DNA of 64,000 nucleotides from Pseudomonadota bacterium (lineage in GTDB: Bacteria; Desulfobacterota; Binatia; Binatales; Binataceae): assembly GCA_021323675.1 (NCBI GenBank), contig JAJPKP010000027.1:62001-126000 (forward strand), read 5' to 3'. Position numbers and translations under genes: made by a program. The notes beneath the pieces were generated by a model. The model had not been told where the DNA came from and searched no databases. It was given only the letters and a program-made list of their open reading frames with translations. Below, piece by piece: positions 1 to 64,000 of this stretch (positions are counted from its first letter, which is position 1; each line of letters begins with the position of its first letter).

Positions 1-1244
1 GTTTCGGCGGCATCCGCCGGTTGCCAGGTCACCAGTTGGTAGAACGAAATGAAGGAGAGAACCGCCGAAATAAACATCCCTTCCATCAGGACTTGCGCCA
101 GGATGGGCCGGCCATGAAAGAACATGTGCCATCCCCACGAGTATGAGAATTGCGCGATCAAGTATGCCGCGACTCCGAAGAGGATCGCCGACCAGGGTGC
201 GCGTCCCCCGAGCCATGCCGTCGCCAATTGCAGAAACGGAATCAGGAACAGCACCATGTAGTGCGGCCATGCATTCGGAACCACCAGGACCATGGTCGCA
301 ACCAGAAGTCCGAACGAGTGGTCCAGCTCATCGCTGCGGGCCCGCGCCGTCAGGGTTGCGCGCACTGCGAGGGTCACCAGCGCGAGGTCGATGAGGGCGG
401 TTACGAGATGCAGCAGGACGCTGAATCGCGATATCGCGGCGGCGCCCGCGAGGTAGCCGGTCATTCGTTCGACGGTGCCCGCAACGCCGATGATCGGGAG
501 CATCGCCGGTCCGGCCACCGGAACCGTCGTCAATTTCAGGGCTGAAAAGAACTCAAACGCCCGCGGTCCCGTTCCGATCGCGGTTATGGCGAAGCCCGCC
601 ACTATTCCAACTCCAAGAAATGCCATCGCCCGCCAGCGCCGATCGCACACGAAAAAAATCGCCATGAACAGGGGGAAGGCCTTGAGAAGAACGGCGAAGG
701 ACAGGATGAGCCCCGCGGCGGCATCCCGCCTCGCCCTCAGCGCGCGAATCATCAGGGCCAGAAGAAACAAAAGGAGGATCTGGGTTTGCGCGAAGTGAAA
801 TTCGATCGCTGTGGGGCGGTAGTAGATCGCCAGCGCGGCGAAAATGGCGGCAAAGTGCGCCGGCGCTTCATCCGCAAGCAAGAGGAACAAAGAAGCGATC
901 AGCAGTACGGATGAAATGGCGGTCCACGTCCAGTATGCGGCCCACGGTGGCAACAGCGTCAGCGGCTCCATCAGCCAGATGAAGGTCGGAGGGTAGGTGG
1001 CATACATAACCGGCCCCAGATTTACGCCCACCCGCGACGCCAAAGGGCGCAAATCGACCCAATAGGGGCCGCCATGCTCGCGCATCGCCAGGCTCGAGGT
1101 GTAAAACAGCGAGAAATCGAGGGAAACCGTGTTCATCCGGAAGCGCCAGGCGATTAGGTAGAGCTCGTAGGCGCCAACAACAATCGCGGCCAGAACAATT
1201 ACGCGCCGAATCCTGGCGTCATCCAGCGTCAAATGAGGAACCAA
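1..1244 (-). CDS. Partial polytopic membrane protein, GT87/DUF2029-like glycosyltransferase; runs off the left edge
   Basis: Manual minus-strand translation gives a continuous hydrophobic frame (LDFSLFYTSSLAMREHGGPYWVDLRP...YPPTFIWLMEPLTLLPPWAAYW...LLKAFPLFMAIFFVCDRRWRAMAF). Start (about 1241-1244, TTG) is uncertain. Confidence 0.6.
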   Translation of the reverse strand, partial: MVPHLTLDDARIRRVIVLAAIVVGAYELYLIAWRFRMNTVSLDFSLFYTSSLAMREHGGPYWVDLRPLASRVGVNLGPVMYATYPPTFIWLMEPLTLLPPWAAYWTWTAISSVLLIASLFLLLADEAPAHFAAIFAALAIYYRPTAIEFHFAQTQILLLFLLALMIRALRARRDAAAGLILSFAVLLKAFPLFMAIFFVCDRRWRAMAFLGVGIVAGFAITAIGTGPRAFEFFSALKLTTVPVAGPAMLPIIGVAGTVERMTGYLAGAAAISRFSVLLHLVTALIDLALVTLAVRATLTARARSDELDHSFGLLVATMVLVVPNAWPHYMVLFLIPFLQLATAWLGGRAPWSAILFGVAAYLIAQFSYSWGWHMFFHGRPILAQVLMEGMFISAVLSFISFYQLVTWQPADAAE

Positions 1245-1385
1245 GACACTTCCTCGCCATAGTGACTCGCGGTCATTTTCGCGACAGGTACCGCTCGAGT
1301 CCGGGCTCGGTGCAATCGCGAGCGACAGGTACTCGATCGGGGTGACATTTGCAACTGCCGCTTGCCGTCGCGTATAAACCGGTGC

Positions 1386-2387
1386 ATGGCGACCAGCGCG
1401 CGCGATTTGTCTCCAGCCGTGCTTGAGCGCAGCAGGCCCACGCTCCGCGACTATGCCGCCGTCACGCGCCCCGCCTCCGCCATCAAGCATCTTTTCGTCG
1501 TGCCGGGAATCGCGCTCGCGCTGATCCTGCGCCCGGGCGCGGAAGGGTTCTCGATTGACCGCCTGATACTGGCGTTCGCCTCTGTGTTCTGCAGCGCTTC
1601 AGCCAACTACGTGATCAACGAATGGCTGGATCGCGAGTTTGACCGCCACCATCCGGACAAGTCGCGCCGTCCGTGCGTCGCGAAGGAGATGTCCGGGGCC
1701 GCGATCTACGCGGAATTCGCGATCCTGGGCCTGGCGGGTCTGCTGCTTGGCACGGCGGCCTCCGCGCTGACGGGGCTGTGCGCGGCGGCGCTTCTGCTCA
1801 ACGGCATCCTCTATAACGTACCTCCATTTCGGGCGAAGAACGTGGCGATCTTCGACGTACTCTGCGAGTCATTCAACAATGCCGTCCGCCTGGTGTTCGG
1901 ATGGTCGATCGTCGATCCTCACACGCTTCCGCCGGGCAGCGTTCTGTTCGCCTACTGGATGGGCGGGGCGTTTCTGATGGCGGTGAAGCGGCTTGCGGAG
2001 TATCGGGAATTTGCGGCTGCCGGCCGGATTCCCGACCTCGTCCGCTATCGTGCGTCATTCGGTTCGTACTCCGATCGGAGCCTGACGGTGTCGGCGTTTG
2101 CGTACGCTCAACTCACGACGTTCGGCCTGGCGGTGTTTATCGTCAAGTACCGGATCGAATATCTGCTGGCCACGCCGCTCATCTGCCTGATGTTTTGTCT
2201 CTACCTGTGGGCGGGCCTGCGCGCGAGCCGGGGCGCGCAGCGGCCCGACGACTTGTTCAAAGAGCGCTGGGTGATCGCGGTTGTGGCGGCAGTGGTAATT
2301 GCGCTGGGCGTGCTGACGTTTGTCGATGTGCCCGCGATCGCGCCGCTGGTCAACGCGCATTACATCGCGCTTCCGTCTCGGCTGTAG
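1386..2387 (+). CDS. UbiA-family prenyltransferase (decaprenyl-phosphate phosphoribosyltransferase-like)
   Basis: Polytopic; motif NYVINEWLDREFDRHHPDKSRRP matches the UbiA aspartate-rich motif. Confidence 0.8.
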   Translation: MATSARDLSPAVLERSRPTLRDYAAVTRPASAIKHLFVVPGIALALILRPGAEGFSIDRLILAFASVFCSASANYVINEWLDREFDRHHPDKSRRPCVAKEMSGAAIYAEFAILGLAGLLLGTAASALTGLCAAALLLNGILYNVPPFRAKNVAIFDVLCESFNNAVRLVFGWSIVDPHTLPPGSVLFAYWMGGAFLMAVKRLAEYREFAAAGRIPDLVRYRASFGSYSDRSLTVSAFAYAQLTTFGLAVFIVKYRIEYLLATPLICLMFCLYLWAGLRASRGAQRPDDLFKERWVIAVVAAVVIALGVLTFVDVPAIAPLVNAHYIALPSRL

Positions 2388-2423
2388 CCCGCGGATTGGA
2401 AAAGCACGGGCGGGCGCTCGAGG

Positions 2424-3956
2424 TCATACCGACGTGCGATCGAGGGAGCGGTACTGAATCGCTTCGCTGATGTGCGCGGCCTGGATTGTGTCGCTGCGGT
2501 CGAGGTCGGCGACGGTGCGGGCGACCTTGAGTATTCGGGTATAAGCACGGGCGGAAAGCCCGAGCCGGTTGATTGCGACTTCGAGCAGCTTTTCTCCCGC
2601 CGGTTCCAGTTCGCAATATTCCTTCTGCTCGCGGGCGCCCATCTGGGCGTTGCAGAAGATCGTTGAGCTCCTGAAGCGCTTCAATTGAATCTCGCGCGCG
2701 GCGTTCACCCGCGCCCTGATCGCCTCGGAAGGCTCGCCTGCGCTCCGCTCGGACAAGTCCTTGTACTTGACCGCCGGAACTTCGACGTGGATGTCGATTC
2801 GGTCGAGCAGGGGGCCCGAGATTCGCGATCGATAGCGCTGAATCGCCATCGGCGCACAGGTGCATTCGTGCTGCGGGTCCGTGTAGAAGCCGCAGGGACA
2901 GGGGTTCATCGCCGCCACCAGCATCACGCTGGCTGGAAAAGTCAGCGACCCCATCACCCGCGAGATGGTAATCTTCGAGTCCTCCAGCGGCTGGCGCAGA
3001 ACCTCGAGCACGTTCTTGCGAAACTCGGGGAGCTCATCGAGAAAGAGCACACCGTGATGCGCGAGGCTGACTTCGCCGGGCCGCGGGATGGTGCCGCCGC
3101 CGATCAGGCCCGCATCCGAGATCGTATGATGGGGGGCGCGAAACGGCCGTGTGGCGATCAGCGCGCGCCCATCGAGCAGGCCCATCACGCTGTGCACCTT
3201 GGTGGTTTCGATCGCCTCTTCAAAGGTCATGGCGGGCAGGATGGTGGGCAGGCGCTTGGCCAGCATCGTCTTGCCCGACCCCGGCGGACCGATCATCAGG
3301 ATGTTATGGCCTCCGGCGGCGGCGACTTCGAGTGAACGCTTGGCCTGCTCCTGTCCCTTGACCTCGCTGAAATCGACGTCGTAGCGGCTTGCGTTCTGGA
3401 ACAACGAGGGAACGTCGGCGCGGGCGGGCTCGATGGTGCGGCTGCCCTCGAAGAATTCCAGCGCTTCGCGCAGGCTGCTCACGCCGAGCACCTGCGTATC
3501 GCCGCCGACCACGGCGGCTTCGCGCGCGTTCTCGGCCGGCACCATCACGCCCGCGAAGTTTCCCGCTCGGGCAAGGATCGCGGTAGGCAGGGCGCCCTTG
3601 ATGCCCTTGATTCGGCCGTCGAGCGCGAGCTCGCCGAGAACGAGATAGCGGCGCAGCCGTTCGCGGTCGCTGAAAACTCCGTTGGCGCCGAGCAGGGCTA
3701 CGGCGATGGGAAGATCGAAGCCGGAACCTTCCTTGCGCGTATCGGCCGGCGCCAGGTTTATGGTGATCTTCTTGTTGGGAAATTCGTAGCCCGAATTGCG
3801 CAGCGCCGATTTGATCCGATCCAGCGCCTCGCGCACCGATGCTTCCGGCAGCCCGACCATCCTGAGGTCGGGCACGCCGCCACTGATGTCGATTTCGACC
3901 TCGACGACATAGGCCTCGACTCCAGCGAGAGCGCTGGAAAGAACGCTGGCTAACAA
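2424..3956 (-). CDS. comM: YifB/ComM family Mg-chelatase-like AAA ATPase
   Basis: Full-length; Walker [30 protein letters not shown] motifs. Confidence 0.93.
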
Positions 3957-3981
3957 GAGAAGACCCCCCTTCTCGAAACGC

Positions 3982-5184
3982 CTAGGGCCAGACTATACCT
4001 GCTTTTACCAATTCGTCACGCTCGGAACGGCTTAGTCCGAGAATTTCTCCAAGGATGTACTCGTTGTTCTCTCCGACCTCGGGACCGGCCGACCGAATTG
4101 TGCCGGATCCGGTCGAAATCTTGAACGGGATGCCGGTGACGTGCGTGGTTTTGTCGCCCGGTGTGCTTACCGGCGGCCAGAAGCCCCGTTCCTTGAGCTG
4201 CGGGTCGCGTCTGCAGATGTCGATTCCGTTGGCGACGACTCCGGCGGCGACGCGGGCGCGCTGCAGCGTCGCCATCGCGTCTTCGGCGCTGCGCTCGCTC
4301 GTCCATCGCGAGATGAGCGCGTCGAGTTCCTCGCGATTGCGCATCCGCAGGTACAAGGTGCGGAATTTCGGATCATCGGCCCACGGCGGCTTTCCGATCG
4401 CATCGACAAAGCGATCCCATTCGGGTTGCGAGCGAACCGAGATTGCAACCCATCGATCGTCGTCGCCGTCGCGCGCGCGGCATCGATAGACCCCGTGCGG
4501 CGCCGCCGGCGCTTCCTGCGAGACGTAACCGAAAGGCTTTTGCTCGCGATTGTTCACCGAGATGTCCATCAGCGAGGTGCCGACAACCGCGGTCACCGCC
4601 TCGAACTGGGAGAGGTCCACGAATTGTCCCTGGCCGGTACGCTTGCGATTCCACAGCGCGATGAGCGCGGCCAGCGCGCCCGTATAGCCGCCGCACATGT
4701 CCGCATAAGAGTAGCCGTAGCCCGCCGGCGTTCCATCCGCCTCGGCCATCAGCATCGTGTACCCAGCGAGCGCCTGCAACGTCGGGCCATAACTCACGTA
4801 GCTCGAACGCGGGCCGGTATGGCCCAGGCCGGACATGCTGATGCAGATGATATCGGGCTTGACCGCGACGAGGCTTTCGTAGTCCATCCCCCAACTGCGC
4901 ATCACGCGCGCCGAGAAATTGTCCATCACCAGGTCGCTCTTCGCGGCGAGGCGGCGGGCAATTTCCACGCCGCGGGGCTCCGCCATATTGAGCGCGAGCG
5001 AGACTTTATTGCGATGAAGATCGCACTGAAGGCCGAGCTTGCGATTGCCGAGCGGCGGCGGGACCTTGCGCTCGATTTTCACGACTTCCGCCCCGTGGTC
5101 GGCCAGGATGCGCGTGGCGACGGGTCCCGCGACGACCCAGGTAAAATCGAGGATGCGAACGCCCTCCAGCGGCAATCCGGGCAT
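3982..5184 (-). CDS. CaiB/BaiF (family III) CoA-transferase
   Basis: N-terminal [33 protein letters not shown]; whole-length family resemblance. Confidence 0.92.
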
Positions 5185-5186
5185 GG

Positions 5187-6392
5187 TTAGACAACTCCTT
5201 CGCCGGCAAGGACCGCGGCTTCGGTCGCTTCGATCCCAAGCTCGTCGCGCAGAATCGAAGCGGTATGCTCTCCGACGAGCGGTGGCCGCCGATACACACG
5301 CCAGGGAGTTCCGTTGAACAGGTAAGGAGCGCCGGGGTAGCGGAAGGTGCGGCCGAGCTCGGGATGCTCGACTTCGACGAAGAAGCCGCGCGCGCCGAGT
5401 TGTTCGTCATCGAAGAGAGCCTCGGGCCGGCGAACGATCGCGTAAGGCTGGCGCAGAAGCTGAGCGCGCTCCAAAAGCTCATCGCGGCCGTAATCTTTGA
5501 CCCACTCGTCGAGCACGTCGAAGAGATGCTCGGCCATCAGAAAGCGATGCATGACCTGGTCGTACTCGGGCGCAATCAGATCGCCCGCCTTACCGTCCGA
5601 CTTGACCCATTCGATTAGCGAGGTCCAGTCGCCCAGCGTGCAATGCATGATGTAACCGTCGCGGCATTTGCCGACCCTGAAGAAGCGGCTCCAATGGAGC
5701 GTGCCGCGGCGCGGCTCGGCAATCCGGTTCTCGAAGTAGCTGCCGGCGACATGCTCGACGGCCGCGGCGGTCGCCTCCTGCATCGAAAGATCGACCCACG
5801 ACCCCTGGCCCGACTTGTCCCGCGCAAACAATGCGCACATCGCTGCGATTGCGCCGAAATACGAAGCCGAATGATAGGCTTGCAGGCCGAGAGGGCGCAC
5901 CGGTGCGCGGCCGGGATAACCGTTGACATACAGCATCCCCGACAGCGCCGTCAGCACGGTGTCGTCGGCCTCGAAATCGCGATAGGGACCCGTCTGGCCA
6001 AAGGGCGCGATCGACAGAAGAATCAGCGCGGGATTAATCGCATGCAGTTCTTCCCATCCAAGTCCCATTGCCGCGAGATGCCCGGGGGCGAAGCTCTCGA
6101 TGACTACGTCGGCGGATTTTGCCAACTGGCGGAAGAGATCGGCGCCGCGCGGATGCGTCAGGTCGAGAGTCAGCGACCGCTTGTTCAGGTTGTAGAACCA
6201 GAAGAAAAGGCTGCGGTCGCGATGCGGCTGGTCATCGACAAACGGGCCGATTGTGCGGGCGCGGTCTCCGCCCGGCGGCTCGACTTTGATCACGTCGGCA
6301 CCCATGTCGGCGAGCAGGCGCCCGGCGAGCTGGGCGCGATGATCGCTGAGGTCGAGGACCCGCAGGCCCGACAGCGCGCCAGATTCGCTCAC
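5187..6392 (-). CDS. CaiB/BaiF (family III) CoA-transferase, second copy
   Basis: LSGLRVLDLSDHRAQLAGRLLADMGADVIKVEPPGGDRAR. Confidence 0.92.
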   Translation of the reverse strand: MSESGALSGLRVLDLSDHRAQLAGRLLADMGADVIKVEPPGGDRARTIGPFVDDQPHRDRSLFFWFYNLNKRSLTLDLTHPRGADLFRQLAKSADVVIESFAPGHLAAMGLGWEELHAINPALILLSIAPFGQTGPYRDFEADDTVLTALSGMLYVNGYPGRAPVRPLGLQAYHSASYFGAIAAMCALFARDKSGQGSWVDLSMQEATAAAVEHVAGSYFENRIAEPRRGTLHWSRFFRVGKCRDGYIMHCTLGDWTSLIEWVKSDGKAGDLIAPEYDQVMHRFLMAEHLFDVLDEWVKDYGRDELLERAQLLRQPYAIVRRPEALFDDEQLGARGFFVEVEHPELGRTFRYPGAPYLFNGTPWRVYRRPPLVGEHTASILRDELGIEATEAAVLAGEGVV

Positions 6393-6643
6393 TTATCGAT
6401 CTTCCGGAGCGGCTTGCCGAGCTTGTCGATCGCGAACGGACTCACATCCAGCATCGGCGGAATTTCCTGAAGGACTTCGTTCTTCGGGCCGGTGCGTTTA
6501 CCGCCGCGCACGCGGATGGTCTCGAACGTATCTGGATTCACCCATCGCACGCCCATCACCGCGGGCTTCGCCTGCCCGTCTTCATCCACCGGTTGGACTG
6601 CGGACCCTTCCTTGTCGAACAGCGTGACTTTTCTAAGCGACAT
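6389..6643 (-). CDS. Small conserved-looking hypothetical protein, overlapping the CoA-transferase gene
   Basis: 84-aa ORF overlapping the next gene start by 4 nt (translationally coupled arrangement). Confidence 0.55.
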   Translation of the reverse strand: MSLRKVTLFDKEGSAVQPVDEDGQAKPAVMGVRWVNPDTFETIRVRGGKRTGPKNEVLQEIPPMLDVSPFAIDKLGKPLRKIDK

Positions 6644-6893
6644 AAGAAATAAGCTCGTGAACGCCGATATTATGAAGCTGCGCGATCGCGTTCAACGCAA
6701 GGAGTTTTAGCCAAAATGAGGCGCGAAGACCAAGACTGGCGAAACGCGCATCGCCCGGAGGTTGCGCAGCCGGTCTTTCCGGTACACTCGCGCCGGGTGG
6801 CAGGGTGCGTTAATCTGAACTGATCGGATATTAGATATAAGAGCGAGCTGGAAGGAGCGGGCCGGCGCGAGGATGCGCCGGCGTTGTTCGCCT

Positions 6894-9776
6894 GTGGCTG
6901 AAATCGACTACAAATCCACTCTTGCATTGCCGAAGACCGCCTTCCCGATGAAGGCAAACCTGCCCAGGCGCGAGCCGGAAATCCTCAAGCGCTGGGACGA
7001 AATGGACATCTACGCGCGCTTGATGGAGACGCGCAAAGGCAAGCCCGCCTGGGTGCTTCACGACGGTCCTCCCTATGCCAACGGCCGAGTTCATCTGGGC
7101 ACCGCGCTCAACAAGATTCTCAAGGATTTCGTGGTGCGGTCGCGATCGATGCTCGGTTTCAGGACGCCCTTCGTCCCCGGATGGGACTGTCACGGGATGC
7201 CGATCGAGCACAAGGTTTCGCGCGAACTGGGCGACAAGGCGCGCTCGATGAGCAAGCTGGAACTGCGCAAGCGATGCCGTGCCGAGGCGGAGAAGTGGGT
7301 CGATTTGCAGCGCAGCGATTTTCGCCGGCTTGGATGCATCGGCGACTGGGAACATCCGTACCTTACGATGGCGCCCGAGTACGATGCGGCTGAAATCGGC
7401 GTGCTGCGAGCGATGGTCGAGGGCGGATACGTTTATCGCGGCAAGCGGCCGGTCCTGTGGTGCTTCCAGTGCCGGACGGGTCTGGCGGAGGCGGAAGTCG
7501 AATATGGCGACCATGAATCGCCTTCCATCTATGTCGCGTTTGCATTGAACGAAAATGCCGGCGATGCGGGCGCGCTCGCGGTCTCGGATGCGGCGGAGCT
7601 TTCGGATGCGCACAAGGCCGGGCGCTTGTTCGCGATTATCTGGACCACCACGCCGTGGACACTCCCGGCCAACCTCGGAATCTGCCTTAACGAGACCTTC
7701 GATTACGTCGCGCTCAAGGCGGATGAATCGTACTACATCGTGGCGACGCGCCTGGCGGACGCTTTCGAGAAAGATTGCGGACTGAAAGTTGATAAACGAA
7801 TCGCTCTCAAGCGCGAGGCGCTGAAAGCACTGGACGGCAAAGACATCTTTCGCCATCCCTTCCTTCCGCGCGACGTCAAGTTGATGTACGGCGAGCACGT
7901 GACCGCCGATGCCGGCACCGGGCTGGTTCATACCGCTCCCGGCCATGGCTACGAAGACTTCGTAATCGGCGGCCAGTATGGGCTGGCTCCTTATACGCCC
8001 GTGGACGACGCCGGAATCTTCACCGCGGATGCGGGAGAATGGCAGGGGCGAAACGTTTTCGATGCCAACGATTCGATAGTTAACAAGCTGCGCGAGCGCG
8101 GAGCCCTGATCGCGGCGCGGCGGCTCTCGCACAGCTATCCGCATTGCTGGCGATGCCACAAGCCGCTCATCTTTCGCGCCACCGAGCAGTGGTTTCTGCG
8201 CATCGACCATGACGGACTGCGTGCGCGGGTGATCGAAGCGATAGACGGTGTGAAGTGGGTGCCGGCGTGGTCGCGCGATCGTATCCGCAACATGACCGAG
8301 AGCAGGCCCGACTGGAATCTGTCGCGCCAGCGCGCGTGGGGCGTGCCGGTGCCGGCGCTCAAGTGCGAAAAGTGCGGCCACGTGGCCCTCGATACCGAGG
8401 TGATGAAGGTCGTCGAGCGCATCTTCGAAAAAGAAGGATCGGACGCGTGGTTCCAGCGTCCGGCAAATGATTTTCTGCCACCGGGATTTTCATGCCCTCA
8501 GTGCGGGGGCGCGGCCTTCGCGAAACAGGAAGACGTTCTCGATGTCTGGTTTGACTCGGGATGCTCGCAGGCCGCCGTACTGGCAAAGCGCACGGAACTC
8601 ACCTGGCCCGCGGACGCATACCTGGAGGCGGTCGAGCAGGCTCGGGGATGGTTCGGATCGTCGCTCACGTGCGCGGTGGCGGTGCGGAAGGCGGCGCCGT
8701 TTCGCAGCGTCATCAGCCACGGTCTCACGGTGGATGAAGCTGGGCGCAAGATGTCCAAGTCGCTCGGCAACTCGGAAGACGCGTACGAGGTTGCGAACCG
8801 CCTGGGCGCGGACGTCATCCGGCTCGTGTACGCATCGATCGATTACACGAGCGAGATGGCGCTGGGCCCGACTATCTTCAACGCGGTCTCCGAGTCGTAC
8901 AAGAAAATCCGCAACACCTGCCGTTATCTGCTCGGCAATCTCGGCGATTTTGATCCCGCGCGCGACGCGGTCAATTACGCTGAGATGCTTGAGTTTGATC
9001 GCTTCATCCTGGCCCGGCTCGAGCGGCTCAAGAAAGAAATTCGGCGCGCGTTCGAGAATTTCGACTTCCAGGGCGCGTTCCATACGATGCTGAACTTCAT
9101 CGTGGTGGACCTGAGCTCGCTGTATATCGACGTCGCCCGCGATCGCCTGTACTGCGCCGCGCGAGCGTCGCGCGAACGGCGATCGGCGCAGACCGCCCTG
9201 TTCCATCTGCTTGACGCGCTGGTCAGGATGCTCGCGCCGCTGATCCCATATACCGCCGAAGAAGTTTACGAAAACATGCCCGCGCGCGAGCAGCCGAGCG
9301 TTCATCTGCTGGAACTCCAGCCCGATCGTCCGGAGTGGGCGGACGCGGCGCTGGGCGCGAGATGGGATCGGCTGCTCAAGGTAAGAGACGAGGCGCTGAA
9401 GTTGCTCGAAGCGATGCGAAAGGCGGGCACGATCGGAGCGCCGCTGGAAGCCTCGCTTAGTCTCGGCGTTGACGGCGGAGCCGATCGCGAATTGATCGAG
9501 CTGCTCGATCGCCATCGCCAGGACCTCAAGGATCTGTTCATTGTCTCGGCGCTCGGCATTCTCGATCCGGCGGATGCGGCGGCGCTGAAACGCGAGGCGG
9601 GAGATCGGGAGGATTTCGCGACGGATGGAACCTTCGCGCGAATCGCGTCGCCGATCGCGCTCACCGGGCGCCGCGCGGACGGGGTCAAGTGCCAGCGATG
9701 CTGGTGCTATTTCGACGATGGAGGCCATCCCGAGCTGTGCCCCCGGTGCCGCGCGGTAGTGGGCGCCCATGCCTGA
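6894..9776 (+). CDS. ileS: Isoleucyl-tRNA synthetase
   Basis: HIGH-type motif PYANGRVHLGTALNK, KMSKS (GRKMSKSLGN), C-terminal Zn cysteines CQRCWCYFDD...CPRC. Confidence 0.97.
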   Translation: MAEIDYKSTLALPKTAFPMKANLPRREPEILKRWDEMDIYARLMETRKGKPAWVLHDGPPYANGRVHLGTALNKILKDFVVRSRSMLGFRTPFVPGWDCHGMPIEHKVSRELGDKARSMSKLELRKRCRAEAEKWVDLQRSDFRRLGCIGDWEHPYLTMAPEYDAAEIGVLRAMVEGGYVYRGKRPVLWCFQCRTGLAEAEVEYGDHESPSIYVAFALNENAGDAGALAVSDAAELSDAHKAGRLFAIIWTTTPWTLPANLGICLNETFDYVALKADESYYIVATRLADAFEKDCGLKVDKRIALKREALKALDGKDIFRHPFLPRDVKLMYGEHVTADAGTGLVHTAPGHGYEDFVIGGQYGLAPYTPVDDAGIFTADAGEWQGRNVFDANDSIVNKLRERGALIAARRLSHSYPHCWRCHKPLIFRATEQWFLRIDHDGLRARVIEAIDGVKWVPAWSRDRIRNMTESRPDWNLSRQRAWGVPVPALKCEKCGHVALDTEVMKVVERIFEKEGSDAWFQRPANDFLPPGFSCPQCGGAAFAKQEDVLDVWFDSGCSQAAVLAKRTELTWPADAYLEAVEQARGWFGSSLTCAVAVRKAAPFRSVISHGLTVDEAGRKMSKSLGNSEDAYEVANRLGADVIRLVYASIDYTSEMALGPTIFNAVSESYKKIRNTCRYLLGNLGDFDPARDAVNYAEMLEFDRFILARLERLKKEIRRAFENFDFQGAFHTMLNFIVVDLSSLYIDVARDRLYCAARASRERRSAQTALFHLLDALVRMLAPLIPYTAEEVYENMPAREQPSVHLLELQPDRPEWADAALGARWDRLLKVRDEALKLLEAMRKAGTIGAPLEASLSLGVDGGADRELIELLDRHRQDLKDLFIVSALGILDPADAAALKREAGDREDFATDGTFARIASPIALTGRRADGVKCQRCWCYFDDGGHPELCPRCRAVVGAHA

Positions 9777-10302
9777 GTCCGCACTGGCAGAGATGGTTTC
9801 TCCCGCCCGGACGCATCGGCGCAGTCCCTTGCTGTTCCTGATGGTTCTGGTGGTGCTTCCAATCCTGATTCTCGATCAGGCCACCAAGCTCTACGTGAGC
9901 GGGCACATGGAACTGTTCGAGAGCGTCTCGATAATCCCGCACTGGCTGGACATCACGTACACGCGCAACTCCGGGGCGGCATTCAGCATGTTCGCGAACC
10001 TGCCGCCATGGTTCCGGATCGCATTTCTGATGGCGCTGTCGGTTATCGCAATCGTGGTGCTGATGGTGTTGATCGCGCGCAGCGACAGCGTGAACATCAC
10101 GACCTTTTCGTTCGCGCTGATCATGGCGGGCGCTGCCGGCAATCTTATCGATCGCGGATTGCGCGGCCAGGTGGTCGATTTCATCCGGGTCCACTACTTC
10201 GACTGGAACTACCCGATCTTCAACGTCGCCGACAGCGCGATCACGGTCGGCGTCGCGCTGCTCATCCTGAGCACCGTGCTGAGCCAGGAGAAGCATTCGT
10301 AA
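9769..10302 (+). CDS. lspA: Lipoprotein signal peptidase (SPase II)
   Basis: Overlaps ileS end; motifs YTRNSGAAFSMF, GAAGNLIDRGLRGQVVDFI, NVADSAI. Confidence 0.95.
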   Translation: MPESALAEMVSPARTHRRSPLLFLMVLVVLPILILDQATKLYVSGHMELFESVSIIPHWLDITYTRNSGAAFSMFANLPPWFRIAFLMALSVIAIVVLMVLIARSDSVNITTFSFALIMAGAAGNLIDRGLRGQVVDFIRVHYFDWNYPIFNVADSAITVGVALLILSTVLSQEKHS

Positions 10303-10457
10303 GTGCGAATCATCGCCGAACGCGTGGCCGCGAACGGCGAGGACGCGACGGTTTTGCTCTTTTGCCGACGCGCCGGCGCATTTGACGGCCTTGGGGGTAT
10401 GGGTCTAGTTTTCGGTTTTGGAACAAGTTCTCGGCGCGAGAGAAGGAGCCGTCGGTT

Positions 10458-11408
10458 ATGAAATCGATCAATACCGTCACCGGAACGATCACGGCTGAAC
10501 AGCTCGGGACCACCCTGATGCATGAGCATCTGTTGATAGGGTGGGCCGGATGGGAACTCGATTGTGCGGCGCCCAAATTTGAGCGCAAGACCGCGTTCAA
10601 GAACGCCGTCGATCGCCTCAAGGAGCTGAAGGACCTCGGGCTCAAGAGCTTCGTCGATCCCTGTCCGATGGACATCGGTCGCGATGTGAACTTCATGGCC
10701 GAAGTCTCACAGGCTTCCGGCGTGCCCATCGTCTGCGCGACTGGACTCTACAAGGAAGAGCTCGGCAACACCGCGTACTTCAAGCAGCGCAGCGTAGATG
10801 AAATCGCGGAAGTCTATTCAAGCGAGATAACCCGCGGCATCGGCAACACCGGAATCAAGGCCGGCATCATCAAGTGCGCGACGGGCAAGGGCCAGATAAC
10901 GCCGTACGAGGAGAACTGCCTGCGCGCCGCGGCCAGAGCGCACATCCGCACCGGCGCTCCCATCACGACCCACACGGAAGACGGGACCATGGGGCGCGAA
11001 CAGCTCGACATCTTCGCATCGGAAGGCGTCGATCTGAGCCATGTCATAATCGGGCATAGCTGCGGATCGGCGGATCTCCGTTACCACACCGACATGCTCG
11101 ATCGGGGATGCTTTATCGGGTTCGACCGTTTCGGACTGGATTTCCTGCATCCCGACAAGCTGCGGCTGGCGGCGCTGATCGGACTTTTGGGCGTGGGTTA
11201 CGAGAAGCAGATCGTGCTTTCGCACGATTCGGTGTGGTGCTGGCTGGGGCGCGGACTGGACCTGCCGCCCGAAACCGCCAAGCTGGTCGAGAACTGGAAG
11301 CCGAGCCACGTTTTCCAGGACATCCTGCCTGCGCTCAGGCGGGTCGGGGTGGAAGAGGAAAAGATCCGCGCGATGCTGGTCGAGAACCCGCGCCGCTATT
11401 TCAGCTAA
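10458..11408 (+). CDS. Phosphotriesterase-family metal-dependent hydrolase
   Basis: TLMHEHLLIG, GLYKEELGN, ITTHTEDG, VIIGHSCGSAD, VLSHDSVWCW: PTE-like metal ligands. Confidence 0.88.
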   Translation: MKSINTVTGTITAEQLGTTLMHEHLLIGWAGWELDCAAPKFERKTAFKNAVDRLKELKDLGLKSFVDPCPMDIGRDVNFMAEVSQASGVPIVCATGLYKEELGNTAYFKQRSVDEIAEVYSSEITRGIGNTGIKAGIIKCATGKGQITPYEENCLRAAARAHIRTGAPITTHTEDGTMGREQLDIFASEGVDLSHVIIGHSCGSADLRYHTDMLDRGCFIGFDRFGLDFLHPDKLRLAALIGLLGVGYEKQIVLSHDSVWCWLGRGLDLPPETAKLVENWKPSHVFQDILPALRRVGVEEEKIRAMLVENPRRYFS

Positions 11409-11435
11409 ACGGCGCGGATTCGCCCCAGGTTCGAC

Positions 11436-11669
11436 CTACTTGCGTGACGGCGCGCGCGGCGCTTCGGGCTTCGTCATCGCGCCCGCTTCCGCCTGCGCCC
11501 TCCACTGATCGATAGCCTCGATCGTGAAGCGCCAGTCGCTTCCGACCCGGAAAGCGGGAATCTGGTTGCGCTTGAGCATCCTGTAGATCGTTGAAGGATG
11601 AACGCGCAGGTAGCTGGACACTTCCTGAACCGTCAGCACGCTTCCTTTCAGGACTTCAACTCGTTGCAT
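11436..11669 (-). CDS. Excisionase/MerR-type helix-turn-helix DNA-binding protein
   Basis: VLTVQEVSSYLRVHPSTIYRMLKRNQIPAFRVGSDWRF. Confidence 0.85.
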   Translation of the reverse strand: MQRVEVLKGSVLTVQEVSSYLRVHPSTIYRMLKRNQIPAFRVGSDWRFTIEAIDQWRAQAEAGAMTKPEAPRAPSRK

Positions 11670-11858
11670 GATCCACCTCGATGCCTTTTGCCGGGAGAAT
11701 CCCCCGTTTTCGCCGATTCGTAGCATAATCATACAACGTGATCATCAAAGGCAAGTCCCAAAATAGAATCGTCGGCATACGCGCCTTGCGGGTCTTTTTT
11801 GGCGGCTACGGCTTCGCGGGGACGCGGGTTCCAGGCGGCGGCAGGTCAGCGCCGCCGG

Positions 11859-12938
11859 TCAGGAGGCGATCGCGGAAAGGATCTGGCCGAACTCGAGCGG
11901 TTTGGTGATTGCACGGCCCAGTTGCTCCAGGATCACGAACTCAACCGCTTCCCGCGCGCGTTTTTTGTCCAGGCGCAGGGCGGCGAGAAAGGCCGGTGTC
12001 CGGGCATTCGGCGGCATCTCGACCGGCAACCCGGCCCGGCCGATCAGGCGCACCAGGCGCGCGCTCTCGTCGGCGCTGAGCCCGCCGTAGCGTTCGGAAA
12101 GGGCCGCGGCAACCGCCATCCCGATCGCCACCGCTTCGCCATGCAGGTAGCTGCCGTAGCCGGCGCTCGCTTCCAGGGCGTGGCCAACGGTGTGGCCGAA
12201 GTTCAGGATTTTGCGAAGTCCGCTCTCGCGCTCATCCGATGACACAATCGCGGCCTTGTGCCGCAGCGACAGTGCGACCACCTGCTCCAATGCGGCATTG
12301 TCGCGGGTGGCGATTTTGCCGAGATCGCGTTCCAGCGCCGCGATCATCGCCGCATCCATGATTGCGCCGTACTTGATGACTTCGGCGAGGCCTTCTCTGA
12401 ACTCGCGCTCCGGCAGAGTGCCAAGCGTGGCGACGTCGGCGACGATGGCGCGCGGCTGATGAAACGCTCCGATCAGATTTTTGGCGCGAGCGTGGTTGAT
12501 GCCGGTTTTGCCGCCGAGCGACGAATCAACCTGCGCGACCATCGTGGTCGGTACCTGCACGATCGCGATTCCGCGCAGGTAGGTTGCGGCCGCGAAACCG
12601 GCGAGGTCGCCGACCACTCCGCCGCCCAGCGCGAAGACCGCCGCGCTCCGGTCGATTTCCGCTTCGACCATCCGATCGTACAGAGATTCGAGGACCGCGG
12701 CCGATTTGCTCGCTTCTCCGGCCGGCACCACCGCGAGCGTCGGCGCAAAACCGGCCTTGCCGATCGCCTCGATCGCGCGCGCGGCGTAATGGCGTTCGAC
12801 ATTGGAGTCGGTGATTAGGACAGCCCGCCCGGGCTTCAATCCGGCATCGCGTGCGATCGAACCAAGATCGTCAAGGATTCCAGCTCCCACGTGAACGGGA
12901 TGAGAGGCCGGGCCAAGTTCTACGCGGAAGGTCTGCAT
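11859..12938 (-). CDS. aroB: 3-dehydroquinate synthase
   Basis: FALGGGVVGDLAGFAAATYLRGI, PTTMVAQVDSSLGGKTGIN, LNFGHTVGHALE. Confidence 0.96.
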   Translation of the reverse strand: MQTFRVELGPASHPVHVGAGILDDLGSIARDAGLKPGRAVLITDSNVERHYAARAIEAIGKAGFAPTLAVVPAGEASKSAAVLESLYDRMVEAEIDRSAAVFALGGGVVGDLAGFAAATYLRGIAIVQVPTTMVAQVDSSLGGKTGINHARAKNLIGAFHQPRAIVADVATLGTLPEREFREGLAEVIKYGAIMDAAMIAALERDLGKIATRDNAALEQVVALSLRHKAAIVSSDERESGLRKILNFGHTVGHALEASAGYGSYLHGEAVAIGMAVAAALSERYGGLSADESARLVRLIGRAGLPVEMPPNARTPAFLAALRLDKKRAREAVEFVILEQLGRAITKPLEFGQILSAIAS

Positions 12939-13495
12939 CGAGTTCGTTCCTGTGCCACGAACGCGTCGATTACGCGATCGGCCACCTGGTCCGGCGCCAA
13001 ATCCGAAGTGTCGATCGCCACATCGGCGCGGGCATAGGCGGCCGCGCGTTCCGCCATCAATTCGGTGATTCGCTGTTCGAGGGGCTTGCCGCCCTCGACC
13101 AGTTTTGGGCGCCGGGCCGGCGAGCGCCCGACGCGCGCGGCAATGATTTCGGGGCGCGCGCTCAGGCAAATCACGACTCCCGCCTGTTTCAGCATCGCGC
13201 AGTTGTTTTCGTCGACGAGCACTCCGCCTCCGGTCGATATCACCGCGGGCAGCGGTCCCCCGCATTGCGGGCATCGTCGCGCGTCGGCCGCAACCGCCGC
13301 AACCGTCGCGCGCTCGAGCGCGCGGAAGTAGGGTTCGCCGTGGTCGGCGAAGATGGCGGCGATGGGCTTTCCGGCGCAGGCGACAATCTCAACGTCGGTG
13401 TCTATGAAACGCCATCCGAGCCGTCCGGCGATCAGATGGCCCACGGCGGTTTTTCCGGTCGCCATGAAGCCGGTCAGGATGAGTTTGGAAGTCAT
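12920..13495 (-). CDS. aroK: Shikimate kinase
   Basis: LTGFMATGKTAVGHLIAGRLGWRFIDTD P-loop; STGGGVL; adjacent to aroB/aroC. Confidence 0.93.
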   Translation of the reverse strand: MTSKLILTGFMATGKTAVGHLIAGRLGWRFIDTDVEIVACAGKPIAAIFADHGEPYFRALERATVAAVAADARRCPQCGGPLPAVISTGGGVLVDENNCAMLKQAGVVICLSARPEIIAARVGRSPARRPKLVEGGKPLEQRITELMAERAAAYARADVAIDTSDLAPDQVADRVIDAFVAQERTRCRPSA

Positions 13496-13549
13496 CGCAA
13501 TGCGGCGGTTTCATCCCTGCCAGACAGTGCGCCGAGCCGCAAAGGCCAA

Positions 13550-14716
13550 TCAGAAGTTGCGGACCTGTTCGAGATAGCCCTTGTAGTTGCGCTCTATTTC
13601 CGTCAGCGAATCGCCGCCGAATTTCTCCAGAAAAGCACCCGCCAGCTCGAAGGCGACCACCGCTTCCGCGATAACGGCCGCCGCCGGAATCGCGCATACG
13701 TCCGACCGTTCGATGGTCCCTTCGGCTTCCTGCTTGGTTCGGATATCGACCGACTTAAGCGGCTGCATCAGCGTCGAAAGCGGCTTGAATGCCACCCGCA
13801 CGCGCAACGGCTCGCCGGTGGACATGCCGCCCTCGGTTCCGCCGGAGTTGTTCGAGTGGCGCGTGAAGCGGCGCTCCGCGGCGTCGAAGCCAATTTCGTC
13901 ATGCAGGGCGGATCCGCGCACCCGCGCGGCTTCGAATCCGATGCCGAACTCGACGCCCTTTGCCGCCTGCAGGCTCATCAGCGCCCCGCCGATGCGCCCG
14001 TCGAGTTTGCGGTCCCATTGAACGTGGCTTCCGAGTCCGACCGGCAGCCCGGTGGCGACGACTTCCACGACGCCCCCGAGCGTATCTCCGGTTTTCTTGC
14101 ATCCGTCGATTTCTTCGATGATCGCGCGCTCGGCGGCCGAGTCAGCCACCCGCACCTGCGATTCCTCCGTCGCGCGGCGCAACTCCGCGATGCTCATGTC
14201 GGCGGGGACTTTGGCAATTGTCGCGCCGATACTTACCACGTAGCCGAGAATATCGATTCCGAAGGGCGCGAGAAGCTGCTTTGCAAACGAGCCGATGGCG
14301 ACGCGAGCGGTAGTCTCGCGCGCTGAGGCCCGTTCCAGTATGTCCCGGATGTCATCGAGGTTGTACTTGAGCACTCCCGCGAGGTCGGCATGGCCGGGGC
14401 GCGGGCGCGTTACCACTTTGGCCTCGCCGCGGTCGCGCGGGTCGGCGGACATCCGCTTCTCCCAGTTCTTGAAATCGCGGTTGACGATGATGAAGGTGAC
14501 GGGGCTGCCGAGGGTGCGGCCGAACCGAATGCCGCTGACCGGGCGAGCTTCGTCCTTCTCGATCAGCATCCGGCCGCCGCGTCCGTATCCCTTCTGCCGT
14601 CGGGCAAGGTCCGCGTTGATCTTCGCGAGATCGATTTCGAACCCGGCCGGCGCGCCTTCCACGACGGCCACCAATTCGGGTCCGTGAGACTCGCCGGCGG
14701 TCAAGAAACGTAGCAT
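13550..14716 (-). CDS. aroC: Chorismate synthase
   Basis: MLRFLTAGESHGPELVAVVEGAPAG; RPGHADLAGVLKY; ASARETTARVAIG. Confidence 0.96.
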   Translation of the reverse strand: MLRFLTAGESHGPELVAVVEGAPAGFEIDLAKINADLARRQKGYGRGGRMLIEKDEARPVSGIRFGRTLGSPVTFIIVNRDFKNWEKRMSADPRDRGEAKVVTRPRPGHADLAGVLKYNLDDIRDILERASARETTARVAIGSFAKQLLAPFGIDILGYVVSIGATIAKVPADMSIAELRRATEESQVRVADSAAERAIIEEIDGCKKTGDTLGGVVEVVATGLPVGLGSHVQWDRKLDGRIGGALMSLQAAKGVEFGIGFEAARVRGSALHDEIGFDAAERRFTRHSNNSGGTEGGMSTGEPLRVRVAFKPLSTLMQPLKSVDIRTKQEAEGTIERSDVCAIPAAAVIAEAVVAFELAGAFLEKFGGDSLTEIERNYKGYLEQVRNF

Positions 14717-14906
14717 CGGTTTGAAATTCCTGTTTCCCGGCACGGCAAATCGGCGCCGCGCCGGTCCTCTCGATTCAACCAGACCGGGCGTCGGCGTGGA
14801 AGTATCCCGCCATCGCCGTCGGCCCTGCCGCGGTTCACGCCCGGCGAGGGCGTCTCGTCGGGCGATCTCGCGCGGTGTAGATTGCGGTCGCGGGTTTTGC
14901 GCTTCG

Positions 14907-17354
14907 ATGCGGGCAAGGGTGGTAATCGTTGGAGCTTCGCGCGGCGTCGATCGGCTCGACTACGAGGTTCCGGCAGCGCTGGCGCAAGAACTGCGGGTCG
15001 GGCACCGCGTGCTGGTTCCGCTGCGGTCGCGCCGGGTCACCGGGCTGGTCGTCGAACTTTCCAGCGAGCCTTCAAGCGAACCGCTCAAGCCGATACTCGA
15101 AATTCTCGAGCCGCGGCCGCTATTCGATGCCGCGCATCTGGCGCTTCTCGAATTTCTCGCATCCTACTATCTGACTTCGCTCGGCGAGGCCTACCGCAGC
15201 GTGGTTCCGTCGGTCGCCCGCGTCGAGTCGCGGATGGCTTACCGGCTGGCGGCTCGGCCCAACGAACTGCGCGCGGCGGCGCTGAGCAAGGTCGAAAGCG
15301 CGATCGTCGAGATGGTTGCCCGCCGGCCGGCCACGATGAAACGCCTGGAGAAAGCCGGATCAGCCAGGGAAGTTCGCGCGGCGCTTTCGCGGCTCGAAGC
15401 GGAAGGAATTCTCGCGCGCCACGATGAAACCCGCGGACGCCATCGCGAAAGCGATGACCGCATGGTCTCGCCCGTCTCCGGCGTGCGCGCAGATCAGATT
15501 CGCGGGCCGAAACAGCGCGCGGTTTTCGAGGCCGTCGAGAAACAGGGACGGTCCACGGTTGATGCGATCGCCCAGAGTGTGCGCGGCGCTCGTCCCGTGA
15601 TCGCATCGCTGGCAAGGCGCGGATTTGTGACGCTCTCGGCGCAAAGCGAAGCACGCAAGCAGCCTCTTCGCGAATCTCCTTTCGACTTGACCGAGGAGCA
15701 AAAGGCGGCGGTGGAAGCGATCGCGCCTGCGATTGCCAGCCGCCGCTTCGAAGCGTTTCTGTTGTGGGGAGTCACTGCCAGCGGCAAGACGGAAGTCTAT
15801 CTGAACCTGGCGTCGCGGGCGCTGGCCGAAGGACGTCAGGTGCTGGTGGCGGTGCCGGAAATTGCGCTGGCCGACGAAATCGTGCATTCGTTTCGCGCCC
15901 GATTCGGCCCGCTGGTCGCGATCGCTCATAGCGCCCAGAGCGTGAGCGAGCGATGGGCCAGTTGGATGTCGGCGCTGGGCGGAGAGGCTCGGATCATGAT
16001 CGGTCCGCGGTCGGCGATCTTCGCGCCGATCCACGACCTTGGCCTCATCGTCGTCGATGAAGAACATGATGCCGCCTACAAGAACGAGGAAGGCATCCGC
16101 TATCATGCGCGCGACCTGGCGGTGGCGCTTGCAGGATACTCCGGATGCCCTGTAGTGCTCGGATCGGCGACACCTTCGGCCGAGTCTTATGCGAACGCGC
16201 GGCGCGGACGCTACCGGCTGCTGCGGCTGGCGCGGCGCGTGAATGATCGCCCGCTGGCGGCGGTCGAGATCGTGGACTTGCGCCGGATGTCCGCGCCTGC
16301 GGCGGTCGTTGCGGCGGGAAACGGCGCGGGCGGCGAAAAGCCCAGGCCCGATGCGGTTCCGTTGTCGCCTCAACTGCTCGATGCTTTGCGCGCGAACCTT
16401 GCCGCGGGCGGGCAGGCAATGGTGTTTCTCAACCGGCGCGGCTTTCACAATTTTCTGCAATGCGGCATATGCGGCAACGTCATCGCATGCCGGAATTGCA
16501 GCGTCGGCATGACGTTCCATCTGCGCGATCGGTCGCTCCGATGCCACTATTGCGGCGACCGCATTCCCGCTCCGGACTTGTGCCCCGAGTGCCGGGCGCC
16601 GGGCTTGTCGGGACAGGGATTCGGCACCGAGCGGCTGGTCGCGGCCCTGCAGGCAACTCTTCCCGATGCGCGAATCGAGAGGATGGACAGTGACACTACC
16701 GGGCGGCGAGGCGAGCGGGCGCGGATTCTGGCGGCGCTGCGCGCGAAGGATATCGACATCCTGGCGGGAACGCAGATGATCACCAAAGGCTTTGATTTTC
16801 CGGGGGTGACGCTCGCCGCGGTAATTCTGGCCGACGTCGGACTTAATCTGCCCGATTTCCGGTCGGCCGAACGCACCTTTCAGCTTCTAACCCAGGTCGC
16901 GGGACGCGCCGGGCGCGGCGAGCGGGCGGGCCGCGTCATAATTCAAACCTATTCGCCCCATCACTACAGCATTCGCGCCGCTCGCGATCAGGATTACGCG
17001 CGTTTCATCCGGCGCGAACTGGAATTGCGCCGCGAGTTTCAGTATCCGCCGTTCACGCGGCTGGCGATGGTGCGCATCGAGGGCGAGGAGCCTCGCGCGC
17101 TTGCATCCGTAGCCGATGCGGTGGCGAAATCACTCGCGCGGGAAGCGTCACCCGAAGAACTGCGGGTGCTGGGTCCGTCGCCGGCGCCGATCGAAAGAAT
17201 CAAGCAGCGCTACCGTTGGCAGGTGATGGTGAAGGCGCGGGAGTTGCGGACGATGCGATCGGCTTTGGCGAGGATGCGAGGAGAAATCGGCTCGATGGCG
17301 GAGCGTGACGGGGTTCTGGTCGCGATCGACATCGATCCGGTGCGGATGCTCTAA
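14907..17354 (+). CDS. priA: Primosomal protein N' (PriA helicase)
   Basis: GVTASGKTEVYL, VDEEHDAAYKNEEG, Zn-binding CGICGNVIACRNCSVGM...CHYCG...CPECRAPGL, GTQMITKGFDFPGV. Confidence 0.95.
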   Translation: MRARVVIVGASRGVDRLDYEVPAALAQELRVGHRVLVPLRSRRVTGLVVELSSEPSSEPLKPILEILEPRPLFDAAHLALLEFLASYYLTSLGEAYRSVVPSVARVESRMAYRLAARPNELRAAALSKVESAIVEMVARRPATMKRLEKAGSAREVRAALSRLEAEGILARHDETRGRHRESDDRMVSPVSGVRADQIRGPKQRAVFEAVEKQGRSTVDAIAQSVRGARPVIASLARRGFVTLSAQSEARKQPLRESPFDLTEEQKAAVEAIAPAIASRRFEAFLLWGVTASGKTEVYLNLASRALAEGRQVLVAVPEIALADEIVHSFRARFGPLVAIAHSAQSVSERWASWMSALGGEARIMIGPRSAIFAPIHDLGLIVVDEEHDAAYKNEEGIRYHARDLAVALAGYSGCPVVLGSATPSAESYANARRGRYRLLRLARRVNDRPLAAVEIVDLRRMSAPAAVVAAGNGAGGEKPRPDAVPLSPQLLDALRANLAAGGQAMVFLNRRGFHNFLQCGICGNVIACRNCSVGMTFHLRDRSLRCHYCGDRIPAPDLCPECRAPGLSGQGFGTERLVAALQATLPDARIERMDSDTTGRRGERARILAALRAKDIDILAGTQMITKGFDFPGVTLAAVILADVGLNLPDFRSAERTFQLLTQVAGRAGRGERAGRVIIQTYSPHHYSIRAARDQDYARFIRRELELRREFQYPPFTRLAMVRIEGEEPRALASVADAVAKSLAREASPEELRVLGPSPAPIERIKQRYRWQVMVKARELRTMRSALARMRGEIGSMAERDGVLVAIDIDPVRML

Positions 17355-17370
17355 AGGGCGAAACAGCTTT

Positions 17371-18288
17371 ATGGAATCGAATCATCCGATGGTGCCGCGA
17401 GCGCGGCATACGTTTGAAGTCCGTCTCGATGACGGCGCCGTAATCCGCGTCAGGCAGCACGGCATCGCCGGCGGTCCCCGCCTCGTCCTGAGCCACGGCA
17501 ACGGGCTGGCGATCGACGGGTACCTTCCGTTCTGGGGGCCCCTGCGCGATCGCTACGAGGTGGTGCTTTTCGACTTCCGCAATCATGGCCACAACCCGCT
17601 GCATCGCGAAGATGCGCATCTGTGGTCGCGCTTCATCCTCGACATGGAAGAGGTTTACCACGCCATCAACCGAGAACTGGGCCACAAGCGGTGCGCGGGG
17701 GTTTTTCACTCGCTGTCCGGCGTGACGGCCGCGATGCATGCGCTCAGATTTGGAAAGCGCTTTGATGCGCTGGTGCTGTTTGACCCCCCGCTCTTCCCTC
17801 CGGAGGGCCATCCGCTGCGGGGCAATCAGGCCGACGACAAGAATTCGCTGGCGGCGAGGGCGCGGCGGCGCACCGAGCGGTACAAGGATCCCTCGATTCT
17901 GGCGGGGCAGTTTCGTTCGAGGTTTCCGCGCTGGCGTCCCGAGGCGTATGAGCTGATGGCGCGCGCGACGTTGCGGCACGATTCGCACGCGGGCGATTGG
18001 GTGCTGGCGTGCCCTCGCGAGCTCGAAGCGAGCATTTTTTCCACCAATGCCGACCCGACGCTGTGGAGCCGGATGGGCGATGTGCCGGTACCGATGAAGT
18101 TTATCTGCGGCGATCCGGAGCTGCCGGAAGTGATGCCTCCCGCGCTCATCGGCCGGGCCCTGGCAAAGCAGCACAAAATTCCCTACGAGGCGATCGGCGG
18201 AACCACGCATTTTCTTCAGATCGAGAAGCCCGAGGAATGCATCGCGGCGATGGAATCGTTTCTCGCGCCGCTCGGCCTGGCCGCGTGA
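17371..18288 (+). CDS. Alpha/beta hydrolase
   Basis: LVLSHGNGLAIDGYLPFWGPL; GVFHSLSGVTAAMHA nucleophile elbow. Confidence 0.85.
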   Translation: MESNHPMVPRARHTFEVRLDDGAVIRVRQHGIAGGPRLVLSHGNGLAIDGYLPFWGPLRDRYEVVLFDFRNHGHNPLHREDAHLWSRFILDMEEVYHAINRELGHKRCAGVFHSLSGVTAAMHALRFGKRFDALVLFDPPLFPPEGHPLRGNQADDKNSLAARARRRTERYKDPSILAGQFRSRFPRWRPEAYELMARATLRHDSHAGDWVLACPRELEASIFSTNADPTLWSRMGDVPVPMKFICGDPELPEVMPPALIGRALAKQHKIPYEAIGGTTHFLQIEKPEECIAAMESFLAPLGLAA

Positions 18289-18345
18289 GTTTCCGGCCTA
18301 CACGAATCCCGATTGGTTCGCTAATCTTCGTGGCGGGACCGGCTC

Positions 18346-19002
18346 ATGAAGATAGTCTCGTTCGGCGACGTACATATGGCGACGCGCAACCTCGAGCGTA
18401 TGGGCGATGTGCTGCGCGATTGCGACCTGATCATCGTATCCGGCGATCTGACCAACTTTGGCGGAATCGACGACGCAAAAAAGGTGATCGCGGACGTCCG
18501 CCGCGCATGTCCTAATCTGCTCGCACTCACCGGCAACCTCGACCGCCGCGAAGTGATGCCATTCCTCGAAGCTGAAGGCATCTCGCTTCACGGCAAGGGA
18601 TGCGTGGTCGATGGAGTTGGCATCTTCGGCTGCGGCGGCTCCAACATCACGCCGTTCAAAACGCCGACCGAGTTCACCGAAGATGAAATCTACGAGGCGC
18701 TGCGGGCGGGATACGAGCAGGTTCGCGGCGTCCGGCCTCTGGTGATGGTGTGTCACACGCCGCCGTTCGAAACCCGATGCGATCGCATCATGTCGGGTAC
18801 GCCGGTGGGAAGTACCGCGGCGCGCCGGTTTATCGAGGAAACGCAGCCGGACATTTGCATCTCCGGTCACATCCACGAGTCCGCCGCCGAGGACGCAATC
18901 GGCGCTACGCGCATCTTCAATGCGGGTCCGTTCAAGGGCGGGGGATACATCGTTGCGCGCATCGAGGGGAAATCGATAGATGCGCGGCTGGAATTTCTTT
19001 GA
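18346..19002 (+). CDS. Metallophosphoesterase (calcineurin-like)
   Basis: VSFGDVHMATRNLERM, DLIIVSGDLTNFGG, TGNLDRREV, ISGHIHESAAED. Confidence 0.88.
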   Translation: MKIVSFGDVHMATRNLERMGDVLRDCDLIIVSGDLTNFGGIDDAKKVIADVRRACPNLLALTGNLDRREVMPFLEAEGISLHGKGCVVDGVGIFGCGGSNITPFKTPTEFTEDEIYEALRAGYEQVRGVRPLVMVCHTPPFETRCDRIMSGTPVGSTAARRFIEETQPDICISGHIHESAAEDAIGATRIFNAGPFKGGGYIVARIEGKSIDARLEFL

Positions 19003-19153
19003 CGTCCCCCCGCTGTCCCGGGCATCGCAGTCGATGGGGGTTTACGCGGGCAAGATCCGCAACGCCTGGCCGCTTATCCTGCGCAATTCCTTCCGGTTGC
19101 TGTGGCGGTTCAGGCCGCGAATCGCGGGCGGAACGCCGCATCGACCCGAGTAG
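18980..19153 (+). CDS. Possible 57-aa small basic protein, not in the supplied ORF track
   Basis: Manual translation MRGWNFFDVPPLSRASQSMGVYAGKIRNAWPLILRNSFRLLWRFRPRIAGGTPHRPE; overlaps the metallophosphoesterase end. Confidence 0.3.
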   Translation: MRGWNFFDVPPLSRASQSMGVYAGKIRNAWPLILRNSFRLLWRFRPRIAGGTPHRPE

Positions 19154-19385
19154 CGTTCGCCCGATTTCCCAAGTCTATCGACCGGCGTCCGGAAACATGA
19201 TTTTGTGAGGAATTGTCTCGCGCCACTTTCGGCAGGACTTCGGTTGTCGAATTACCAGGCGATGTCTGCCGGCAGATGCGGTCAGCGCCGCCTCGAGTAG
19301 GGGGGTTGCCGTGCCACGGCACCCGGGCGCGGCGACCCGCGACGGCTGCGGAATCTTGAGGTTCGGAGGGGAGTGCGTTCATAAG

Positions 19386-20252
19386 ATGGATCAGGATGTC
19401 CAGATGCGGTTCGATCATGTTTCAATCGCGGTCCGGTCGATCGATCGGGCGGCGGAATTTTTCGCGCGCTACTTTCCGATGCAGCCGCGCAATCCGAAGA
19501 CCCGCGACGATCAGGTCAGCGGAGCGTTTTACTGGCAGGATTTCTGGCTTGGCGGCTTTGTCGTTGAATTCATCGAGGACCTGCCCGGACAACCGGGCTT
19601 CGTCACCAAATTCATCGAGAAACACGGCGAGGGGATGCATCACCTGTCCATCGAGGTGAACCATCTCGATCCTATCGTCGAGAAGCTCAAGCGCGACGGC
19701 ATCCGGGTGGTTGACGAGCAGAAATATCCGAGCGGTTCCGCGACCGCGTTTATTTCGCCCCGGTCAGCGTTCGGTGCATTGATCCAGTTCTGGCAGGTTC
19801 CCGACTTCGATTCGCCTCATCCGAAGCCCGCTCCCGACGGGATGGCGCACTTCGATCACGTATCGCTGGCAGTCAAAGACATCAGCAAGGCGAGCGAATT
19901 CTTCTCGCGGTATTTCACTCCGATCACGCCGGGGCGCGAGCCGCATGTGTCAAACTCGGAAGGCAATTTCATGATCGGCAACATCGGAGTTGCCGGCTTC
20001 AAGCTGGAATTCATCCAAAGTCCTCCCCATCCGACGGAAAACGATTTCGTAGCCCGGTTCATCCAGCGCTACGGGGAAGGGATGCATCACATATCGCTCG
20101 ACTTGAAGGAGTTCGATGCGACTCTCGAACGCCTCAAGCGCGACGGAGTCCGGGTGGTGGATGAAAGGACCAACAATCGCGGCGAGCGGCAATTTTTTGT
20201 TTCCCCGCGCGATGCTTTCGGGGTCCTGGTGCAGGTCTGGGACGGGCTATAG
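19386..20252 (+). CDS. Tandem two-domain VOC (glyoxalase/dioxygenase superfamily) protein
   Basis: Two homologous halves: FDHVSIAVRSIDRAAEFFARYF / FDHVSLAVKDISKASEFFSRYF; GEGMHHLSIEV / GEGMHHISLDL. Confidence 0.85.
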   Translation: MDQDVQMRFDHVSIAVRSIDRAAEFFARYFPMQPRNPKTRDDQVSGAFYWQDFWLGGFVVEFIEDLPGQPGFVTKFIEKHGEGMHHLSIEVNHLDPIVEKLKRDGIRVVDEQKYPSGSATAFISPRSAFGALIQFWQVPDFDSPHPKPAPDGMAHFDHVSLAVKDISKASEFFSRYFTPITPGREPHVSNSEGNFMIGNIGVAGFKLEFIQSPPHPTENDFVARFIQRYGEGMHHISLDLKEFDATLERLKRDGVRVVDERTNNRGERQFFVSPRDAFGVLVQVWDGL

Positions 20253-20258
20253 ACGGCG

Positions 20259-20987
20259 ATGGCGGGTTTGCGGGCGGTTTTCTTTGACGCGGCCGGAACG
20301 CTGTTTGACGCGCGCGAGCCGGTAGGACGGACCTACGCCCGAATCGCGCGAGAGCACGGGCTGGATGCCTCGGACGACGCGGTTGCGGCCGGATTTCGCC
20401 GCGCGTTCGGCGCCGCGCCGGAACTGGCCTTCGGGCCGGGAAGGCGCCCTGCCGAACTGCGCCGGATGGAACGGGACTGGTGGCGGGCGGTTGTGGCTCG
20501 CAGTTTCGAGGGTCTTGGCCGATTTACGAACTTCGATGCTTTCTTTGAGGCGCTGTTCGCCTTCTTTGCCGATCCCGCCCATTGGCGGGCCGATCCTGAA
20601 GCGCTGCCTGTGCTTAGTCGTCTAAAGGACAGCGGGCTCAGGCTTGGAGTGATCTCGAACTTCGATTATCGCCTCTACGAAATTCTTGAAAATCTCGGAC
20701 TGAAACAGCACTTCGATTCGATTACGATTTCCTCAGAAGCCGGGTATGCCAAACCGCGGCGCGAGGTCTTTGCGGCGGCGATGGCAAAGCATGGAGTCGA
20801 ACCCGGAGCTGCGATCCACGTGGGTGACTCGCCGCACCTCGATTTCCAAGCATCGTACGCCGCGGGGATGACGGCGGTGCTTCTGGACCCGGGGCTTGAC
20901 GCCGAGTCCAGCATAACGGATAGAAAGGCTCGAATTCGTTCGCTTGCCTATCTAAAGGAAGTTACGCAAGTATTGGTTTCCGCTTGA
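20259..20987 (+). CDS. HAD-family hydrolase
   Basis: FFDAAGTLFDAREPVG; GVISNFDYRL; KPRREVF; IHVGDSPHLDFQASYAAGM. Confidence 0.9.
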   Translation: MAGLRAVFFDAAGTLFDAREPVGRTYARIAREHGLDASDDAVAAGFRRAFGAAPELAFGPGRRPAELRRMERDWWRAVVARSFEGLGRFTNFDAFFEALFAFFADPAHWRADPEALPVLSRLKDSGLRLGVISNFDYRLYEILENLGLKQHFDSITISSEAGYAKPRREVFAAAMAKHGVEPGAAIHVGDSPHLDFQASYAAGMTAVLLDPGLDAESSITDRKARIRSLAYLKEVTQVLVSA

Positions 20988-21058
20988 CGGTAACGCCGGC
21001 TTTGTCCTTATTTAGGGCCGGCCTGTTTCGTGCAGATCACTTGGGGCGTAAGAAAAAA

Positions 21059-23461
21059 ATGAATTCACTGTTGGGGATTAACCGCGTCTGGATGGCGCTT
21101 GCCGCTGCGGGCGCGCTGGTTTTCGCTGCTGCTGCCGCCAATGCGCAGTCGGTGGCTCAATTGAACGATGAGGTCTCGGCCGCTGTGGCCAAGGTGCCTG
21201 CCGCTACGAGCAATGAATCGACGGCCGGACAGGTCATTTCCGAGCTCGACCGGCTCGAAGCCCTGTATGCGAAGGTTGCCTCCGAACCTTCGACCAATCA
21301 GATGGCGCTGGAGTCCGCATACCATCAGCTCGAGTCGGGACTCAGCACGATGTACAACACCTACAAGAAAAAGAAGGACGACTGTATCGCGCAGATCGAC
21401 GCGGGCGGCCAGTGCGACTATTCGGTTCCCGAGCAGCTGTCGCTGCAAGCCCTGTACCCGCTTTCGTGGCTGCGCTTCCAGGGCGCGACTTCCGTCTACG
21501 CCAACAACGAGGCGCAGGCGAAAAAGCTGCTGAACGAAGCTATCGACGGATTTACCGAAAGCACGCTGGTTATCGTTGATCCCAACCTCGTCCGCGAGAA
21601 CCTGCTCGGCCGCGCCAACTGCGAAAAAGAACTGGGCAAGTTCGAGCATCCCGAGTACGACAAGGCGATCGCCGACTTCAAGAAGATTCTCGAAGACGGC
21701 TACAGCACCCCGCAGGCCAAGGCCGCTATCCAGGGTCTGGCCTCGACCTACGGCTTGATGGGCAATTCGGAGCAGGCCGCAATCTGGGCAGGCAAGCTCG
21801 GGGGCGGCGCGGGGGGCGCGAGCAAGGGCGGCACGTTGATGCTGCAATTGCAGACGATGTTCTCCGCCGAGAACGCCACTTCCGATCCCGCCAAGAAAGC
21901 CGCTTATCACAAGCAGATCGTTGACAAGATCAAGGCGGTCGAAGACGACAAGAGCGATTGGGCGGTTGCGATCGCCGCGGTCGGCAAGTACGTGCGCAAT
22001 CCGGTCGAGGAATTCGGCAATTCTTCTGATCCGTTCGAAAAATGGCTTCTGGCGAATGTCCTTCTGTCCAAGAAGGATGAGAACGGTGCGGCGAAGTATT
22101 TCGTCGAGGCCGCGCGCGGAAGCGGAAAGTACAACAAGGGCTTCAAGTACGCCGCCGACATCTACTACAAGCAGAAGCGCTTCGATCTGGTCGAGCAGCT
22201 TGCGAACGAGATGGCGCGGTCCGGAGGCTCGGACGCCCAGTGGGCGGCGTACATGTCCTACGCTCTGCCGCGCCAGCAGTGGGAATCGGGCGGGATGAAA
22301 AACACCCAGCTCAACGACCAGTGGGTGAAGGCCGCGGAGAACTACCTGGGCAAGTATCCGTCCGGGCAATACGCGGCGGAACTGCGCTTCAGGCTCGGCG
22401 AAAACCTCCAGCGCCAGGCCAAATATGCTGAAGCGGCCAAGATGTACAGCCAGATATCCGGCAACAACGAGTACGCATTCACCGCGAAATTCAATTCCGC
22501 GGAGTGCAATTATCTGGCCCTGGTCAACGCCGGATCCAGCAAGGACAAGAACGCTCCGGCGATCAATGTGGACCAGCTTCGCGAAGAGGCGATGAAAGAT
22601 CTCCGCGAAACCATCAAGATGGAACCGGAAGCGGAACGTACCGCCGGCACCCAACAGCAGAAGAAGTTCGTCCATGACGTCAAAGGCCGCGCGATCTTCA
22701 TGCTCGTCGGGCTGATGGAGGAGAAGAATCCCGATCCCAAGGAAGTTGCCGATCTTCTCCAGAACTACGAGAGCCAGTATCCCGCGATGAGCGACAAGTT
22801 TCGCGACGTTCAGGAATGGCGAATTGTCGCTCTAAGCCAGCTCGGCCGTTATGACGACGTGCAGCACGATCTTGCCGCGATCGTCGAGAAAAACCGCGGC
22901 AACACCGCTCAAAGCGATTTCATCAAGGAACTGGGCCTGGATTTCTGGAAGGCCGCGCAGGCCGCCCAGGACAAGGGCGACCAGAAGGCTTACCAGGCGA
23001 ACGCCAGGCTCACTGTCACCGCGTATGATTTCTTTGAAGACCTGGTGAAGAGCGGCAAGACGCAGGCGAAGAACCTGACTGGTACTCTATCGATCCTCGG
23101 CAAGGCCTACCTCGCCCTGGGAGATGAAAGCAAAGCCGAGAGCATCTTCAACCAGGTGGTGAAGGCCGACGCGGCCTCGCCGGACGCGAACGCGGGATTG
23201 GCGACGATCGCGCAGGCCAAGAAGGACTACAAGGACGCGGTCACGCTGTGGACCAACGTGGAAAACACCGCGGCCGAATCGGATAACCTGTGGTACGAGG
23301 CGAAGTACAACATCGCGGTCATCTACGCCGCGCAGGGAAATATCCAGGGCGCCTGCAGCAAGCTGGCGCAAACCCGCGCCGAGCATCCGACCCTCGGAAC
23401 TCCGGAGATCGCCGCCCGCTGGAACACCTTGCAGCGCAAGATCTGCCTGGATCACAAGTAG
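21059..23461 (+). CDS. Secreted/periplasmic TPR-repeat protein
   Basis: Signal peptide ending NAQS; TPR-like helical repeats. Confidence 0.75.
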   Translation: MNSLLGINRVWMALAAAGALVFAAAAANAQSVAQLNDEVSAAVAKVPAATSNESTAGQVISELDRLEALYAKVASEPSTNQMALESAYHQLESGLSTMYNTYKKKKDDCIAQIDAGGQCDYSVPEQLSLQALYPLSWLRFQGATSVYANNEAQAKKLLNEAIDGFTESTLVIVDPNLVRENLLGRANCEKELGKFEHPEYDKAIADFKKILEDGYSTPQAKAAIQGLASTYGLMGNSEQAAIWAGKLGGGAGGASKGGTLMLQLQTMFSAENATSDPAKKAAYHKQIVDKIKAVEDDKSDWAVAIAAVGKYVRNPVEEFGNSSDPFEKWLLANVLLSKKDENGAAKYFVEAARGSGKYNKGFKYAADIYYKQKRFDLVEQLANEMARSGGSDAQWAAYMSYALPRQQWESGGMKNTQLNDQWVKAAENYLGKYPSGQYAAELRFRLGENLQRQAKYAEAAKMYSQISGNNEYAFTAKFNSAECNYLALVNAGSSKDKNAPAINVDQLREEAMKDLRETIKMEPEAERTAGTQQQKKFVHDVKGRAIFMLVGLMEEKNPDPKEVADLLQNYESQYPAMSDKFRDVQEWRIVALSQLGRYDDVQHDLAAIVEKNRGNTAQSDFIKELGLDFWKAAQAAQDKGDQKAYQANARLTVTAYDFFEDLVKSGKTQAKNLTGTLSILGKAYLALGDESKAESIFNQVVKADAASPDANAGLATIAQAKKDYKDAVTLWTNVENTAAESDNLWYEAKYNIAVIYAAQGNIQGACSKLAQTRAEHPTLGTPEIAARWNTLQRKICLDHK

Positions 23462-23468
23462 AGGCGCG

Positions 23469-23879
23469 ATGCTGAAGCGGATTCACCATGTCGGCGTGGT
23501 CGTGCCGGACCTGGAGGCGGGCCTTCGGTTCTGGCGCGACACGCTCGGCCTGCACTTCACCAAGAGCGCGACTATCGAGGAGCAGGGCGTGAAGGCGGCG
23601 CTGCTGAAGGTCGGCGACAGCGAGATTGAACTGCTCGAACCCACCAATCCGGATAACGGGGTCGGCAAGTTCCTCGCGCGCCGCGGCGGCGGGCTGCATC
23701 ATCTGTGCTTCGAAACCGATGACGTCGCGCGGGAACTCGAAGGGGCCCGCGCCAAGGGAATTCAGTTGATCGACCAGCATCCGCGTCATGGCCTCGCCGG
23801 GCTCATCTGCTTTCTGCATCCGAAAGCGACGCGCGGCGTGCTGGTCGAATATGCGCAGCCACCCGAGGGCGAGAACTGA
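23469..23879 (+). CDS. VOC protein, methylmalonyl-CoA epimerase-like
   Basis: MLKRIHHVGVVVPDLEAGLRFWRDTLGL...GGGLHHLCFETDD. Confidence 0.85.
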   Translation: MLKRIHHVGVVVPDLEAGLRFWRDTLGLHFTKSATIEEQGVKAALLKVGDSEIELLEPTNPDNGVGKFLARRGGGLHHLCFETDDVARELEGARAKGIQLIDQHPRHGLAGLICFLHPKATRGVLVEYAQPPEGEN

Positions 23880-24130
23880 TGCCGATTTACGAATTCCAAT
23901 GCGAGGATTGCGATCGTTCCGTGGAAATACTGGTGCGCCCCGGGCACGATGAAGACGCGGAATGTCCCAAGTGTCACGGCTCGCGGCTCAAACGCGAGAT
24001 GTCCGTGTTCGCCGCGCGCGGGGGCGATTCCGCGGGCATGGCGGCGGCGGCGCAGGCGATCGCATCGAATGGGGGCGGACGCCCCCCTTCAGGCGGCGGA
24101 TGCTGCGGCGGCGCCTGCGGCTGCCATTAA
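23879..24130 (+). CDS. FmdB-family zinc-ribbon protein with Cys-rich C-terminal tail
   Basis: MPIYEFQCEDCDRSVEILV...CPKCH; tail GGGCCGGACGCH. Confidence 0.85.
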   Translation: MPIYEFQCEDCDRSVEILVRPGHDEDAECPKCHGSRLKREMSVFAARGGDSAGMAAAAQAIASNGGGRPPSGGGCCGGACGCH

Positions 24131-24146
24131 TCCAGAGCCAGTCAAA

Positions 24147-24179
24147 AAACGCCGCCCCTCGGGGCGGCGTTGCTTTTTC
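24147..24179 (+). terminator. Intrinsic terminator after the VOC/FmdB operon
   Basis: AACGCCGCCCC-TCG-GGGCGGCGTT hairpin followed by GCTTTTT. Confidence 0.85.
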
Positions 24180-25350
24180 AGCTCTCCTGCCTTTGCGCGA
24201 ATTCCGCCTTGGCCGCGGCCATCAACTCTTTGTCGGCCAGCAGATCGTACGCGGTCATCGCCAATGCCTTCGCGACCCGGATCATCGCGTCGTAGCCCTT
24301 CGTGGAATCGGCGTGCGCGACGAAGCGGTCTTCGTGGCATGAGCCTTCGCCGTGCCGCGCGATTGCGAAAGTCGGATGGATGGCGGGCATCGCGTGACTG
24401 ATGTCGCCCATGTCGGTACTGCCAGTCGGCATGTCGGGTGGCGCCTCCGGAGCGCGAACCCCAAACGACTCCGTATGCGCCGAGTAACGGCGCGCGATGC
24501 TGCGATTGTTGACCATGTTCTTGTAGCCGCCTTCGATTTTCACGCTCGCCTTGGTCCCGGTGGCCATCGCGGCCGCCTCAGCGCATCGAATCACGCGCTC
24601 GGCCATCTCGCCGACATACTTGCTGGTCTTGCCGCGAGCCAGGAACATGCATTCCGCGCGCTCGGGGATGATATTCACGGCTTGTCCGCCGTCGTTGATG
24701 ATTCCGTGAATTCGCGATCCGTCGCGGAAATGCAGCCGCGCCATATCCACCGCATGAAAGGTCTGAAGCACGGCGGCCAGCGCGCTTGACCCTTCCCATG
24801 GCGCAAGGGCTGCGTGCGATGCGCGGCCGTTGAAGGCGATGCGGAGATGGCGAGTCGCGAGCGCCGGCATCGTGGACCATTCCATGTCCATCGGATGCGC
24901 CATCATCGCGGCATCCACTCCCTTAAGCGCCCCTCGCTCCAGTAGAAGTATCTTGCCGCCGCCGCCTTCTTCGGCCGGGGTTCCCATAAACACCACCCGG
25001 CCCGGCAATTGATCGGCGATGGAACTGAGCCCGGCCACCGCGCTCAGGGCCGCGCCCGCAATCAGATTGTGGCCGCAGGAATGTCCATTGGGCAGAGCGT
25101 CGTACTCCGCGAAGATTGCGACCGTGGGTCCTTCGCCCCGGCCAAATTCAGCGCGAAATGCCGTCTCGAGTCCGGCAATCCCCCTCTCTACCGTCAGGCC
25201 GAGTCCGGCTGCGGCTTTGGAAAGCTGCTCGGCTGCGAAGCGCTCTTCGAACTTGAGCTCAGGACGAGCGTGAATCGAGCGGCTGACCGCGACCGCGGTT
25301 TCGCGAAAACTGTCGATGGCGTTGCAGATGGCCTTATGCGCTGCGTCCAT
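24178..25350 (-). CDS. M20-family amidohydrolase/peptidase (AbgA/B-like)
   Basis: HARPELKFEERFAAEQL, GHSCGHNLIAGAAL, TPAEEGGGGK. Confidence 0.88.
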   Translation of the reverse strand: MDAAHKAICNAIDSFRETAVAVSRSIHARPELKFEERFAAEQLSKAAAGLGLTVERGIAGLETAFRAEFGRGEGPTVAIFAEYDALPNGHSCGHNLIAGAALSAVAGLSSIADQLPGRVVFMGTPAEEGGGGKILLLERGALKGVDAAMMAHPMDMEWSTMPALATRHLRIAFNGRASHAALAPWEGSSALAAVLQTFHAVDMARLHFRDGSRIHGIINDGGQAVNIIPERAECMFLARGKTSKYVGEMAERVIRCAEAAAMATGTKASVKIEGGYKNMVNNRSIARRYSAHTESFGVRAPEAPPDMPTGSTDMGDISHAMPAIHPTFAIARHGEGSCHEDRFVAHADSTKGYDAMIRVAKALAMTAYDLLADKELMAAAKAEFAQRQES

Positions 25351-25423
25351 AGTGACCTCCGCGATGCGCAATAGCATCAGCCACGCCGATTAGTCCATCG
25401 ACGCGCGCGCCCCCGTCGCGGTC

Positions 25424-27574
25424 TCATTCCGGCTGGCGGTTCGACGGCTGGGGCGGAACGATAAGCGCAACTGCGCATTGCGCTTTGCGAAGGATTTCGC
25501 GGACCTTCGGCCCGAAGAAGAGCCGCTCGTCGGAAGACCGGAACAACACGCCCATCACGAGCAGGTCGATACCTTCGCGTTCGATCATCGAGAGGATAAC
25601 GTTTTCCGGGCGCCGGCTCGTATCGATTCGCGTATCGACTACGGCGCCGATTTCGTGCCCAAGCCGGCTGATCTCCTCGACAAACTCGGTACCCTCGGCC
25701 CGCGGATAGTCTTCTATCCCCACCCTTATCAGTGGCACGCGGTAGGGTGAGGCTTCGCGAACATGGAGAGCTGTAAGTTGCGAGTTGAATGCGCGCGCAT
25801 AGTGCATCGCGAGAATCGCTCCAAATCGGGAGAACGCGGCTCCGGTGGTCGGAACCAGCAGGCGGCGAAACGGGGCGGAAGCGTGACCGTTGCGCACGAT
25901 GACCAGCGGAGCGCGGGCGATGCTGACGAGGCCGTGCAGAACCTCGCCGCCGATGTCATCGTAGCCCCTTAGTTGTGAAGCGCCGGCGAAGATCGCGTCG
26001 TAGCCGCGCGCGCTCTCCGCCGCGACCGCGTCAGCTATCGATTCGCCTGAGCCGGTGCGTTGCTGGATATTGCGCGCTCCGGCTTGCTCAGCAATACGCT
26101 TCACGCGCGAAAACTGTTCGTCGAACTGCTTCGATCGATTGGCCGCGCGCGGCGCCAGCGCGCGGAACACCGTGATGCTGGCCTGATCGTGACTTGCCAG
26201 GGCGGCGGCGAAGTGCGCCGCCAGGTCGGCATTCGGTCCTCCTCCTGACAGCACCAGCAGCTTGGCGCCCTTGGCCGTGAACTGAAGCCGCGACAGCAGC
26301 CGATCGCGTTCCGTGCGCTCGGCGTCGCTGGCGCGCTCGCCGCTTCCGCTGATCGCCCAGCTTAGGAGCGGCGGCGTCATCAGCGAAGTGACGACCGCGA
26401 CCGCGATAATCACGGTGTACATCTGGGGTGTCAGCACGCCGAGGCTCAATCCGATAAGCGCGACCAGTATTTCCATGCCGCCGCGCGCGTTCATTCCAAT
26501 CGCCACCGCGAGCGATTCGCGCCACTTGAGCCGGCCAACCAGGCCTCCGATACCGCAACCAAGGAACTTCGCGCCGATTGCGATCCCAAGGACGATCAAC
26601 AACACCATCGGCTCTCTCAGCGTGGAAAGATCGGTCTTCAGTCCTGAATAGGCGAAAAAGAGCGGCGCGAGAAAGCCGAGCGCCGCGGCCTCGAGCTCGG
26701 AACGATCGGATTTTCTGAGCCGCGCCGATCCCGCCATCATCACGCCCGCTATGAAAGCGCCGAACACGGCGTGAATTCCGATCGATTGCGTGATCACCGC
26801 GCAGATCAGGGCGACCACAATCATCGCCGAGAACTTCGCGTGCTCGATGTACGTGCGATCGTCCACCCATCGGAGCAAACGTGTGACGAGCCGATGCCCG
26901 ACGAAGTAGCAGAACGCGATGAATACGGCGGCCTCGACCAGCAGAAGCGTGAAAGAGAGCAAACGCACGTCGCCGCGCTCCGCCAGTCCCGCGACGATCG
27001 AGAGCAGCAGCCATCCGGTCGTATCGTCGATAATTCCGGCGGCGAGAATCAGCATCCCAAGGTCGCGGCGCATCAAGCCAAGGTCGAGGAGAATTTTGGC
27101 GATCACCGGAACCGCCGAAATCGCCACCGCCACCGCCATGAACAGCGCGAAGATGAAGCGCTGGCCCGGCACCGCCAGGTATTGCGGCGGCAGCGCCAGA
27201 CCCAACACCAGGCCGCACGCAAACGGAATCACCATCCCGAAAGCGGACACCGCGATCGCCGTCCGGCCCATCCCCCGCAAAATGCCGAGGTCGGTTTCGA
27301 GCCCGATGTACAAGAGCAGGGTGATTACGCCGATCCAGGCGGTCGCTTCCAGCAGGTGATTAATCGTGGGATCGGCGGGAAACAGCCAGGCATAGACCGG
27401 CGGCGCAAGCAGCCCAAGTATGGAAGGACCGACCACCACGCCCGCGAGTAATTCGCCGATCACGGCGGCCTGTCCCCATCGCTTCATCAGGTCGGCGAGC
27501 AATCGGCTGATAAGCAGCAATGCGCCGACCTGGATGAGAAAGTGAAGAATCTGAAGTTCGGTTAGGCCCTTCAA
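25424..27574 (-). CDS. CPA2-type cation:proton antiporter with C-terminal UspA-like domain
   Basis: About 12 TM helices typical of KefB/NapA family; C-terminal LLVPTTGAAFSRFGAILAMHYA...DLLVMGVLFRSSDERLFFGPKVREILRKAQCAVALI. Confidence 0.88.
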   Translation of the reverse strand: MKGLTELQILHFLIQVGALLLISRLLADLMKRWGQAAVIGELLAGVVVGPSILGLLAPPVYAWLFPADPTINHLLEATAWIGVITLLLYIGLETDLGILRGMGRTAIAVSAFGMVIPFACGLVLGLALPPQYLAVPGQRFIFALFMAVAVAISAVPVIAKILLDLGLMRRDLGMLILAAGIIDDTTGWLLLSIVAGLAERGDVRLLSFTLLLVEAAVFIAFCYFVGHRLVTRLLRWVDDRTYIEHAKFSAMIVVALICAVITQSIGIHAVFGAFIAGVMMAGSARLRKSDRSELEAAALGFLAPLFFAYSGLKTDLSTLREPMVLLIVLGIAIGAKFLGCGIGGLVGRLKWRESLAVAIGMNARGGMEILVALIGLSLGVLTPQMYTVIIAVAVVTSLMTPPLLSWAISGSGERASDAERTERDRLLSRLQFTAKGAKLLVLSGGGPNADLAAHFAAALASHDQASITVFRALAPRAANRSKQFDEQFSRVKRIAEQAGARNIQQRTGSGESIADAVAAESARGYDAIFAGASQLRGYDDIGGEVLHGLVSIARAPLVIVRNGHASAPFRRLLVPTTGAAFSRFGAILAMHYARAFNSQLTALHVREASPYRVPLIRVGIEDYPRAEGTEFVEEISRLGHEIGAVVDTRIDTSRRPENVILSMIEREGIDLLVMGVLFRSSDERLFFGPKVREILRKAQCAVALIVPPQPSNRQPE

Positions 27575-27742
27575 TAATTAACCGCCGGTGGGACTTTCGC
27601 GCAGGCCTGCGCCTTAGAAAGGCTATCACGGCGGCAAACGCTGGATCGAATTTTTCCGTGAATGGCGGGTAAAGCCTTATGTCGCCCGGCGGAATTCCCC
27701 AACGTGTCGTGGGCAAAATTCCGCCGGGCTCGCCGAGGCTTG

Positions 27743-28951
27743 TCAGGGACGGACGCGCGTCAGAGGCTGGGTCAGATCCGGCATCGGTTCCCCTTTGTGC
27801 TGCGCATAGTCGCTTATCGCGGTTGCGATTCCCGCCAGCGATTTGTTGAACAGCAACTCGCGATTTTGACGGGCCCAATCGTTGGAGTATTTGACTTGTT
27901 CCGCGACCACGTCCTTGAACTGCGGGGCGACATAGCGCGCCCACAATTCAAACGAATGCAGCGTCTTTTCGCGGGTCGCCCATTCCTGCGCCAGCATCAG
28001 CATCCCGCCGAATCCGCCAGTGGCTTCCTGGAGCTCCTTCACGCGAGCGATCGCATCGTCGGGCGTGCCGACGATCACGCCTCCGCGCCCGATCATCCGA
28101 TCCACGGTCAATTCTTCGATAGGCTGATTCGGATATTCCTCGAATTGAAGTCGGGCGCCCAGAGTGCTGATGAAATATTCCTGGATCCAGCGATTGGCGC
28201 CCTCTCGGATATCGCGCATCGCTTCTTCCCGCGATTCGGCGAGATGAACCGGAAAGACCAGCCGCCAGTTGCGCCGGTCAACGCTCTTGCCGTTCTCCGC
28301 GGCGGTCTCTTCCGCTATCGCCCATCGCTTCTTCAGATCGTCCAGCCCGCCGGGCGCGTAGGATGCGACCGACAGCACGCCGCATCCGAGCTGTCCCGCC
28401 GCGACCATCCCCGAGGGCGAGATGGTGCTGGCGACAAAGATAGGCATATGCGGCTGCTGATACGGCTTTACCTGAAGGTGCGCATCGCTCAGCTTGAAGT
28501 AGGAGCCATCGATAGTGATGCCGCCCTGCTCGGTGAACAGGCGAATAATCGCCTGTACTCCCTCGACCATCCGCCGCCGCTGGGTCGTGGTGTCGATTCC
28601 CAGCATGTGCGCATCCGCGGCGAGCGCGCCGGGACCGCATCCGAGAATGACGCGGCCGCGAGTGAGATGGTCGAGCAGGGCGAAGCGGTTGGCGATGTTA
28701 AAGGGGTGATGGTAGGGGACGCTGACCACTCCGGACCCGACCATTATGCGCCGGGTGCGGGTCGCTGCCACCGCCATGAAGATCTCCGGCGACGGAATGA
28801 TCTCCCATCCCGAGGAATGATGCTCGCCGATGAACGCCTCGTCATAGCCGAGTTCATCGAGCCATTCGATCAGTTGCATGTCGCGTTCAAAGCAGAGGGT
28901 GGGGTCCTCGCCGACGCGATGGAAGGGCGCCATAAAAATTCCGAATTTCAT
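27743..28951 (-). CDS. LLM-class F420/FMN-dependent oxidoreductase (luciferase-like)
   Basis: MKFGIFMAPFHRVGEDP...IGEHHSSGWEIIPSPEIFMAVAATRTRRI. Confidence 0.9.
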   Translation of the reverse strand: MKFGIFMAPFHRVGEDPTLCFERDMQLIEWLDELGYDEAFIGEHHSSGWEIIPSPEIFMAVAATRTRRIMVGSGVVSVPYHHPFNIANRFALLDHLTRGRVILGCGPGALAADAHMLGIDTTTQRRRMVEGVQAIIRLFTEQGGITIDGSYFKLSDAHLQVKPYQQPHMPIFVASTISPSGMVAAGQLGCGVLSVASYAPGGLDDLKKRWAIAEETAAENGKSVDRRNWRLVFPVHLAESREEAMRDIREGANRWIQEYFISTLGARLQFEEYPNQPIEELTVDRMIGRGGVIVGTPDDAIARVKELQEATGGFGGMLMLAQEWATREKTLHSFELWARYVAPQFKDVVAEQVKYSNDWARQNRELLFNKSLAGIATAISDYAQHKGEPMPDLTQPLTRVRP

Positions 28952-29060
28952 CAGTCGCTTCCTTTTCGCCGGGCAACTGGCATTGCCCGAAGCCGCCTCA
29001 CCCTATGACGGGATGGCGGGTAACACAAGCCGGATTAAACGATCGTTCAATCGGCGCATC

Positions 29061-29417
29061 TCACTCGAAATAGGTGGGGAACCGCCGGCCCGAAGGGGTC
29101 TCTTCCAGGCCGATTCGAATCGATACCGTCAACTCGCGGCCGTCGCGATGCAGCATCGTCACCTCCATCGCGCGGTTGAGCAGGGCGCCGCTGGTGGCGC
29201 CGCTCATGAACCGCTTGAGGCCAGCTTCATGCGAGGCCCGATGGCGCTGCGGGATCAACAGCTCAGAGAGCTTTCTGCCAACCGCTTCGTCACGCCTCCA
29301 TTCGAAGCGTTGCGCGGCCTGCGCACTCCACTCGACGATCATCCCGTCGCCATCCATCACGAAAGCGGGAGTTGCGGCGTTGTCAATGGCTTTGGAGCCG
29401 GAATCTTGAGTGCTCAT
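29061..29417 (-). CDS. Stand-alone PAS-domain protein
   Basis: DNAATPAFVMDGDGMIVEWSAQAAQRFEWRRDEAVGRKLSELLIPQRHRASHEAGLKRF. Confidence 0.8.
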   Translation of the reverse strand: MSTQDSGSKAIDNAATPAFVMDGDGMIVEWSAQAAQRFEWRRDEAVGRKLSELLIPQRHRASHEAGLKRFMSGATSGALLNRAMEVTMLHRDGRELTVSIRIGLEETPSGRRFPTYFE

Positions 29418-29678
29418 CGCTGTAACCAGTCTATCAACCGCCCTGGAGACTATCATCCTAAAGGGCGAAGGCCGCAATCGCTACGCTCGGGGCGCGATTT
29501 CGGGCTCGGCCGCCGAGCTTGCGCGCGGGCCTCGAAAAGACGCGCCTGCCTGTGGAAGGCAAGCGAAAGTCCTGTGCAAGCGGCTCTTCGCTGTTGTCTG
29601 CCAGTCATATCAGAACCGACCTTCCGCTATCGTATTGCGCGGCGGCGCGGACCGGTGCCGCCGGTTGCGAGGCGAAGT

Positions 29679-30083
29679 ATGAGGAACCTTCCCGAACTCA
29701 GGTTATGGCTGCAGGTCATGCGCCAGGGGCTCGCCGATCTGGCGGATGCGCTCAACGGAGAGGTCAGCGAGATGGACGCCGGCGAAATAGACCTCAAGGA
29801 ACTGAGGCAATGGATCTTCGAGGACCGCGGTCTCGGTTCCTTCGAGTGGCTTTGCGATGCGCTCGATGTGGACGCGGGCAGGGCGCGCGGCGTGATTCGC
29901 GTGTACTGGTCGAGGTGCATGGAAGGGGAACGGCTGCGGCTCGACCTCAGGCGCATCCAGGCGACCAATGGCAGGATGCGCGTGATGTTGGCGGCGCAGT
30001 CCGATCGGATGCGGCGCGATCGCAAAATGCCGCCCTCCACCGATTTTGCGGCGATCGAAGAGACTGTGCTGGCGGCCGGATGA
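29679..30083 (+). CDS. Hypothetical protein at the left end of the phage module
   Basis: MRNLPELRLWLQVMRQGLADLADALNGEVSEMDAGEID...; directly upstream of the TerS candidate. Confidence 0.55.
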   Translation: MRNLPELRLWLQVMRQGLADLADALNGEVSEMDAGEIDLKELRQWIFEDRGLGSFEWLCDALDVDAGRARGVIRVYWSRCMEGERLRLDLRRIQATNGRMRVMLAAQSDRMRRDRKMPPSTDFAAIEETVLAAG

Positions 30084-30511
30084 AGCGTTCGCGTCGGAGC
30101 GGAAAGTCTCGGCTCAATCGCAGGAAGCGTGAAGATCGCGCGATGCGTTTGCGCGTTCACGAAGGAATAAACTTTCAAAAGATCGCCGAGCTGGTCGGCT
30201 TCAAAGATGCGGCCGCGGCGCAGCGCGCCGTCGAGCGCGCTATCCGCCGTTTGCCTCTCTATCCCCCGGACCAGTTTCAGCGCATGACCACCGAACGGCT
30301 CGAGCATCTCTACTATCTCATTCATCGCAAAGCCGAAGAGGACGATGCCACCGCGATCAAGGTTGCGGCCGGAATAGCGGCCCAGCAGGCAAAGCTGAAC
30401 GGAGTTGACGGCAAAAAGAACGGCGGCGAGGAAGAGACCACGCGAATTCCGATTACCGCGGCGCGTGAAGTTCTCGATCGATTCAACAAAGTTGCGCCGA
30501 AGGACAAATAA
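30080..30511 (+). CDS. Putative small terminase subunit-like DNA-binding protein
   Basis: Basic HTH-like protein (INFQKIAELVGFKDAAAAQRAVERAIRRLP) immediately upstream of TerL, ATGA overlap with the preceding gene. Confidence 0.5.
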   Translation: MKRSRRSGKSRLNRRKREDRAMRLRVHEGINFQKIAELVGFKDAAAAQRAVERAIRRLPLYPPDQFQRMTTERLEHLYYLIHRKAEEDDATAIKVAAGIAAQQAKLNGVDGKKNGGEEETTRIPITAAREVLDRFNKVAPKDK

Positions 30512-30560
30512 GCCCCATCCCGGCCGCGCTCCGGATCTTCACCGGACCCACGATGAAACG

Positions 30561-31961
30561 ATGGCGCGAATCATGGCCGATCCCGCGCTGTTCGCGGAAT
30601 GCGTGCTGGGCTGCGATCTGTGGTGGATGCAGCGGCAAATCATGCGTTCGGTGGCGGCTACTCCACGCACCGCCGTCAAGGCGTGCCACGCCAGCGGCAA
30701 GACGATGATGGCGGCGCTGGCGGTGCTTTGGTGGATTGCGCGCTACAAGGACGCAATCGCGATCACGACCGCGCCCACCTGGGAACAGGTCCGCGACCTG
30801 CTGTGGGGAGAAATTCACAAGGCGCTGCCCAGAAGCAGGTTTATCTTTCCGCCGGCCAATCAAACGGAATTGCGGCTGGGTGCGGGCAATTATGCGATCG
30901 GGCTTTCGACCAATCGCGGTGTCCGCTTCCAGGGTTTTCACGCGGAGCATCTGCTGATCGTGATGGATGAAGCGCCGGGGGTTGAAGGCGATATATGGGA
31001 AGCGATCGAAGGAGCGCGCGCCGGCGGGCAGGTGCGGTTGCTCGCGCTCGGCAATCCCACGATCGCAAGCGGCCCGTTTCACGACGCGTTCACGACCAAT
31101 CGCGACGGATGGAACACGTTTACGATTGACGCGTTCGACACTCCAAACCTTGCCGGCATGTCCCTCGACGATATTCGCGCGATGCGCCGCGGGCTGCCGG
31201 AGGAGTCTCCGGAGTTCGCAGTGCGGCCGCGTCCGTACCTGGTGACGCGGCGATGGGTTTACGAGAAGTTCTGGGAGTGGGGTGAGAGGTCTCCTCTATG
31301 GCAGGCGCGCGTGCGCGGGCGGTTTCCGGAGCAGGCGGAAGACGCTCTCATTTCGCTGGCATGGCTCGAAGCCGCGCGGCAGCCCGCCGATGGGAACCAC
31401 GAGACGCGGCTGTACGGGGGAGTGGATGTCGCCGGGCCCGGCGAGGACGAAACCTGCGCGGTGATCCGCGATGAATCCGGCGCGATAGTCGCGTTGAAAG
31501 CCTGGCAGACCGCGGATCCGCGCGGCGACGTGGCCGCATTTCTGGCCGAGTTTCGCGCCCGCCTTCAGGTTGTGAATGTGGACAGCGTCGGGATTGGCTA
31601 CAATTTCGGACTTCATCTGCGCGATCAAGGACTTCCCATCGAGTTCGTCAACGTCGGAGAAACGAGCCGCGACAGCGCGAAGTTCGCGAACGCCAAGGCG
31701 GAATTCTTCTGGGGGCTCAGGATGCGATTCGAAGCGGGTGATATCCGCGGACTCGCCGACGAGATCGCAATCAGCCAACTCGCCGGCATACGCTACCGGC
31801 ACAATCCGCGCGGGCAGATTCAAATCGAATCGAAGGAAGAGGCGCGCAAACGCGGAGTGAAATCTCCCGATCGCGCGGAAGCGGTGATGCTCGCGTTTGC
31901 GGACCGAACGCCCGGAATCATCGAATACTATCGGACGATGGTGGAAGCGGGCGGCGAATGA
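30561..31961 (+). CDS. Phage terminase large subunit
   Basis: Walker A-like KACHASGKT, Walker B LLIVMDEAPG, nuclease-like GGVDVAGPGEDET; position in head module. ORF is open from 30405 but the start is likely 30561. Confidence 0.9.
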   Translation: MARIMADPALFAECVLGCDLWWMQRQIMRSVAATPRTAVKACHASGKTMMAALAVLWWIARYKDAIAITTAPTWEQVRDLLWGEIHKALPRSRFIFPPANQTELRLGAGNYAIGLSTNRGVRFQGFHAEHLLIVMDEAPGVEGDIWEAIEGARAGGQVRLLALGNPTIASGPFHDAFTTNRDGWNTFTIDAFDTPNLAGMSLDDIRAMRRGLPEESPEFAVRPRPYLVTRRWVYEKFWEWGERSPLWQARVRGRFPEQAEDALISLAWLEAARQPADGNHETRLYGGVDVAGPGEDETCAVIRDESGAIVALKAWQTADPRGDVAAFLAEFRARLQVVNVDSVGIGYNFGLHLRDQGLPIEFVNVGETSRDSAKFANAKAEFFWGLRMRFEAGDIRGLADEIAISQLAGIRYRHNPRGQIQIESKEEARKRGVKSPDRAEAVMLAFADRTPGIIEYYRTMVEAGGE

Positions 31962-32192
31962 AACGCCGCGCGACAAAGCGGGGGACTTCCGCGAGTGCGT
32001 GACGCGCCGGGTCGAGTGGTCCGGTCCTCCCTTGGCCGGCCGCCGCCGGAGCGGCTCCTTTGACGCTTCCTGCCTGCGCTGTGCGATCAACCTCAGCTAC
32101 AAAAGTCCACACATCGCTCAAATATCGACAATTCGCTCACGACACGCTTAATCGCCCGTTCGTCTCCCAAGCCTTCAGTCCGAAAAAAATTA

Positions 32193-32221
32193 GTTGCCGG
32201 CAAAAATTCCGCTCAATAAAC
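32193..32221 (+). promoter_or_regulatory. Candidate sigma70-like promoter for the DUF5666-like gene
   Basis: TTGCCG - 17 nt - TAAACA in a locally A/T-rich stretch upstream of 32276. Confidence 0.35.
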
Positions 32222-32275
32222 AGGAGCCACGAACCTAACGCGAGGGGCAGATTTCGAGCCGGGGGAACAAAGGAA

Positions 32276-33478
32276 ATGATGAAAAGAATGTGGGAGGGAT
32301 GCGCCATCGTTTGCGAACGCCGAGCGATCAGACGACGGGCGATTGCCGTGGTAACGGCGGCCATATTGGCGGTTTGCGCGACGCCGATGGTGGCGGGAGC
32401 TCGGCAAAGCCGCGCAAAGAAGCCCGCCTCGACGATCGAAGGATCGGTCGCCGGAGCGCCCAATGTCAGAGTGACCGTAGTCGGCGCGCGAACTTCAACT
32501 CGGACCGACGCATCCGGGTTCTTTTCGATGACAGGGAAGCGACTGTCGGGGAACCACGTAATCAGATTCAGGGAGGGCCATAAAACCTTCACGACCACGG
32601 TGACGGTGCCGGCGGGAAGCCAGGTGTCACTTCAGGGAGTCGCGTTAAGCAGCGGCGGAACCGCCGATCCCGAAGAAGAAGATATTGACGTCGACGGTAC
32701 TCTGACCGCGGTCGACTGCAACGCCACGCCGAACACGTTGACGATCACTCCGGGTAATGGCGGCACGGCGGTCGTGATGTCGTTCGATCCCACAGTCACG
32801 CAGATAACCGATGAATCCACGGACACCGTCATCACGAGTTGCGCCACGCTGGCCGGCGATTTCATCAACGCCCCGGCCAAAGCCGAAGGCGTCGAGACCG
32901 CCAGCGGCGGCATCAACGCGACCGAGGTTCAGTTGAACCCATCGCAAAACAATCCGCAGCCCGAGGAAGTCCATTTCAGCGGCATCGTTCAGTCGGAGAA
33001 TTGTCCGAGTTCGATCGTCGTGCAACGGAGCGACGGCACTAATGTCACCGTCAACATAGCCTCGTCCACCGAGATCAATATCGAAGACTCGGAGCAGCAA
33101 TCGCAGGGCACCTGCTCCAGCATCCCGGCCGGAGCGATCGTCAAGGTGGAGGGCACCTCTCAAGGCAGCAGTGTGAATGCCGCGAGCATCGAGGTGCGGC
33201 AGAACGAATTCGAGTCCGAAGGGACGATCAACAGCACGAATTGCGGCGCCAATCCTCCTTCGCTGTCCTTCACTCCCGACAGCGCCAGCAGCGCCGTCGT
33301 GGTAACGATCGGACCGACGACGATTATCGAAGTGGGCGACAACAAAGGCGCGACCTGTGCGGATGTTGCGAGCGGCGCCGCCAAGGTGGAAGGTGTCGCG
33401 CAGCCTGACGGCTCGGTTGCGGCGAGCAAAATCGAGCAGGAAGGGGAGGGCAGCGACGGGCACAGTTCCGGCCGCTGA
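32276..33478 (+). CDS. Secreted DUF5666-like repeat protein (moron-type cargo)
   Basis: Signal sequence AIAVVTAAILAVCATPMVAGARQ; carboxypeptidase-like N-domain then repeats such as INSTNCGANPPSLSFTPDSASSAVVVTIGPTTIIEV...CADVASGAAKVEGV. Confidence 0.75.
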   Translation: MMKRMWEGCAIVCERRAIRRRAIAVVTAAILAVCATPMVAGARQSRAKKPASTIEGSVAGAPNVRVTVVGARTSTRTDASGFFSMTGKRLSGNHVIRFREGHKTFTTTVTVPAGSQVSLQGVALSSGGTADPEEEDIDVDGTLTAVDCNATPNTLTITPGNGGTAVVMSFDPTVTQITDESTDTVITSCATLAGDFINAPAKAEGVETASGGINATEVQLNPSQNNPQPEEVHFSGIVQSENCPSSIVVQRSDGTNVTVNIASSTEINIEDSEQQSQGTCSSIPAGAIVKVEGTSQGSSVNAASIEVRQNEFESEGTINSTNCGANPPSLSFTPDSASSAVVVTIGPTTIIEVGDNKGATCADVASGAAKVEGVAQPDGSVAASKIEQEGEGSDGHSSGR

Positions 33479-33506
33479 AGCTCGGCCAATAAGATGCGAT
33501 CGAGAG

Positions 33507-33540
33507 CACGGGACGCCTGGCAAGGCGTCCCGTGTTCATA
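33507..33540 (+). terminator. Hairpin terminator after the DUF5666-like gene
   Basis: Perfect ACGGGACGCC-TGGCAA-GGCGTCCCGT stem, followed by a weak T-rich stretch (TGTTCATATT). Confidence 0.65.
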
Positions 33541-33594
33541 TTCTGGGGACGGAGATTTGCGAGCAAAAGCAGCCAGGCGTAGATACGCCGGCTG

Positions 33595-35076
33595 ATGCAG
33601 CCGCGAAAACGCCCCCGCCGTACCAGGAAATCAATCGACCGCGACAGCGCGCCGAAAATCCGGCTCGATCCGAAATCGATCCTGTCGCCCGCCGCGCTCG
33701 GGCGCACGATACGGCGCAGCGTTCGCACCGCCGTAAGGCAGGAGATCGCATCGCTGCGCGGCAAAGACTGGCTCTCGCCCCAGCAGCCGCTGCAAAGCTT
33801 CCGCCCCGAGGATCAATCCAGCGACTGGCGCACCTGGGATTATCCGCCCGGCTACAACGTGGCGATCACGCCGCGCAAGTATGAACCTTACACGTTCGGG
33901 CAGTTGCGATGGCTGGCGCGCAACCTCGACTTGTTGCGCGAGGTGATCGAGCGACGCAAGAACGAAGTCGCGAAATTGCCGTGGGACATCGTCGCGCGGC
34001 GCGGAACCTCGGCCGAAGAAGCGGAAATCGCGGCGGTCAGGGAAATGCTGCGGTACCCGGACGGCGAGACTCCCTTCGTGGCGTGGCAGAACGCGCTGCT
34101 CGAAGACATGCTTGTGATTGACGCGCCCACGGTCTATCCCTGGCCCGCGTTAAGCGGCCGGATCCTGCGGTTCGTCGTAATCGACGGCGCGACCATCAAC
34201 ATTCTGATCGACGAATACGGCCGCGTGCCCGACCCGCCCGATCCCGCCTATCAGCAGGTCATCCAGGGGATGCCGTATGAGTTCTTTGCGCGAGACGAGC
34301 TTGTCTATGCTCCCCGCAATGTCAGGCCAGGCAGCCCCTACGGCTTTTCGCCCGTCGAGCAACTGGTGACGTCGGTGGCGATCGCCCTCAAGCTCGAGAC
34401 CCGGCAGCTCTACTATTACAGCGAAGGCACCATCCCCGACGCTCTGATCGGAGTTCCGGAGTCGTGGAGCGGCAAGCAGCTTTCCGAATTTCAGACCTAT
34501 TGGGACAGCCTGATGCGCGGAAACCTGCAACTGCGATCGGGCGGGGTGCGTTTCGTGCCGGGCGGGATGAAGGAGGTCGCGTTCAAGGACTACAAGTTCG
34601 ACATCGAGCAATGGGAATGGCTGGCGCGGATGATTTGCGCCGCCTTTCACGTGAATCCGCAGCCGTATGTGCGGAGCAACAATCGCGCGACCGCTGAAAC
34701 CGCGCAGGCCGAGCAGATCGAGGAAGGACTCGAGCCCACGAAAATCTGGTGGAAGGCGCTGATGGATCTGCTGATCGAGCGCTACCTCGGCAAACCCGCC
34801 CTCGAATGGGCATGGAAGGACGTACGCGATACCGACGCGGTGCAACAGGCAAACGCCGACGCAAGCGACATCAAGGCCGGCATCAAAGCACCCAATGAAG
34901 TCCGCGCCGCGCGCGGGATGGATCCGTATCGCGGGTTTGGCGATGAACCCATAATCGTGACCGGCACGGGCCCGGTCCTGCTCCGATCGTTGTACGAAGA
35001 TGCGAGAAAACCGCGCGAAGACGGCAACGGTGGCAGCTCGATCGGCGAGTCCGGCAATAGCGGTGAATCAGAATAA
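33595..35076 (+). CDS. Phage portal protein (HK97-like)
   Basis: LRWLARNLDLLREVIERRKNEVAKLPWDIV...YGFSPVEQLVTSVAIALKLE...GTIPDALI; between TerL and protease. Confidence 0.9.
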   Translation: MQPRKRPRRTRKSIDRDSAPKIRLDPKSILSPAALGRTIRRSVRTAVRQEIASLRGKDWLSPQQPLQSFRPEDQSSDWRTWDYPPGYNVAITPRKYEPYTFGQLRWLARNLDLLREVIERRKNEVAKLPWDIVARRGTSAEEAEIAAVREMLRYPDGETPFVAWQNALLEDMLVIDAPTVYPWPALSGRILRFVVIDGATINILIDEYGRVPDPPDPAYQQVIQGMPYEFFARDELVYAPRNVRPGSPYGFSPVEQLVTSVAIALKLETRQLYYYSEGTIPDALIGVPESWSGKQLSEFQTYWDSLMRGNLQLRSGGVRFVPGGMKEVAFKDYKFDIEQWEWLARMICAAFHVNPQPYVRSNNRATAETAQAEQIEEGLEPTKIWWKALMDLLIERYLGKPALEWAWKDVRDTDAVQQANADASDIKAGIKAPNEVRAARGMDPYRGFGDEPIIVTGTGPVLLRSLYEDARKPREDGNGGSSIGESGNSGESE

Positions 35077-35154
35077 TCTGTGGATGCCGAGGCATCGGAT
35101 TTGACAGCAAAAGCCGACAGGACGATCTCTGGTTGCGCAGTGAGCAGCATCACC

Positions 35155-35292
35155 ATGCCGAAGTGGGTAATCGAAAAGATGGAAAGCTTCCTGCGCAGGA
35201 AGCCATGGGGTCGAATTGAAATCAAAGTCAGAGCCGGACAGGTTACCGACCTTGAGTTGACGGAAAACGTCAAGGAGTCGGTCGCGGGCTAG
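35155..35292 (+). CDS. Small DUF2292-like protein
   Basis: MPKWVIEKMESFLRRKPWGRIEIKVRAGQVTDLELTENVKESVAG; ORF open from 35080. Confidence 0.55.
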   Translation: MPKWVIEKMESFLRRKPWGRIEIKVRAGQVTDLELTENVKESVAG

Positions 35293-35329
35293 CGAGTAAA
35301 CCACAAGAAGCGGCGAGGAGGAGAACTCT

Positions 35330-35370
35330 AGCCTGATTGGGCGGATGCCCGGTCAGGCTTTTTTCGTTTT
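35330..35370 (+). terminator. Strong intrinsic terminator directly upstream of the protease ATG
   Basis: 13-bp stem AGCCTGATTGGGC-GGAT-GCCCGGTCAGGCT (two G.U pairs) followed by TTTTTTCGTTTT. Confidence 0.9.
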
Positions 35371-37122
35371 ATGGACATCTCAAGAACACGATTGGCAGGC
35401 GCCAATTCGCGCATCCAGCTCTTTTGTCCGATCGCGAAAATCGAAAAGCAGCCGGACGGGACCGTCTGGGCGATGGGATGGGGATCGGTAGCCGACTATC
35501 GCGACGACCAGAACGAGATCGTCGATCCGGCGGCGATGCGCGAGGCGGTCGCCGAATGGGCGCCCTGGGGAAATATCCGGCTTCAGCACGATGCCTCCAG
35601 GCCCATCGGTGTGTGTCCGGAAGGCAACTGGGAAATCAAGCCGCATCCGGACACCGGGACCGATGCGCTCTGGCTCAACGCGCATATCGTAGAGCCGACC
35701 GCGATCCGGATGCTGGAAGAGGGCGTGCTCAAAGGGTTCTCGATCGGAGGAGTATGCCTTGAGCGCACGCCGGAAACCGTCGTTGGCGATGACGGCGAAA
35801 AGGCGCGCGCCTATCGTCTCAAGCGCTTCAAACTTTCCGAAATCAGCCTGGTGGACAAACCCGCGTGCGATCTCGCGACGGTCGAGCGAATCGAGCTGGC
35901 CAAGCGCGCGGTGGAAGAGGAAATCGCGATGGACAGTTCAAACGAATCGGCGTGCGAGCCGGTAGAGCTTGCCGCCGATGAAGTCGGGATAATGCGGCGC
36001 TTCTTCTCGCGACTCTTCGGTAAGAACGCCGAACCCATCCAGTCTCCGGTGCAAAGGTGCACCGACCACGAGGGGCGGCTGGCGGCCGATGGAAAGGGAG
36101 GAGGCAGCAGGCCTGCCATCAACGGCGCAAGGGCCGCCGGACCGCCCCTCGCCAAATCGCTCGGCGCAGTCGCGTTCATCGCGCAAAAGCTCGAAGCCTG
36201 GGACGACGACATCGAGGCGATGAACGCGGTCGCGGCGGCACTGAACCATGAAGCGATTCAGGAGAAGGACGAAAGCGGCGCCCCGTCGCGGATGCTCGAG
36301 GTGGTCGATGAATTCAGGCGAGTACGGGATCGCCTGGGTCAACTGATGGTTGAAATTGCGCAAGAAGAAGCCGGCGAAATTGCCGAAGGCACGGAGGAGG
36401 AAAACGACATCATCATGAACGCGGCCAGGGTACTCAAGGCGATAAACGAGGCGGCGCAGGAGAACGACGTACGCAAATCCGGCCGCGAAATCAGCGCGGC
36501 CAATGCGGCGCATCTTGCGAAATGCGGAGCGCATCTCGAAAAAGCCGCCCATCACCACGAACGGCTCGGCTCGCATCTGCAAGCCCTGCGCAAATGCTGC
36601 AAGGCTTCGGGCGCGGGAATCGACGAAGCGGAGGAGCATCTGGACCGCGCCCAGGAGCATCACGATGCGATCGGAGAGCATCACGAGCTCGCGCGGCTCC
36701 ATCTCTCCAAGGTCGGCGCCGCAAATGAACCCGAGGATGAACCCGAAGGCGAAATCGAGGACCTGACGCTCGACGAGATGATCGCCTCGGCGCTGGATTC
36801 CGGAGGTCTGCGCAAGCATGGGGGAGCGCGCCGGATTGTGGCCGAGATGATCGCGCTTATCCGCAAGAATGCCGAGCTCGAGGCGCGCCTGGCCGCCCTC
36901 GACAACACGCCTGCCCGGCCCAAGGCGCGCCTGTTCGCGGTTCACAAGGGCGATGAAGCGCGCGCGCTGGTCGAGCAGGCGGGCGAACGGGCATCCGCGG
37001 CGGCCGAGAGTTTCGACCCGGGCGACCGCGATGCGTTCCGGAAGGTCTATCGCAACACCTTCGCCAATCCGCGTTCGATTCGCGACCCGATGTTCAAAGG
37101 GAGCGCGGGCGGCGCTCTGTAA
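35371..37122 (+). CDS. XkdF-like prohead serine protease fused to a long scaffold-like His-rich region
   Basis: VWAMGWGSVADYRDDQNEIVDPAAMREAV...LQHDASRPIGV...LKGFSIGGVCLE...LSEISLVDKPACDLATV. Confidence 0.82.
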   Translation: MDISRTRLAGANSRIQLFCPIAKIEKQPDGTVWAMGWGSVADYRDDQNEIVDPAAMREAVAEWAPWGNIRLQHDASRPIGVCPEGNWEIKPHPDTGTDALWLNAHIVEPTAIRMLEEGVLKGFSIGGVCLERTPETVVGDDGEKARAYRLKRFKLSEISLVDKPACDLATVERIELAKRAVEEEIAMDSSNESACEPVELAADEVGIMRRFFSRLFGKNAEPIQSPVQRCTDHEGRLAADGKGGGSRPAINGARAAGPPLAKSLGAVAFIAQKLEAWDDDIEAMNAVAAALNHEAIQEKDESGAPSRMLEVVDEFRRVRDRLGQLMVEIAQEEAGEIAEGTEEENDIIMNAARVLKAINEAAQENDVRKSGREISAANAAHLAKCGAHLEKAAHHHERLGSHLQALRKCCKASGAGIDEAEEHLDRAQEHHDAIGEHHELARLHLSKVGAANEPEDEPEGEIEDLTLDEMIASALDSGGLRKHGGARRIVAEMIALIRKNAELEARLAALDNTPARPKARLFAVHKGDEARALVEQAGERASAAAESFDPGDRDAFRKVYRNTFANPRSIRDPMFKGSAGGAL

Positions 37123-37179
37123 GCGAGGGTCGCGAAAACTATCAACTCGGTTCGCAAGGCAAAGGCAGGGAAAAGCAAA

Positions 37180-38715
37180 ATGGCTAATCTGGTTCAGGAT
37201 CTGATCGATCAAGTCGTAATCGGCGCGAAATCGCGCATCCTCGACGACCTTCAAAAGGCCGACACGTTTTCGGGCGGGATCAACGGGCAGCAGCTCGTAT
37301 GGTACGACCTCGACGAATCGGTCCGTTACCTCTACCCGTTTGAAGAGCAGATTCCGCTGGTTGCGGGCAATGCGAAGAAGGGCATTCCCGCCCTTCCTCG
37401 GGTTCCGGCGCGCGGCGGCAACGCCACCCACTGGAAAACGGTCACGGCGATCAACGCCTCCAACATCTCGGGGGGAGTTGCGCGCGGGCAACGAGGCGGA
37501 ACGATCGTGGTCGACACCCACGACATGAGCGCCGCGTTCAAGTCGCTGGGCCTGGAAGCCTCGATCGATTTCGAGACCCGGTACGAGGAAGGCGAACTCG
37601 ATCCCGACAACATTTCCACCGCGGTCCAATCAGCCCTGCGATCCGTGCTGATCTACGAAGAAAAGTGCGCGATCTTCGGGAACAGCTCGCTTGCGCTCGG
37701 TACCACGCCGACGCCGGCGCTTAGCGCATCGACCACCGGCGGATCGCTTGCCACGCAAACGCTTTCGGTGATTGCGGTCGCGCTCACGGGCGAGGGCTAT
37801 TACGGCTCTTCGGTCGCGGGCGGTGTGCCCGGGCAGGTTTCGCGCACCAACGCGGATCGCACAACCGCGACGTATGGCGGCGGCAGCGCGAGGGCCTCGG
37901 CCGCGCAGACCGTGTCGGTAACCGGTCCCACCGGCAGCGTCGCCGCGACGGTCGCTCGCGTGAGCGGCGCGGTTGCGTATGCGTGGTTCTGGGGCGCGCC
38001 AGGAAGCGAAGCTCTCGGCGCGATTACCACGATCAACTCCGTCCAGATCACCGCGCCCGCAGCGGGCACTCAGCTCGCATCGGCCTTGTCGGCGGACAAC
38101 TCGCAGAACGCCCTGGTGTTCGACGGGATTCTGACCCAGATGATGGGCCAATCGTTTGGCGCGGCCTCGGGCAGCTATGTTGGCGTTCAGCCGGCCGGCA
38201 CCGCGGGAATCGGGACCGGTCTCACGACCGATGGCAACGGCGGGATCGTCGAGTTCGACGCGATTCTCAAGGACCGATGGGACAACTACAAGCTCGGCTT
38301 CGACCGGATCCTGTGCAACTCGCAGGAAGCGATCAACATCAACAAAAAGGCGCTCAACGGTTCGCCCGGCGGAGCCACCTCGCTGTTTCGCTTCCAGCTC
38401 GATGCTGACAAGAGCGAGGGCGTGGTCGCGGGCTCGCGCGTGGTCGCGTACCACAACAAATTCACGGGCCGCGACCTCGACGTGGTGGTGCATCCGTGGG
38501 TCCCGCCCGGAACGATCGTTTTCTGGAGCGACCGCGTGCCCTATGCGCTTTCGAACGTCGCCAACATCATCCAGTTCAAGGTGCGCCAGGGCTACTACCA
38601 GATCCAATGGCCGCTCGCGACGCGGCAATACCAGTACGGCGTCTACGTGGACGAGGTTTTGCAGAACTTCTTCACGCCGGCGTTCGGGATGATCACGAAC
38701 ATCGGGAACGAGTAA
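37180..38715 (+). CDS. Major capsid protein with internal insertion domain
   Basis: Size, position after protease, first expected abundant head gene; no other candidate. Confidence 0.8.
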   Translation: MANLVQDLIDQVVIGAKSRILDDLQKADTFSGGINGQQLVWYDLDESVRYLYPFEEQIPLVAGNAKKGIPALPRVPARGGNATHWKTVTAINASNISGGVARGQRGGTIVVDTHDMSAAFKSLGLEASIDFETRYEEGELDPDNISTAVQSALRSVLIYEEKCAIFGNSSLALGTTPTPALSASTTGGSLATQTLSVIAVALTGEGYYGSSVAGGVPGQVSRTNADRTTATYGGGSARASAAQTVSVTGPTGSVAATVARVSGAVAYAWFWGAPGSEALGAITTINSVQITAPAAGTQLASALSADNSQNALVFDGILTQMMGQSFGAASGSYVGVQPAGTAGIGTGLTTDGNGGIVEFDAILKDRWDNYKLGFDRILCNSQEAININKKALNGSPGGATSLFRFQLDADKSEGVVAGSRVVAYHNKFTGRDLDVVVHPWVPPGTIVFWSDRVPYALSNVANIIQFKVRQGYYQIQWPLATRQYQYGVYVDEVLQNFFTPAFGMITNIGNE

Positions 38716-38812
38716 GGACGAGGCGCGCGAGCCGCAGCCGGCGGGGGCGGGAAGGATGTCCCCGCCGGCGTCTCGTCCGAAACCATCTCACTGGAAAGCG
38801 GAGGGAAACCGA

Positions 38813-39058
38813 ATGAAGCTGTTCCATCCCAATTACAGCGGGTCGGATGTTGGAGTGGGCGGAAAGCAGTACCGAGTCGAGCGCGCGGGGAACGGCGGCG
38901 TTTACGTGAACGTGCCGGATGAGTTCGGCCCGTTGCTCTTCGAGCACGGGTTCCGCGGTGCCGGCGTGATCGATATCGACGCCGTCGCGCGCGATGCGAT
39001 CAAGACCAGGGCGTCCGAAGAGAACGGAAAAAAGGCCGCCGCGCGGACCAGGGACTGA
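38813..39058 (+). CDS. Small head-module hypothetical protein
   Basis: MKLFHPNYSGSDVGVGGKQYRVERAGNGGVYVNVPDEF; between capsid and connector. Confidence 0.6.
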   Translation: MKLFHPNYSGSDVGVGGKQYRVERAGNGGVYVNVPDEFGPLLFEHGFRGAGVIDIDAVARDAIKTRASEENGKKAAARTRD

Positions 39059-39097
39059 GGGGCGTCCGCTTAGCGGTTATTTGCGGAAGACACGACG

Positions 39098-39754
39098 ATG
39101 CCATCGCCAGACCCGGGTGATTTGACCGATATCGCGGCCGTGGAACAGTTCCTGTCCTTGCCCGCCGGCAACGCCGACGAAGCACTGCTGCAGAATCTGA
39201 TCACCGCGGTGTCGGCTGAGATTGCCACCTACTGCGAGCGCAGTTTCATGTCGCGAACCTGCACCGAAGTTAGAAATGGCAGCGGGCGCGACGTGATGAC
39301 GTTGTTCAATTCGCCCTGCACTTCGGTCAGCCGGCTCACGATCGATGGGGTCGATGTGCCTCCGGCGGCGGATGCGACTTCCGCGGGCTACGGGTTCGAT
39401 GCCGACCGGATCTATCTCCGCGGCGCTCCGGGATTCGGATCGCCATTCCTGCTCGGGCGTTACGTGTTCGAGCCGGGCTACCAGAACGTGGCGGTCACCT
39501 ACACTGCCGGTTACTTCACGCCCGGGCAGCAGGCGGCCGGACAATCGCAGCCATCTGAAGTCGCGGCCTTGCCGGCGGACCTGAAGATGGCGGCGACGGA
39601 ACTCGTGGCGCTTCGATACCGGCAATCGAAGCGATGGGGCGACACGGGCTTCGGCATCGGATCGGAGCGTGTGAACTACTTTATCGGCGATATGCCCGCG
39701 GCGACGCGGCTCAAGCTCGATCGCCATCGCCGGGTCGTGCCGATCGAGCCATGA
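39098..39754 (+). CDS. Phage head-tail connector (gp6-like)
   Basis: LTDIAAVEQFLSLPAGNADEALLQNLITAVSAEIATYCERSF; ELVALRYRQSKRWGDTGF. Confidence 0.82.
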   Translation: MPSPDPGDLTDIAAVEQFLSLPAGNADEALLQNLITAVSAEIATYCERSFMSRTCTEVRNGSGRDVMTLFNSPCTSVSRLTIDGVDVPPAADATSAGYGFDADRIYLRGAPGFGSPFLLGRYVFEPGYQNVAVTYTAGYFTPGQQAAGQSQPSEVAALPADLKMAATELVALRYRQSKRWGDTGFGIGSERVNYFIGDMPAATRLKLDRHRRVVPIEP

Positions 39755-40203
39755 ATTCGCGCGAAGCAATCTACGCGGCGCTGTTCGCCCAGCTCCAGGC
39801 GATCAACGCGAATCTTGCGCCGGGAGCTCCCTCAATCCAGGCCTTCTCGCGCAGGTTCGTTTCGTCGTCGCGAGCGGATCTGCAGCCGGCGCTCCTGATG
39901 ACGGAGGTGGGCGAGGAGTACGAGCATCTCGCGTTTGGAGCCCCGGCGAAGGTAACGCTGATTGCGAACGTTTTCATTTATACGCGCGACGGCGCCGACC
40001 CGAATGCGGTTTCCGCCACCAATTTGAATGGGCTGCTCGATTCACTGGAAGCGGCCATCAATCCCGTGTTTCCCGGCGAACAAACCCTCGGCGGACTCGT
40101 TCGCTGGGCGCGCATCGCGCATCGACAAACCATCTACGACGCCGTGCAGGACATGACGCAGGCCGTCACGAAGGTCGAGATTCGGATGCTGGCGGCGGCC
40201 TGA
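39751..40203 (+). CDS. Putative tail terminator/completion protein
   Basis: MNSREAIYAALFAQLQAI...PALLMTEVGEEYEHL...; position between connector and tail tube. Confidence 0.65.
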   Translation: MNSREAIYAALFAQLQAINANLAPGAPSIQAFSRRFVSSSRADLQPALLMTEVGEEYEHLAFGAPAKVTLIANVFIYTRDGADPNAVSATNLNGLLDSLEAAINPVFPGEQTLGGLVRWARIAHRQTIYDAVQDMTQAVTKVEIRMLAAA

Positions 40204-40230
40204 CCTAATCGCGAAAGAGAGAGTGAAACC

Positions 40231-40446
40231 ATGGAAGGACTCAGGGAACGGATCAAGAACGCGTTGAAGGAGCTGTTCGAGAAGCACTTCGAATGCCCCG
40301 ATCGCAACTGGCCCGCCGAGACTCACCGGGCGATCTCCGCAATCAAAAGCGAAATCGTCGCGCGCGTCGAGGCGGAATTCGAGCGTCTCAAGGAACTCGA
40401 AGCGGCGGTGGTTTCGCCACGGCATCAGGCGAAAGAGAGGAAGTAG
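40231..40446 (+). CDS. Small acidic/coiled hypothetical protein
   Basis: 71-aa ORF, co-directional, tightly packed. Confidence 0.5.
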   Translation: MEGLRERIKNALKELFEKHFECPDRNWPAETHRAISAIKSEIVARVEAEFERLKELEAAVVSPRHQAKERK

Positions 40447-40449
40447 CAT

Positions 40450-41214
40450 ATGCAGGCGGCATTCGGCAGCGGCTCGCTGTGGGGTGTGATTACTCAATTT
40501 GCCGACGGGTCGATACCGGCGACGCCCACGATCGCAAAGGTCGGCACACTTCAGGAGTGGTCGCTGAATGTCCAATGGGACATCCGGCAGCTCTACGGAG
40601 GCTTCGATTCTCCGGTCGCGATCGGGCGCGGCAAGGCGAAGTATCCGCTCAAGTTCAAATTCGCGCAGCTCAACGCGAACCTGCTTCAGGCGTTCGTGTT
40701 CGGAGCGCCCGGACAGCCCGTCACGGGTGAAACCCTGATGGCGGAAGATGAGCAGCACTCGGTCCCCAGCTCCGCGCCCTACAACCTTACGATCTCTCCG
40801 CCGAATTCGGGGACTTTCGCAGCCGACTGGGGCGTGCGCTACGCGGCGAGCGGCCTCACTCTTACCAAGGTCGCGAGCGCGCCGTCCGCGGGACAATACA
40901 GCGTGAGCGGCGGAGTTTACACGTTTGCTTCCGCCGACGCGAACGCGGCGATGCTGGTGTCGTACGAGTACGCGCTCGCGGGTGGCTACACGATCCAGGT
41001 CAGCAGACAATTGCTCGGTTCGCTCCCGGCCTTCAAGTTCTTCGGCAAGGTCCTGTTCTCGGGCAAACAGTTGACCGTGAAGATGAACCAGGTGGTCGCG
41101 TCGAAACTCTCGATGCAGACGAAGATCGACGATTTCATGATTCCTGAAATTGACGCGGAGGCCTTCGCCGACGCATCGGGAACCGTGATGTATCTGTCGA
41201 TGGTCGAGCTGTAG
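40450..41214 (+). CDS. Major tail tube-like protein
   Basis: Position before tail chaperones; LQEWSLNVQWDIRQLYGGFDSPVAIGRGKAKYPLKFKFAQLNANLLQ. Confidence 0.75.
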   Translation: MQAAFGSGSLWGVITQFADGSIPATPTIAKVGTLQEWSLNVQWDIRQLYGGFDSPVAIGRGKAKYPLKFKFAQLNANLLQAFVFGAPGQPVTGETLMAEDEQHSVPSSAPYNLTISPPNSGTFAADWGVRYAASGLTLTKVASAPSAGQYSVSGGVYTFASADANAAMLVSYEYALAGGYTIQVSRQLLGSLPAFKFFGKVLFSGKQLTVKMNQVVASKLSMQTKIDDFMIPEIDAEAFADASGTVMYLSMVEL

Positions 41215-41236
41215 GACGGCGTTCGGGGATGTGAGC

Positions 41237-41635
41237 ATGGGCTGGTACACCGGGAAAATCCGAGAGCCGTTGATCGAAGGCGAAACGGTTGCGCTGGCGG
41301 GTCAGCCGTTCGTTGTCGCGCCGTTCAACATTCGGCGGATGCGGATGACGGCGGGTGCGCGCTCGATACTGCGCGAAGTCGGCGCGTCCAAACGGCCGGC
41401 GGACTCAAACGAGACGATCGCCGCGATTACCGAAATTGCGGCGGTTGCATTGTCCGCAAACTATCCCGACATCACCGCGGCGATGCTTGACGAGCATGAA
41501 GCTCTGCGGCCCGCCGATTTGCGGGCGGTCCTGGAAGCGCTGGGCAAGGCGAATGGCGGAGGAGACGAACCGCCGGGGGAAGCGAAAGCCCCGCGGAGCG
41601 GGGCATCGAACGCACAGCCGACTGGGATCGCGTAG
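41237..41635 (+). CDS. Tail assembly chaperone, N-terminal (G/GTA gp10-like) ORF
   Basis: FNIRRMRMTAGARSILREVG...ITAAMLDEHEALRPADLRAVLEALGKANG; immediately before the frameshift candidate. Confidence 0.7.
   Translation: MGWYTGKIREPLIEGETVALAGQPFVVAPFNIRRMRMTAGARSILREVGASKRPADSNETIAAITEIAAVALSANYPDITAAMLDEHEALRPADLRAVLEALGKANGGGDEPPGEAKAPRSGASNAQPTGIA
41575..41604 (+). promoter_or_regulatory. Candidate -1 programmed ribosomal frameshift element
   Basis: G-run CCG GGG GAA (41573-41581), 6-nt spacer, then perfect GCCCCG-CGGAG-CGGGGC hairpin (41588-41604). Confidence 0.6.
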
Positions 41636-41877
41636 TGGCGCATTTGTGCGTGTCGCTGGGCTGGAGCTGGGAGGAGACCGAGGACCTGACGATGCCGCAG
41701 TTGCGCGCATTGCGCGATTACTTTGACGACCATCCGCCGCTGCATCTGGTGGTAGCGGCCGCATTGAACGTTAAGTCCCGCCGCCGCGCCCAGGAACGGG
41801 AAGCAAGTCGGGCGACGATTGCCGCGCTCGATGCGCTGCTCGCGCAATCGGCCGCGGGCGGCGGACGAGTTCGATAA
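41635..41877 (+). CDS. Tail assembly chaperone, downstream -1 frame (T/gp10.1-like) ORF; probably expressed as a G-T fusion
   Basis: Frame open well upstream of its only GTG start: ERGIERTADWDRVVAHLCVSLGWSWEETEDLTMPQLRALRDYFDDHPP. Confidence 0.7.
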   Translation: MAHLCVSLGWSWEETEDLTMPQLRALRDYFDDHPPLHLVVAAALNVKSRRRAQEREASRATIAALDALLAQSAAGGGRVR

Positions 41878-41889
41878 GCGAGGCGCCAC

Positions 41890-43002
41890 GTGAGCAACAC
41901 CGAAATGATCGCGCGGGTGACGGCGGATACCTCCGGCTTCGCCGACGGGATGCGGCAAGCGGCCGCGATTGCGCGCGACAGCGCTGGAGACATCGAGGCC
42001 GCACTGAGTGCCCTTTCGGAGAACGGTGCGGCAAGTTTGGGCGATCTTTCTTCCGTCGCGCAGCGCAGCGCGCAGAACGTAAATTCCAGCCTGGCGGCGA
42101 TGGCCGAAGCGGGCCGCGGCGCTTCGGAATCGATAGCCGGAGCACTGGCTTCGGCAAGCGAAGCGGGAGGGCGTTTTTTTGATGCGTGGATGCGCGGCGG
42201 CCGCAATCTGGGGCTTGAATTTGCCGAAACTGCGCGCTCATTGCTCTCCGAGTTCGCCCGCACCGGATTGCAGGATCTTGTTATCGGGGGCAGTAGGGGC
42301 AGTCTTGGAGGGGCGGTCTTTGGGACGCGCGGATCGGGCGGACTGTATGGGCTCGCCGCCGGCGCGTTTCAGGAGACCGCGCTCGAACAAGCGTTGGATC
42401 GCGCATGGCGCGGCATCTCGGGCACCGTCAGCGAAGTGTTCAGCGGAGCCTTTCACGCTCTCGCAGGTTCTTTCACGAGCCTGTTTGGAAACGCATTTTC
42501 GGGAGCGGCGGCCGGCGCCATTTCAAATTCCGCCGCCGCGACCGTGAGCGAAGCCGCGACGGCGGCGGAGACTACCGCATTGACGGCCAACACCGCCGCA
42601 ATCGGAGTCCTCTCGGCTGCGATGGCGGCCAACACGATCGCGGTTGAGCAGCTTGTGGCGGTAACGGAATTGGACGCAGCCACGAGTCTGCCTGGTTTCG
42701 AAGGCGGCGGAATTGTTCCTTCGGCCGCACGCGGGATGGTGCTGGGCGGCCGCGCCTCGCTCGCAATCCTGCATCCTCGCGAGATGGTCCTGCCGGCGCC
42801 GCTCAGCGAAGGAGTCCAGTCGGCGATCACCGCGGGCCGGTTCGGCGAATCGTCCGGCGGCGACGTGCATATCCATATCGGAAGCATCCAGGGCGGCAAC
42901 CCGACCGACCTTCGGCGCGAGCTGGAGCGATTCGCCGATCGAATCGGCGACATCGTCCGCGATCAGCATCGCGCCAACCGCTTTCTGAAGACTCGCTATT
43001 GA
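41890..43002 (+). CDS. Short tail tape-measure protein (370 aa)
   Basis: Ala/Gly-rich with C-terminal FEGGGIVPSAARGMVLGGRASLAILHPREMVLPAPLSEGV typical of tape measures. Confidence 0.82.
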   Translation: MSNTEMIARVTADTSGFADGMRQAAAIARDSAGDIEAALSALSENGAASLGDLSSVAQRSAQNVNSSLAAMAEAGRGASESIAGALASASEAGGRFFDAWMRGGRNLGLEFAETARSLLSEFARTGLQDLVIGGSRGSLGGAVFGTRGSGGLYGLAAGAFQETALEQALDRAWRGISGTVSEVFSGAFHALAGSFTSLFGNAFSGAAAGAISNSAAATVSEAATAAETTALTANTAAIGVLSAAMAANTIAVEQLVAVTELDAATSLPGFEGGGIVPSAARGMVLGGRASLAILHPREMVLPAPLSEGVQSAITAGRFGESSGGDVHIHIGSIQGGNPTDLRRELERFADRIGDIVRDQHRANRFLKTRY

Positions 43003-43123
43003 TTCGCAGCCGTCGAATCGAAGGGCGCGGATGTGCGCCGGCTTGGCGCAACCAGTGGAAAACAGGCGGACCGGCGCCGAGCGATTTGCAAGCAAATGTG
43101 CGCAAGTCCATAGACGATAGTCG

Positions 43124-44041
43124 ATGAGCTCGGCGCTCTTTCCCAAATTTCTCGGCGCGGCATTTTCGATCACCAAGGCCCCCAGGTTCAATACACTCAT
43201 CCAGGAGAGCACGTCCGGCAAGGAACTGCGGCTGGCGCTGCAGGCGATACCGCGATGGGAGATTACGCTCACCTACGAATATCTGTATGCGCGCCAGCGA
43301 TACCTCGCGGCGAACCAGGTGCCGGATGCTTCGGCCCTGATCGATCCCGTCAATTTGATCGCGAACGATTGGGCGGCGCTCGCCGGGTTCTTTGCGGCGC
43401 GCCAGGGAGCGTTCGACGATTTTCTGCTCGATGACCAGGACGAAGATCCCGTCATCAGCGAAGTCAACGGCCTGATCGGGGTCGGCGACGGGAGCACCAG
43501 AAGCTTTCAACTGCAGCGGCAGCTCGGATCGTTCAACGAGCCGGTGCAGAACATAAACGGCGATCCGGTCTTGCCGGCGGGCAACTGGAGCCCGGGCCGA
43601 ATCAACGCAATCAACGACGTAATTCTTCCAAGTTCGACCGCGATGGCGGCGCAGGCCAACCGGCAACCCGCGGTTCAAAGCATAGGATGGCCCTGCAGCT
43701 TCAAATGCACGTCCGCCGGGACGTCCGGCGAGATCGAACCGAACTGGAGGCTGGCCGCGCAGGCGGGCCAGAGCGTGGCGGACGGTTCCGTTACCTGGAC
43801 CAATCAAGGCGCGGCGTTTGTGCTGTACGTCAACGGCGCCGCGCAATCGCCCACTGCGTATGTGTTGTCATCGACCGGAATAGTCACATTCAACACGCCC
43901 GTGCCGAATGGATATCGGATTTCATGGACGGGAGATTTCTATACTCGGGTTCGATTTGTGCGCGACACGATCGAGTTCGACGAATTTTACTATCAATTTT
44001 GGCAAGCGAAGCGGGTCGAGCTGATTAGCGTGAAACTCTGA
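43124..44041 (+). CDS. DUF2460 (GTA gp12-like) distal tail protein with inserted module
   Basis: FSITKAPRFNTLIQESTSGKELRLALQAIPRWEITLTYEYL; C-terminal TRVRFVRDTIEFDEFYYQFWQAKRVELISVKL. Confidence 0.88.
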   Translation: MSSALFPKFLGAAFSITKAPRFNTLIQESTSGKELRLALQAIPRWEITLTYEYLYARQRYLAANQVPDASALIDPVNLIANDWAALAGFFAARQGAFDDFLLDDQDEDPVISEVNGLIGVGDGSTRSFQLQRQLGSFNEPVQNINGDPVLPAGNWSPGRINAINDVILPSSTAMAAQANRQPAVQSIGWPCSFKCTSAGTSGEIEPNWRLAAQAGQSVADGSVTWTNQGAAFVLYVNGAAQSPTAYVLSSTGIVTFNTPVPNGYRISWTGDFYTRVRFVRDTIEFDEFYYQFWQAKRVELISVKL

Positions 44042-44105
44042 ATCGCGATCGCGGGCGGCCCTTTGACGACAGGAGGCCGGCGCCTGAAAAACCGGTGCGA
44101 ACGCC

Positions 44106-46364
44106 GTGAAAATTGACACTTTTCGCTCGAAGATATCGTCGTTTGGCCCTCTCGGATACTGGCGGCTCAACGATGCTTCGCATATCGGGGCCGCAGATTC
44201 GTCTGGGTTCGGAAATGATGGGCAATACAGCTCGACCGCGATTGCGCTGCTGCAGGGCCTCGCCCCGGGCATCTACGGCGCAAGCCTGCCGGGCAGCGAT
44301 ACGGCATATGTGACGCTGCCAAATGTGGACGCCTTTCGAATTCCGATTCTGAGCGGCCTGGTTACGTTCAAGGATCAGGGTACCCCGGCGAACGGCCGCC
44401 TCGTTTACTTCACGGGCGAAAGCACCGCGGGGCCGGGATGGCAGGTGATGCGCGCGGCCAGCGGCAACGGCGCGGTTCTGGCGATCGATACGAGCGCGCA
44501 ACATGCTCAGACGCTGAATTTTCCCGGTGCTCCGTTCGACGGCAATCGGCACACGCTGGCGTGGGGATTCGACGGCGCTTATCTGTACGCCTCGACGGAT
44601 TTTTCATCCTGGGCGACCGCGCCTTACAGTGTCGGCGGCGGACCGGTCCCCAATCCAAGCGCTTCGTTCCTGATCGGAAAGGCGGCGATCGCGGGGCCGG
44701 GATATTACGCAAAGGCGATTATCTCAGACCTTGCGATTTTTCCTTACGTCCTGCAGGCCGCTCAGCTCGATGGGCTTTCGGCCGCGCTCGGGTCGGGAAA
44801 CGATGCGCTGGAATACACGCTGCTGACCGCGCGCGAACTTACGGTCGCGGATTTGTTCAGCATCGAACTTGCCGATGGCACGGTTCTCAACTGGACGAGC
44901 TTCGATTGCGATGTGGTGGCCGGAGCGACCAGGTATTCTTCGATGGGTCCGCGGCTCAAGCGCGGAGCAATCAGATGGAAGCGCGGCGTCGAGGCGTCGC
45001 CGCTGGAATTGAGAGTCGCCGGAGCTTCGACCGATGTCGGGGATCTTGGCCTGACCGTCGCACAAGCGATCACCGCGGGCTATTTCAACGGCGCCAAAGT
45101 CACCGTCAGCCGGGTGTATAACCCTGCGCGCACGGCTGACGGGTCATACTCGGCGCTGTCGGCGCTGATGCTGTTTCAGGGATGGGTTGGAAAGATCGAG
45201 CAGGGGCGCCCGTACGCAAGAATCACCGTCAATTCGCTGTTCGAGCGGATGAATTTGCAGTGGCCGTTCACGATGCTCCAGCCGTCGTGCCGATGGACGC
45301 TGTTCGACAGCGGATGCTCGCTGGATCAGGCCGGATTTGCCGTCAGCGGGGCGGTGCAATCCGGCTCGACCGCGTCGAAGATTGCGCATGGCCTGACGAA
45401 CGCAACCGGCTACTTCGATCAGGGGCGCATCAAGTTCACCAGCGGACCGAACAACGGGATCTGGCGCGTGGTGCAATCCGGCATCGCGGCGGGGGCGGCC
45501 GCGAGCTACCAACAGACCGTGCTCAACGACAAGCCGGCGGGCTACTGGCGCTTTGGCGACCTGGCCGGATCGTCAACCGTCGCCGACCTCAGCGGCAACG
45601 GTTACCACGGCACGGTGCGCGGCGGCGTTGCGCTCGGGCAGCCGGGAGCTCTGGCGGGAGATTCGACTACCTGCGCGCTGTTCGACGGAAGCAGCGGCTA
45701 CATCACGCTTCCGATCCCGAAGCCGGGCGCCTTCGCGCAGGGAATCAGCTTCGAGTTCTGGTTCAAACTTCCGCCGGGATCGGCGCCTGCGCAGCCGGCG
45801 GGAATTTTCGACACCGCTACGGGAGATCCTTTCACGCTGCGCAACTTCAATCCGGGCGGCGGCTCCCCGGCGTTCGAATGGAAGAGCAAGGGCCAGCCGA
45901 TGGTCGGCTTCAATCAGCCGGCCGCCAACGTCTGGGTGCATGTGGTGGTGACCTATCGCGGCCAGAACGCGATCGATCTCTACTATAATGGACAGCTCTA
46001 CAGTTCAGCGACCGCGCAGGGCAACGGCCAGATAGCCTGGAAGAACCCGATCACGATCGGAAACATCAACGGCGGCGCGAACGGATGGTTCAAAGGCTAT
46101 CTGCAGGAATTCGCGATCTATCCCTATGCGATGTCGGCCGACCAGCCGCTTGCGCACTACGATGCGGGCGTTACGCCGCCCAGCGCGAGCGGCAGCGGAA
46201 TATTTGTCCTGACGCAGGCGCTGCCGTATGCGCCGGCGGCGGGCGACACGTTCGTCGTTTACCCGGGGTGCGACAAATCGCAGCGTACCTGCCGGCTCAA
46301 GTTCAACAACCTCGCCAATTTTGGCGGCTTTCCGTACGTGCCCGCGCCGGAGACCGCGGCATGA
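44106..46364 (+). CDS. DUF2163/phage_BR0599 (GTA gp13-like) tail hub protein with LamG-like domains
   Basis: DUF2163 core (LLTARELTVADLFSIELADGTVLNWTSFDCDV) and C-terminal GDTFVVYPGCDKSQRTCRLKFNNLANFGGFPYVPAPE, with LamG-like GYWRL/GYWRF segments. Confidence 0.87.
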   Translation: MKIDTFRSKISSFGPLGYWRLNDASHIGAADSSGFGNDGQYSSTAIALLQGLAPGIYGASLPGSDTAYVTLPNVDAFRIPILSGLVTFKDQGTPANGRLVYFTGESTAGPGWQVMRAASGNGAVLAIDTSAQHAQTLNFPGAPFDGNRHTLAWGFDGAYLYASTDFSSWATAPYSVGGGPVPNPSASFLIGKAAIAGPGYYAKAIISDLAIFPYVLQAAQLDGLSAALGSGNDALEYTLLTARELTVADLFSIELADGTVLNWTSFDCDVVAGATRYSSMGPRLKRGAIRWKRGVEASPLELRVAGASTDVGDLGLTVAQAITAGYFNGAKVTVSRVYNPARTADGSYSALSALMLFQGWVGKIEQGRPYARITVNSLFERMNLQWPFTMLQPSCRWTLFDSGCSLDQAGFAVSGAVQSGSTASKIAHGLTNATGYFDQGRIKFTSGPNNGIWRVVQSGIAAGAAASYQQTVLNDKPAGYWRFGDLAGSSTVADLSGNGYHGTVRGGVALGQPGALAGDSTTCALFDGSSGYITLPIPKPGAFAQGISFEFWFKLPPGSAPAQPAGIFDTATGDPFTLRNFNPGGGSPAFEWKSKGQPMVGFNQPAANVWVHVVVTYRGQNAIDLYYNGQLYSSATAQGNGQIAWKNPITIGNINGGANGWFKGYLQEFAIYPYAMSADQPLAHYDAGVTPPSASGSGIFVLTQALPYAPAAGDTFVVYPGCDKSQRTCRLKFNNLANFGGFPYVPAPETAA

Positions 46365-46921
46365 TGAGCGGTGAAAACGCCCTTCGAGCCGCGATCGTGA
46401 GCGAGGCGCGCTCATGGATCGGCACGCCGTATCTCCATCAAGGTCGCGCGAAAGGAGCAGGCGTCGATTGCGCGATGCTGTTGCTCGAAGTCTACGAACG
46501 CGCGGGCCTGCTGCCCCATCTGGAGCTGGCCGAGATCGTAACCGATCCCGAAAAGCAGATCGCGAAGTATCCGCCGGACTGGATGCTGCATCGCGACGAC
46601 GAGCGCTATCTTCGCATCGTCGAACGATTCGCGTGCCGATTGCCGGTTGGAGCAATGCCGAGCGACGGCGATATCGCGCTGTATCGATGGGGACGGACCG
46701 TCAGCCACGGCGGAATAGTCGATCGATGGCCGCGAATCATCCACGCCTATTCGCGATCCAATCGGGTCGAGTACGGAGAGGGCGATCGCGGCGAGATAGG
46801 AGGGCCGGGTCCCGACGGCAAACCGCGGTTGGCGGGATTCTGGTCGCTCTGGCCGCCGCGCAATAACCGCGGCGCCCGCGCTCAACTCGCAACCGCACTC
46901 GAGGAATCGAAGGCTGTATGA
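46361..46921 (+). CDS. NlpC/P60 family tail-associated peptidase (GTA gp14-like)
   Basis: ARSWIGTPYLHQGRAKGAGVDCAMLLLEVY; VSHGGIVDRW; ATGA overlaps with both neighbours. Confidence 0.9.
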   Translation: MMSGENALRAAIVSEARSWIGTPYLHQGRAKGAGVDCAMLLLEVYERAGLLPHLELAEIVTDPEKQIAKYPPDWMLHRDDERYLRIVERFACRLPVGAMPSDGDIALYRWGRTVSHGGIVDRWPRIIHAYSRSNRVEYGEGDRGEIGGPGPDGKPRLAGFWSLWPPRNNRGARAQLATALEESKAV

Positions 46922-49900
46922 GTTTCTTCGCCAATCAGAGCGTCGCGGGCACGCGACCGTCGATTCATCATTTTCGCGTCAATTCTTCCCAGTATGGATC
47001 GATAATTCCGATCGTCTATGGGCGAGCGCGCATTCCCGGCATCTTCATATGGACCGGGGATTTCACCGCAACCAAGTCTCAAGGTCCGGGCAAGGGACTC
47101 GGAGGCACCGGCGGCTCGTTTTATAACTACTCGGTCTCGGTTGAGATTGCGCTCAGCCAGGGGGCGATCACTTCGCTGGGCCGCTCGTGGCATATGGGCA
47201 ACGGCGGCCTGAAGCGCCATACCGCCGCGCAGACCAATTCCAACTGGACACTGTTCCCCGGCGCATTCGGGCAGGCGCCGTGGTCGTACATGACGACCAG
47301 GCATCCGGGGCAGGATCTTGGCTACAGTGGAATCGCCTACCTCGCGCGCAGCGCCTGGAACCTGGGAACCTCGGGATCGCCGCCGCAGATTACTTTCGAG
47401 GTCTTCGGACTCGCGCCTTACGGTTCCGGAGTGTCGGATGCGAATCCGCGCGACGTGATCAACGACATCCTCGTCAACTCGCGCTATGGGCTCGGCCTCG
47501 ATCCGTCCTGTGTCGCCGACCTGTCTGATTTCTCGAACTACTGCATCGCCAGCAGTTTCTTCATCTCGCCGGTTTTCGATCAGCAGAAGACGATGGCGGA
47601 ATGGATGAAGCTGCTGCTCGATTGCGTACATGCGGACGCGGTGTGGTCGAACGGCCAGTTGAAAATCGTGCCTTACGGAGATCGGCCGGTCGCGGGAAAC
47701 GGCACGACATGGATTCCTTCCGTCGGGCCCGTCTATGCGCTGAATGACGACGACTTCATCGCGGAAAAGAACTCGGCGCCGGTGACTGTCTCCGTGACGA
47801 CGCCGGCGGATCGCGCCAACGTCGTGAACGTCGAGTACGTCAACGCCGCCAACGACTACAATATCGAAACGGCCGAGGCCAAGGATGAAGCGGATATCCA
47901 GCGCCTTGGGCAGCGGCGCGATTCACCCAGGCAGTTCCATCCGATTACCAGCGCATTGATGGCGCGATCGGTCGCGCAGCTCAAGCTGCAGCGGTCGCTG
48001 TACGTCGCGAACCAGTGCGAGGTTCGCGTGCCGCAGCGATACATCCTGGCGGAGCCGATGGATGTAGTCGCGCTGACCGACGAATACCTGGGGCTGGACG
48101 CTTATCCCGCGCGGATCGTCGAGATCGAGGAAGAAGCGGACGATGCGGGCCAGTTGATCGGCGATTCGCTTTTGATAACCCTCGAGGACCTCGGCGCCAA
48201 CAGCACGCCCGGCTATCCGACCCAGCCTCCCGGCCCATGGGGAGCGGTGGATCAAAACACGGCGCCCAACCCAATCAATGTCAACCCGATAATCTTCGAG
48301 CCGCCCGCAAAAGCACTCGGCAATCACGGCATCGCGGCGCATCTCAAGGGATCGCTCGAACTGTGGGTGGCGGCATCGCCGCAGGATGCGGATGCTGATT
48401 GGGGCGGATGCAACGTCTATCTCTCGGCCGACAACAACACTTACAGCCTGATTGGCCGGATAAGAAACGCGGCGGCGATGGGCATGCTCGCCGCGCCGCT
48501 GCCGTCTCATCCCGATCCGGACACCGCCGACACCTTGCAGGTGGATTTGTCGGAGAGCGGAGGCTCCCTGACCGCCGCATCGCATGCGCTGGCGGATGCG
48601 GGAATGAATCTCGCCTACGTGGATGGAGAGTTGATCTGTTTTGCCGGCGTGGCCGCGGGAGCTGGTCCGAATCAGTTCAATCTCGGCTACCTGCGCCGGG
48701 GACGTTATGGCACGACGATCCGGAGCCACGCCGCCGGCTCGAGCTTCGCCTTCCTTGGCGCGATCCATTCGCTGGATCCGTCGATACTGCGTATTCCACT
48801 GAGTAATGCGCACATCGGACAAACCCTCTATCTGAAGTTCGCGTCCGTCAACACGGAGATCGATTCCGAGCAGGATCTCGCCGCCTGCGCCGCGTACAGC
48901 GTAACCATAGCGGGCACGGCGCATCAGAACCGCATCCCCCATCGCCACGTAAAGAAGTACCGGGCCGCGACGTTTTACACCGCGGGCGCATACGTCAAGC
49001 CGAATTTGCCCAACGGGTTTTTCTATCAGGCGCAGAACAGCGGAACGTCCGGCGGAGCCGAACCCGCATGGCCGCTCGGAGTCGACGAAAGCGTTACCGA
49101 TAGCGGCGGCATCATGTGGACCGCGATCGAGGCATCGCCGGAGATCGACGATGGGTCCATCCCGACTTCGGGCCTTGACAACACGCCGATGCCGGATGTG
49201 ACGGGATTGACCTATGCGATAACGAAGAAGGGCGACATCAAGCTGTCATGGTCGTTCGCCACGCCGCGCCCTTCCAACTTCTCGCATTTCGAAATCCGTC
49301 AGGGCGCGAGCTGGGCGGCCGGAACTTTCGTCGATACAACGAAGCGCAATCAGCTTCTGATTAGCGATCCCGCGCCGGGAACCGAAACTTACTGGGTCGG
49401 CGCGATCAACGTTGCGCTGGTTGCCGATGCCGTCCCGCAGTCGGTCAGCGTTACGATGCCGTCGTTGCCCCCTGTGACCGGCCTGACCGCAACCGTCACG
49501 AAGAAGCAGGACGTTCAGCTCCGATGGACGAAACCGTCGCCATTCCCGGTTCACTTTCGCGCTTATGAAATCCGGACGGACACGAATCCCGGCAACGCGG
49601 TGAACCTGGTCGATCACACCAAGAAGACCAGCTACCTGATAACCGATCCCGTCGGCGGCGCCACATATTACGTGTACGTACTCGATTCAGCCGGAAACTA
49701 CAGCGCGGGCGTTTCGGTAACGGCGACCGCGGGCGCGCCCTACAAAAAGTCCTGGCTTCAACTGTGGTCCGGGCTGACCGCCGATCCGAGCGACAACAAT
49801 CGCTACCAGCCGGGCCAGCGCACCGGCGCGCCCGTCACCGGCACCGCGACCATCAGCAGCTATGGGGGAGATTGGGAAGTCTCGTTGCAGGTCGAGCTTG

Positions 49901-51867
49901 GAGCGAATGCGGAAATCGAGCTCTATCAGTCCGACGGCGGCGGCCACGGCTATCTGCTGCAGGTCGGCGCCGTTAGCGGCCGCAGCGCGGCGGTCGTCAG
50001 ATGGAATGGGTCGGCCTACACCGACCTGGTGGTCGCCTCCGGTGCCTACCCCGCGGCCACGCCCTTCAACATAATCTTCAAGCGTCACGCCACCGGCCAC
50101 TTCGAGATTTACGTGAACGGCGCGCTGGCGGCGAGCTTCCAGGATACGACCTACGGCGCGGCAGGCCCGCTGTATCTGATGTACTCAACCGCCGTCTGTT
50201 ACCTGAGCAACCTGGTGGTGCGCGGCGGGCACGCCGACACGCCGAAGGCATACAAGGACGCGAACAAGCGCGGGCTCATCGACTTCACCCAGAGCGGCCA
50301 CGTCGGCAAGCACCTCGGCAACATCCCCGACGATCCGGCGAGCAGCCGGTACGGCGTTTCGGCGATCGACGGCAATCGCAAGGCGCTGATCGATTTCACG
50401 CAAAGCGGACATGCCGGCAAGCATCTGGGCAATCTCCCCGACGATACGACTTCATCCTCGGGCCGGCGCAAGGCGCACGTCGTGGATGTGCTTGCGAACC
50501 GGCCCGCAGCCGGAAACGCGGGCGCTCTCTTCCACGCCACTGACGTAGGCGCGAACGGAACGACCTATCGCGACACCGGCACGGCCTGGAAGAAGGTCGG
50601 GGTAGGGCATCTCGACGACCTCGACGAGGGCACGGCTTACAAGCGCATCCCCGCGGCCGTGGTCGATAGCAACCAGATTCCCGTCAAGCAGCAGGCGCAT
50701 CTCTGGAGCGGACTTACCAACGACCCCGCCAACCCAAGGCGCATGTACCCGGTGCAGCGCACTGCCAATCCCGTCACCGGCACTCAGACCAACTCTTCCT
50801 ACCAGGGCGACGTGGAAATCGCGATGCAGGTCGAGCTTGCGCCGGGCGGATCGATCGAGATGTTCTATCCCGACCCTGCCGGCAACGGCTATCTGTTCCA
50901 GGTCAGCACTACCAGCGTTTACGGCATCTGGAAGTTCGCCGCGTCAACCGCGACCTGGACCAACGTCTCCACCACCCTCGAAAACTTCCCCGCCAACACT
51001 CCGATGGGCGTGATGTTCAAGTATCACAAGACCGGCGATCTCGAGGTGTGGGTGAACGGCATCGCCTATCAGACCGCGCGCGATACCACCTATACTCCGG
51101 GTGGACGGCTCGCCCTCGACTGGTTCGGGGCGCAGTCCTGGGTAAGCGACCTCAACCTGCGCCATGGTCACACCGACTCCCCCGCGCGCATCAAGGATCC
51201 CGGCAAGCGCGACCTCATCGACTTCTCGCAGTCCGGGCATCTCGGCAAGAACCTCGACAACATTCCCGACGGCACGAACTTCGTATCGATTCCGGCGATC
51301 AACATCTCCGGCACCGGCGCCAACAAGAAACTCAAGAAGAGCGGCATCGCCGCCAAAGAACTCGACAACTCCGTTCTAGCCGTCGGCGCGGTCACGACTT
51401 CTGGGGCCAACAGCGCAGCCGGCACCGTTGGCAACCCGCTCGCGAATATCACCGGATGGCCGGTGAACTCCTATTCAGCTTGGACTTCGCTCGTTTCGGT
51501 GCCCCTGAACATTCAGAACGTTGGCGATCTTGTCGAAACCACCTGTGTCATCAGCGCAGAACTGAACAGCTACAACAAGGGCAACGACGATGTAGAGGTT
51601 CGGGTGATCGATGACCTCGGCAATGTCATCTGCACGCCTCAACTAGCGATCGGAGACTTCACGCGCGTGCAAGGTCAAACCGATCCGACAACCTATGGAG
51701 GTGCTGGCCTTCAACTTGACGTTCTTGCGGGCATCGATTTCGGGACAGCCGCCGCGAGCGGAAGCCGCACGCTGACGCTCCAAATACGCGCATATCAGGT
51801 ATCGACGATTCATTTCACCCTCGTCGTACACTACGCCCGTCTCGCGGCTAAGGATTTTGGCGCGTGA
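46918..51867 (+). CDS. Tail tip/fibre protein (GTA gp15-like N-terminus; Fn3 and duplicated LamG-like C-terminus)
   Basis: N-term IPIVYGRARIPGIFIWTGDF...DANPRDVINDILVNSRYGLGL...QKTMAEWMKLLLDCVHADAVWSNGQLKIVPYGD; two Fn3-like segments; two ~300-aa repeats. Confidence 0.88.
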   Translation: MSFFANQSVAGTRPSIHHFRVNSSQYGSIIPIVYGRARIPGIFIWTGDFTATKSQGPGKGLGGTGGSFYNYSVSVEIALSQGAITSLGRSWHMGNGGLKRHTAAQTNSNWTLFPGAFGQAPWSYMTTRHPGQDLGYSGIAYLARSAWNLGTSGSPPQITFEVFGLAPYGSGVSDANPRDVINDILVNSRYGLGLDPSCVADLSDFSNYCIASSFFISPVFDQQKTMAEWMKLLLDCVHADAVWSNGQLKIVPYGDRPVAGNGTTWIPSVGPVYALNDDDFIAEKNSAPVTVSVTTPADRANVVNVEYVNAANDYNIETAEAKDEADIQRLGQRRDSPRQFHPITSALMARSVAQLKLQRSLYVANQCEVRVPQRYILAEPMDVVALTDEYLGLDAYPARIVEIEEEADDAGQLIGDSLLITLEDLGANSTPGYPTQPPGPWGAVDQNTAPNPINVNPIIFEPPAKALGNHGIAAHLKGSLELWVAASPQDADADWGGCNVYLSADNNTYSLIGRIRNAAAMGMLAAPLPSHPDPDTADTLQVDLSESGGSLTAASHALADAGMNLAYVDGELICFAGVAAGAGPNQFNLGYLRRGRYGTTIRSHAAGSSFAFLGAIHSLDPSILRIPLSNAHIGQTLYLKFASVNTEIDSEQDLAACAAYSVTIAGTAHQNRIPHRHVKKYRAATFYTAGAYVKPNLPNGFFYQAQNSGTSGGAEPAWPLGVDESVTDSGGIMWTAIEASPEIDDGSIPTSGLDNTPMPDVTGLTYAITKKGDIKLSWSFATPRPSNFSHFEIRQGASWAAGTFVDTTKRNQLLISDPAPGTETYWVGAINVALVADAVPQSVSVTMPSLPPVTGLTATVTKKQDVQLRWTKPSPFPVHFRAYEIRTDTNPGNAVNLVDHTKKTSYLITDPVGGATYYVYVLDSAGNYSAGVSVTATAGAPYKKSWLQLWSGLTADPSDNNRYQPGQRTGAPVTGTATISSYGGDWEVSLQVELGANAEIELYQSDGGGHGYLLQVGAVSGRSAAVVRWNGSAYTDLVVASGAYPAATPFNIIFKRHATGHFEIYVNGALAASFQDTTYGAAGPLYLMYSTAVCYLSNLVVRGGHADTPKAYKDANKRGLIDFTQSGHVGKHLGNIPDDPASSRYGVSAIDGNRKALIDFTQSGHAGKHLGNLPDDTTSSSGRRKAHVVDVLANRPAAGNAGALFHATDVGANGTTYRDTGTAWKKVGVGHLDDLDEGTAYKRIPAAVVDSNQIPVKQQAHLWSGLTNDPANPRRMYPVQRTANPVTGTQTNSSYQGDVEIAMQVELAPGGSIEMFYPDPAGNGYLFQVSTTSVYGIWKFAASTATWTNVSTTLENFPANTPMGVMFKYHKTGDLEVWVNGIAYQTARDTTYTPGGRLALDWFGAQSWVSDLNLRHGHTDSPARIKDPGKRDLIDFSQSGHLGKNLDNIPDGTNFVSIPAINISGTGANKKLKKSGIAAKELDNSVLAVGAVTTSGANSAAGTVGNPLANITGWPVNSYSAWTSLVSVPLNIQNVGDLVETTCVISAELNSYNKGNDDVEVRVIDDLGNVICTPQLAIGDFTRVQGQTDPTTYGGAGLQLDVLAGIDFGTAAASGSRTLTLQIRAYQVSTIHFTLVVHYARLAAKDFGA
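49762..51276 (+). repeat. Tandem duplicated LamG-like block within the tail tip gene
   Basis: LWSGLTADPSDNNRYQPGQRTGAPVTGTATISSYGGDWEVSLQVELG vs LWSGLTNDPANPRRMYPVQRTANPVTGTQTNSSYQGDVEIAMQVELA; starts at 49762 and 50701. Confidence 0.85.
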
Positions 51868-51869
51868 GG

Positions 51870-52550
51870 TCACTGCGCATGAGCAAGCGGCAGGAAAGAA
51901 GCATTTACGCAAGTCGTTTCCGTGTTTGTTCCTGGTGTCTGCCCAGACTCGGCCGTGACCGTCACGAAAAAGACAGCCGTCTGAGTCGGCTGGAGACCCT
52001 GAAAATCCTGAATAAAGGGAATTGCGACCTCGTTGACGTTGGTCGTGTCGATATTGCCGACCACTACGGGCGTGAGCGACGCGGTGCAGGATGCGAAATC
52101 GACGCAACTATTCGAAGCGACTCCGATGTACCCTTGGATGTGGGCAGTGTGCGGATCGTTCAGAATTTGACCGGCGAGGGCATCCTTGAGCACGACGCTT
52201 CCCTGCGTTGTCGCTTCCCACGTCGAGGTAGTTCCCCCAGGGGCGCTCATTGTCCCTTGCGCAACCACGGTCTCCACTCCCTGCGGGAGCGACTGCGTCG
52301 GACAGCCGAGATTTGGGATGCTCTGGGTAAGATCGGATGGCGAAGACGCATCCGCGGACAGTGCCGCGCGCTTGCCCTGGCTCGCCGGGCTCCCCGAAGC
52401 GACTACGCCCGGCGTGATCGTCCAAATCTTCTTCTGCGCCTTGAGCAGCTTCGGATGCTTCGCCGGTTGTACCGCCGAACTTTGCTGCGCGAAAACGGAA
52501 CCCGCGCACAGGCCGATAGCCAGAGCCGCACACACTACTCGCCTGAACAT
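51870..52550 (-). CDS. Secreted protein of unknown function
   Basis: Signal peptide MFRRVVCAALAIGLCAGSVFAQQ; convergent with tail tip gene (2 nt between stops). Confidence 0.7.
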   Translation of the reverse strand: MFRRVVCAALAIGLCAGSVFAQQSSAVQPAKHPKLLKAQKKIWTITPGVVASGSPASQGKRAALSADASSPSDLTQSIPNLGCPTQSLPQGVETVVAQGTMSAPGGTTSTWEATTQGSVVLKDALAGQILNDPHTAHIQGYIGVASNSCVDFASCTASLTPVVVGNIDTTNVNEVAIPFIQDFQGLQPTQTAVFFVTVTAESGQTPGTNTETTCVNASFLPLAHAQ

Positions 52551-52772
52551 CGTGAATCCCTCCCTTTGATGGTCAACCACGGCGGACAGTCTCTTGACGT
52601 CGCAACCATCAGTCAACTATTCGACGCGCGATTTCCGCCAATTGTTCACACCATCTTTGACCTCGATCTATCTGCGGCGTCGTCCCCCTGACACGACGCC
52701 GACTTTTGCCGCCCAGCGATGGCTTAAGCGCGTGATATCCCTTCGCAAGGTGCTGAGCGATAATGGGCAGTT

Positions 52773-53465
52773 ATGCGCACCCTTTGCGCAGTTCTGCTCA
52801 TTGTCTGCTTTTTCAGTCCCGTCTGGGCATATTCCATCAGCGGACGCGTCGTCGGCGTCACCGACGGCGATACGCTGACCGTGCTCTCCCCCGCCAATCA
52901 GCAGTATCTCGTCCGCCTCGAGGGCATCGATGCGCCCGAGAGCTCGCAGGCTTTCGGGCAGCGTTCAAAGCAGAACCTTTCGCGGCTGGTGTTCGGAAAA
53001 CAGGTAAATCTGGATTGCGAAAACAAAGAAAGCTACGGCCGGCTCATATGCAAGGTGATGCTGCCGGATGGCGAAGACGTATGTCTCGATCAGGTACGGG
53101 ACGGGATGGCTTGGCACTATAAGCAGTACCAATCAGAAGAAGCGCCGGCGGATCGGGCAGCTTACGCCGCCGCGGAAGATGCCGCCCGCCATGCGCATCT
53201 GGGGCTCTGGAGCGATGCGCATCCGGTGATGCCGCAAGATTATCGGCATGGCACGCACAGCAGGCTTTGCTTCGATTCTTCCGACCATCGGGTGGATTGT
53301 GGCGAGCCGTACCAGGGACCCGTCCGAGGCAATCGCCGCTCGCTCCTGTACGATCGGCCGGACTGTCCAAACTACGATGACATCTCGCCGGCCAATCGCG
53401 TGGAGTTCCCGAGCGTGCAGGCAGCCGAGGCTGCCGGGTATAAGGCAGCGCACAACTGCCCGTAG
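52773..53465 (+). CDS. Secreted staphylococcal-nuclease-like (SNase/TNase) protein with C-terminal Cys-containing Ada-like motif
   Basis: Signal peptide; GVTDGDTLTVL...VRLEGIDAPESSQAFGQRSK...SYGRLICKV; C-term LYDRPDCPNYDDISPANRVEFPSVQAAEAAGYKAAHNCP. Confidence 0.87.
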   Translation: MRTLCAVLLIVCFFSPVWAYSISGRVVGVTDGDTLTVLSPANQQYLVRLEGIDAPESSQAFGQRSKQNLSRLVFGKQVNLDCENKESYGRLICKVMLPDGEDVCLDQVRDGMAWHYKQYQSEEAPADRAAYAAAEDAARHAHLGLWSDAHPVMPQDYRHGTHSRLCFDSSDHRVDCGEPYQGPVRGNRRSLLYDRPDCPNYDDISPANRVEFPSVQAAEAAGYKAAHNCP

Positions 53466-53560
53466 CCTTGAAGAGATCAGGCAAGTGCAGCCGTTTCCCG
53501 ATCGCATCGCCCGGCAGGCAAGGTGGCGGCGCATTCGGCCGGCCAGCCCGCGCGCTTTTC

Positions 53561-54742
53561 TCAGTTCGTCAGGACGATGCCGAAGGGAGCGCTTCCGCCG
53601 GATGGCGGGTTCTTCTCGGTCGATACCGTGCCGATCTGGCAGACGGGCGTGATTGTCGAGGGGCAGGCTACGTTGAGCTGGAAAATCCCGACGCTGCTGC
53701 TTCCTTGATTGGCCGTATAGGCGAAGGCGTTCTGGGGATCCACCACCAATCCGGTGGGGGCGCTGACGCTGCCCGACGCGATTGGAGAATTCAGGACACC
53801 CGAGTTCAGAATCTGAAACGCCCACGTATTGTTGGCGTTCTGATTCGCGGTCAGCACGTAGGTTGCCGACGAGAGCGATGCGATCGCCATACCTACCGGA
53901 ACGTTGGTCGTGAAGCCGGTCGGATAGAATGCGCCGAAAGACGGATTCACCGACGTGATATTGAACAGCGACACTACACCGTTGGTGAGATCATCAACGT
54001 AAAGAAACGAACCCGTCGGGTCGATTACCATCAGCCCCGGTGATCCATTCGAAGTTCCCAGGCTTGGCACTGCCGATCCGTTCTGCGCGAGCATGCCGGT
54101 CGAGGAAATTGTGAACGTATAAATTGTCCCGGCCTGGTTGTCCGATACGTACAGGATCGTGCCCGCGGAATTGATTGTCATCCCGAACGGGCCGTTGAGC
54201 CCCGTGATGGTCTGAAGGGACGTCAGCGTTCCATTCGAGTTGATCGACCATCCGCTGATCGTCCCATTGCCGAAGTTTGTCGCCCATAAGAAGTTGCCGT
54301 TGGGACTGATCGCGATTTGCTCCGGGCCGCTGCCCGATCCGTCGCTTACTGAACCCGAACCGATTGGAGTGAGCACGGCGCCCGATCCGATCGAATATTC
54401 GAGAATCGTGCCGTCCTTGAAGTTGGTGGCGTATAGGTAGCTGTTGTTCGGCGTTATCGCCAGCCCCTTCGGACCCTGCTTCGATCCCGCAGCCACCGTG
54501 CCCACCAGCTTCAGGTTGCCGGTATTCGTGTTGCGCGTGAACTCCGAAATCTTCGCGTCGTTGAAATTGGTGACGAAGGCCATCGTGCCGGGGCTGGCTG
54601 TGGCCGTTGAAGATGACGTATTGGTCGGCGTCACAGTCGGATAGATGGACTTTCCGCAGGATAATACGCCGATAGTCCCGACAAGCAGCAGCAGAGGCGG
54701 AAGAAATGCGAAAATCTTAAGGACGGGCGAAAGCTTTGACAC
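53561..54742 (-). CDS. Beta-propeller (lactonase/YncE-like) lipoprotein
   Basis: Lipobox-like GVLSCG; repeated ITPNNSYLYATNF, ISPNGNFLWATNF, VDPQNAFAYTANQ blades. Confidence 0.82.
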   Translation of the reverse strand: MSKLSPVLKIFAFLPPLLLLVGTIGVLSCGKSIYPTVTPTNTSSSTATASPGTMAFVTNFNDAKISEFTRNTNTGNLKLVGTVAAGSKQGPKGLAITPNNSYLYATNFKDGTILEYSIGSGAVLTPIGSGSVSDGSGSGPEQIAISPNGNFLWATNFGNGTISGWSINSNGTLTSLQTITGLNGPFGMTINSAGTILYVSDNQAGTIYTFTISSTGMLAQNGSAVPSLGTSNGSPGLMVIDPTGSFLYVDDLTNGVVSLFNITSVNPSFGAFYPTGFTTNVPVGMAIASLSSATYVLTANQNANNTWAFQILNSGVLNSPIASGSVSAPTGLVVDPQNAFAYTANQGSSSVGIFQLNVACPSTITPVCQIGTVSTEKNPPSGGSAPFGIVLTN

Positions 54743-55008
54743 CGACGTCTCCTTCGACAGGCGCGAGGCCCTGCGCAGTGTATATAAAGCCCCAATTGCA
54801 CGCCAAGGGCCTCAATTGAGAGAACAGACGCGAAAAGCATCGATTTGTTTCATTTGGGACAAAGATTGAGAATTTTATGCGAAGCGCTCACCCGGCGGCA
54901 CGCGCCCGTCCCGATCAAGCGATAGATGATGGCTGGCGACCAATGTATAAGGGCTTTGCGACAGAGCGCATGGCTCAGACTACCGGCATATCCAGGAGGT
55001 GAGACGCG

Positions 55009-55989
55009 ATGGCGACGACGATCAACTTCAAGAAGCTTCCCAAATTCAAGCAACTGCCGATCAAGAAGGGCGCCCCGCCCGAGTCGTCGTGGGGCGTATT
55101 TGGCAAGGACGATGAACTCGGATGTCTCAATCTGCTGACGCCCAGAGGCATCGTCGAAGCTGCCAAACTGGTGCGCAAGGGGAAAGTGTTTCGGCTTGAC
55201 ACTCCGATCAACTATGCGAAGCCGCCGCTGTTCAACCGCAATCCGGCCCGGCACACGATTCTCAGCTTCGAGCAATACGGACTGCTCGGCCACGACGACT
55301 CGATCGACAACTACAACACGCAGGAGGGCAGCCAGTGGGACGGCCTCGGCCACGTGGGCCACGTCCGCCATCACGCGTACTACAACGGCGTGACGGACGA
55401 TCAGATCCAGGATGGTCCCGGTGGCAAGCTCAGCATCCATAAATGGGCGAACAAGTTCGTGGGACGCGGAGTATTGATCGACGTCTGCAGATATCTGGAA
55501 AAAAAGAAGCGGCCGCTCGATCCTTTCGCCGCGTCCGTTTACTCGCTCAAGGACATCCAGGATGCGCTCAAGGCGCAGGGTACGAAGGTAAAGGCCGGAT
55601 CGATTCTGCTGGTCCGGACCGGGTGGCTTGGCGCGTACCTGAAGGCTTCCGACGAACAGAAGAAGGCGATGGCGCCGCTCGAGGCGCTCCAGTCCTGCGG
55701 TATCGAGTCGTCGAGCGCGATGGTGGAGTGGCTGTGGGACAATCGTTTTGCCGCGATCGGAACCGACTGTCCCGCGGTCGAGGCGTGGCCCTGGGACTTC
55801 CGCGACGAAGGCGCGCTGCATTACCGGACGCTGTCGCTGCTGGGGCTGCCGCTCGGCGAGCAGTTCGTGCTGGATGATCTCGCGGCGGACTGCGCGGCCG
55901 ACAAGCATTACGAATTCATGCTGGTTTCGGTGCCGATGAATCTCGAGGGCGGAATCGCAAGTCCGCCCAACGCGGTCGCGATCAAGTAG
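55009..55989 (+). CDS. Cyclase-family (kynurenine formamidase-like) hydrolase
   Basis: FRLDTPINYA...EGSQWDGLGHVGHVRHHAYYNG...GTDCPAVEAWPWDF. Confidence 0.85.
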   Translation: MATTINFKKLPKFKQLPIKKGAPPESSWGVFGKDDELGCLNLLTPRGIVEAAKLVRKGKVFRLDTPINYAKPPLFNRNPARHTILSFEQYGLLGHDDSIDNYNTQEGSQWDGLGHVGHVRHHAYYNGVTDDQIQDGPGGKLSIHKWANKFVGRGVLIDVCRYLEKKKRPLDPFAASVYSLKDIQDALKAQGTKVKAGSILLVRTGWLGAYLKASDEQKKAMAPLEALQSCGIESSSAMVEWLWDNRFAAIGTDCPAVEAWPWDFRDEGALHYRTLSLLGLPLGEQFVLDDLAADCAADKHYEFMLVSVPMNLEGGIASPPNAVAIK

Positions 55990-56132
55990 CCGCGAAAGGG
56001 TCGGGCCGGTCATCGGGGGAGGGAGGAAGCCCGCGGCGCGGGCGCCCCAGCCTGTTCAACCGCCTGCGCGCGCAGTAGAATCCACGCGCCATCCGGCGCC
56101 GTATAGGATGTGCGGACGGCATGCTCGTTTAG

Positions 56133-57635
56133 ATGATTGACGCGACCCCGCTTCAGCACGTTCTTGGCATTCATACCGTAACAATCGAGTTGCGCGTCGT
56201 CGTGCAGGGGCTGCTGCTCGTCCTGGCGCTGGCGGTGGCGTTCGCAATCAGGCGGCGGCGGCTCGCGCTCAGCTCGACGACTTTCGCCCTGATTGCATCG
56301 GGGCTGCTGCTGGATCTCGTTTCGATCGGGATGCCGCAGGCTGATGCGGCGGCGGCGCGGAAGGTCGCGGCCGCGGCGGTCGTGCTGTTCCTGTTCGGGG
56401 TGATCCGGCTTGCGCTCGAGGCGATCGATGCGCTCACGCGGCGCGGACGCGCCCATTTTTCCACCATCTTCAAAGATCTCCTGATGTTCTCGCTGTGGGG
56501 CATCGTGGTCGGCACGGTGCTCTACACCGATTTCGGCGTTCAGCCTTTGTCGATTCTGACCACGACGACGGTGGTCGCCGCGGTGGTAGGTCTCGCGCTG
56601 CAGGAGACCTTGAGCAACATCTTCACGGGCCTGATGCTGCAATTGAGCAAGCCTTTCGAGCCGGGCGACTGGGTGCGCTCGGGACAATTCGTCGGGCGCG
56701 TGAAAGGGATCGGGTGGCGGTCGACGACGCTGGTGACGCGTGCTAACGAACGGCTCGACGTTCCCAACACGACCATCGGCAAGGATGTGATGGTGAATTA
56801 CGGCGACGGCGAGGTCGCCGACGAGGTTTCGGTCGGCATCAGCTACGATGTGCCTCCCAACCGCGCGCGCGAGGTGATCGTTCGGGCGCTGCACGATGTT
56901 CCGCATGTGCAGCAGCAGCCTCCTCCGGTCGTGATGCCGTGGGAATACGGCGATTCCGCCATCCGCTATCGCGTCAAGTACTGGATTTCCGATTTTACGC
57001 TGGCGGAAGAGATCCACGCGGACGTGGTTTCGAATCTCTGGTACGCCCTTCGCCGCCATCGGATGGAGATACCGTTCCCGATTCGCACTCTGCGCCGCGC
57101 GCCGTCGGTTCATCCTCCGGAAGCGGACTACCAGAAGGAGATGCTCCAGCAGTTGCGCAAGGTCGATTTCCTGCGCGAGCTTGATGAGAATTCGCTCCGG
57201 ATGCTGTTGCCGTCGGTCGAGGAGCGCGAGTTCGGCTCGGGTGAAACCCTGATGCGGCAGGGCGAGGCGGGAGAGACGATGTACATAATCCGCCGGGGCG
57301 TGGTCGAAGTTCTGGCGCATGGAGAAGACGGCTCCGATCGGCATATCGCCACCCTGGGCAGCCCGCACGTGATCGGCGAAGGGGCGCTGCTGACCGGCGA
57401 GGCGCGCAACGCCACGGTCCGCGCCAAGACCGACGTCGAGGTTATCGAGGTGAGCCGCGAAAGCTTTACTCATCTCTTCAAGCACAATCCGAACACCGCG
57501 AATGCGATCAGCGAGATAGTCGCCACGCGGCTGAGCGAACGGATGGCGGCGCTGGCGCGCGGGTCCGAGGGCGACGGCCGCAGCGGCCGCAGCCGCTGGC
57601 TGCTCAGCAAGATGCGCGAGATCTTCGACTTCTAG
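56133..57635 (+). CDS. MscS-type channel with C-terminal cyclic-nucleotide-binding domain
   Basis: VVAAVVGLALQETLSNIFTGLMLQLSKPFEPGDWV; C-term REFGSGETLMRQGEAGETMYIIRRGVVEVL...VIGEGALLTGEARNATVRAKTDVEVIEV. Confidence 0.9.
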   Translation: MIDATPLQHVLGIHTVTIELRVVVQGLLLVLALAVAFAIRRRRLALSSTTFALIASGLLLDLVSIGMPQADAAAARKVAAAAVVLFLFGVIRLALEAIDALTRRGRAHFSTIFKDLLMFSLWGIVVGTVLYTDFGVQPLSILTTTTVVAAVVGLALQETLSNIFTGLMLQLSKPFEPGDWVRSGQFVGRVKGIGWRSTTLVTRANERLDVPNTTIGKDVMVNYGDGEVADEVSVGISYDVPPNRAREVIVRALHDVPHVQQQPPPVVMPWEYGDSAIRYRVKYWISDFTLAEEIHADVVSNLWYALRRHRMEIPFPIRTLRRAPSVHPPEADYQKEMLQQLRKVDFLRELDENSLRMLLPSVEEREFGSGETLMRQGEAGETMYIIRRGVVEVLAHGEDGSDRHIATLGSPHVIGEGALLTGEARNATVRAKTDVEVIEVSRESFTHLFKHNPNTANAISEIVATRLSERMAALARGSEGDGRSGRSRWLLSKMREIFDF

Positions 57636-57788
57636 CCTTCCGCCCGCGCCCTCCCGAAAACGCCTTTCCCACTGAAACTCCGCGATCGCGGATCGCCCGC
57701 GCGGGTATTGACTACCTGTGAATGGCGAGTGGAAGCGCGTTTGCCAGCAAAATCGCGCGGGCCGACAATCGCGGCGCTGGTGCTCGCG

Positions 57789-58055
57789 ATGGAATTTGAC
57801 AGGCAGGAACCGTGGTGGTCGGAGATGCTCAAGCGGCACGGCATCCCCGCCCTGTTCGCCGTCATTCTGCTGCTGGCGATCCTGGGCCTGGTCCCCTCGG
57901 ACATCAAAACCACAAGACAACTGGTCGAGCGGCACGCCGGCCGCGACCAGGAAGAACTCGTGCTGCTCCGGCTCATCTGCCAGCACACCTCGCGAGATCG
58001 GGCGGAGATGGACGCATGCACGCAGGCGCTGCGCCACGACCCGGCGGACGAATAA
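57789..58055 (+). CDS. Holin-like small membrane protein
   Basis: One strong TM segment (IPALFAVILLLAILGLV); immediately upstream of endolysin. Confidence 0.55.
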   Translation: MEFDRQEPWWSEMLKRHGIPALFAVILLLAILGLVPSDIKTTRQLVERHAGRDQEELVLLRLICQHTSRDRAEMDACTQALRHDPADE

Positions 58056-58058
58056 ACG

Positions 58059-58472
58059 ATGGATGTTTACGAGCTAATCAAGCGGCACGAAGGACTGCGG
58101 CTCAAGCCGTACCCGGACAGCCTGGGCCATCTGACGATCGGTTACGGCCGGGCGCTCAATATCGCGGGAATTTCGAAGGACGAAGCGGAGGCGATGCTGC
58201 GCAACGACGTCGCCAGCGTCGAGACCCGGCTCAGGGGGCTGCCGTGGTTCCAGAATCTCGATGAGGTGCGGCGGGCGGCGCTGATCGATATGGCCTTCAA
58301 CCTCGGCTGGGGCAAGTTGCTGGGCTTCACGCGCTTCCTGTCCGCGATTGGGCACGGAGACTTCGAAACCGCGGCCCGCGAGATGCTCGCGTCCGAATGG
58401 GCCGATCAGGTCGGTGTCCGCGCGCGAGAGCTGGCCCGGATGGTCCTTGCCGGAGTGTGGCCATCGCCATGA
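58059..58472 (+). CDS. GH24 endolysin (T4-type lysozyme)
   Basis: ELIKRHEGLRLKPYPDSLGHLTIGYGR: catalytic E/D/T triad; ALIDMAFNLGWGKLLGFTRFLSAI. Confidence 0.93.
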   Translation: MDVYELIKRHEGLRLKPYPDSLGHLTIGYGRALNIAGISKDEAEAMLRNDVASVETRLRGLPWFQNLDEVRRAALIDMAFNLGWGKLLGFTRFLSAIGHGDFETAAREMLASEWADQVGVRARELARMVLAGVWPSP

Positions 58473-58765
58473 AAACCTGGTTTGCCAGGCTCGTCTCGGC
58501 TGACGATGCGCAGGTCAGCGTGCTGCACGTGGTGCTGGTCTTCGCGATCCTGATGTTTTCGATTCCCGTGCTGTGCGCGGCAAGCGCAGGCTTTGCCTAC
58601 TCGTTGGCGCATGGATGGGCGATCGCGCCGAACTTCGGAAAGACGGTAAGAGATCTCGCCGATGCGTACGCGTACGTGACCGGATCAACCGGCGTCGCAT
58701 GGGCGCTGAAAGGAGGAGGGCAGGCGCTCGGCAATCTGGCCGAAAAGCCCGGCGGCAAACTGTGA
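58469..58765 (+). CDS. Small membrane protein of the lysis cassette
   Basis: TM segment VLHVVLVFAILMFSIPVLCAASAGFAYSLA; overlaps endolysin end by 4 nt. Confidence 0.55.
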   Translation: MKTWFARLVSADDAQVSVLHVVLVFAILMFSIPVLCAASAGFAYSLAHGWAIAPNFGKTVRDLADAYAYVTGSTGVAWALKGGGQALGNLAEKPGGKL

Positions 58766-59148
58766 TGGGCATCTCAATGATTTCGCTTGCGGCGCGGTAC
58801 TGGTGGGCGATCGCGATTGCGGCCCTGATAGCGGCGGTCAAGGTTCAGGATGCGCGGCTTCGCGCGGCGCGCGACGCGCAGGCTTCGCTGCAATCGCGAA
58901 TCGCAGCGATGAACCAGCAGAACCACGAATTCAAATCGCTTGCCGACGAATGCAATGCGCGGGTGGATCGGATGAAGGCGGACGGGCAGGCGTTGCAAAC
59001 CAGTCTCGACGAGGCGGTGCGCAGGGCCGATGCGATCGCGGCGGAAGGAGTTCAGGCCGAGCGCGCCACGATCGCGCATCCGCCGGCCAATGACTGCGAA
59101 TCGATCCTGCGCTACGGGCATGAGGAGGCGGCGCGATTCAAATGGTGA
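58765..59148 (+). CDS. Rz-like i-spanin candidate
   Basis: N-terminal TM anchor YWWAIAIAALIAAVKV followed by coiled-coil-like periplasmic region. Confidence 0.65.
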   Translation: MGISMISLAARYWWAIAIAALIAAVKVQDARLRAARDAQASLQSRIAAMNQQNHEFKSLADECNARVDRMKADGQALQTSLDEAVRRADAIAAEGVQAERATIAHPPANDCESILRYGHEEAARFKW

Positions 59149-59477
59149 TCATCGTGCGGCGATCCCGCTTTCACACTCGCATCGCTATGGGAATTCTTGC
59201 GCCGCTGGCGGCGAGCCTGGTCTCCGCCTGCGCATCGCAGCCGGTCATTCAATATGTTCCGCAGAAGGTTGAAGTGCCGGTGGCCGGAGCGCCACCCGAG
59301 GTGGCGATTCCGCCCATTCCCTCGCTCGCGATTCAGCGGCTTTCACCGCGGAGCAGCGATGCGGAAATGATGGCGGCATGGGTGGCGAGCGTCGAGCAGC
59401 TCAAGGCGGACGACCAGCGGCTGCGCGCGCTGCTCGCTCCTTATGCGCGGAAATCACAGCCGGCCGGCGCGCCATAG
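59142..59477 (+). CDS. Rz1-like o-spanin lipoprotein candidate
   Basis: Signal with lipobox LVSAC, proline-rich VPVAGAPPEVAIPPIPS; overlaps Rz-like gene. Confidence 0.65.
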   Translation: MVIIVRRSRFHTRIAMGILAPLAASLVSACASQPVIQYVPQKVEVPVAGAPPEVAIPPIPSLAIQRLSPRSSDAEMMAAWVASVEQLKADDQRLRALLAPYARKSQPAGAP

Positions 59478-60164
59478 AACGCGGCCGACAATTTCGATCT
59501 CCGAGGCGCGCACGAACTGGGTCTCGCTTGACGGGTTCTCGCTGATGAGCAGAAAGCCGTCGCGCTCGCGCCGAACGCGCTTGACCAGAAGCTGATTGTC
59601 CCGGCGCACCACATGAATCGCCTGGTCTTTGAACTTCGGCTCCGCGGTTGTGACCATCAGGAGATCGCCGTCCTCGATCCGCGGCCGCATCGAGGAGCCC
59701 ATCGCCGTTATCAGCCTCAGGCTGGAGGATGGAACACGCAGGCGGCGGCGCACCCAGTCGGCGCGAAACGCAAGCCATTCGATCGGCTCTTCCAGGTTGA
59801 CATCGGCGCCCGCGCCCGCCGCCGCCCGAAGTTCGAGCCGCGGCACCTGGATGAGCGCGGATTCATCGAGCGGTGGAGGGGTCTCGAGCGTGTTGCGCTT
59901 GGGGAGCGATCCGAACAGCAGCCAGTCAAGGCGGACATCGGCCGCGCGCGCAATTCTCGCCAGGGTCTCGCTGCCCGGCTTCGAGACGCGCCCCTTCGCT
60001 CGTGGAAGGTATTGCGAGAGCGCGCTTGGCGGCAGGCCGGCGCGGCGCGCGAGCGCGCGCAGTCCTCCCGCATCGTCGATCAGCTCGGCGATCCGCTTTG
60101 CGACTCCGCCCGTCAGTGTGGAAGCTTTGTTCACAGTTGTGACCGCAGCATTTGCGATGTTCAC
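59454..60164 (-). CDS. CI/LexA-type repressor (HTH + S24 peptidase-like domain)
   Basis: HTH LARRAGLPPSALSQYLPRAKGRVSKPGSETLARIARAADV; S24-like ITAMGSSMRPRIEDGDLLMV...VVRRDNQLLVKRVRR. Start uncertain (GTG at 60164 or 60134). Confidence 0.9.
   Translation of the reverse strand: MNIANAAVTTVNKASTLTGGVAKRIAELIDDAGGLRALARRAGLPPSALSQYLPRAKGRVSKPGSETLARIARAADVRLDWLLFGSLPKRNTLETPPPLDESALIQVPRLELRAAAGAGADVNLEEPIEWLAFRADWVRRRLRVPSSSLRLITAMGSSMRPRIEDGDLLMVTTAEPKFKDQAIHVVRRDNQLLVKRVRRERDGFLLISENPSSETQFVRASEIEIVGRVLWRAGRL
60129..60144. promoter_or_regulatory. Operator O1, imperfect palindrome
   Basis: GTTCACAGTTGTGACC (6/7 half-site match). Confidence 0.7.
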
Positions 60165-60180
60165 ATATGTGAACTATCAT
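60152..60180 (+). promoter_or_regulatory. Early promoter overlapping O2
   Basis: TTGCGA - 17 nt (contains O2) - TATCAT, reading toward the early genes. Confidence 0.65.
60159..60174. promoter_or_regulatory. Operator O2, perfect 16-bp palindrome
   Basis: GTTCACATATGTGAAC. Confidence 0.8.
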
Positions 60181-60311
60181 CCGTGGCAGCCGGGATGCAA
60201 CCCCCTGGGCTCGAAAGCAGCCAGATGGGAGCGAAAGGCGGAAAGCACGCCCCCGCGTTTCTTCCATCTCCGGCGGCGAGCGAGGACCGGCTGAAAGGAG
60301 GGATTTGTACC

Positions 60312-60719
60312 ATGATGAGCGATGAAGAAATTCTGGCGCTCCACGATGTGATCGTGCCGCCGCGTCCCGCGCGATCGCGGCGCGTGGTGGATGTGCCGAT
60401 GGCCGTGCCGATGGGCCGCATCGCGGACGCCGTGGCGCGCGTCGCGCAGCTCGGAGGGCGCGGCGCCCTGCTGTCATTGCGCCGCGACCATCACACGGCC
60501 TTCGCTCGGCAACTGGCGATGTTTCTATGCCGCGAAGTCACCCGCGCGTCGTTCCCCGTGATCGGCAAGTTCTTTGGCCGCGATCACTCGACCGTCGTCC
60601 ACGCGTGCAAAATCATAGCGGCGCGGATGGCCGAGCGGCCGGATTTCGCGGACAAGGTACACGCGTTGAAGCAGGACCTGAGGCAGCATGCCGGACCCTT
60701 CTGGGAGAAGGCGGCCTGA
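60312..60719 (+). CDS. Stand-alone DnaA domain-IV-like DNA-binding protein
   Basis: ARQLAMFLCREVTRASFPVIGKFFGRDHSTVVHACKIIAARM matches the DnaA C-terminal signature; no AAA+ domain. Confidence 0.85.
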   Translation: MMSDEEILALHDVIVPPRPARSRRVVDVPMAVPMGRIADAVARVAQLGGRGALLSLRRDHHTAFARQLAMFLCREVTRASFPVIGKFFGRDHSTVVHACKIIAARMAERPDFADKVHALKQDLRQHAGPFWEKAA

Positions 60720-60753
60720 ATCTCGGCCTCGCAATCACAGGAGACGGACGACG

Positions 60754-61281
60754 ATGCCGACGAAGATGCAACGGCTCAAGGCTTCAGGAGAAATTCCCCT
60801 GCCGCGAAACCATTCGGAAGCCAACGCCTCGCTGATGCTGATCGGGGTTCATCAGCGCGCCCGCCAGCGAATCGAGACCGAAATGAACGAGCGCCTTGCC
60901 GCCATCAGGCACGAGTACGAGCGGCGCGCGGAGCCGCATCGCAAGGCGATCGAAGCGCATCTCACGGGACTCAGGACCTGGTGCGAAGCGCATCGCGACG
61001 AGCTGCTGAATTCGGATCTCAAGACCTACCGCTTCGCATCCGGAGAGGTCTCGTGGCGAATACGGCCTCCGCGAGTCATCGTGCGCGACACCGCTCGCGC
61101 CATTTCATGGTACGTTCAGAACCGGCTGCTCGCGTTTGTGCGCCAGCGGGAGGAACTGAACCGCGAGGAGATGCTGCGGGCGCCGGGAGAAGCTTCGCGA
61201 AATCCGTTTATCAGGATCGGCTCGGGCGGAGAGGAATTCTACGCGCGACCTTTCGAGACCGAGCTCGAGGAGGTCGCATGA
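60754..61281 (+). CDS. Mu Gam-like host-nuclease inhibitor
   Basis: Coiled-coil N-terminus then KTYRFASGEVSWRIRPPRVIVRDTARAISWYVQ, typical of phage Mu Gam family. Confidence 0.8.
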   Translation: MPTKMQRLKASGEIPLPRNHSEANASLMLIGVHQRARQRIETEMNERLAAIRHEYERRAEPHRKAIEAHLTGLRTWCEAHRDELLNSDLKTYRFASGEVSWRIRPPRVIVRDTARAISWYVQNRLLAFVRQREELNREEMLRAPGEASRNPFIRIGSGGEEFYARPFETELEEVA

Positions 61282-61535
61282 GCGCTCCCGCAATCACCTA
61301 CGAGAGCATCGAACTGCGATGCGTGTGCGGCGAGCTCACGTTGTGCGTGGCGCCGCGAGCCGTCGATATCGCGGAGTTCCTGCGCGGCGCTTTGGAGCTT
61401 GGATGGCGCGAAATCGACGCCGACCGAATTGACGTCGCGACTTTCTGGGATGGCGAGGTGCAAATCCGCCTGTCGGCGACGTGCGGGCAATGCGTCCAGA
61501 AGCGCGTCGCCCGCCACCTGAAACGGGCCGCGTGA
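61278..61535 (+). CDS. Small Cys-containing hypothetical protein of the early module
   Basis: ATGA overlap with Gam-like gene; paired Cys (RCVCGEL, CGQCVQKR). Confidence 0.6.
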   Translation: MSAPAITYESIELRCVCGELTLCVAPRAVDIAEFLRGALELGWREIDADRIDVATFWDGEVQIRLSATCGQCVQKRVARHLKRAA

Positions 61536-61580
61536 ACCGCGGATTGCTTCACTCGGCGGCGTCGGGAGAATACGGGTCGA

Positions 61581-61937
61581 ATGATATTGCACATCCTCAG
61601 CCGCGCCGAATGGGAAGAGGCGCTCAGCATTCAAAGCTATCGCCCCCCGTCTCTGCGCGACGAAGGCTTTATCCACTGTTCGACCGTCGGACAGGTGGTT
61701 GAGACCGCCAACCTGTTCTTCCGCGGGCGTCGCGACCTCCTGATCGTTTGCATCGACGAGGCCCGTCTCGCTTGGCCGCTGAAGCTCGAAGCGCCGGCAT
61801 CGACAGGCCACGCGAGGACGGCGGGCCTGTTCCCGCACATCTATGGTCCGCTCAACCTCGATGCGGTAACGGCGGTGCATGAATTTCCCTGTAAAGAGGA
61901 TGGAGAGTTCGAGCTGCCGGGCGCGCTTCGCGAATGA
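61581..61937 (+). CDS. DUF952 family protein
   Basis: ILHILSRAEWEEAL...DEGFIHCSTVGQVVETANLFFRG...FPHIYGPLNLDAV. Confidence 0.85.
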   Translation: MILHILSRAEWEEALSIQSYRPPSLRDEGFIHCSTVGQVVETANLFFRGRRDLLIVCIDEARLAWPLKLEAPASTGHARTAGLFPHIYGPLNLDAVTAVHEFPCKEDGEFELPGALRE

Positions 61938-61946
61938 GCGGTCGCG

Positions 61947-63089
61947 CTATTTGGTGAGCCGCATGCGGCCGTACTGCTCGGCTGAGGTGTCGAAGTCGAT
62001 GCTTGCGTGCTGCGCGCCCACATTGATGTTGCGAAAGGCGGTCTGCAGCGGGCCGGGCTCGTAAACCGAGTGCGCGCCCGAGCCCGAGAACATCCGCATC
62101 GCCGCGCGCCTGCACAATTCCGCCGCATAGGCGGCCTGCCACTTCACGCGCATCCGGCTTTGCAGCGATTGGCCCTCTCCCGCCGCGATCAGGCGATCGA
62201 ACTCGTCGAGCGCGTCATGAATCAGCAGATCCGCGCATCGAATCTCCGCTTCCGCTTCGGCGACCCGCACCTGGGTCGGCGCATGCTCGGCCTTGGCTGC
62301 TCCGGTGAGGATGACCTTGCGATGGCGGGTTCTCTCGATGAACTGGTTGAGCGCGCATTTGCCCGATCCCAGCACCGCGGTCGCGACGCTCAGCGAGAGC
62401 ATCGCCTCCGCGGACACGCGATACAGATTGGTTCGATGGTTTCGGGCGTGGGGGCTTGTTCCGCCGAACAGCGCGCGCGTATCGATCGCGCGATGGGCCG
62501 GCACGAACAGATCGTTGGCTACCAGGTCTTTGCTGCCGGTGCCCTTGAGGCCCATGACATGCCAGGTGTCATCGACGGCAATCTCGCCGCGCGGAATGAC
62601 GACGTGGACGCCGGGGCCTCCGGTCTCCGCATTCGCGCATCCCACCATCACCCATTCGGCGTGGTCGACGCCGCTCGCGAATTGCCATCGGCCGTTGATG
62701 CGCCATCCGCCGGGAGCGGCGGCGGCCGTTCCCTGCCACGAGAGTGTGCCCGCGACCAGTCCGTCGCGGCCGGCTCCGAAGACATCCTCCTGCGCCGCTT
62801 CGGAGAACGATCCCATGCACCAGTGATGCGCACCCATTACCATCAGAACCCATCCGCTCGAAGGGCACGCCTCGGAAAGTCCGCTGACCGCGTCCGCGAG
62901 CGTGCGCAGGCTCAGTTCGAAGCCGCCAACGCGCGCGGGCTGGGGGATGCGGAACATCCCGGCCTCGACCATCGCGCGCATGCTGTCGGGCACGACCTGG
63001 CGGGCGCGATCGCAGGCGGGTGAATTTGCCGCAAGAAGGGGAGAAATCGCGGCAACGCGCCGCATCATTTCGTCGTGGTCAACCGTCAT
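61947..63089 (-). CDS. Acyl-CoA dehydrogenase-like flavin monooxygenase (HsaA-like)
   Basis: FRIPQPARVGGFELSLRTLADAVSGLSEACPSSGWVLMVMGAHHW; GLKGTGSKDLVANDLFVPAHRAI. Confidence 0.83.
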   Translation of the reverse strand: MTVDHDEMMRRVAAISPLLAANSPACDRARQVVPDSMRAMVEAGMFRIPQPARVGGFELSLRTLADAVSGLSEACPSSGWVLMVMGAHHWCMGSFSEAAQEDVFGAGRDGLVAGTLSWQGTAAAAPGGWRINGRWQFASGVDHAEWVMVGCANAETGGPGVHVVIPRGEIAVDDTWHVMGLKGTGSKDLVANDLFVPAHRAIDTRALFGGTSPHARNHRTNLYRVSAEAMLSLSVATAVLGSGKCALNQFIERTRHRKVILTGAAKAEHAPTQVRVAEAEAEIRCADLLIHDALDEFDRLIAAGEGQSLQSRMRVKWQAAYAAELCRRAAMRMFSGSGAHSVYEPGPLQTAFRNINVGAQHASIDFDTSAEQYGRMRLTK

Positions 63090-63204
63090 CGCGGCAGAAT
63101 CCTAGCATGCGCGGCGTCGCGCGAAAAAAACCGCCGCGGCGCATATGCATAAAAAGGGCTTTCCGGTATTCATATTCGGCACGGTCCGGCCTGGCGGCGA
63201 GACG

Positions 63205-64000
63205 ATGCCTGAAGAATTCGACGATTTCGAAGACGAAGAAGATCAACGACCGTCCCGCGGCCGCCTGGCACGATGGTTTTCGTTTTTGCCTTCGCTGAGT
63301 CCGGGCCTGCGCCTGGTCCGCAACATCATCGTCGTCATCCTGGTGCTGGCCCTGGGGTTCTTCGGGTTCGTCAAATGGTCGCTTCGCGCGCCGCGTCCGC
63401 TGATTCCGCCGGGGCGCAGCTTCGTTCTGACCGGCGTGACCATCGTCAACCCCGGACTGAACCGGATGCAGCGCAAGACGCTGATCGTCAAGGAAGGGCG
63501 GATCACCAAGATCGAAGACAACGTACCGGCGGATGCCGGCATCGTCGCGGCGCGCTACGCGGGATATTACGTGCTGCCGGGGCTCATCGACATGCACGTT
63601 CACACGCCGCCGCCGCCCGCCAACACCGATCGCCAGTACTTTTACCTCGAATATCTTTTGAACGGCGTCACCAGCATTCGCGACACCGGCAACAGCGGCT
63701 TTATGCTGCGAGATCGTATCGAGACGGCGGATGGCCAGGTGGCGGGTCCGCGGATTTTCACCTGCGGGCCCTACCTGGATGGCGCGCCGCCGGTGTGGCA
63801 GTTCTCCCACGTGGTGCGCGATCAGGCCGACGCCGATCACGTGGTCGATCGGCTGGCGGCGAACGGCGCCGATTTCGTGAAAGTTTACGATCGGCTGAGC
63901 CCCGAGGCGCTGGTGGCGATCGAAAACGCCGCTCGGCAACACAACCTTCCCGTGGTCGGCCATGTGCCGGAGCTGGTAGCGTTCGAAAACGCGCACATCG
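63205..64000 (+). CDS. Membrane-anchored amidohydrolase, partial at right edge
   Basis: Manual translation: TM anchor VRNIIVVILVLALGFFGFVKWSLR then LTGVTIVNPG...YYVLPGLIDMHVHTPPP...GVTSIRDTGNS. Confidence 0.85.
   Translation, partial: MPEEFDDFEDEEDQRPSRGRLARWFSFLPSLSPGLRLVRNIIVVILVLALGFFGFVKWSLRAPRPLIPPGRSFVLTGVTIVNPGLNRMQRKTLIVKEGRITKIEDNVPADAGIVAARYAGYYVLPGLIDMHVHTPPPPANTDRQYFYLEYLLNGVTSIRDTGNSGFMLRDRIETADGQVAGPRIFTCGPYLDGAPPVWQFSHVVRDQADADHVVDRLAANGADFVKVYDRLSPEALVAIENAARQHNLPVVGHVPELVAFENAHI

Follow-up and report, generated by a model that had tools for sequence, protein, structure and literature searches.

A probable tail assembly chaperone locus with a conserved GGGGGAA signal for probable −1 frameshifting in a Binatota prophage

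In tailed phages, the G/GT frameshift is described as widely conserved (Xu, Hendrix and Duda 2004, in the account given by the review PMC5009743). In phage lambda, gpG and gpGT are encoded by two overlapping ORFs beside the tape measure gene, and a −1 shift shortly before the upstream ORF terminates yields a longer fusion in addition to the short product. The locus described here has the same layout, and the same two products are predicted. However, lambda shifts at GGGAAAG, whereas our locus carries GGGGGAA followed by a strong hairpin at 6 nt, and neither of its ORFs has detectable similarity to the named chaperone families of Pfam and NCBIfam. GGGGGAA itself was the sole sequence of the 'fivetwo' motif that PRFect found in about a thousand SEA-PHAGES joins (PMC10885494). 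In the literature on Binatota prophages, no paper bearing on this locus was found. Judging from sequence comparison, ORF1 and ORF2 very probably encode tail assembly chaperones of the G/GT type, with −1 programmed ribosomal frameshifting as the mode of expression.

Gene order and the two reading frames

The analyzed stretch of 64,000 nt (the window) is part of a 216-kb contig in a draft genome. Its genes follow a siphovirus-type prophage module order: portal, prohead protease, head-tail adaptor, tail terminator, tube-like protein, ORF1/ORF2, tape-measure-like protein, DUF2460 and GTA-like hub proteins. The relevant features are as follows.

40450–41214, + strand: gene for a probable major tail (tube) protein of 254 aa (phrog_8234, E 3e-49, listed with unknown function in PHROGs)
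41237–41635, + strand: ORF1, short (G-like) chaperone candidate, 132 aa, stop TAG 41633–41635 (frame analysis; phrog_7947, E 1.3e-6)
41558–41564, + strand: SD-like GGAGGAG, 10 nt upstream of the G5 run, possible accessory stimulator (from sequence)
41575–41581, + strand: slippery heptamer G_GGG_GAA (0-frame GGG GAA; −1 frame GGG GGA), in frame in 35/42 loci
41581–41877, + strand: ORF2, T-like part read in the −1 frame, 98 aa past the junction, stop 41875–41877 (phrog_8018, E 4e-4)
41588–41604, + strand: putative stimulatory hairpin with 7 bp and a GGA loop, 6 nt downstream of the heptamer (same geometry and a compensatory double change in the nearest relative, L002)
41635–41637, + strand: GTG overlapping the ORF1 stop (TAGTG), 3' of the conserved DW, the only near-N-terminal start candidate for a free ORF2
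41890–43002, + strand: ORF3, probable short tape measure protein, 370 aa, directly after ORF2

The product of the gene at 40450–41214 is probably the tube protein, given its place after the head-tail adaptor (phrog_442) and the tail terminator (phrog_4204, a weak match). ORF3 resembles the gene following ORF2 in 13 relatives, and in Brevundimonas phages this gene is annotated as tape measure. ORF1 and ORF2 are thus situated between a presumed tube gene and a presumed tape measure gene, which is the placement of tail assembly chaperones. With only 370 aa, compared with 880–990 aa in Sphingomonas-type relatives, ORF3 predicts a very short tail. Further downstream, the baseplate-hub-type protein (44106–46364; phiJL001 Gp84 / BR0599 domains) bears an inserted Laminin_G_3 lectin-like domain, which possibly serves host-surface binding. 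The IMG/VR contig IMGVR_UViG_3300027706_000274 (L007/L008) encodes an ORF1 and a tube protein 100% identical to those of the window, so this prophage has also been obtained in the form of a viral contig.

Re-reading of the sequence confirmed the coordinates, letters and frames that a first-pass annotation had given for ORF1, ORF2 and the G5 run. The ORF1 frame is open from 41189, with ATG 41237 as the start and GTG 41231 as an alternative. The −1 frame is free of stops from 41500 to 41874 and its translation reads GGSESPAERGIERTADWDRVVAHLC. Both ORFs belong to PHROG families of unknown function: phrog_7947 is matched by ORF1 of 29/34 relatives, and phrog_8018 by ORF2 of 21/30. In the window, the phrog_8018 match covers the −1 translation from residue 25 onwards, a point 8 residues past a conserved W, as expected if gene callers began ORF2 too late.

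The predicted model of ORF1 (pLDDT 80) lies near several BFVD structures named tail assembly chaperone, as well as the frameshift protein G of Xylella phage Sano, but the E values are mostly 0.01–0.6 and therefore weak. This modeled resemblance supports a chaperone role of ORF1 without proving it; position and two-product layout are the stronger arguments. No match was obtained in a PDB fold search with the ORF1 model or a viral fold search with the ORF2 model, and PDB sequence searches with the ORF1 and ORF2 profiles gave nothing meaningful.

Conservation of and selection on the −1 frame

Searching phage records by tblastn with ORF1 and ORF2 gave no match. Since the upstream tube gene is better conserved, relatives were collected mainly through it, in searches covering family genomes, phylum genomes, phage records, genome contigs and IMG/VR contigs. 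After dropping loci more than 85% alike over ORF1+ORF2, 42 non-redundant loci were retained, the window included, with ORF1 identities to the window of 17–43%. Comparative reasoning of this kind was recently applied to Pakpunavirus relatives and their GTTTTT site (PMC12846349).

In all 42 loci, ORF2 occupies the −1 frame relative to ORF1 and extends 42–115 codons beyond the ORF1 stop. The aligned −1 translations form one domain, which opens with a conserved (D)W motif. The first-pass annotation would have been contradicted by homologues whose ORF2 has its own start and whose upstream frame is not conserved; the opposite was observed, as 37/42 loci possess no ATG, GTG or TTG between the shift site and the W of this motif. 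An ORF2 that overlaps ORF1 in the −1 frame and lacks a start of its own is thus kept in relatives, in line with a chaperone-type layout.

A free ORF2 could nevertheless arise by termination-reinitiation at GTG 41635, possibly besides the fusion. The TAGTG overlap is present in the sequence, and it is a common coupling geometry. However, the conserved W codon lies 10 nt before the ORF1 stop, 4 codons upstream of this GTG, and relatives have no GTG at this place; their first start after the W is mostly at least 17 codons into the domain. Reinitiation also does not account for the conserved G_GGG_GAA or for the selection on the −1 frame before the ORF1 stop described below, and we regard it as very improbable. 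GTG 41635 had been taken for the only GTG of ORF2, which was also said to lack an ATG; in fact, TTG 41644, GTG 41650 and ATG 41692 follow, all inside the conserved domain.

In Acinetobacter and Brevundimonas phage records (L022, 4269–4852; L023, 4269–4843; L024, 4283–4977; L025, 4286–4980), the two parts are annotated as separate hypothetical proteins, with the ORF2 start placed 3' of the ORF1 stop. These split ORFs are probably one frameshifted gene in each record. In the same way, phrog_7947 and phrog_8018, so far listed as unknown, gain a probable function as one chaperone gene split by annotation.

To follow the frame under selection, divergence by codon position was computed over 14 loci sharing the same spacing, which are relatives rather than close variants of the window. 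Upstream of the site, divergence at ORF1 positions 1/2/3 is 0.10/0.04/0.37, so that the ORF1 frame is constrained. The linker after the site is flat (0.36/0.38/0.38), while the last 54 nt before the ORF1 stop give 0.05/0.36/0.09, the pattern of a constrained −1 frame. This shift across the site indicates that selection passes from one frame to the other while still inside ORF1; in these 14 loci, the short product shows no sign of constraint on its 0-frame tail. Frames, signal, their conservation and this selection in relatives are direct observations.

The draft genome that contains the window consists of 87 contigs, and an accidental frame break, through sequencing error or decay of a single gene, had to be considered. 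The two-frame layout in 42/42 loci, deposited phage genomes among them, refutes this reading, and the IMG/VR contig carries an identical ORF1; an error is hardly credible.

The slippery site and its downstream hairpin

The G5 run occupies 41575–41579, where the 0-frame codons are CCG GGG GAA GCG AAA. An in-frame G_GGG_GAA is present in 35/42 ORF1s, although the 35 sites are not 35 independent events because the loci are related. It is always found close to the C-terminus, at a distance of 6 to 144 nt from the stop. In the other long ORFs of the same loci, the heptamer occurs once in 55,917 codons. Codon choice at Gly-Glu dipeptides shows the same bias, with G_GGG_GAA used at 35/74 of them in ORF1 versus 1/217 in other ORFs of these loci. 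The heptamer is kept in separate lineages (window/L002, L028, L104, L015, L021, L030, L034 and L077), in the Acinetobacter phages, in a Sphingomonas group and in a large L072-type group. In the Acinetobacter phages, ORF1 ends with it as its last two sense codons, and only 13–25 nt of open −1 frame precede the stop, leaving hardly any room for an alternative explanation.

Other sequences stand in for the heptamer in some loci: A_AAA_AAA TAA in the AT-rich L102, an A-run in L033, and G_GGG_GAG in L024 and L069. Two loci whose close kin bear GGGGGAA have a changed A-site codon, namely L040 (3383–3775), with G_GGG_GCA and Gly-Ala instead of the conserved Gly-Glu, and L080 (3500–3940), with Gly-Lys. 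Both are natural variants bearing on the A-site requirement. No G- or A-run was found before the ORF1 stop in two same-family relatives, L013 (reverse complement, 2317–2754) and L014 (reverse complement, 2296–2736), which retain a −1 ORF2 with a PDW motif and have CGC CCT ACR at the corresponding place.

At the heptamer, the P-site tRNA can re-pair fully in the −1 frame (GGG to GGG). The YYY identity of the canonical X_XXY_YYZ is absent, and GAA to GGA requires a G:U pair at the middle position. The first-pass annotation had called the site possibly atypical, as it differs from the lambda heptamer and its A-site codon re-pairs poorly. However, GGGGGAA is not atypical: it is known from the SEA-PHAGES joins (PMC10885494) and was proposed for corynephage phi16 (PMC5506516), and re-pairing of tRNA-Glu on GGA through a G:U pair has been proposed (PMC10885494); the A-site thus need not be a problem.

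As the site is a homopolymer run, transcriptional slippage on the five Gs could also give mixed mRNAs, part of them encoding the fusion without any ribosomal slippage. Five Gs are short for polymerase slippage, though, and a ribosomal signal fits with the two As that follow them, with the 6-nt spacer and with the hairpin seen in many relatives. While this route to fusions is a known alternative (reviewed in PMC5009743), we consider it very improbable here, even more so than reinitiation.

The putative hairpin has stem arms at 41588–41594 and 41598–41604. The first-pass annotation had placed it correctly, at 41588–41604 and 6 nt after GGGGGAA, but had read GCCCCG-CGGAG-CGGGGC as 6 bp with a 5-base loop; the stem has 7 bp and a GGA triloop. 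Such structures generally begin 5–8 nt downstream of the slippery sequence (PMC4066793). Taken alone, the window's hairpin does not stand out (z −1.15 to −1.33); 0.5% of window positions are followed, at such a distance, by a perfect 6-bp stem made only of G and C. Among the relatives, a continuous stem of at least 7 bp starting 4–9 nt downstream is found in 21/40 loci versus 3.0 expected from dinucleotide shuffles, and such a stem follows 7.3% of other ORF1 codon positions.

Comparison with L002 revealed the same 6-nt spacer, 7 bp and triloop, with arms GCCCCGC/GCGGGGC in the window and GGCCCGC/GCGGGCC in L002. Pair 2 is changed from C-G to G-C on both sides, a compensatory double change. In a larger group of loci, GCCCCCGGG-N5-CCCGGGGGC follows at this same distance, and one of its pairs is altered on both sides; the covariation test in this group is modest on its own because most pairs never vary. 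Other groups have longer, bulged hairpins, some relatives lack a clear one, and in the Acinetobacter loci no hairpin of note was found downstream of the site. Conservation of site, frame and hairpin together is far beyond chance among the relatives. The comparison of homologous loci suggested as a check was thereby carried out (G-run in 35/42, ORF2 frame in 42/42, stems of at least 7 bp in 21/40) and, combined with the −1 selection in 14 relatives, supports the initial proposal of a −1 programmed frameshift fusing two tail-chaperone ORFs.

An SD-like match of at least 5 nt is found upstream in 6/35 relatives against a background of 4.6%. As a general stimulator, this element was rejected; since the enrichment is weak, GGAGGAG is treated here as accessory, a possible local helper.

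Proposed mechanism and comparison with known systems

From these features, we infer slippage, its rate, a two-tRNA mechanism and the chaperone role. Most ribosomes would read ORF1 to its TAG and release the 132-aa G-like protein. While tRNA-Gly occupies GGG and tRNA-Glu occupies GAA, a minority may be held up by the GC hairpin that starts 6 nt further on, with GGAGGAG 10 nt upstream perhaps assisting. Both tRNAs would then slip back one base onto GGG GGA, whereby Gly would re-pair perfectly and Glu through one G:U pair. Translation in the −1 frame would run to 41874 and give a fusion whose length, by the coordinates, is 213 aa (114 + 1 + 98) with either of two possible junctions. Should both tRNAs slip once Glu has been decoded, as the two-tRNA mechanism predicts, the junction would read PPG-E-SESP; if the P-site tRNA slips first, it would read PPG-G-SESP, which corresponds to the G-S-E-S of the first-pass annotation. 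On the model of lambda gpG/gpGT, the ORF1 part, common to both products, would bind the tape measure protein, and the tube protein would be recruited by the ORF2 part.

Rather speculatively, GGGGGAA and a hairpin about 6 nt downstream might be a distinct, old frameshift cassette kept across phages of several bacterial phyla. Slippage would then proceed mainly via the P-site Gly, with the A-site Glu held by the middle G:U pair, and L013 and L014 would shift by a further, undescribed signal. We consider this extension doubtful, though less improbable than the alternatives weighed above. The natural set of GGGGGAA sites with its variants offers material for testing non-canonical A-site re-pairing.

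Among described systems, the RcGTA-like tail module of alphaproteobacterial gene transfer agents shares the DUF2460, phiJL001 Gp84 / BR0599 and Rcc01698 domains with the downstream genes here, while likeness to its chaperone family, Phage_TAC_11 (GTA gp10), was seen in one relative only (E 0.0011). The AH2 G/G-T pair likewise precedes the tape measure gene and gives two products, but it uses AAAAAAG rather than GGGGGAA, and against the ORF1 and ORF2 profiles it showed no detectable sequence homology. In corynephage phi16 (PMC5506516), GGGGGAA is preceded by an SD-like GAGG and followed by a structure, in genes proposed to act in tail assembly; this is a single-genome prediction with an H-type pseudoknot, whereas a plain hairpin is predicted here. 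The 'fivetwo' joins of SEA-PHAGES actinobacteriophages (PMC10885494) have the same heptamer, the same −1 direction and likewise concern tail chaperone genes. They belong to other phages and hosts, and the likeness noted here is one of site, direction and gene type. In contrast to that report, GGGGGAA is conserved here, together with a hairpin, in a tail-gene family of Gram-negative hosts. G/GT frameshifting and GGGGGAA were already known, while the family assignment is new, as is the broad conservation of the signal, which extends over phages of Binatota, Alphaproteobacteria, Acinetobacter and others.
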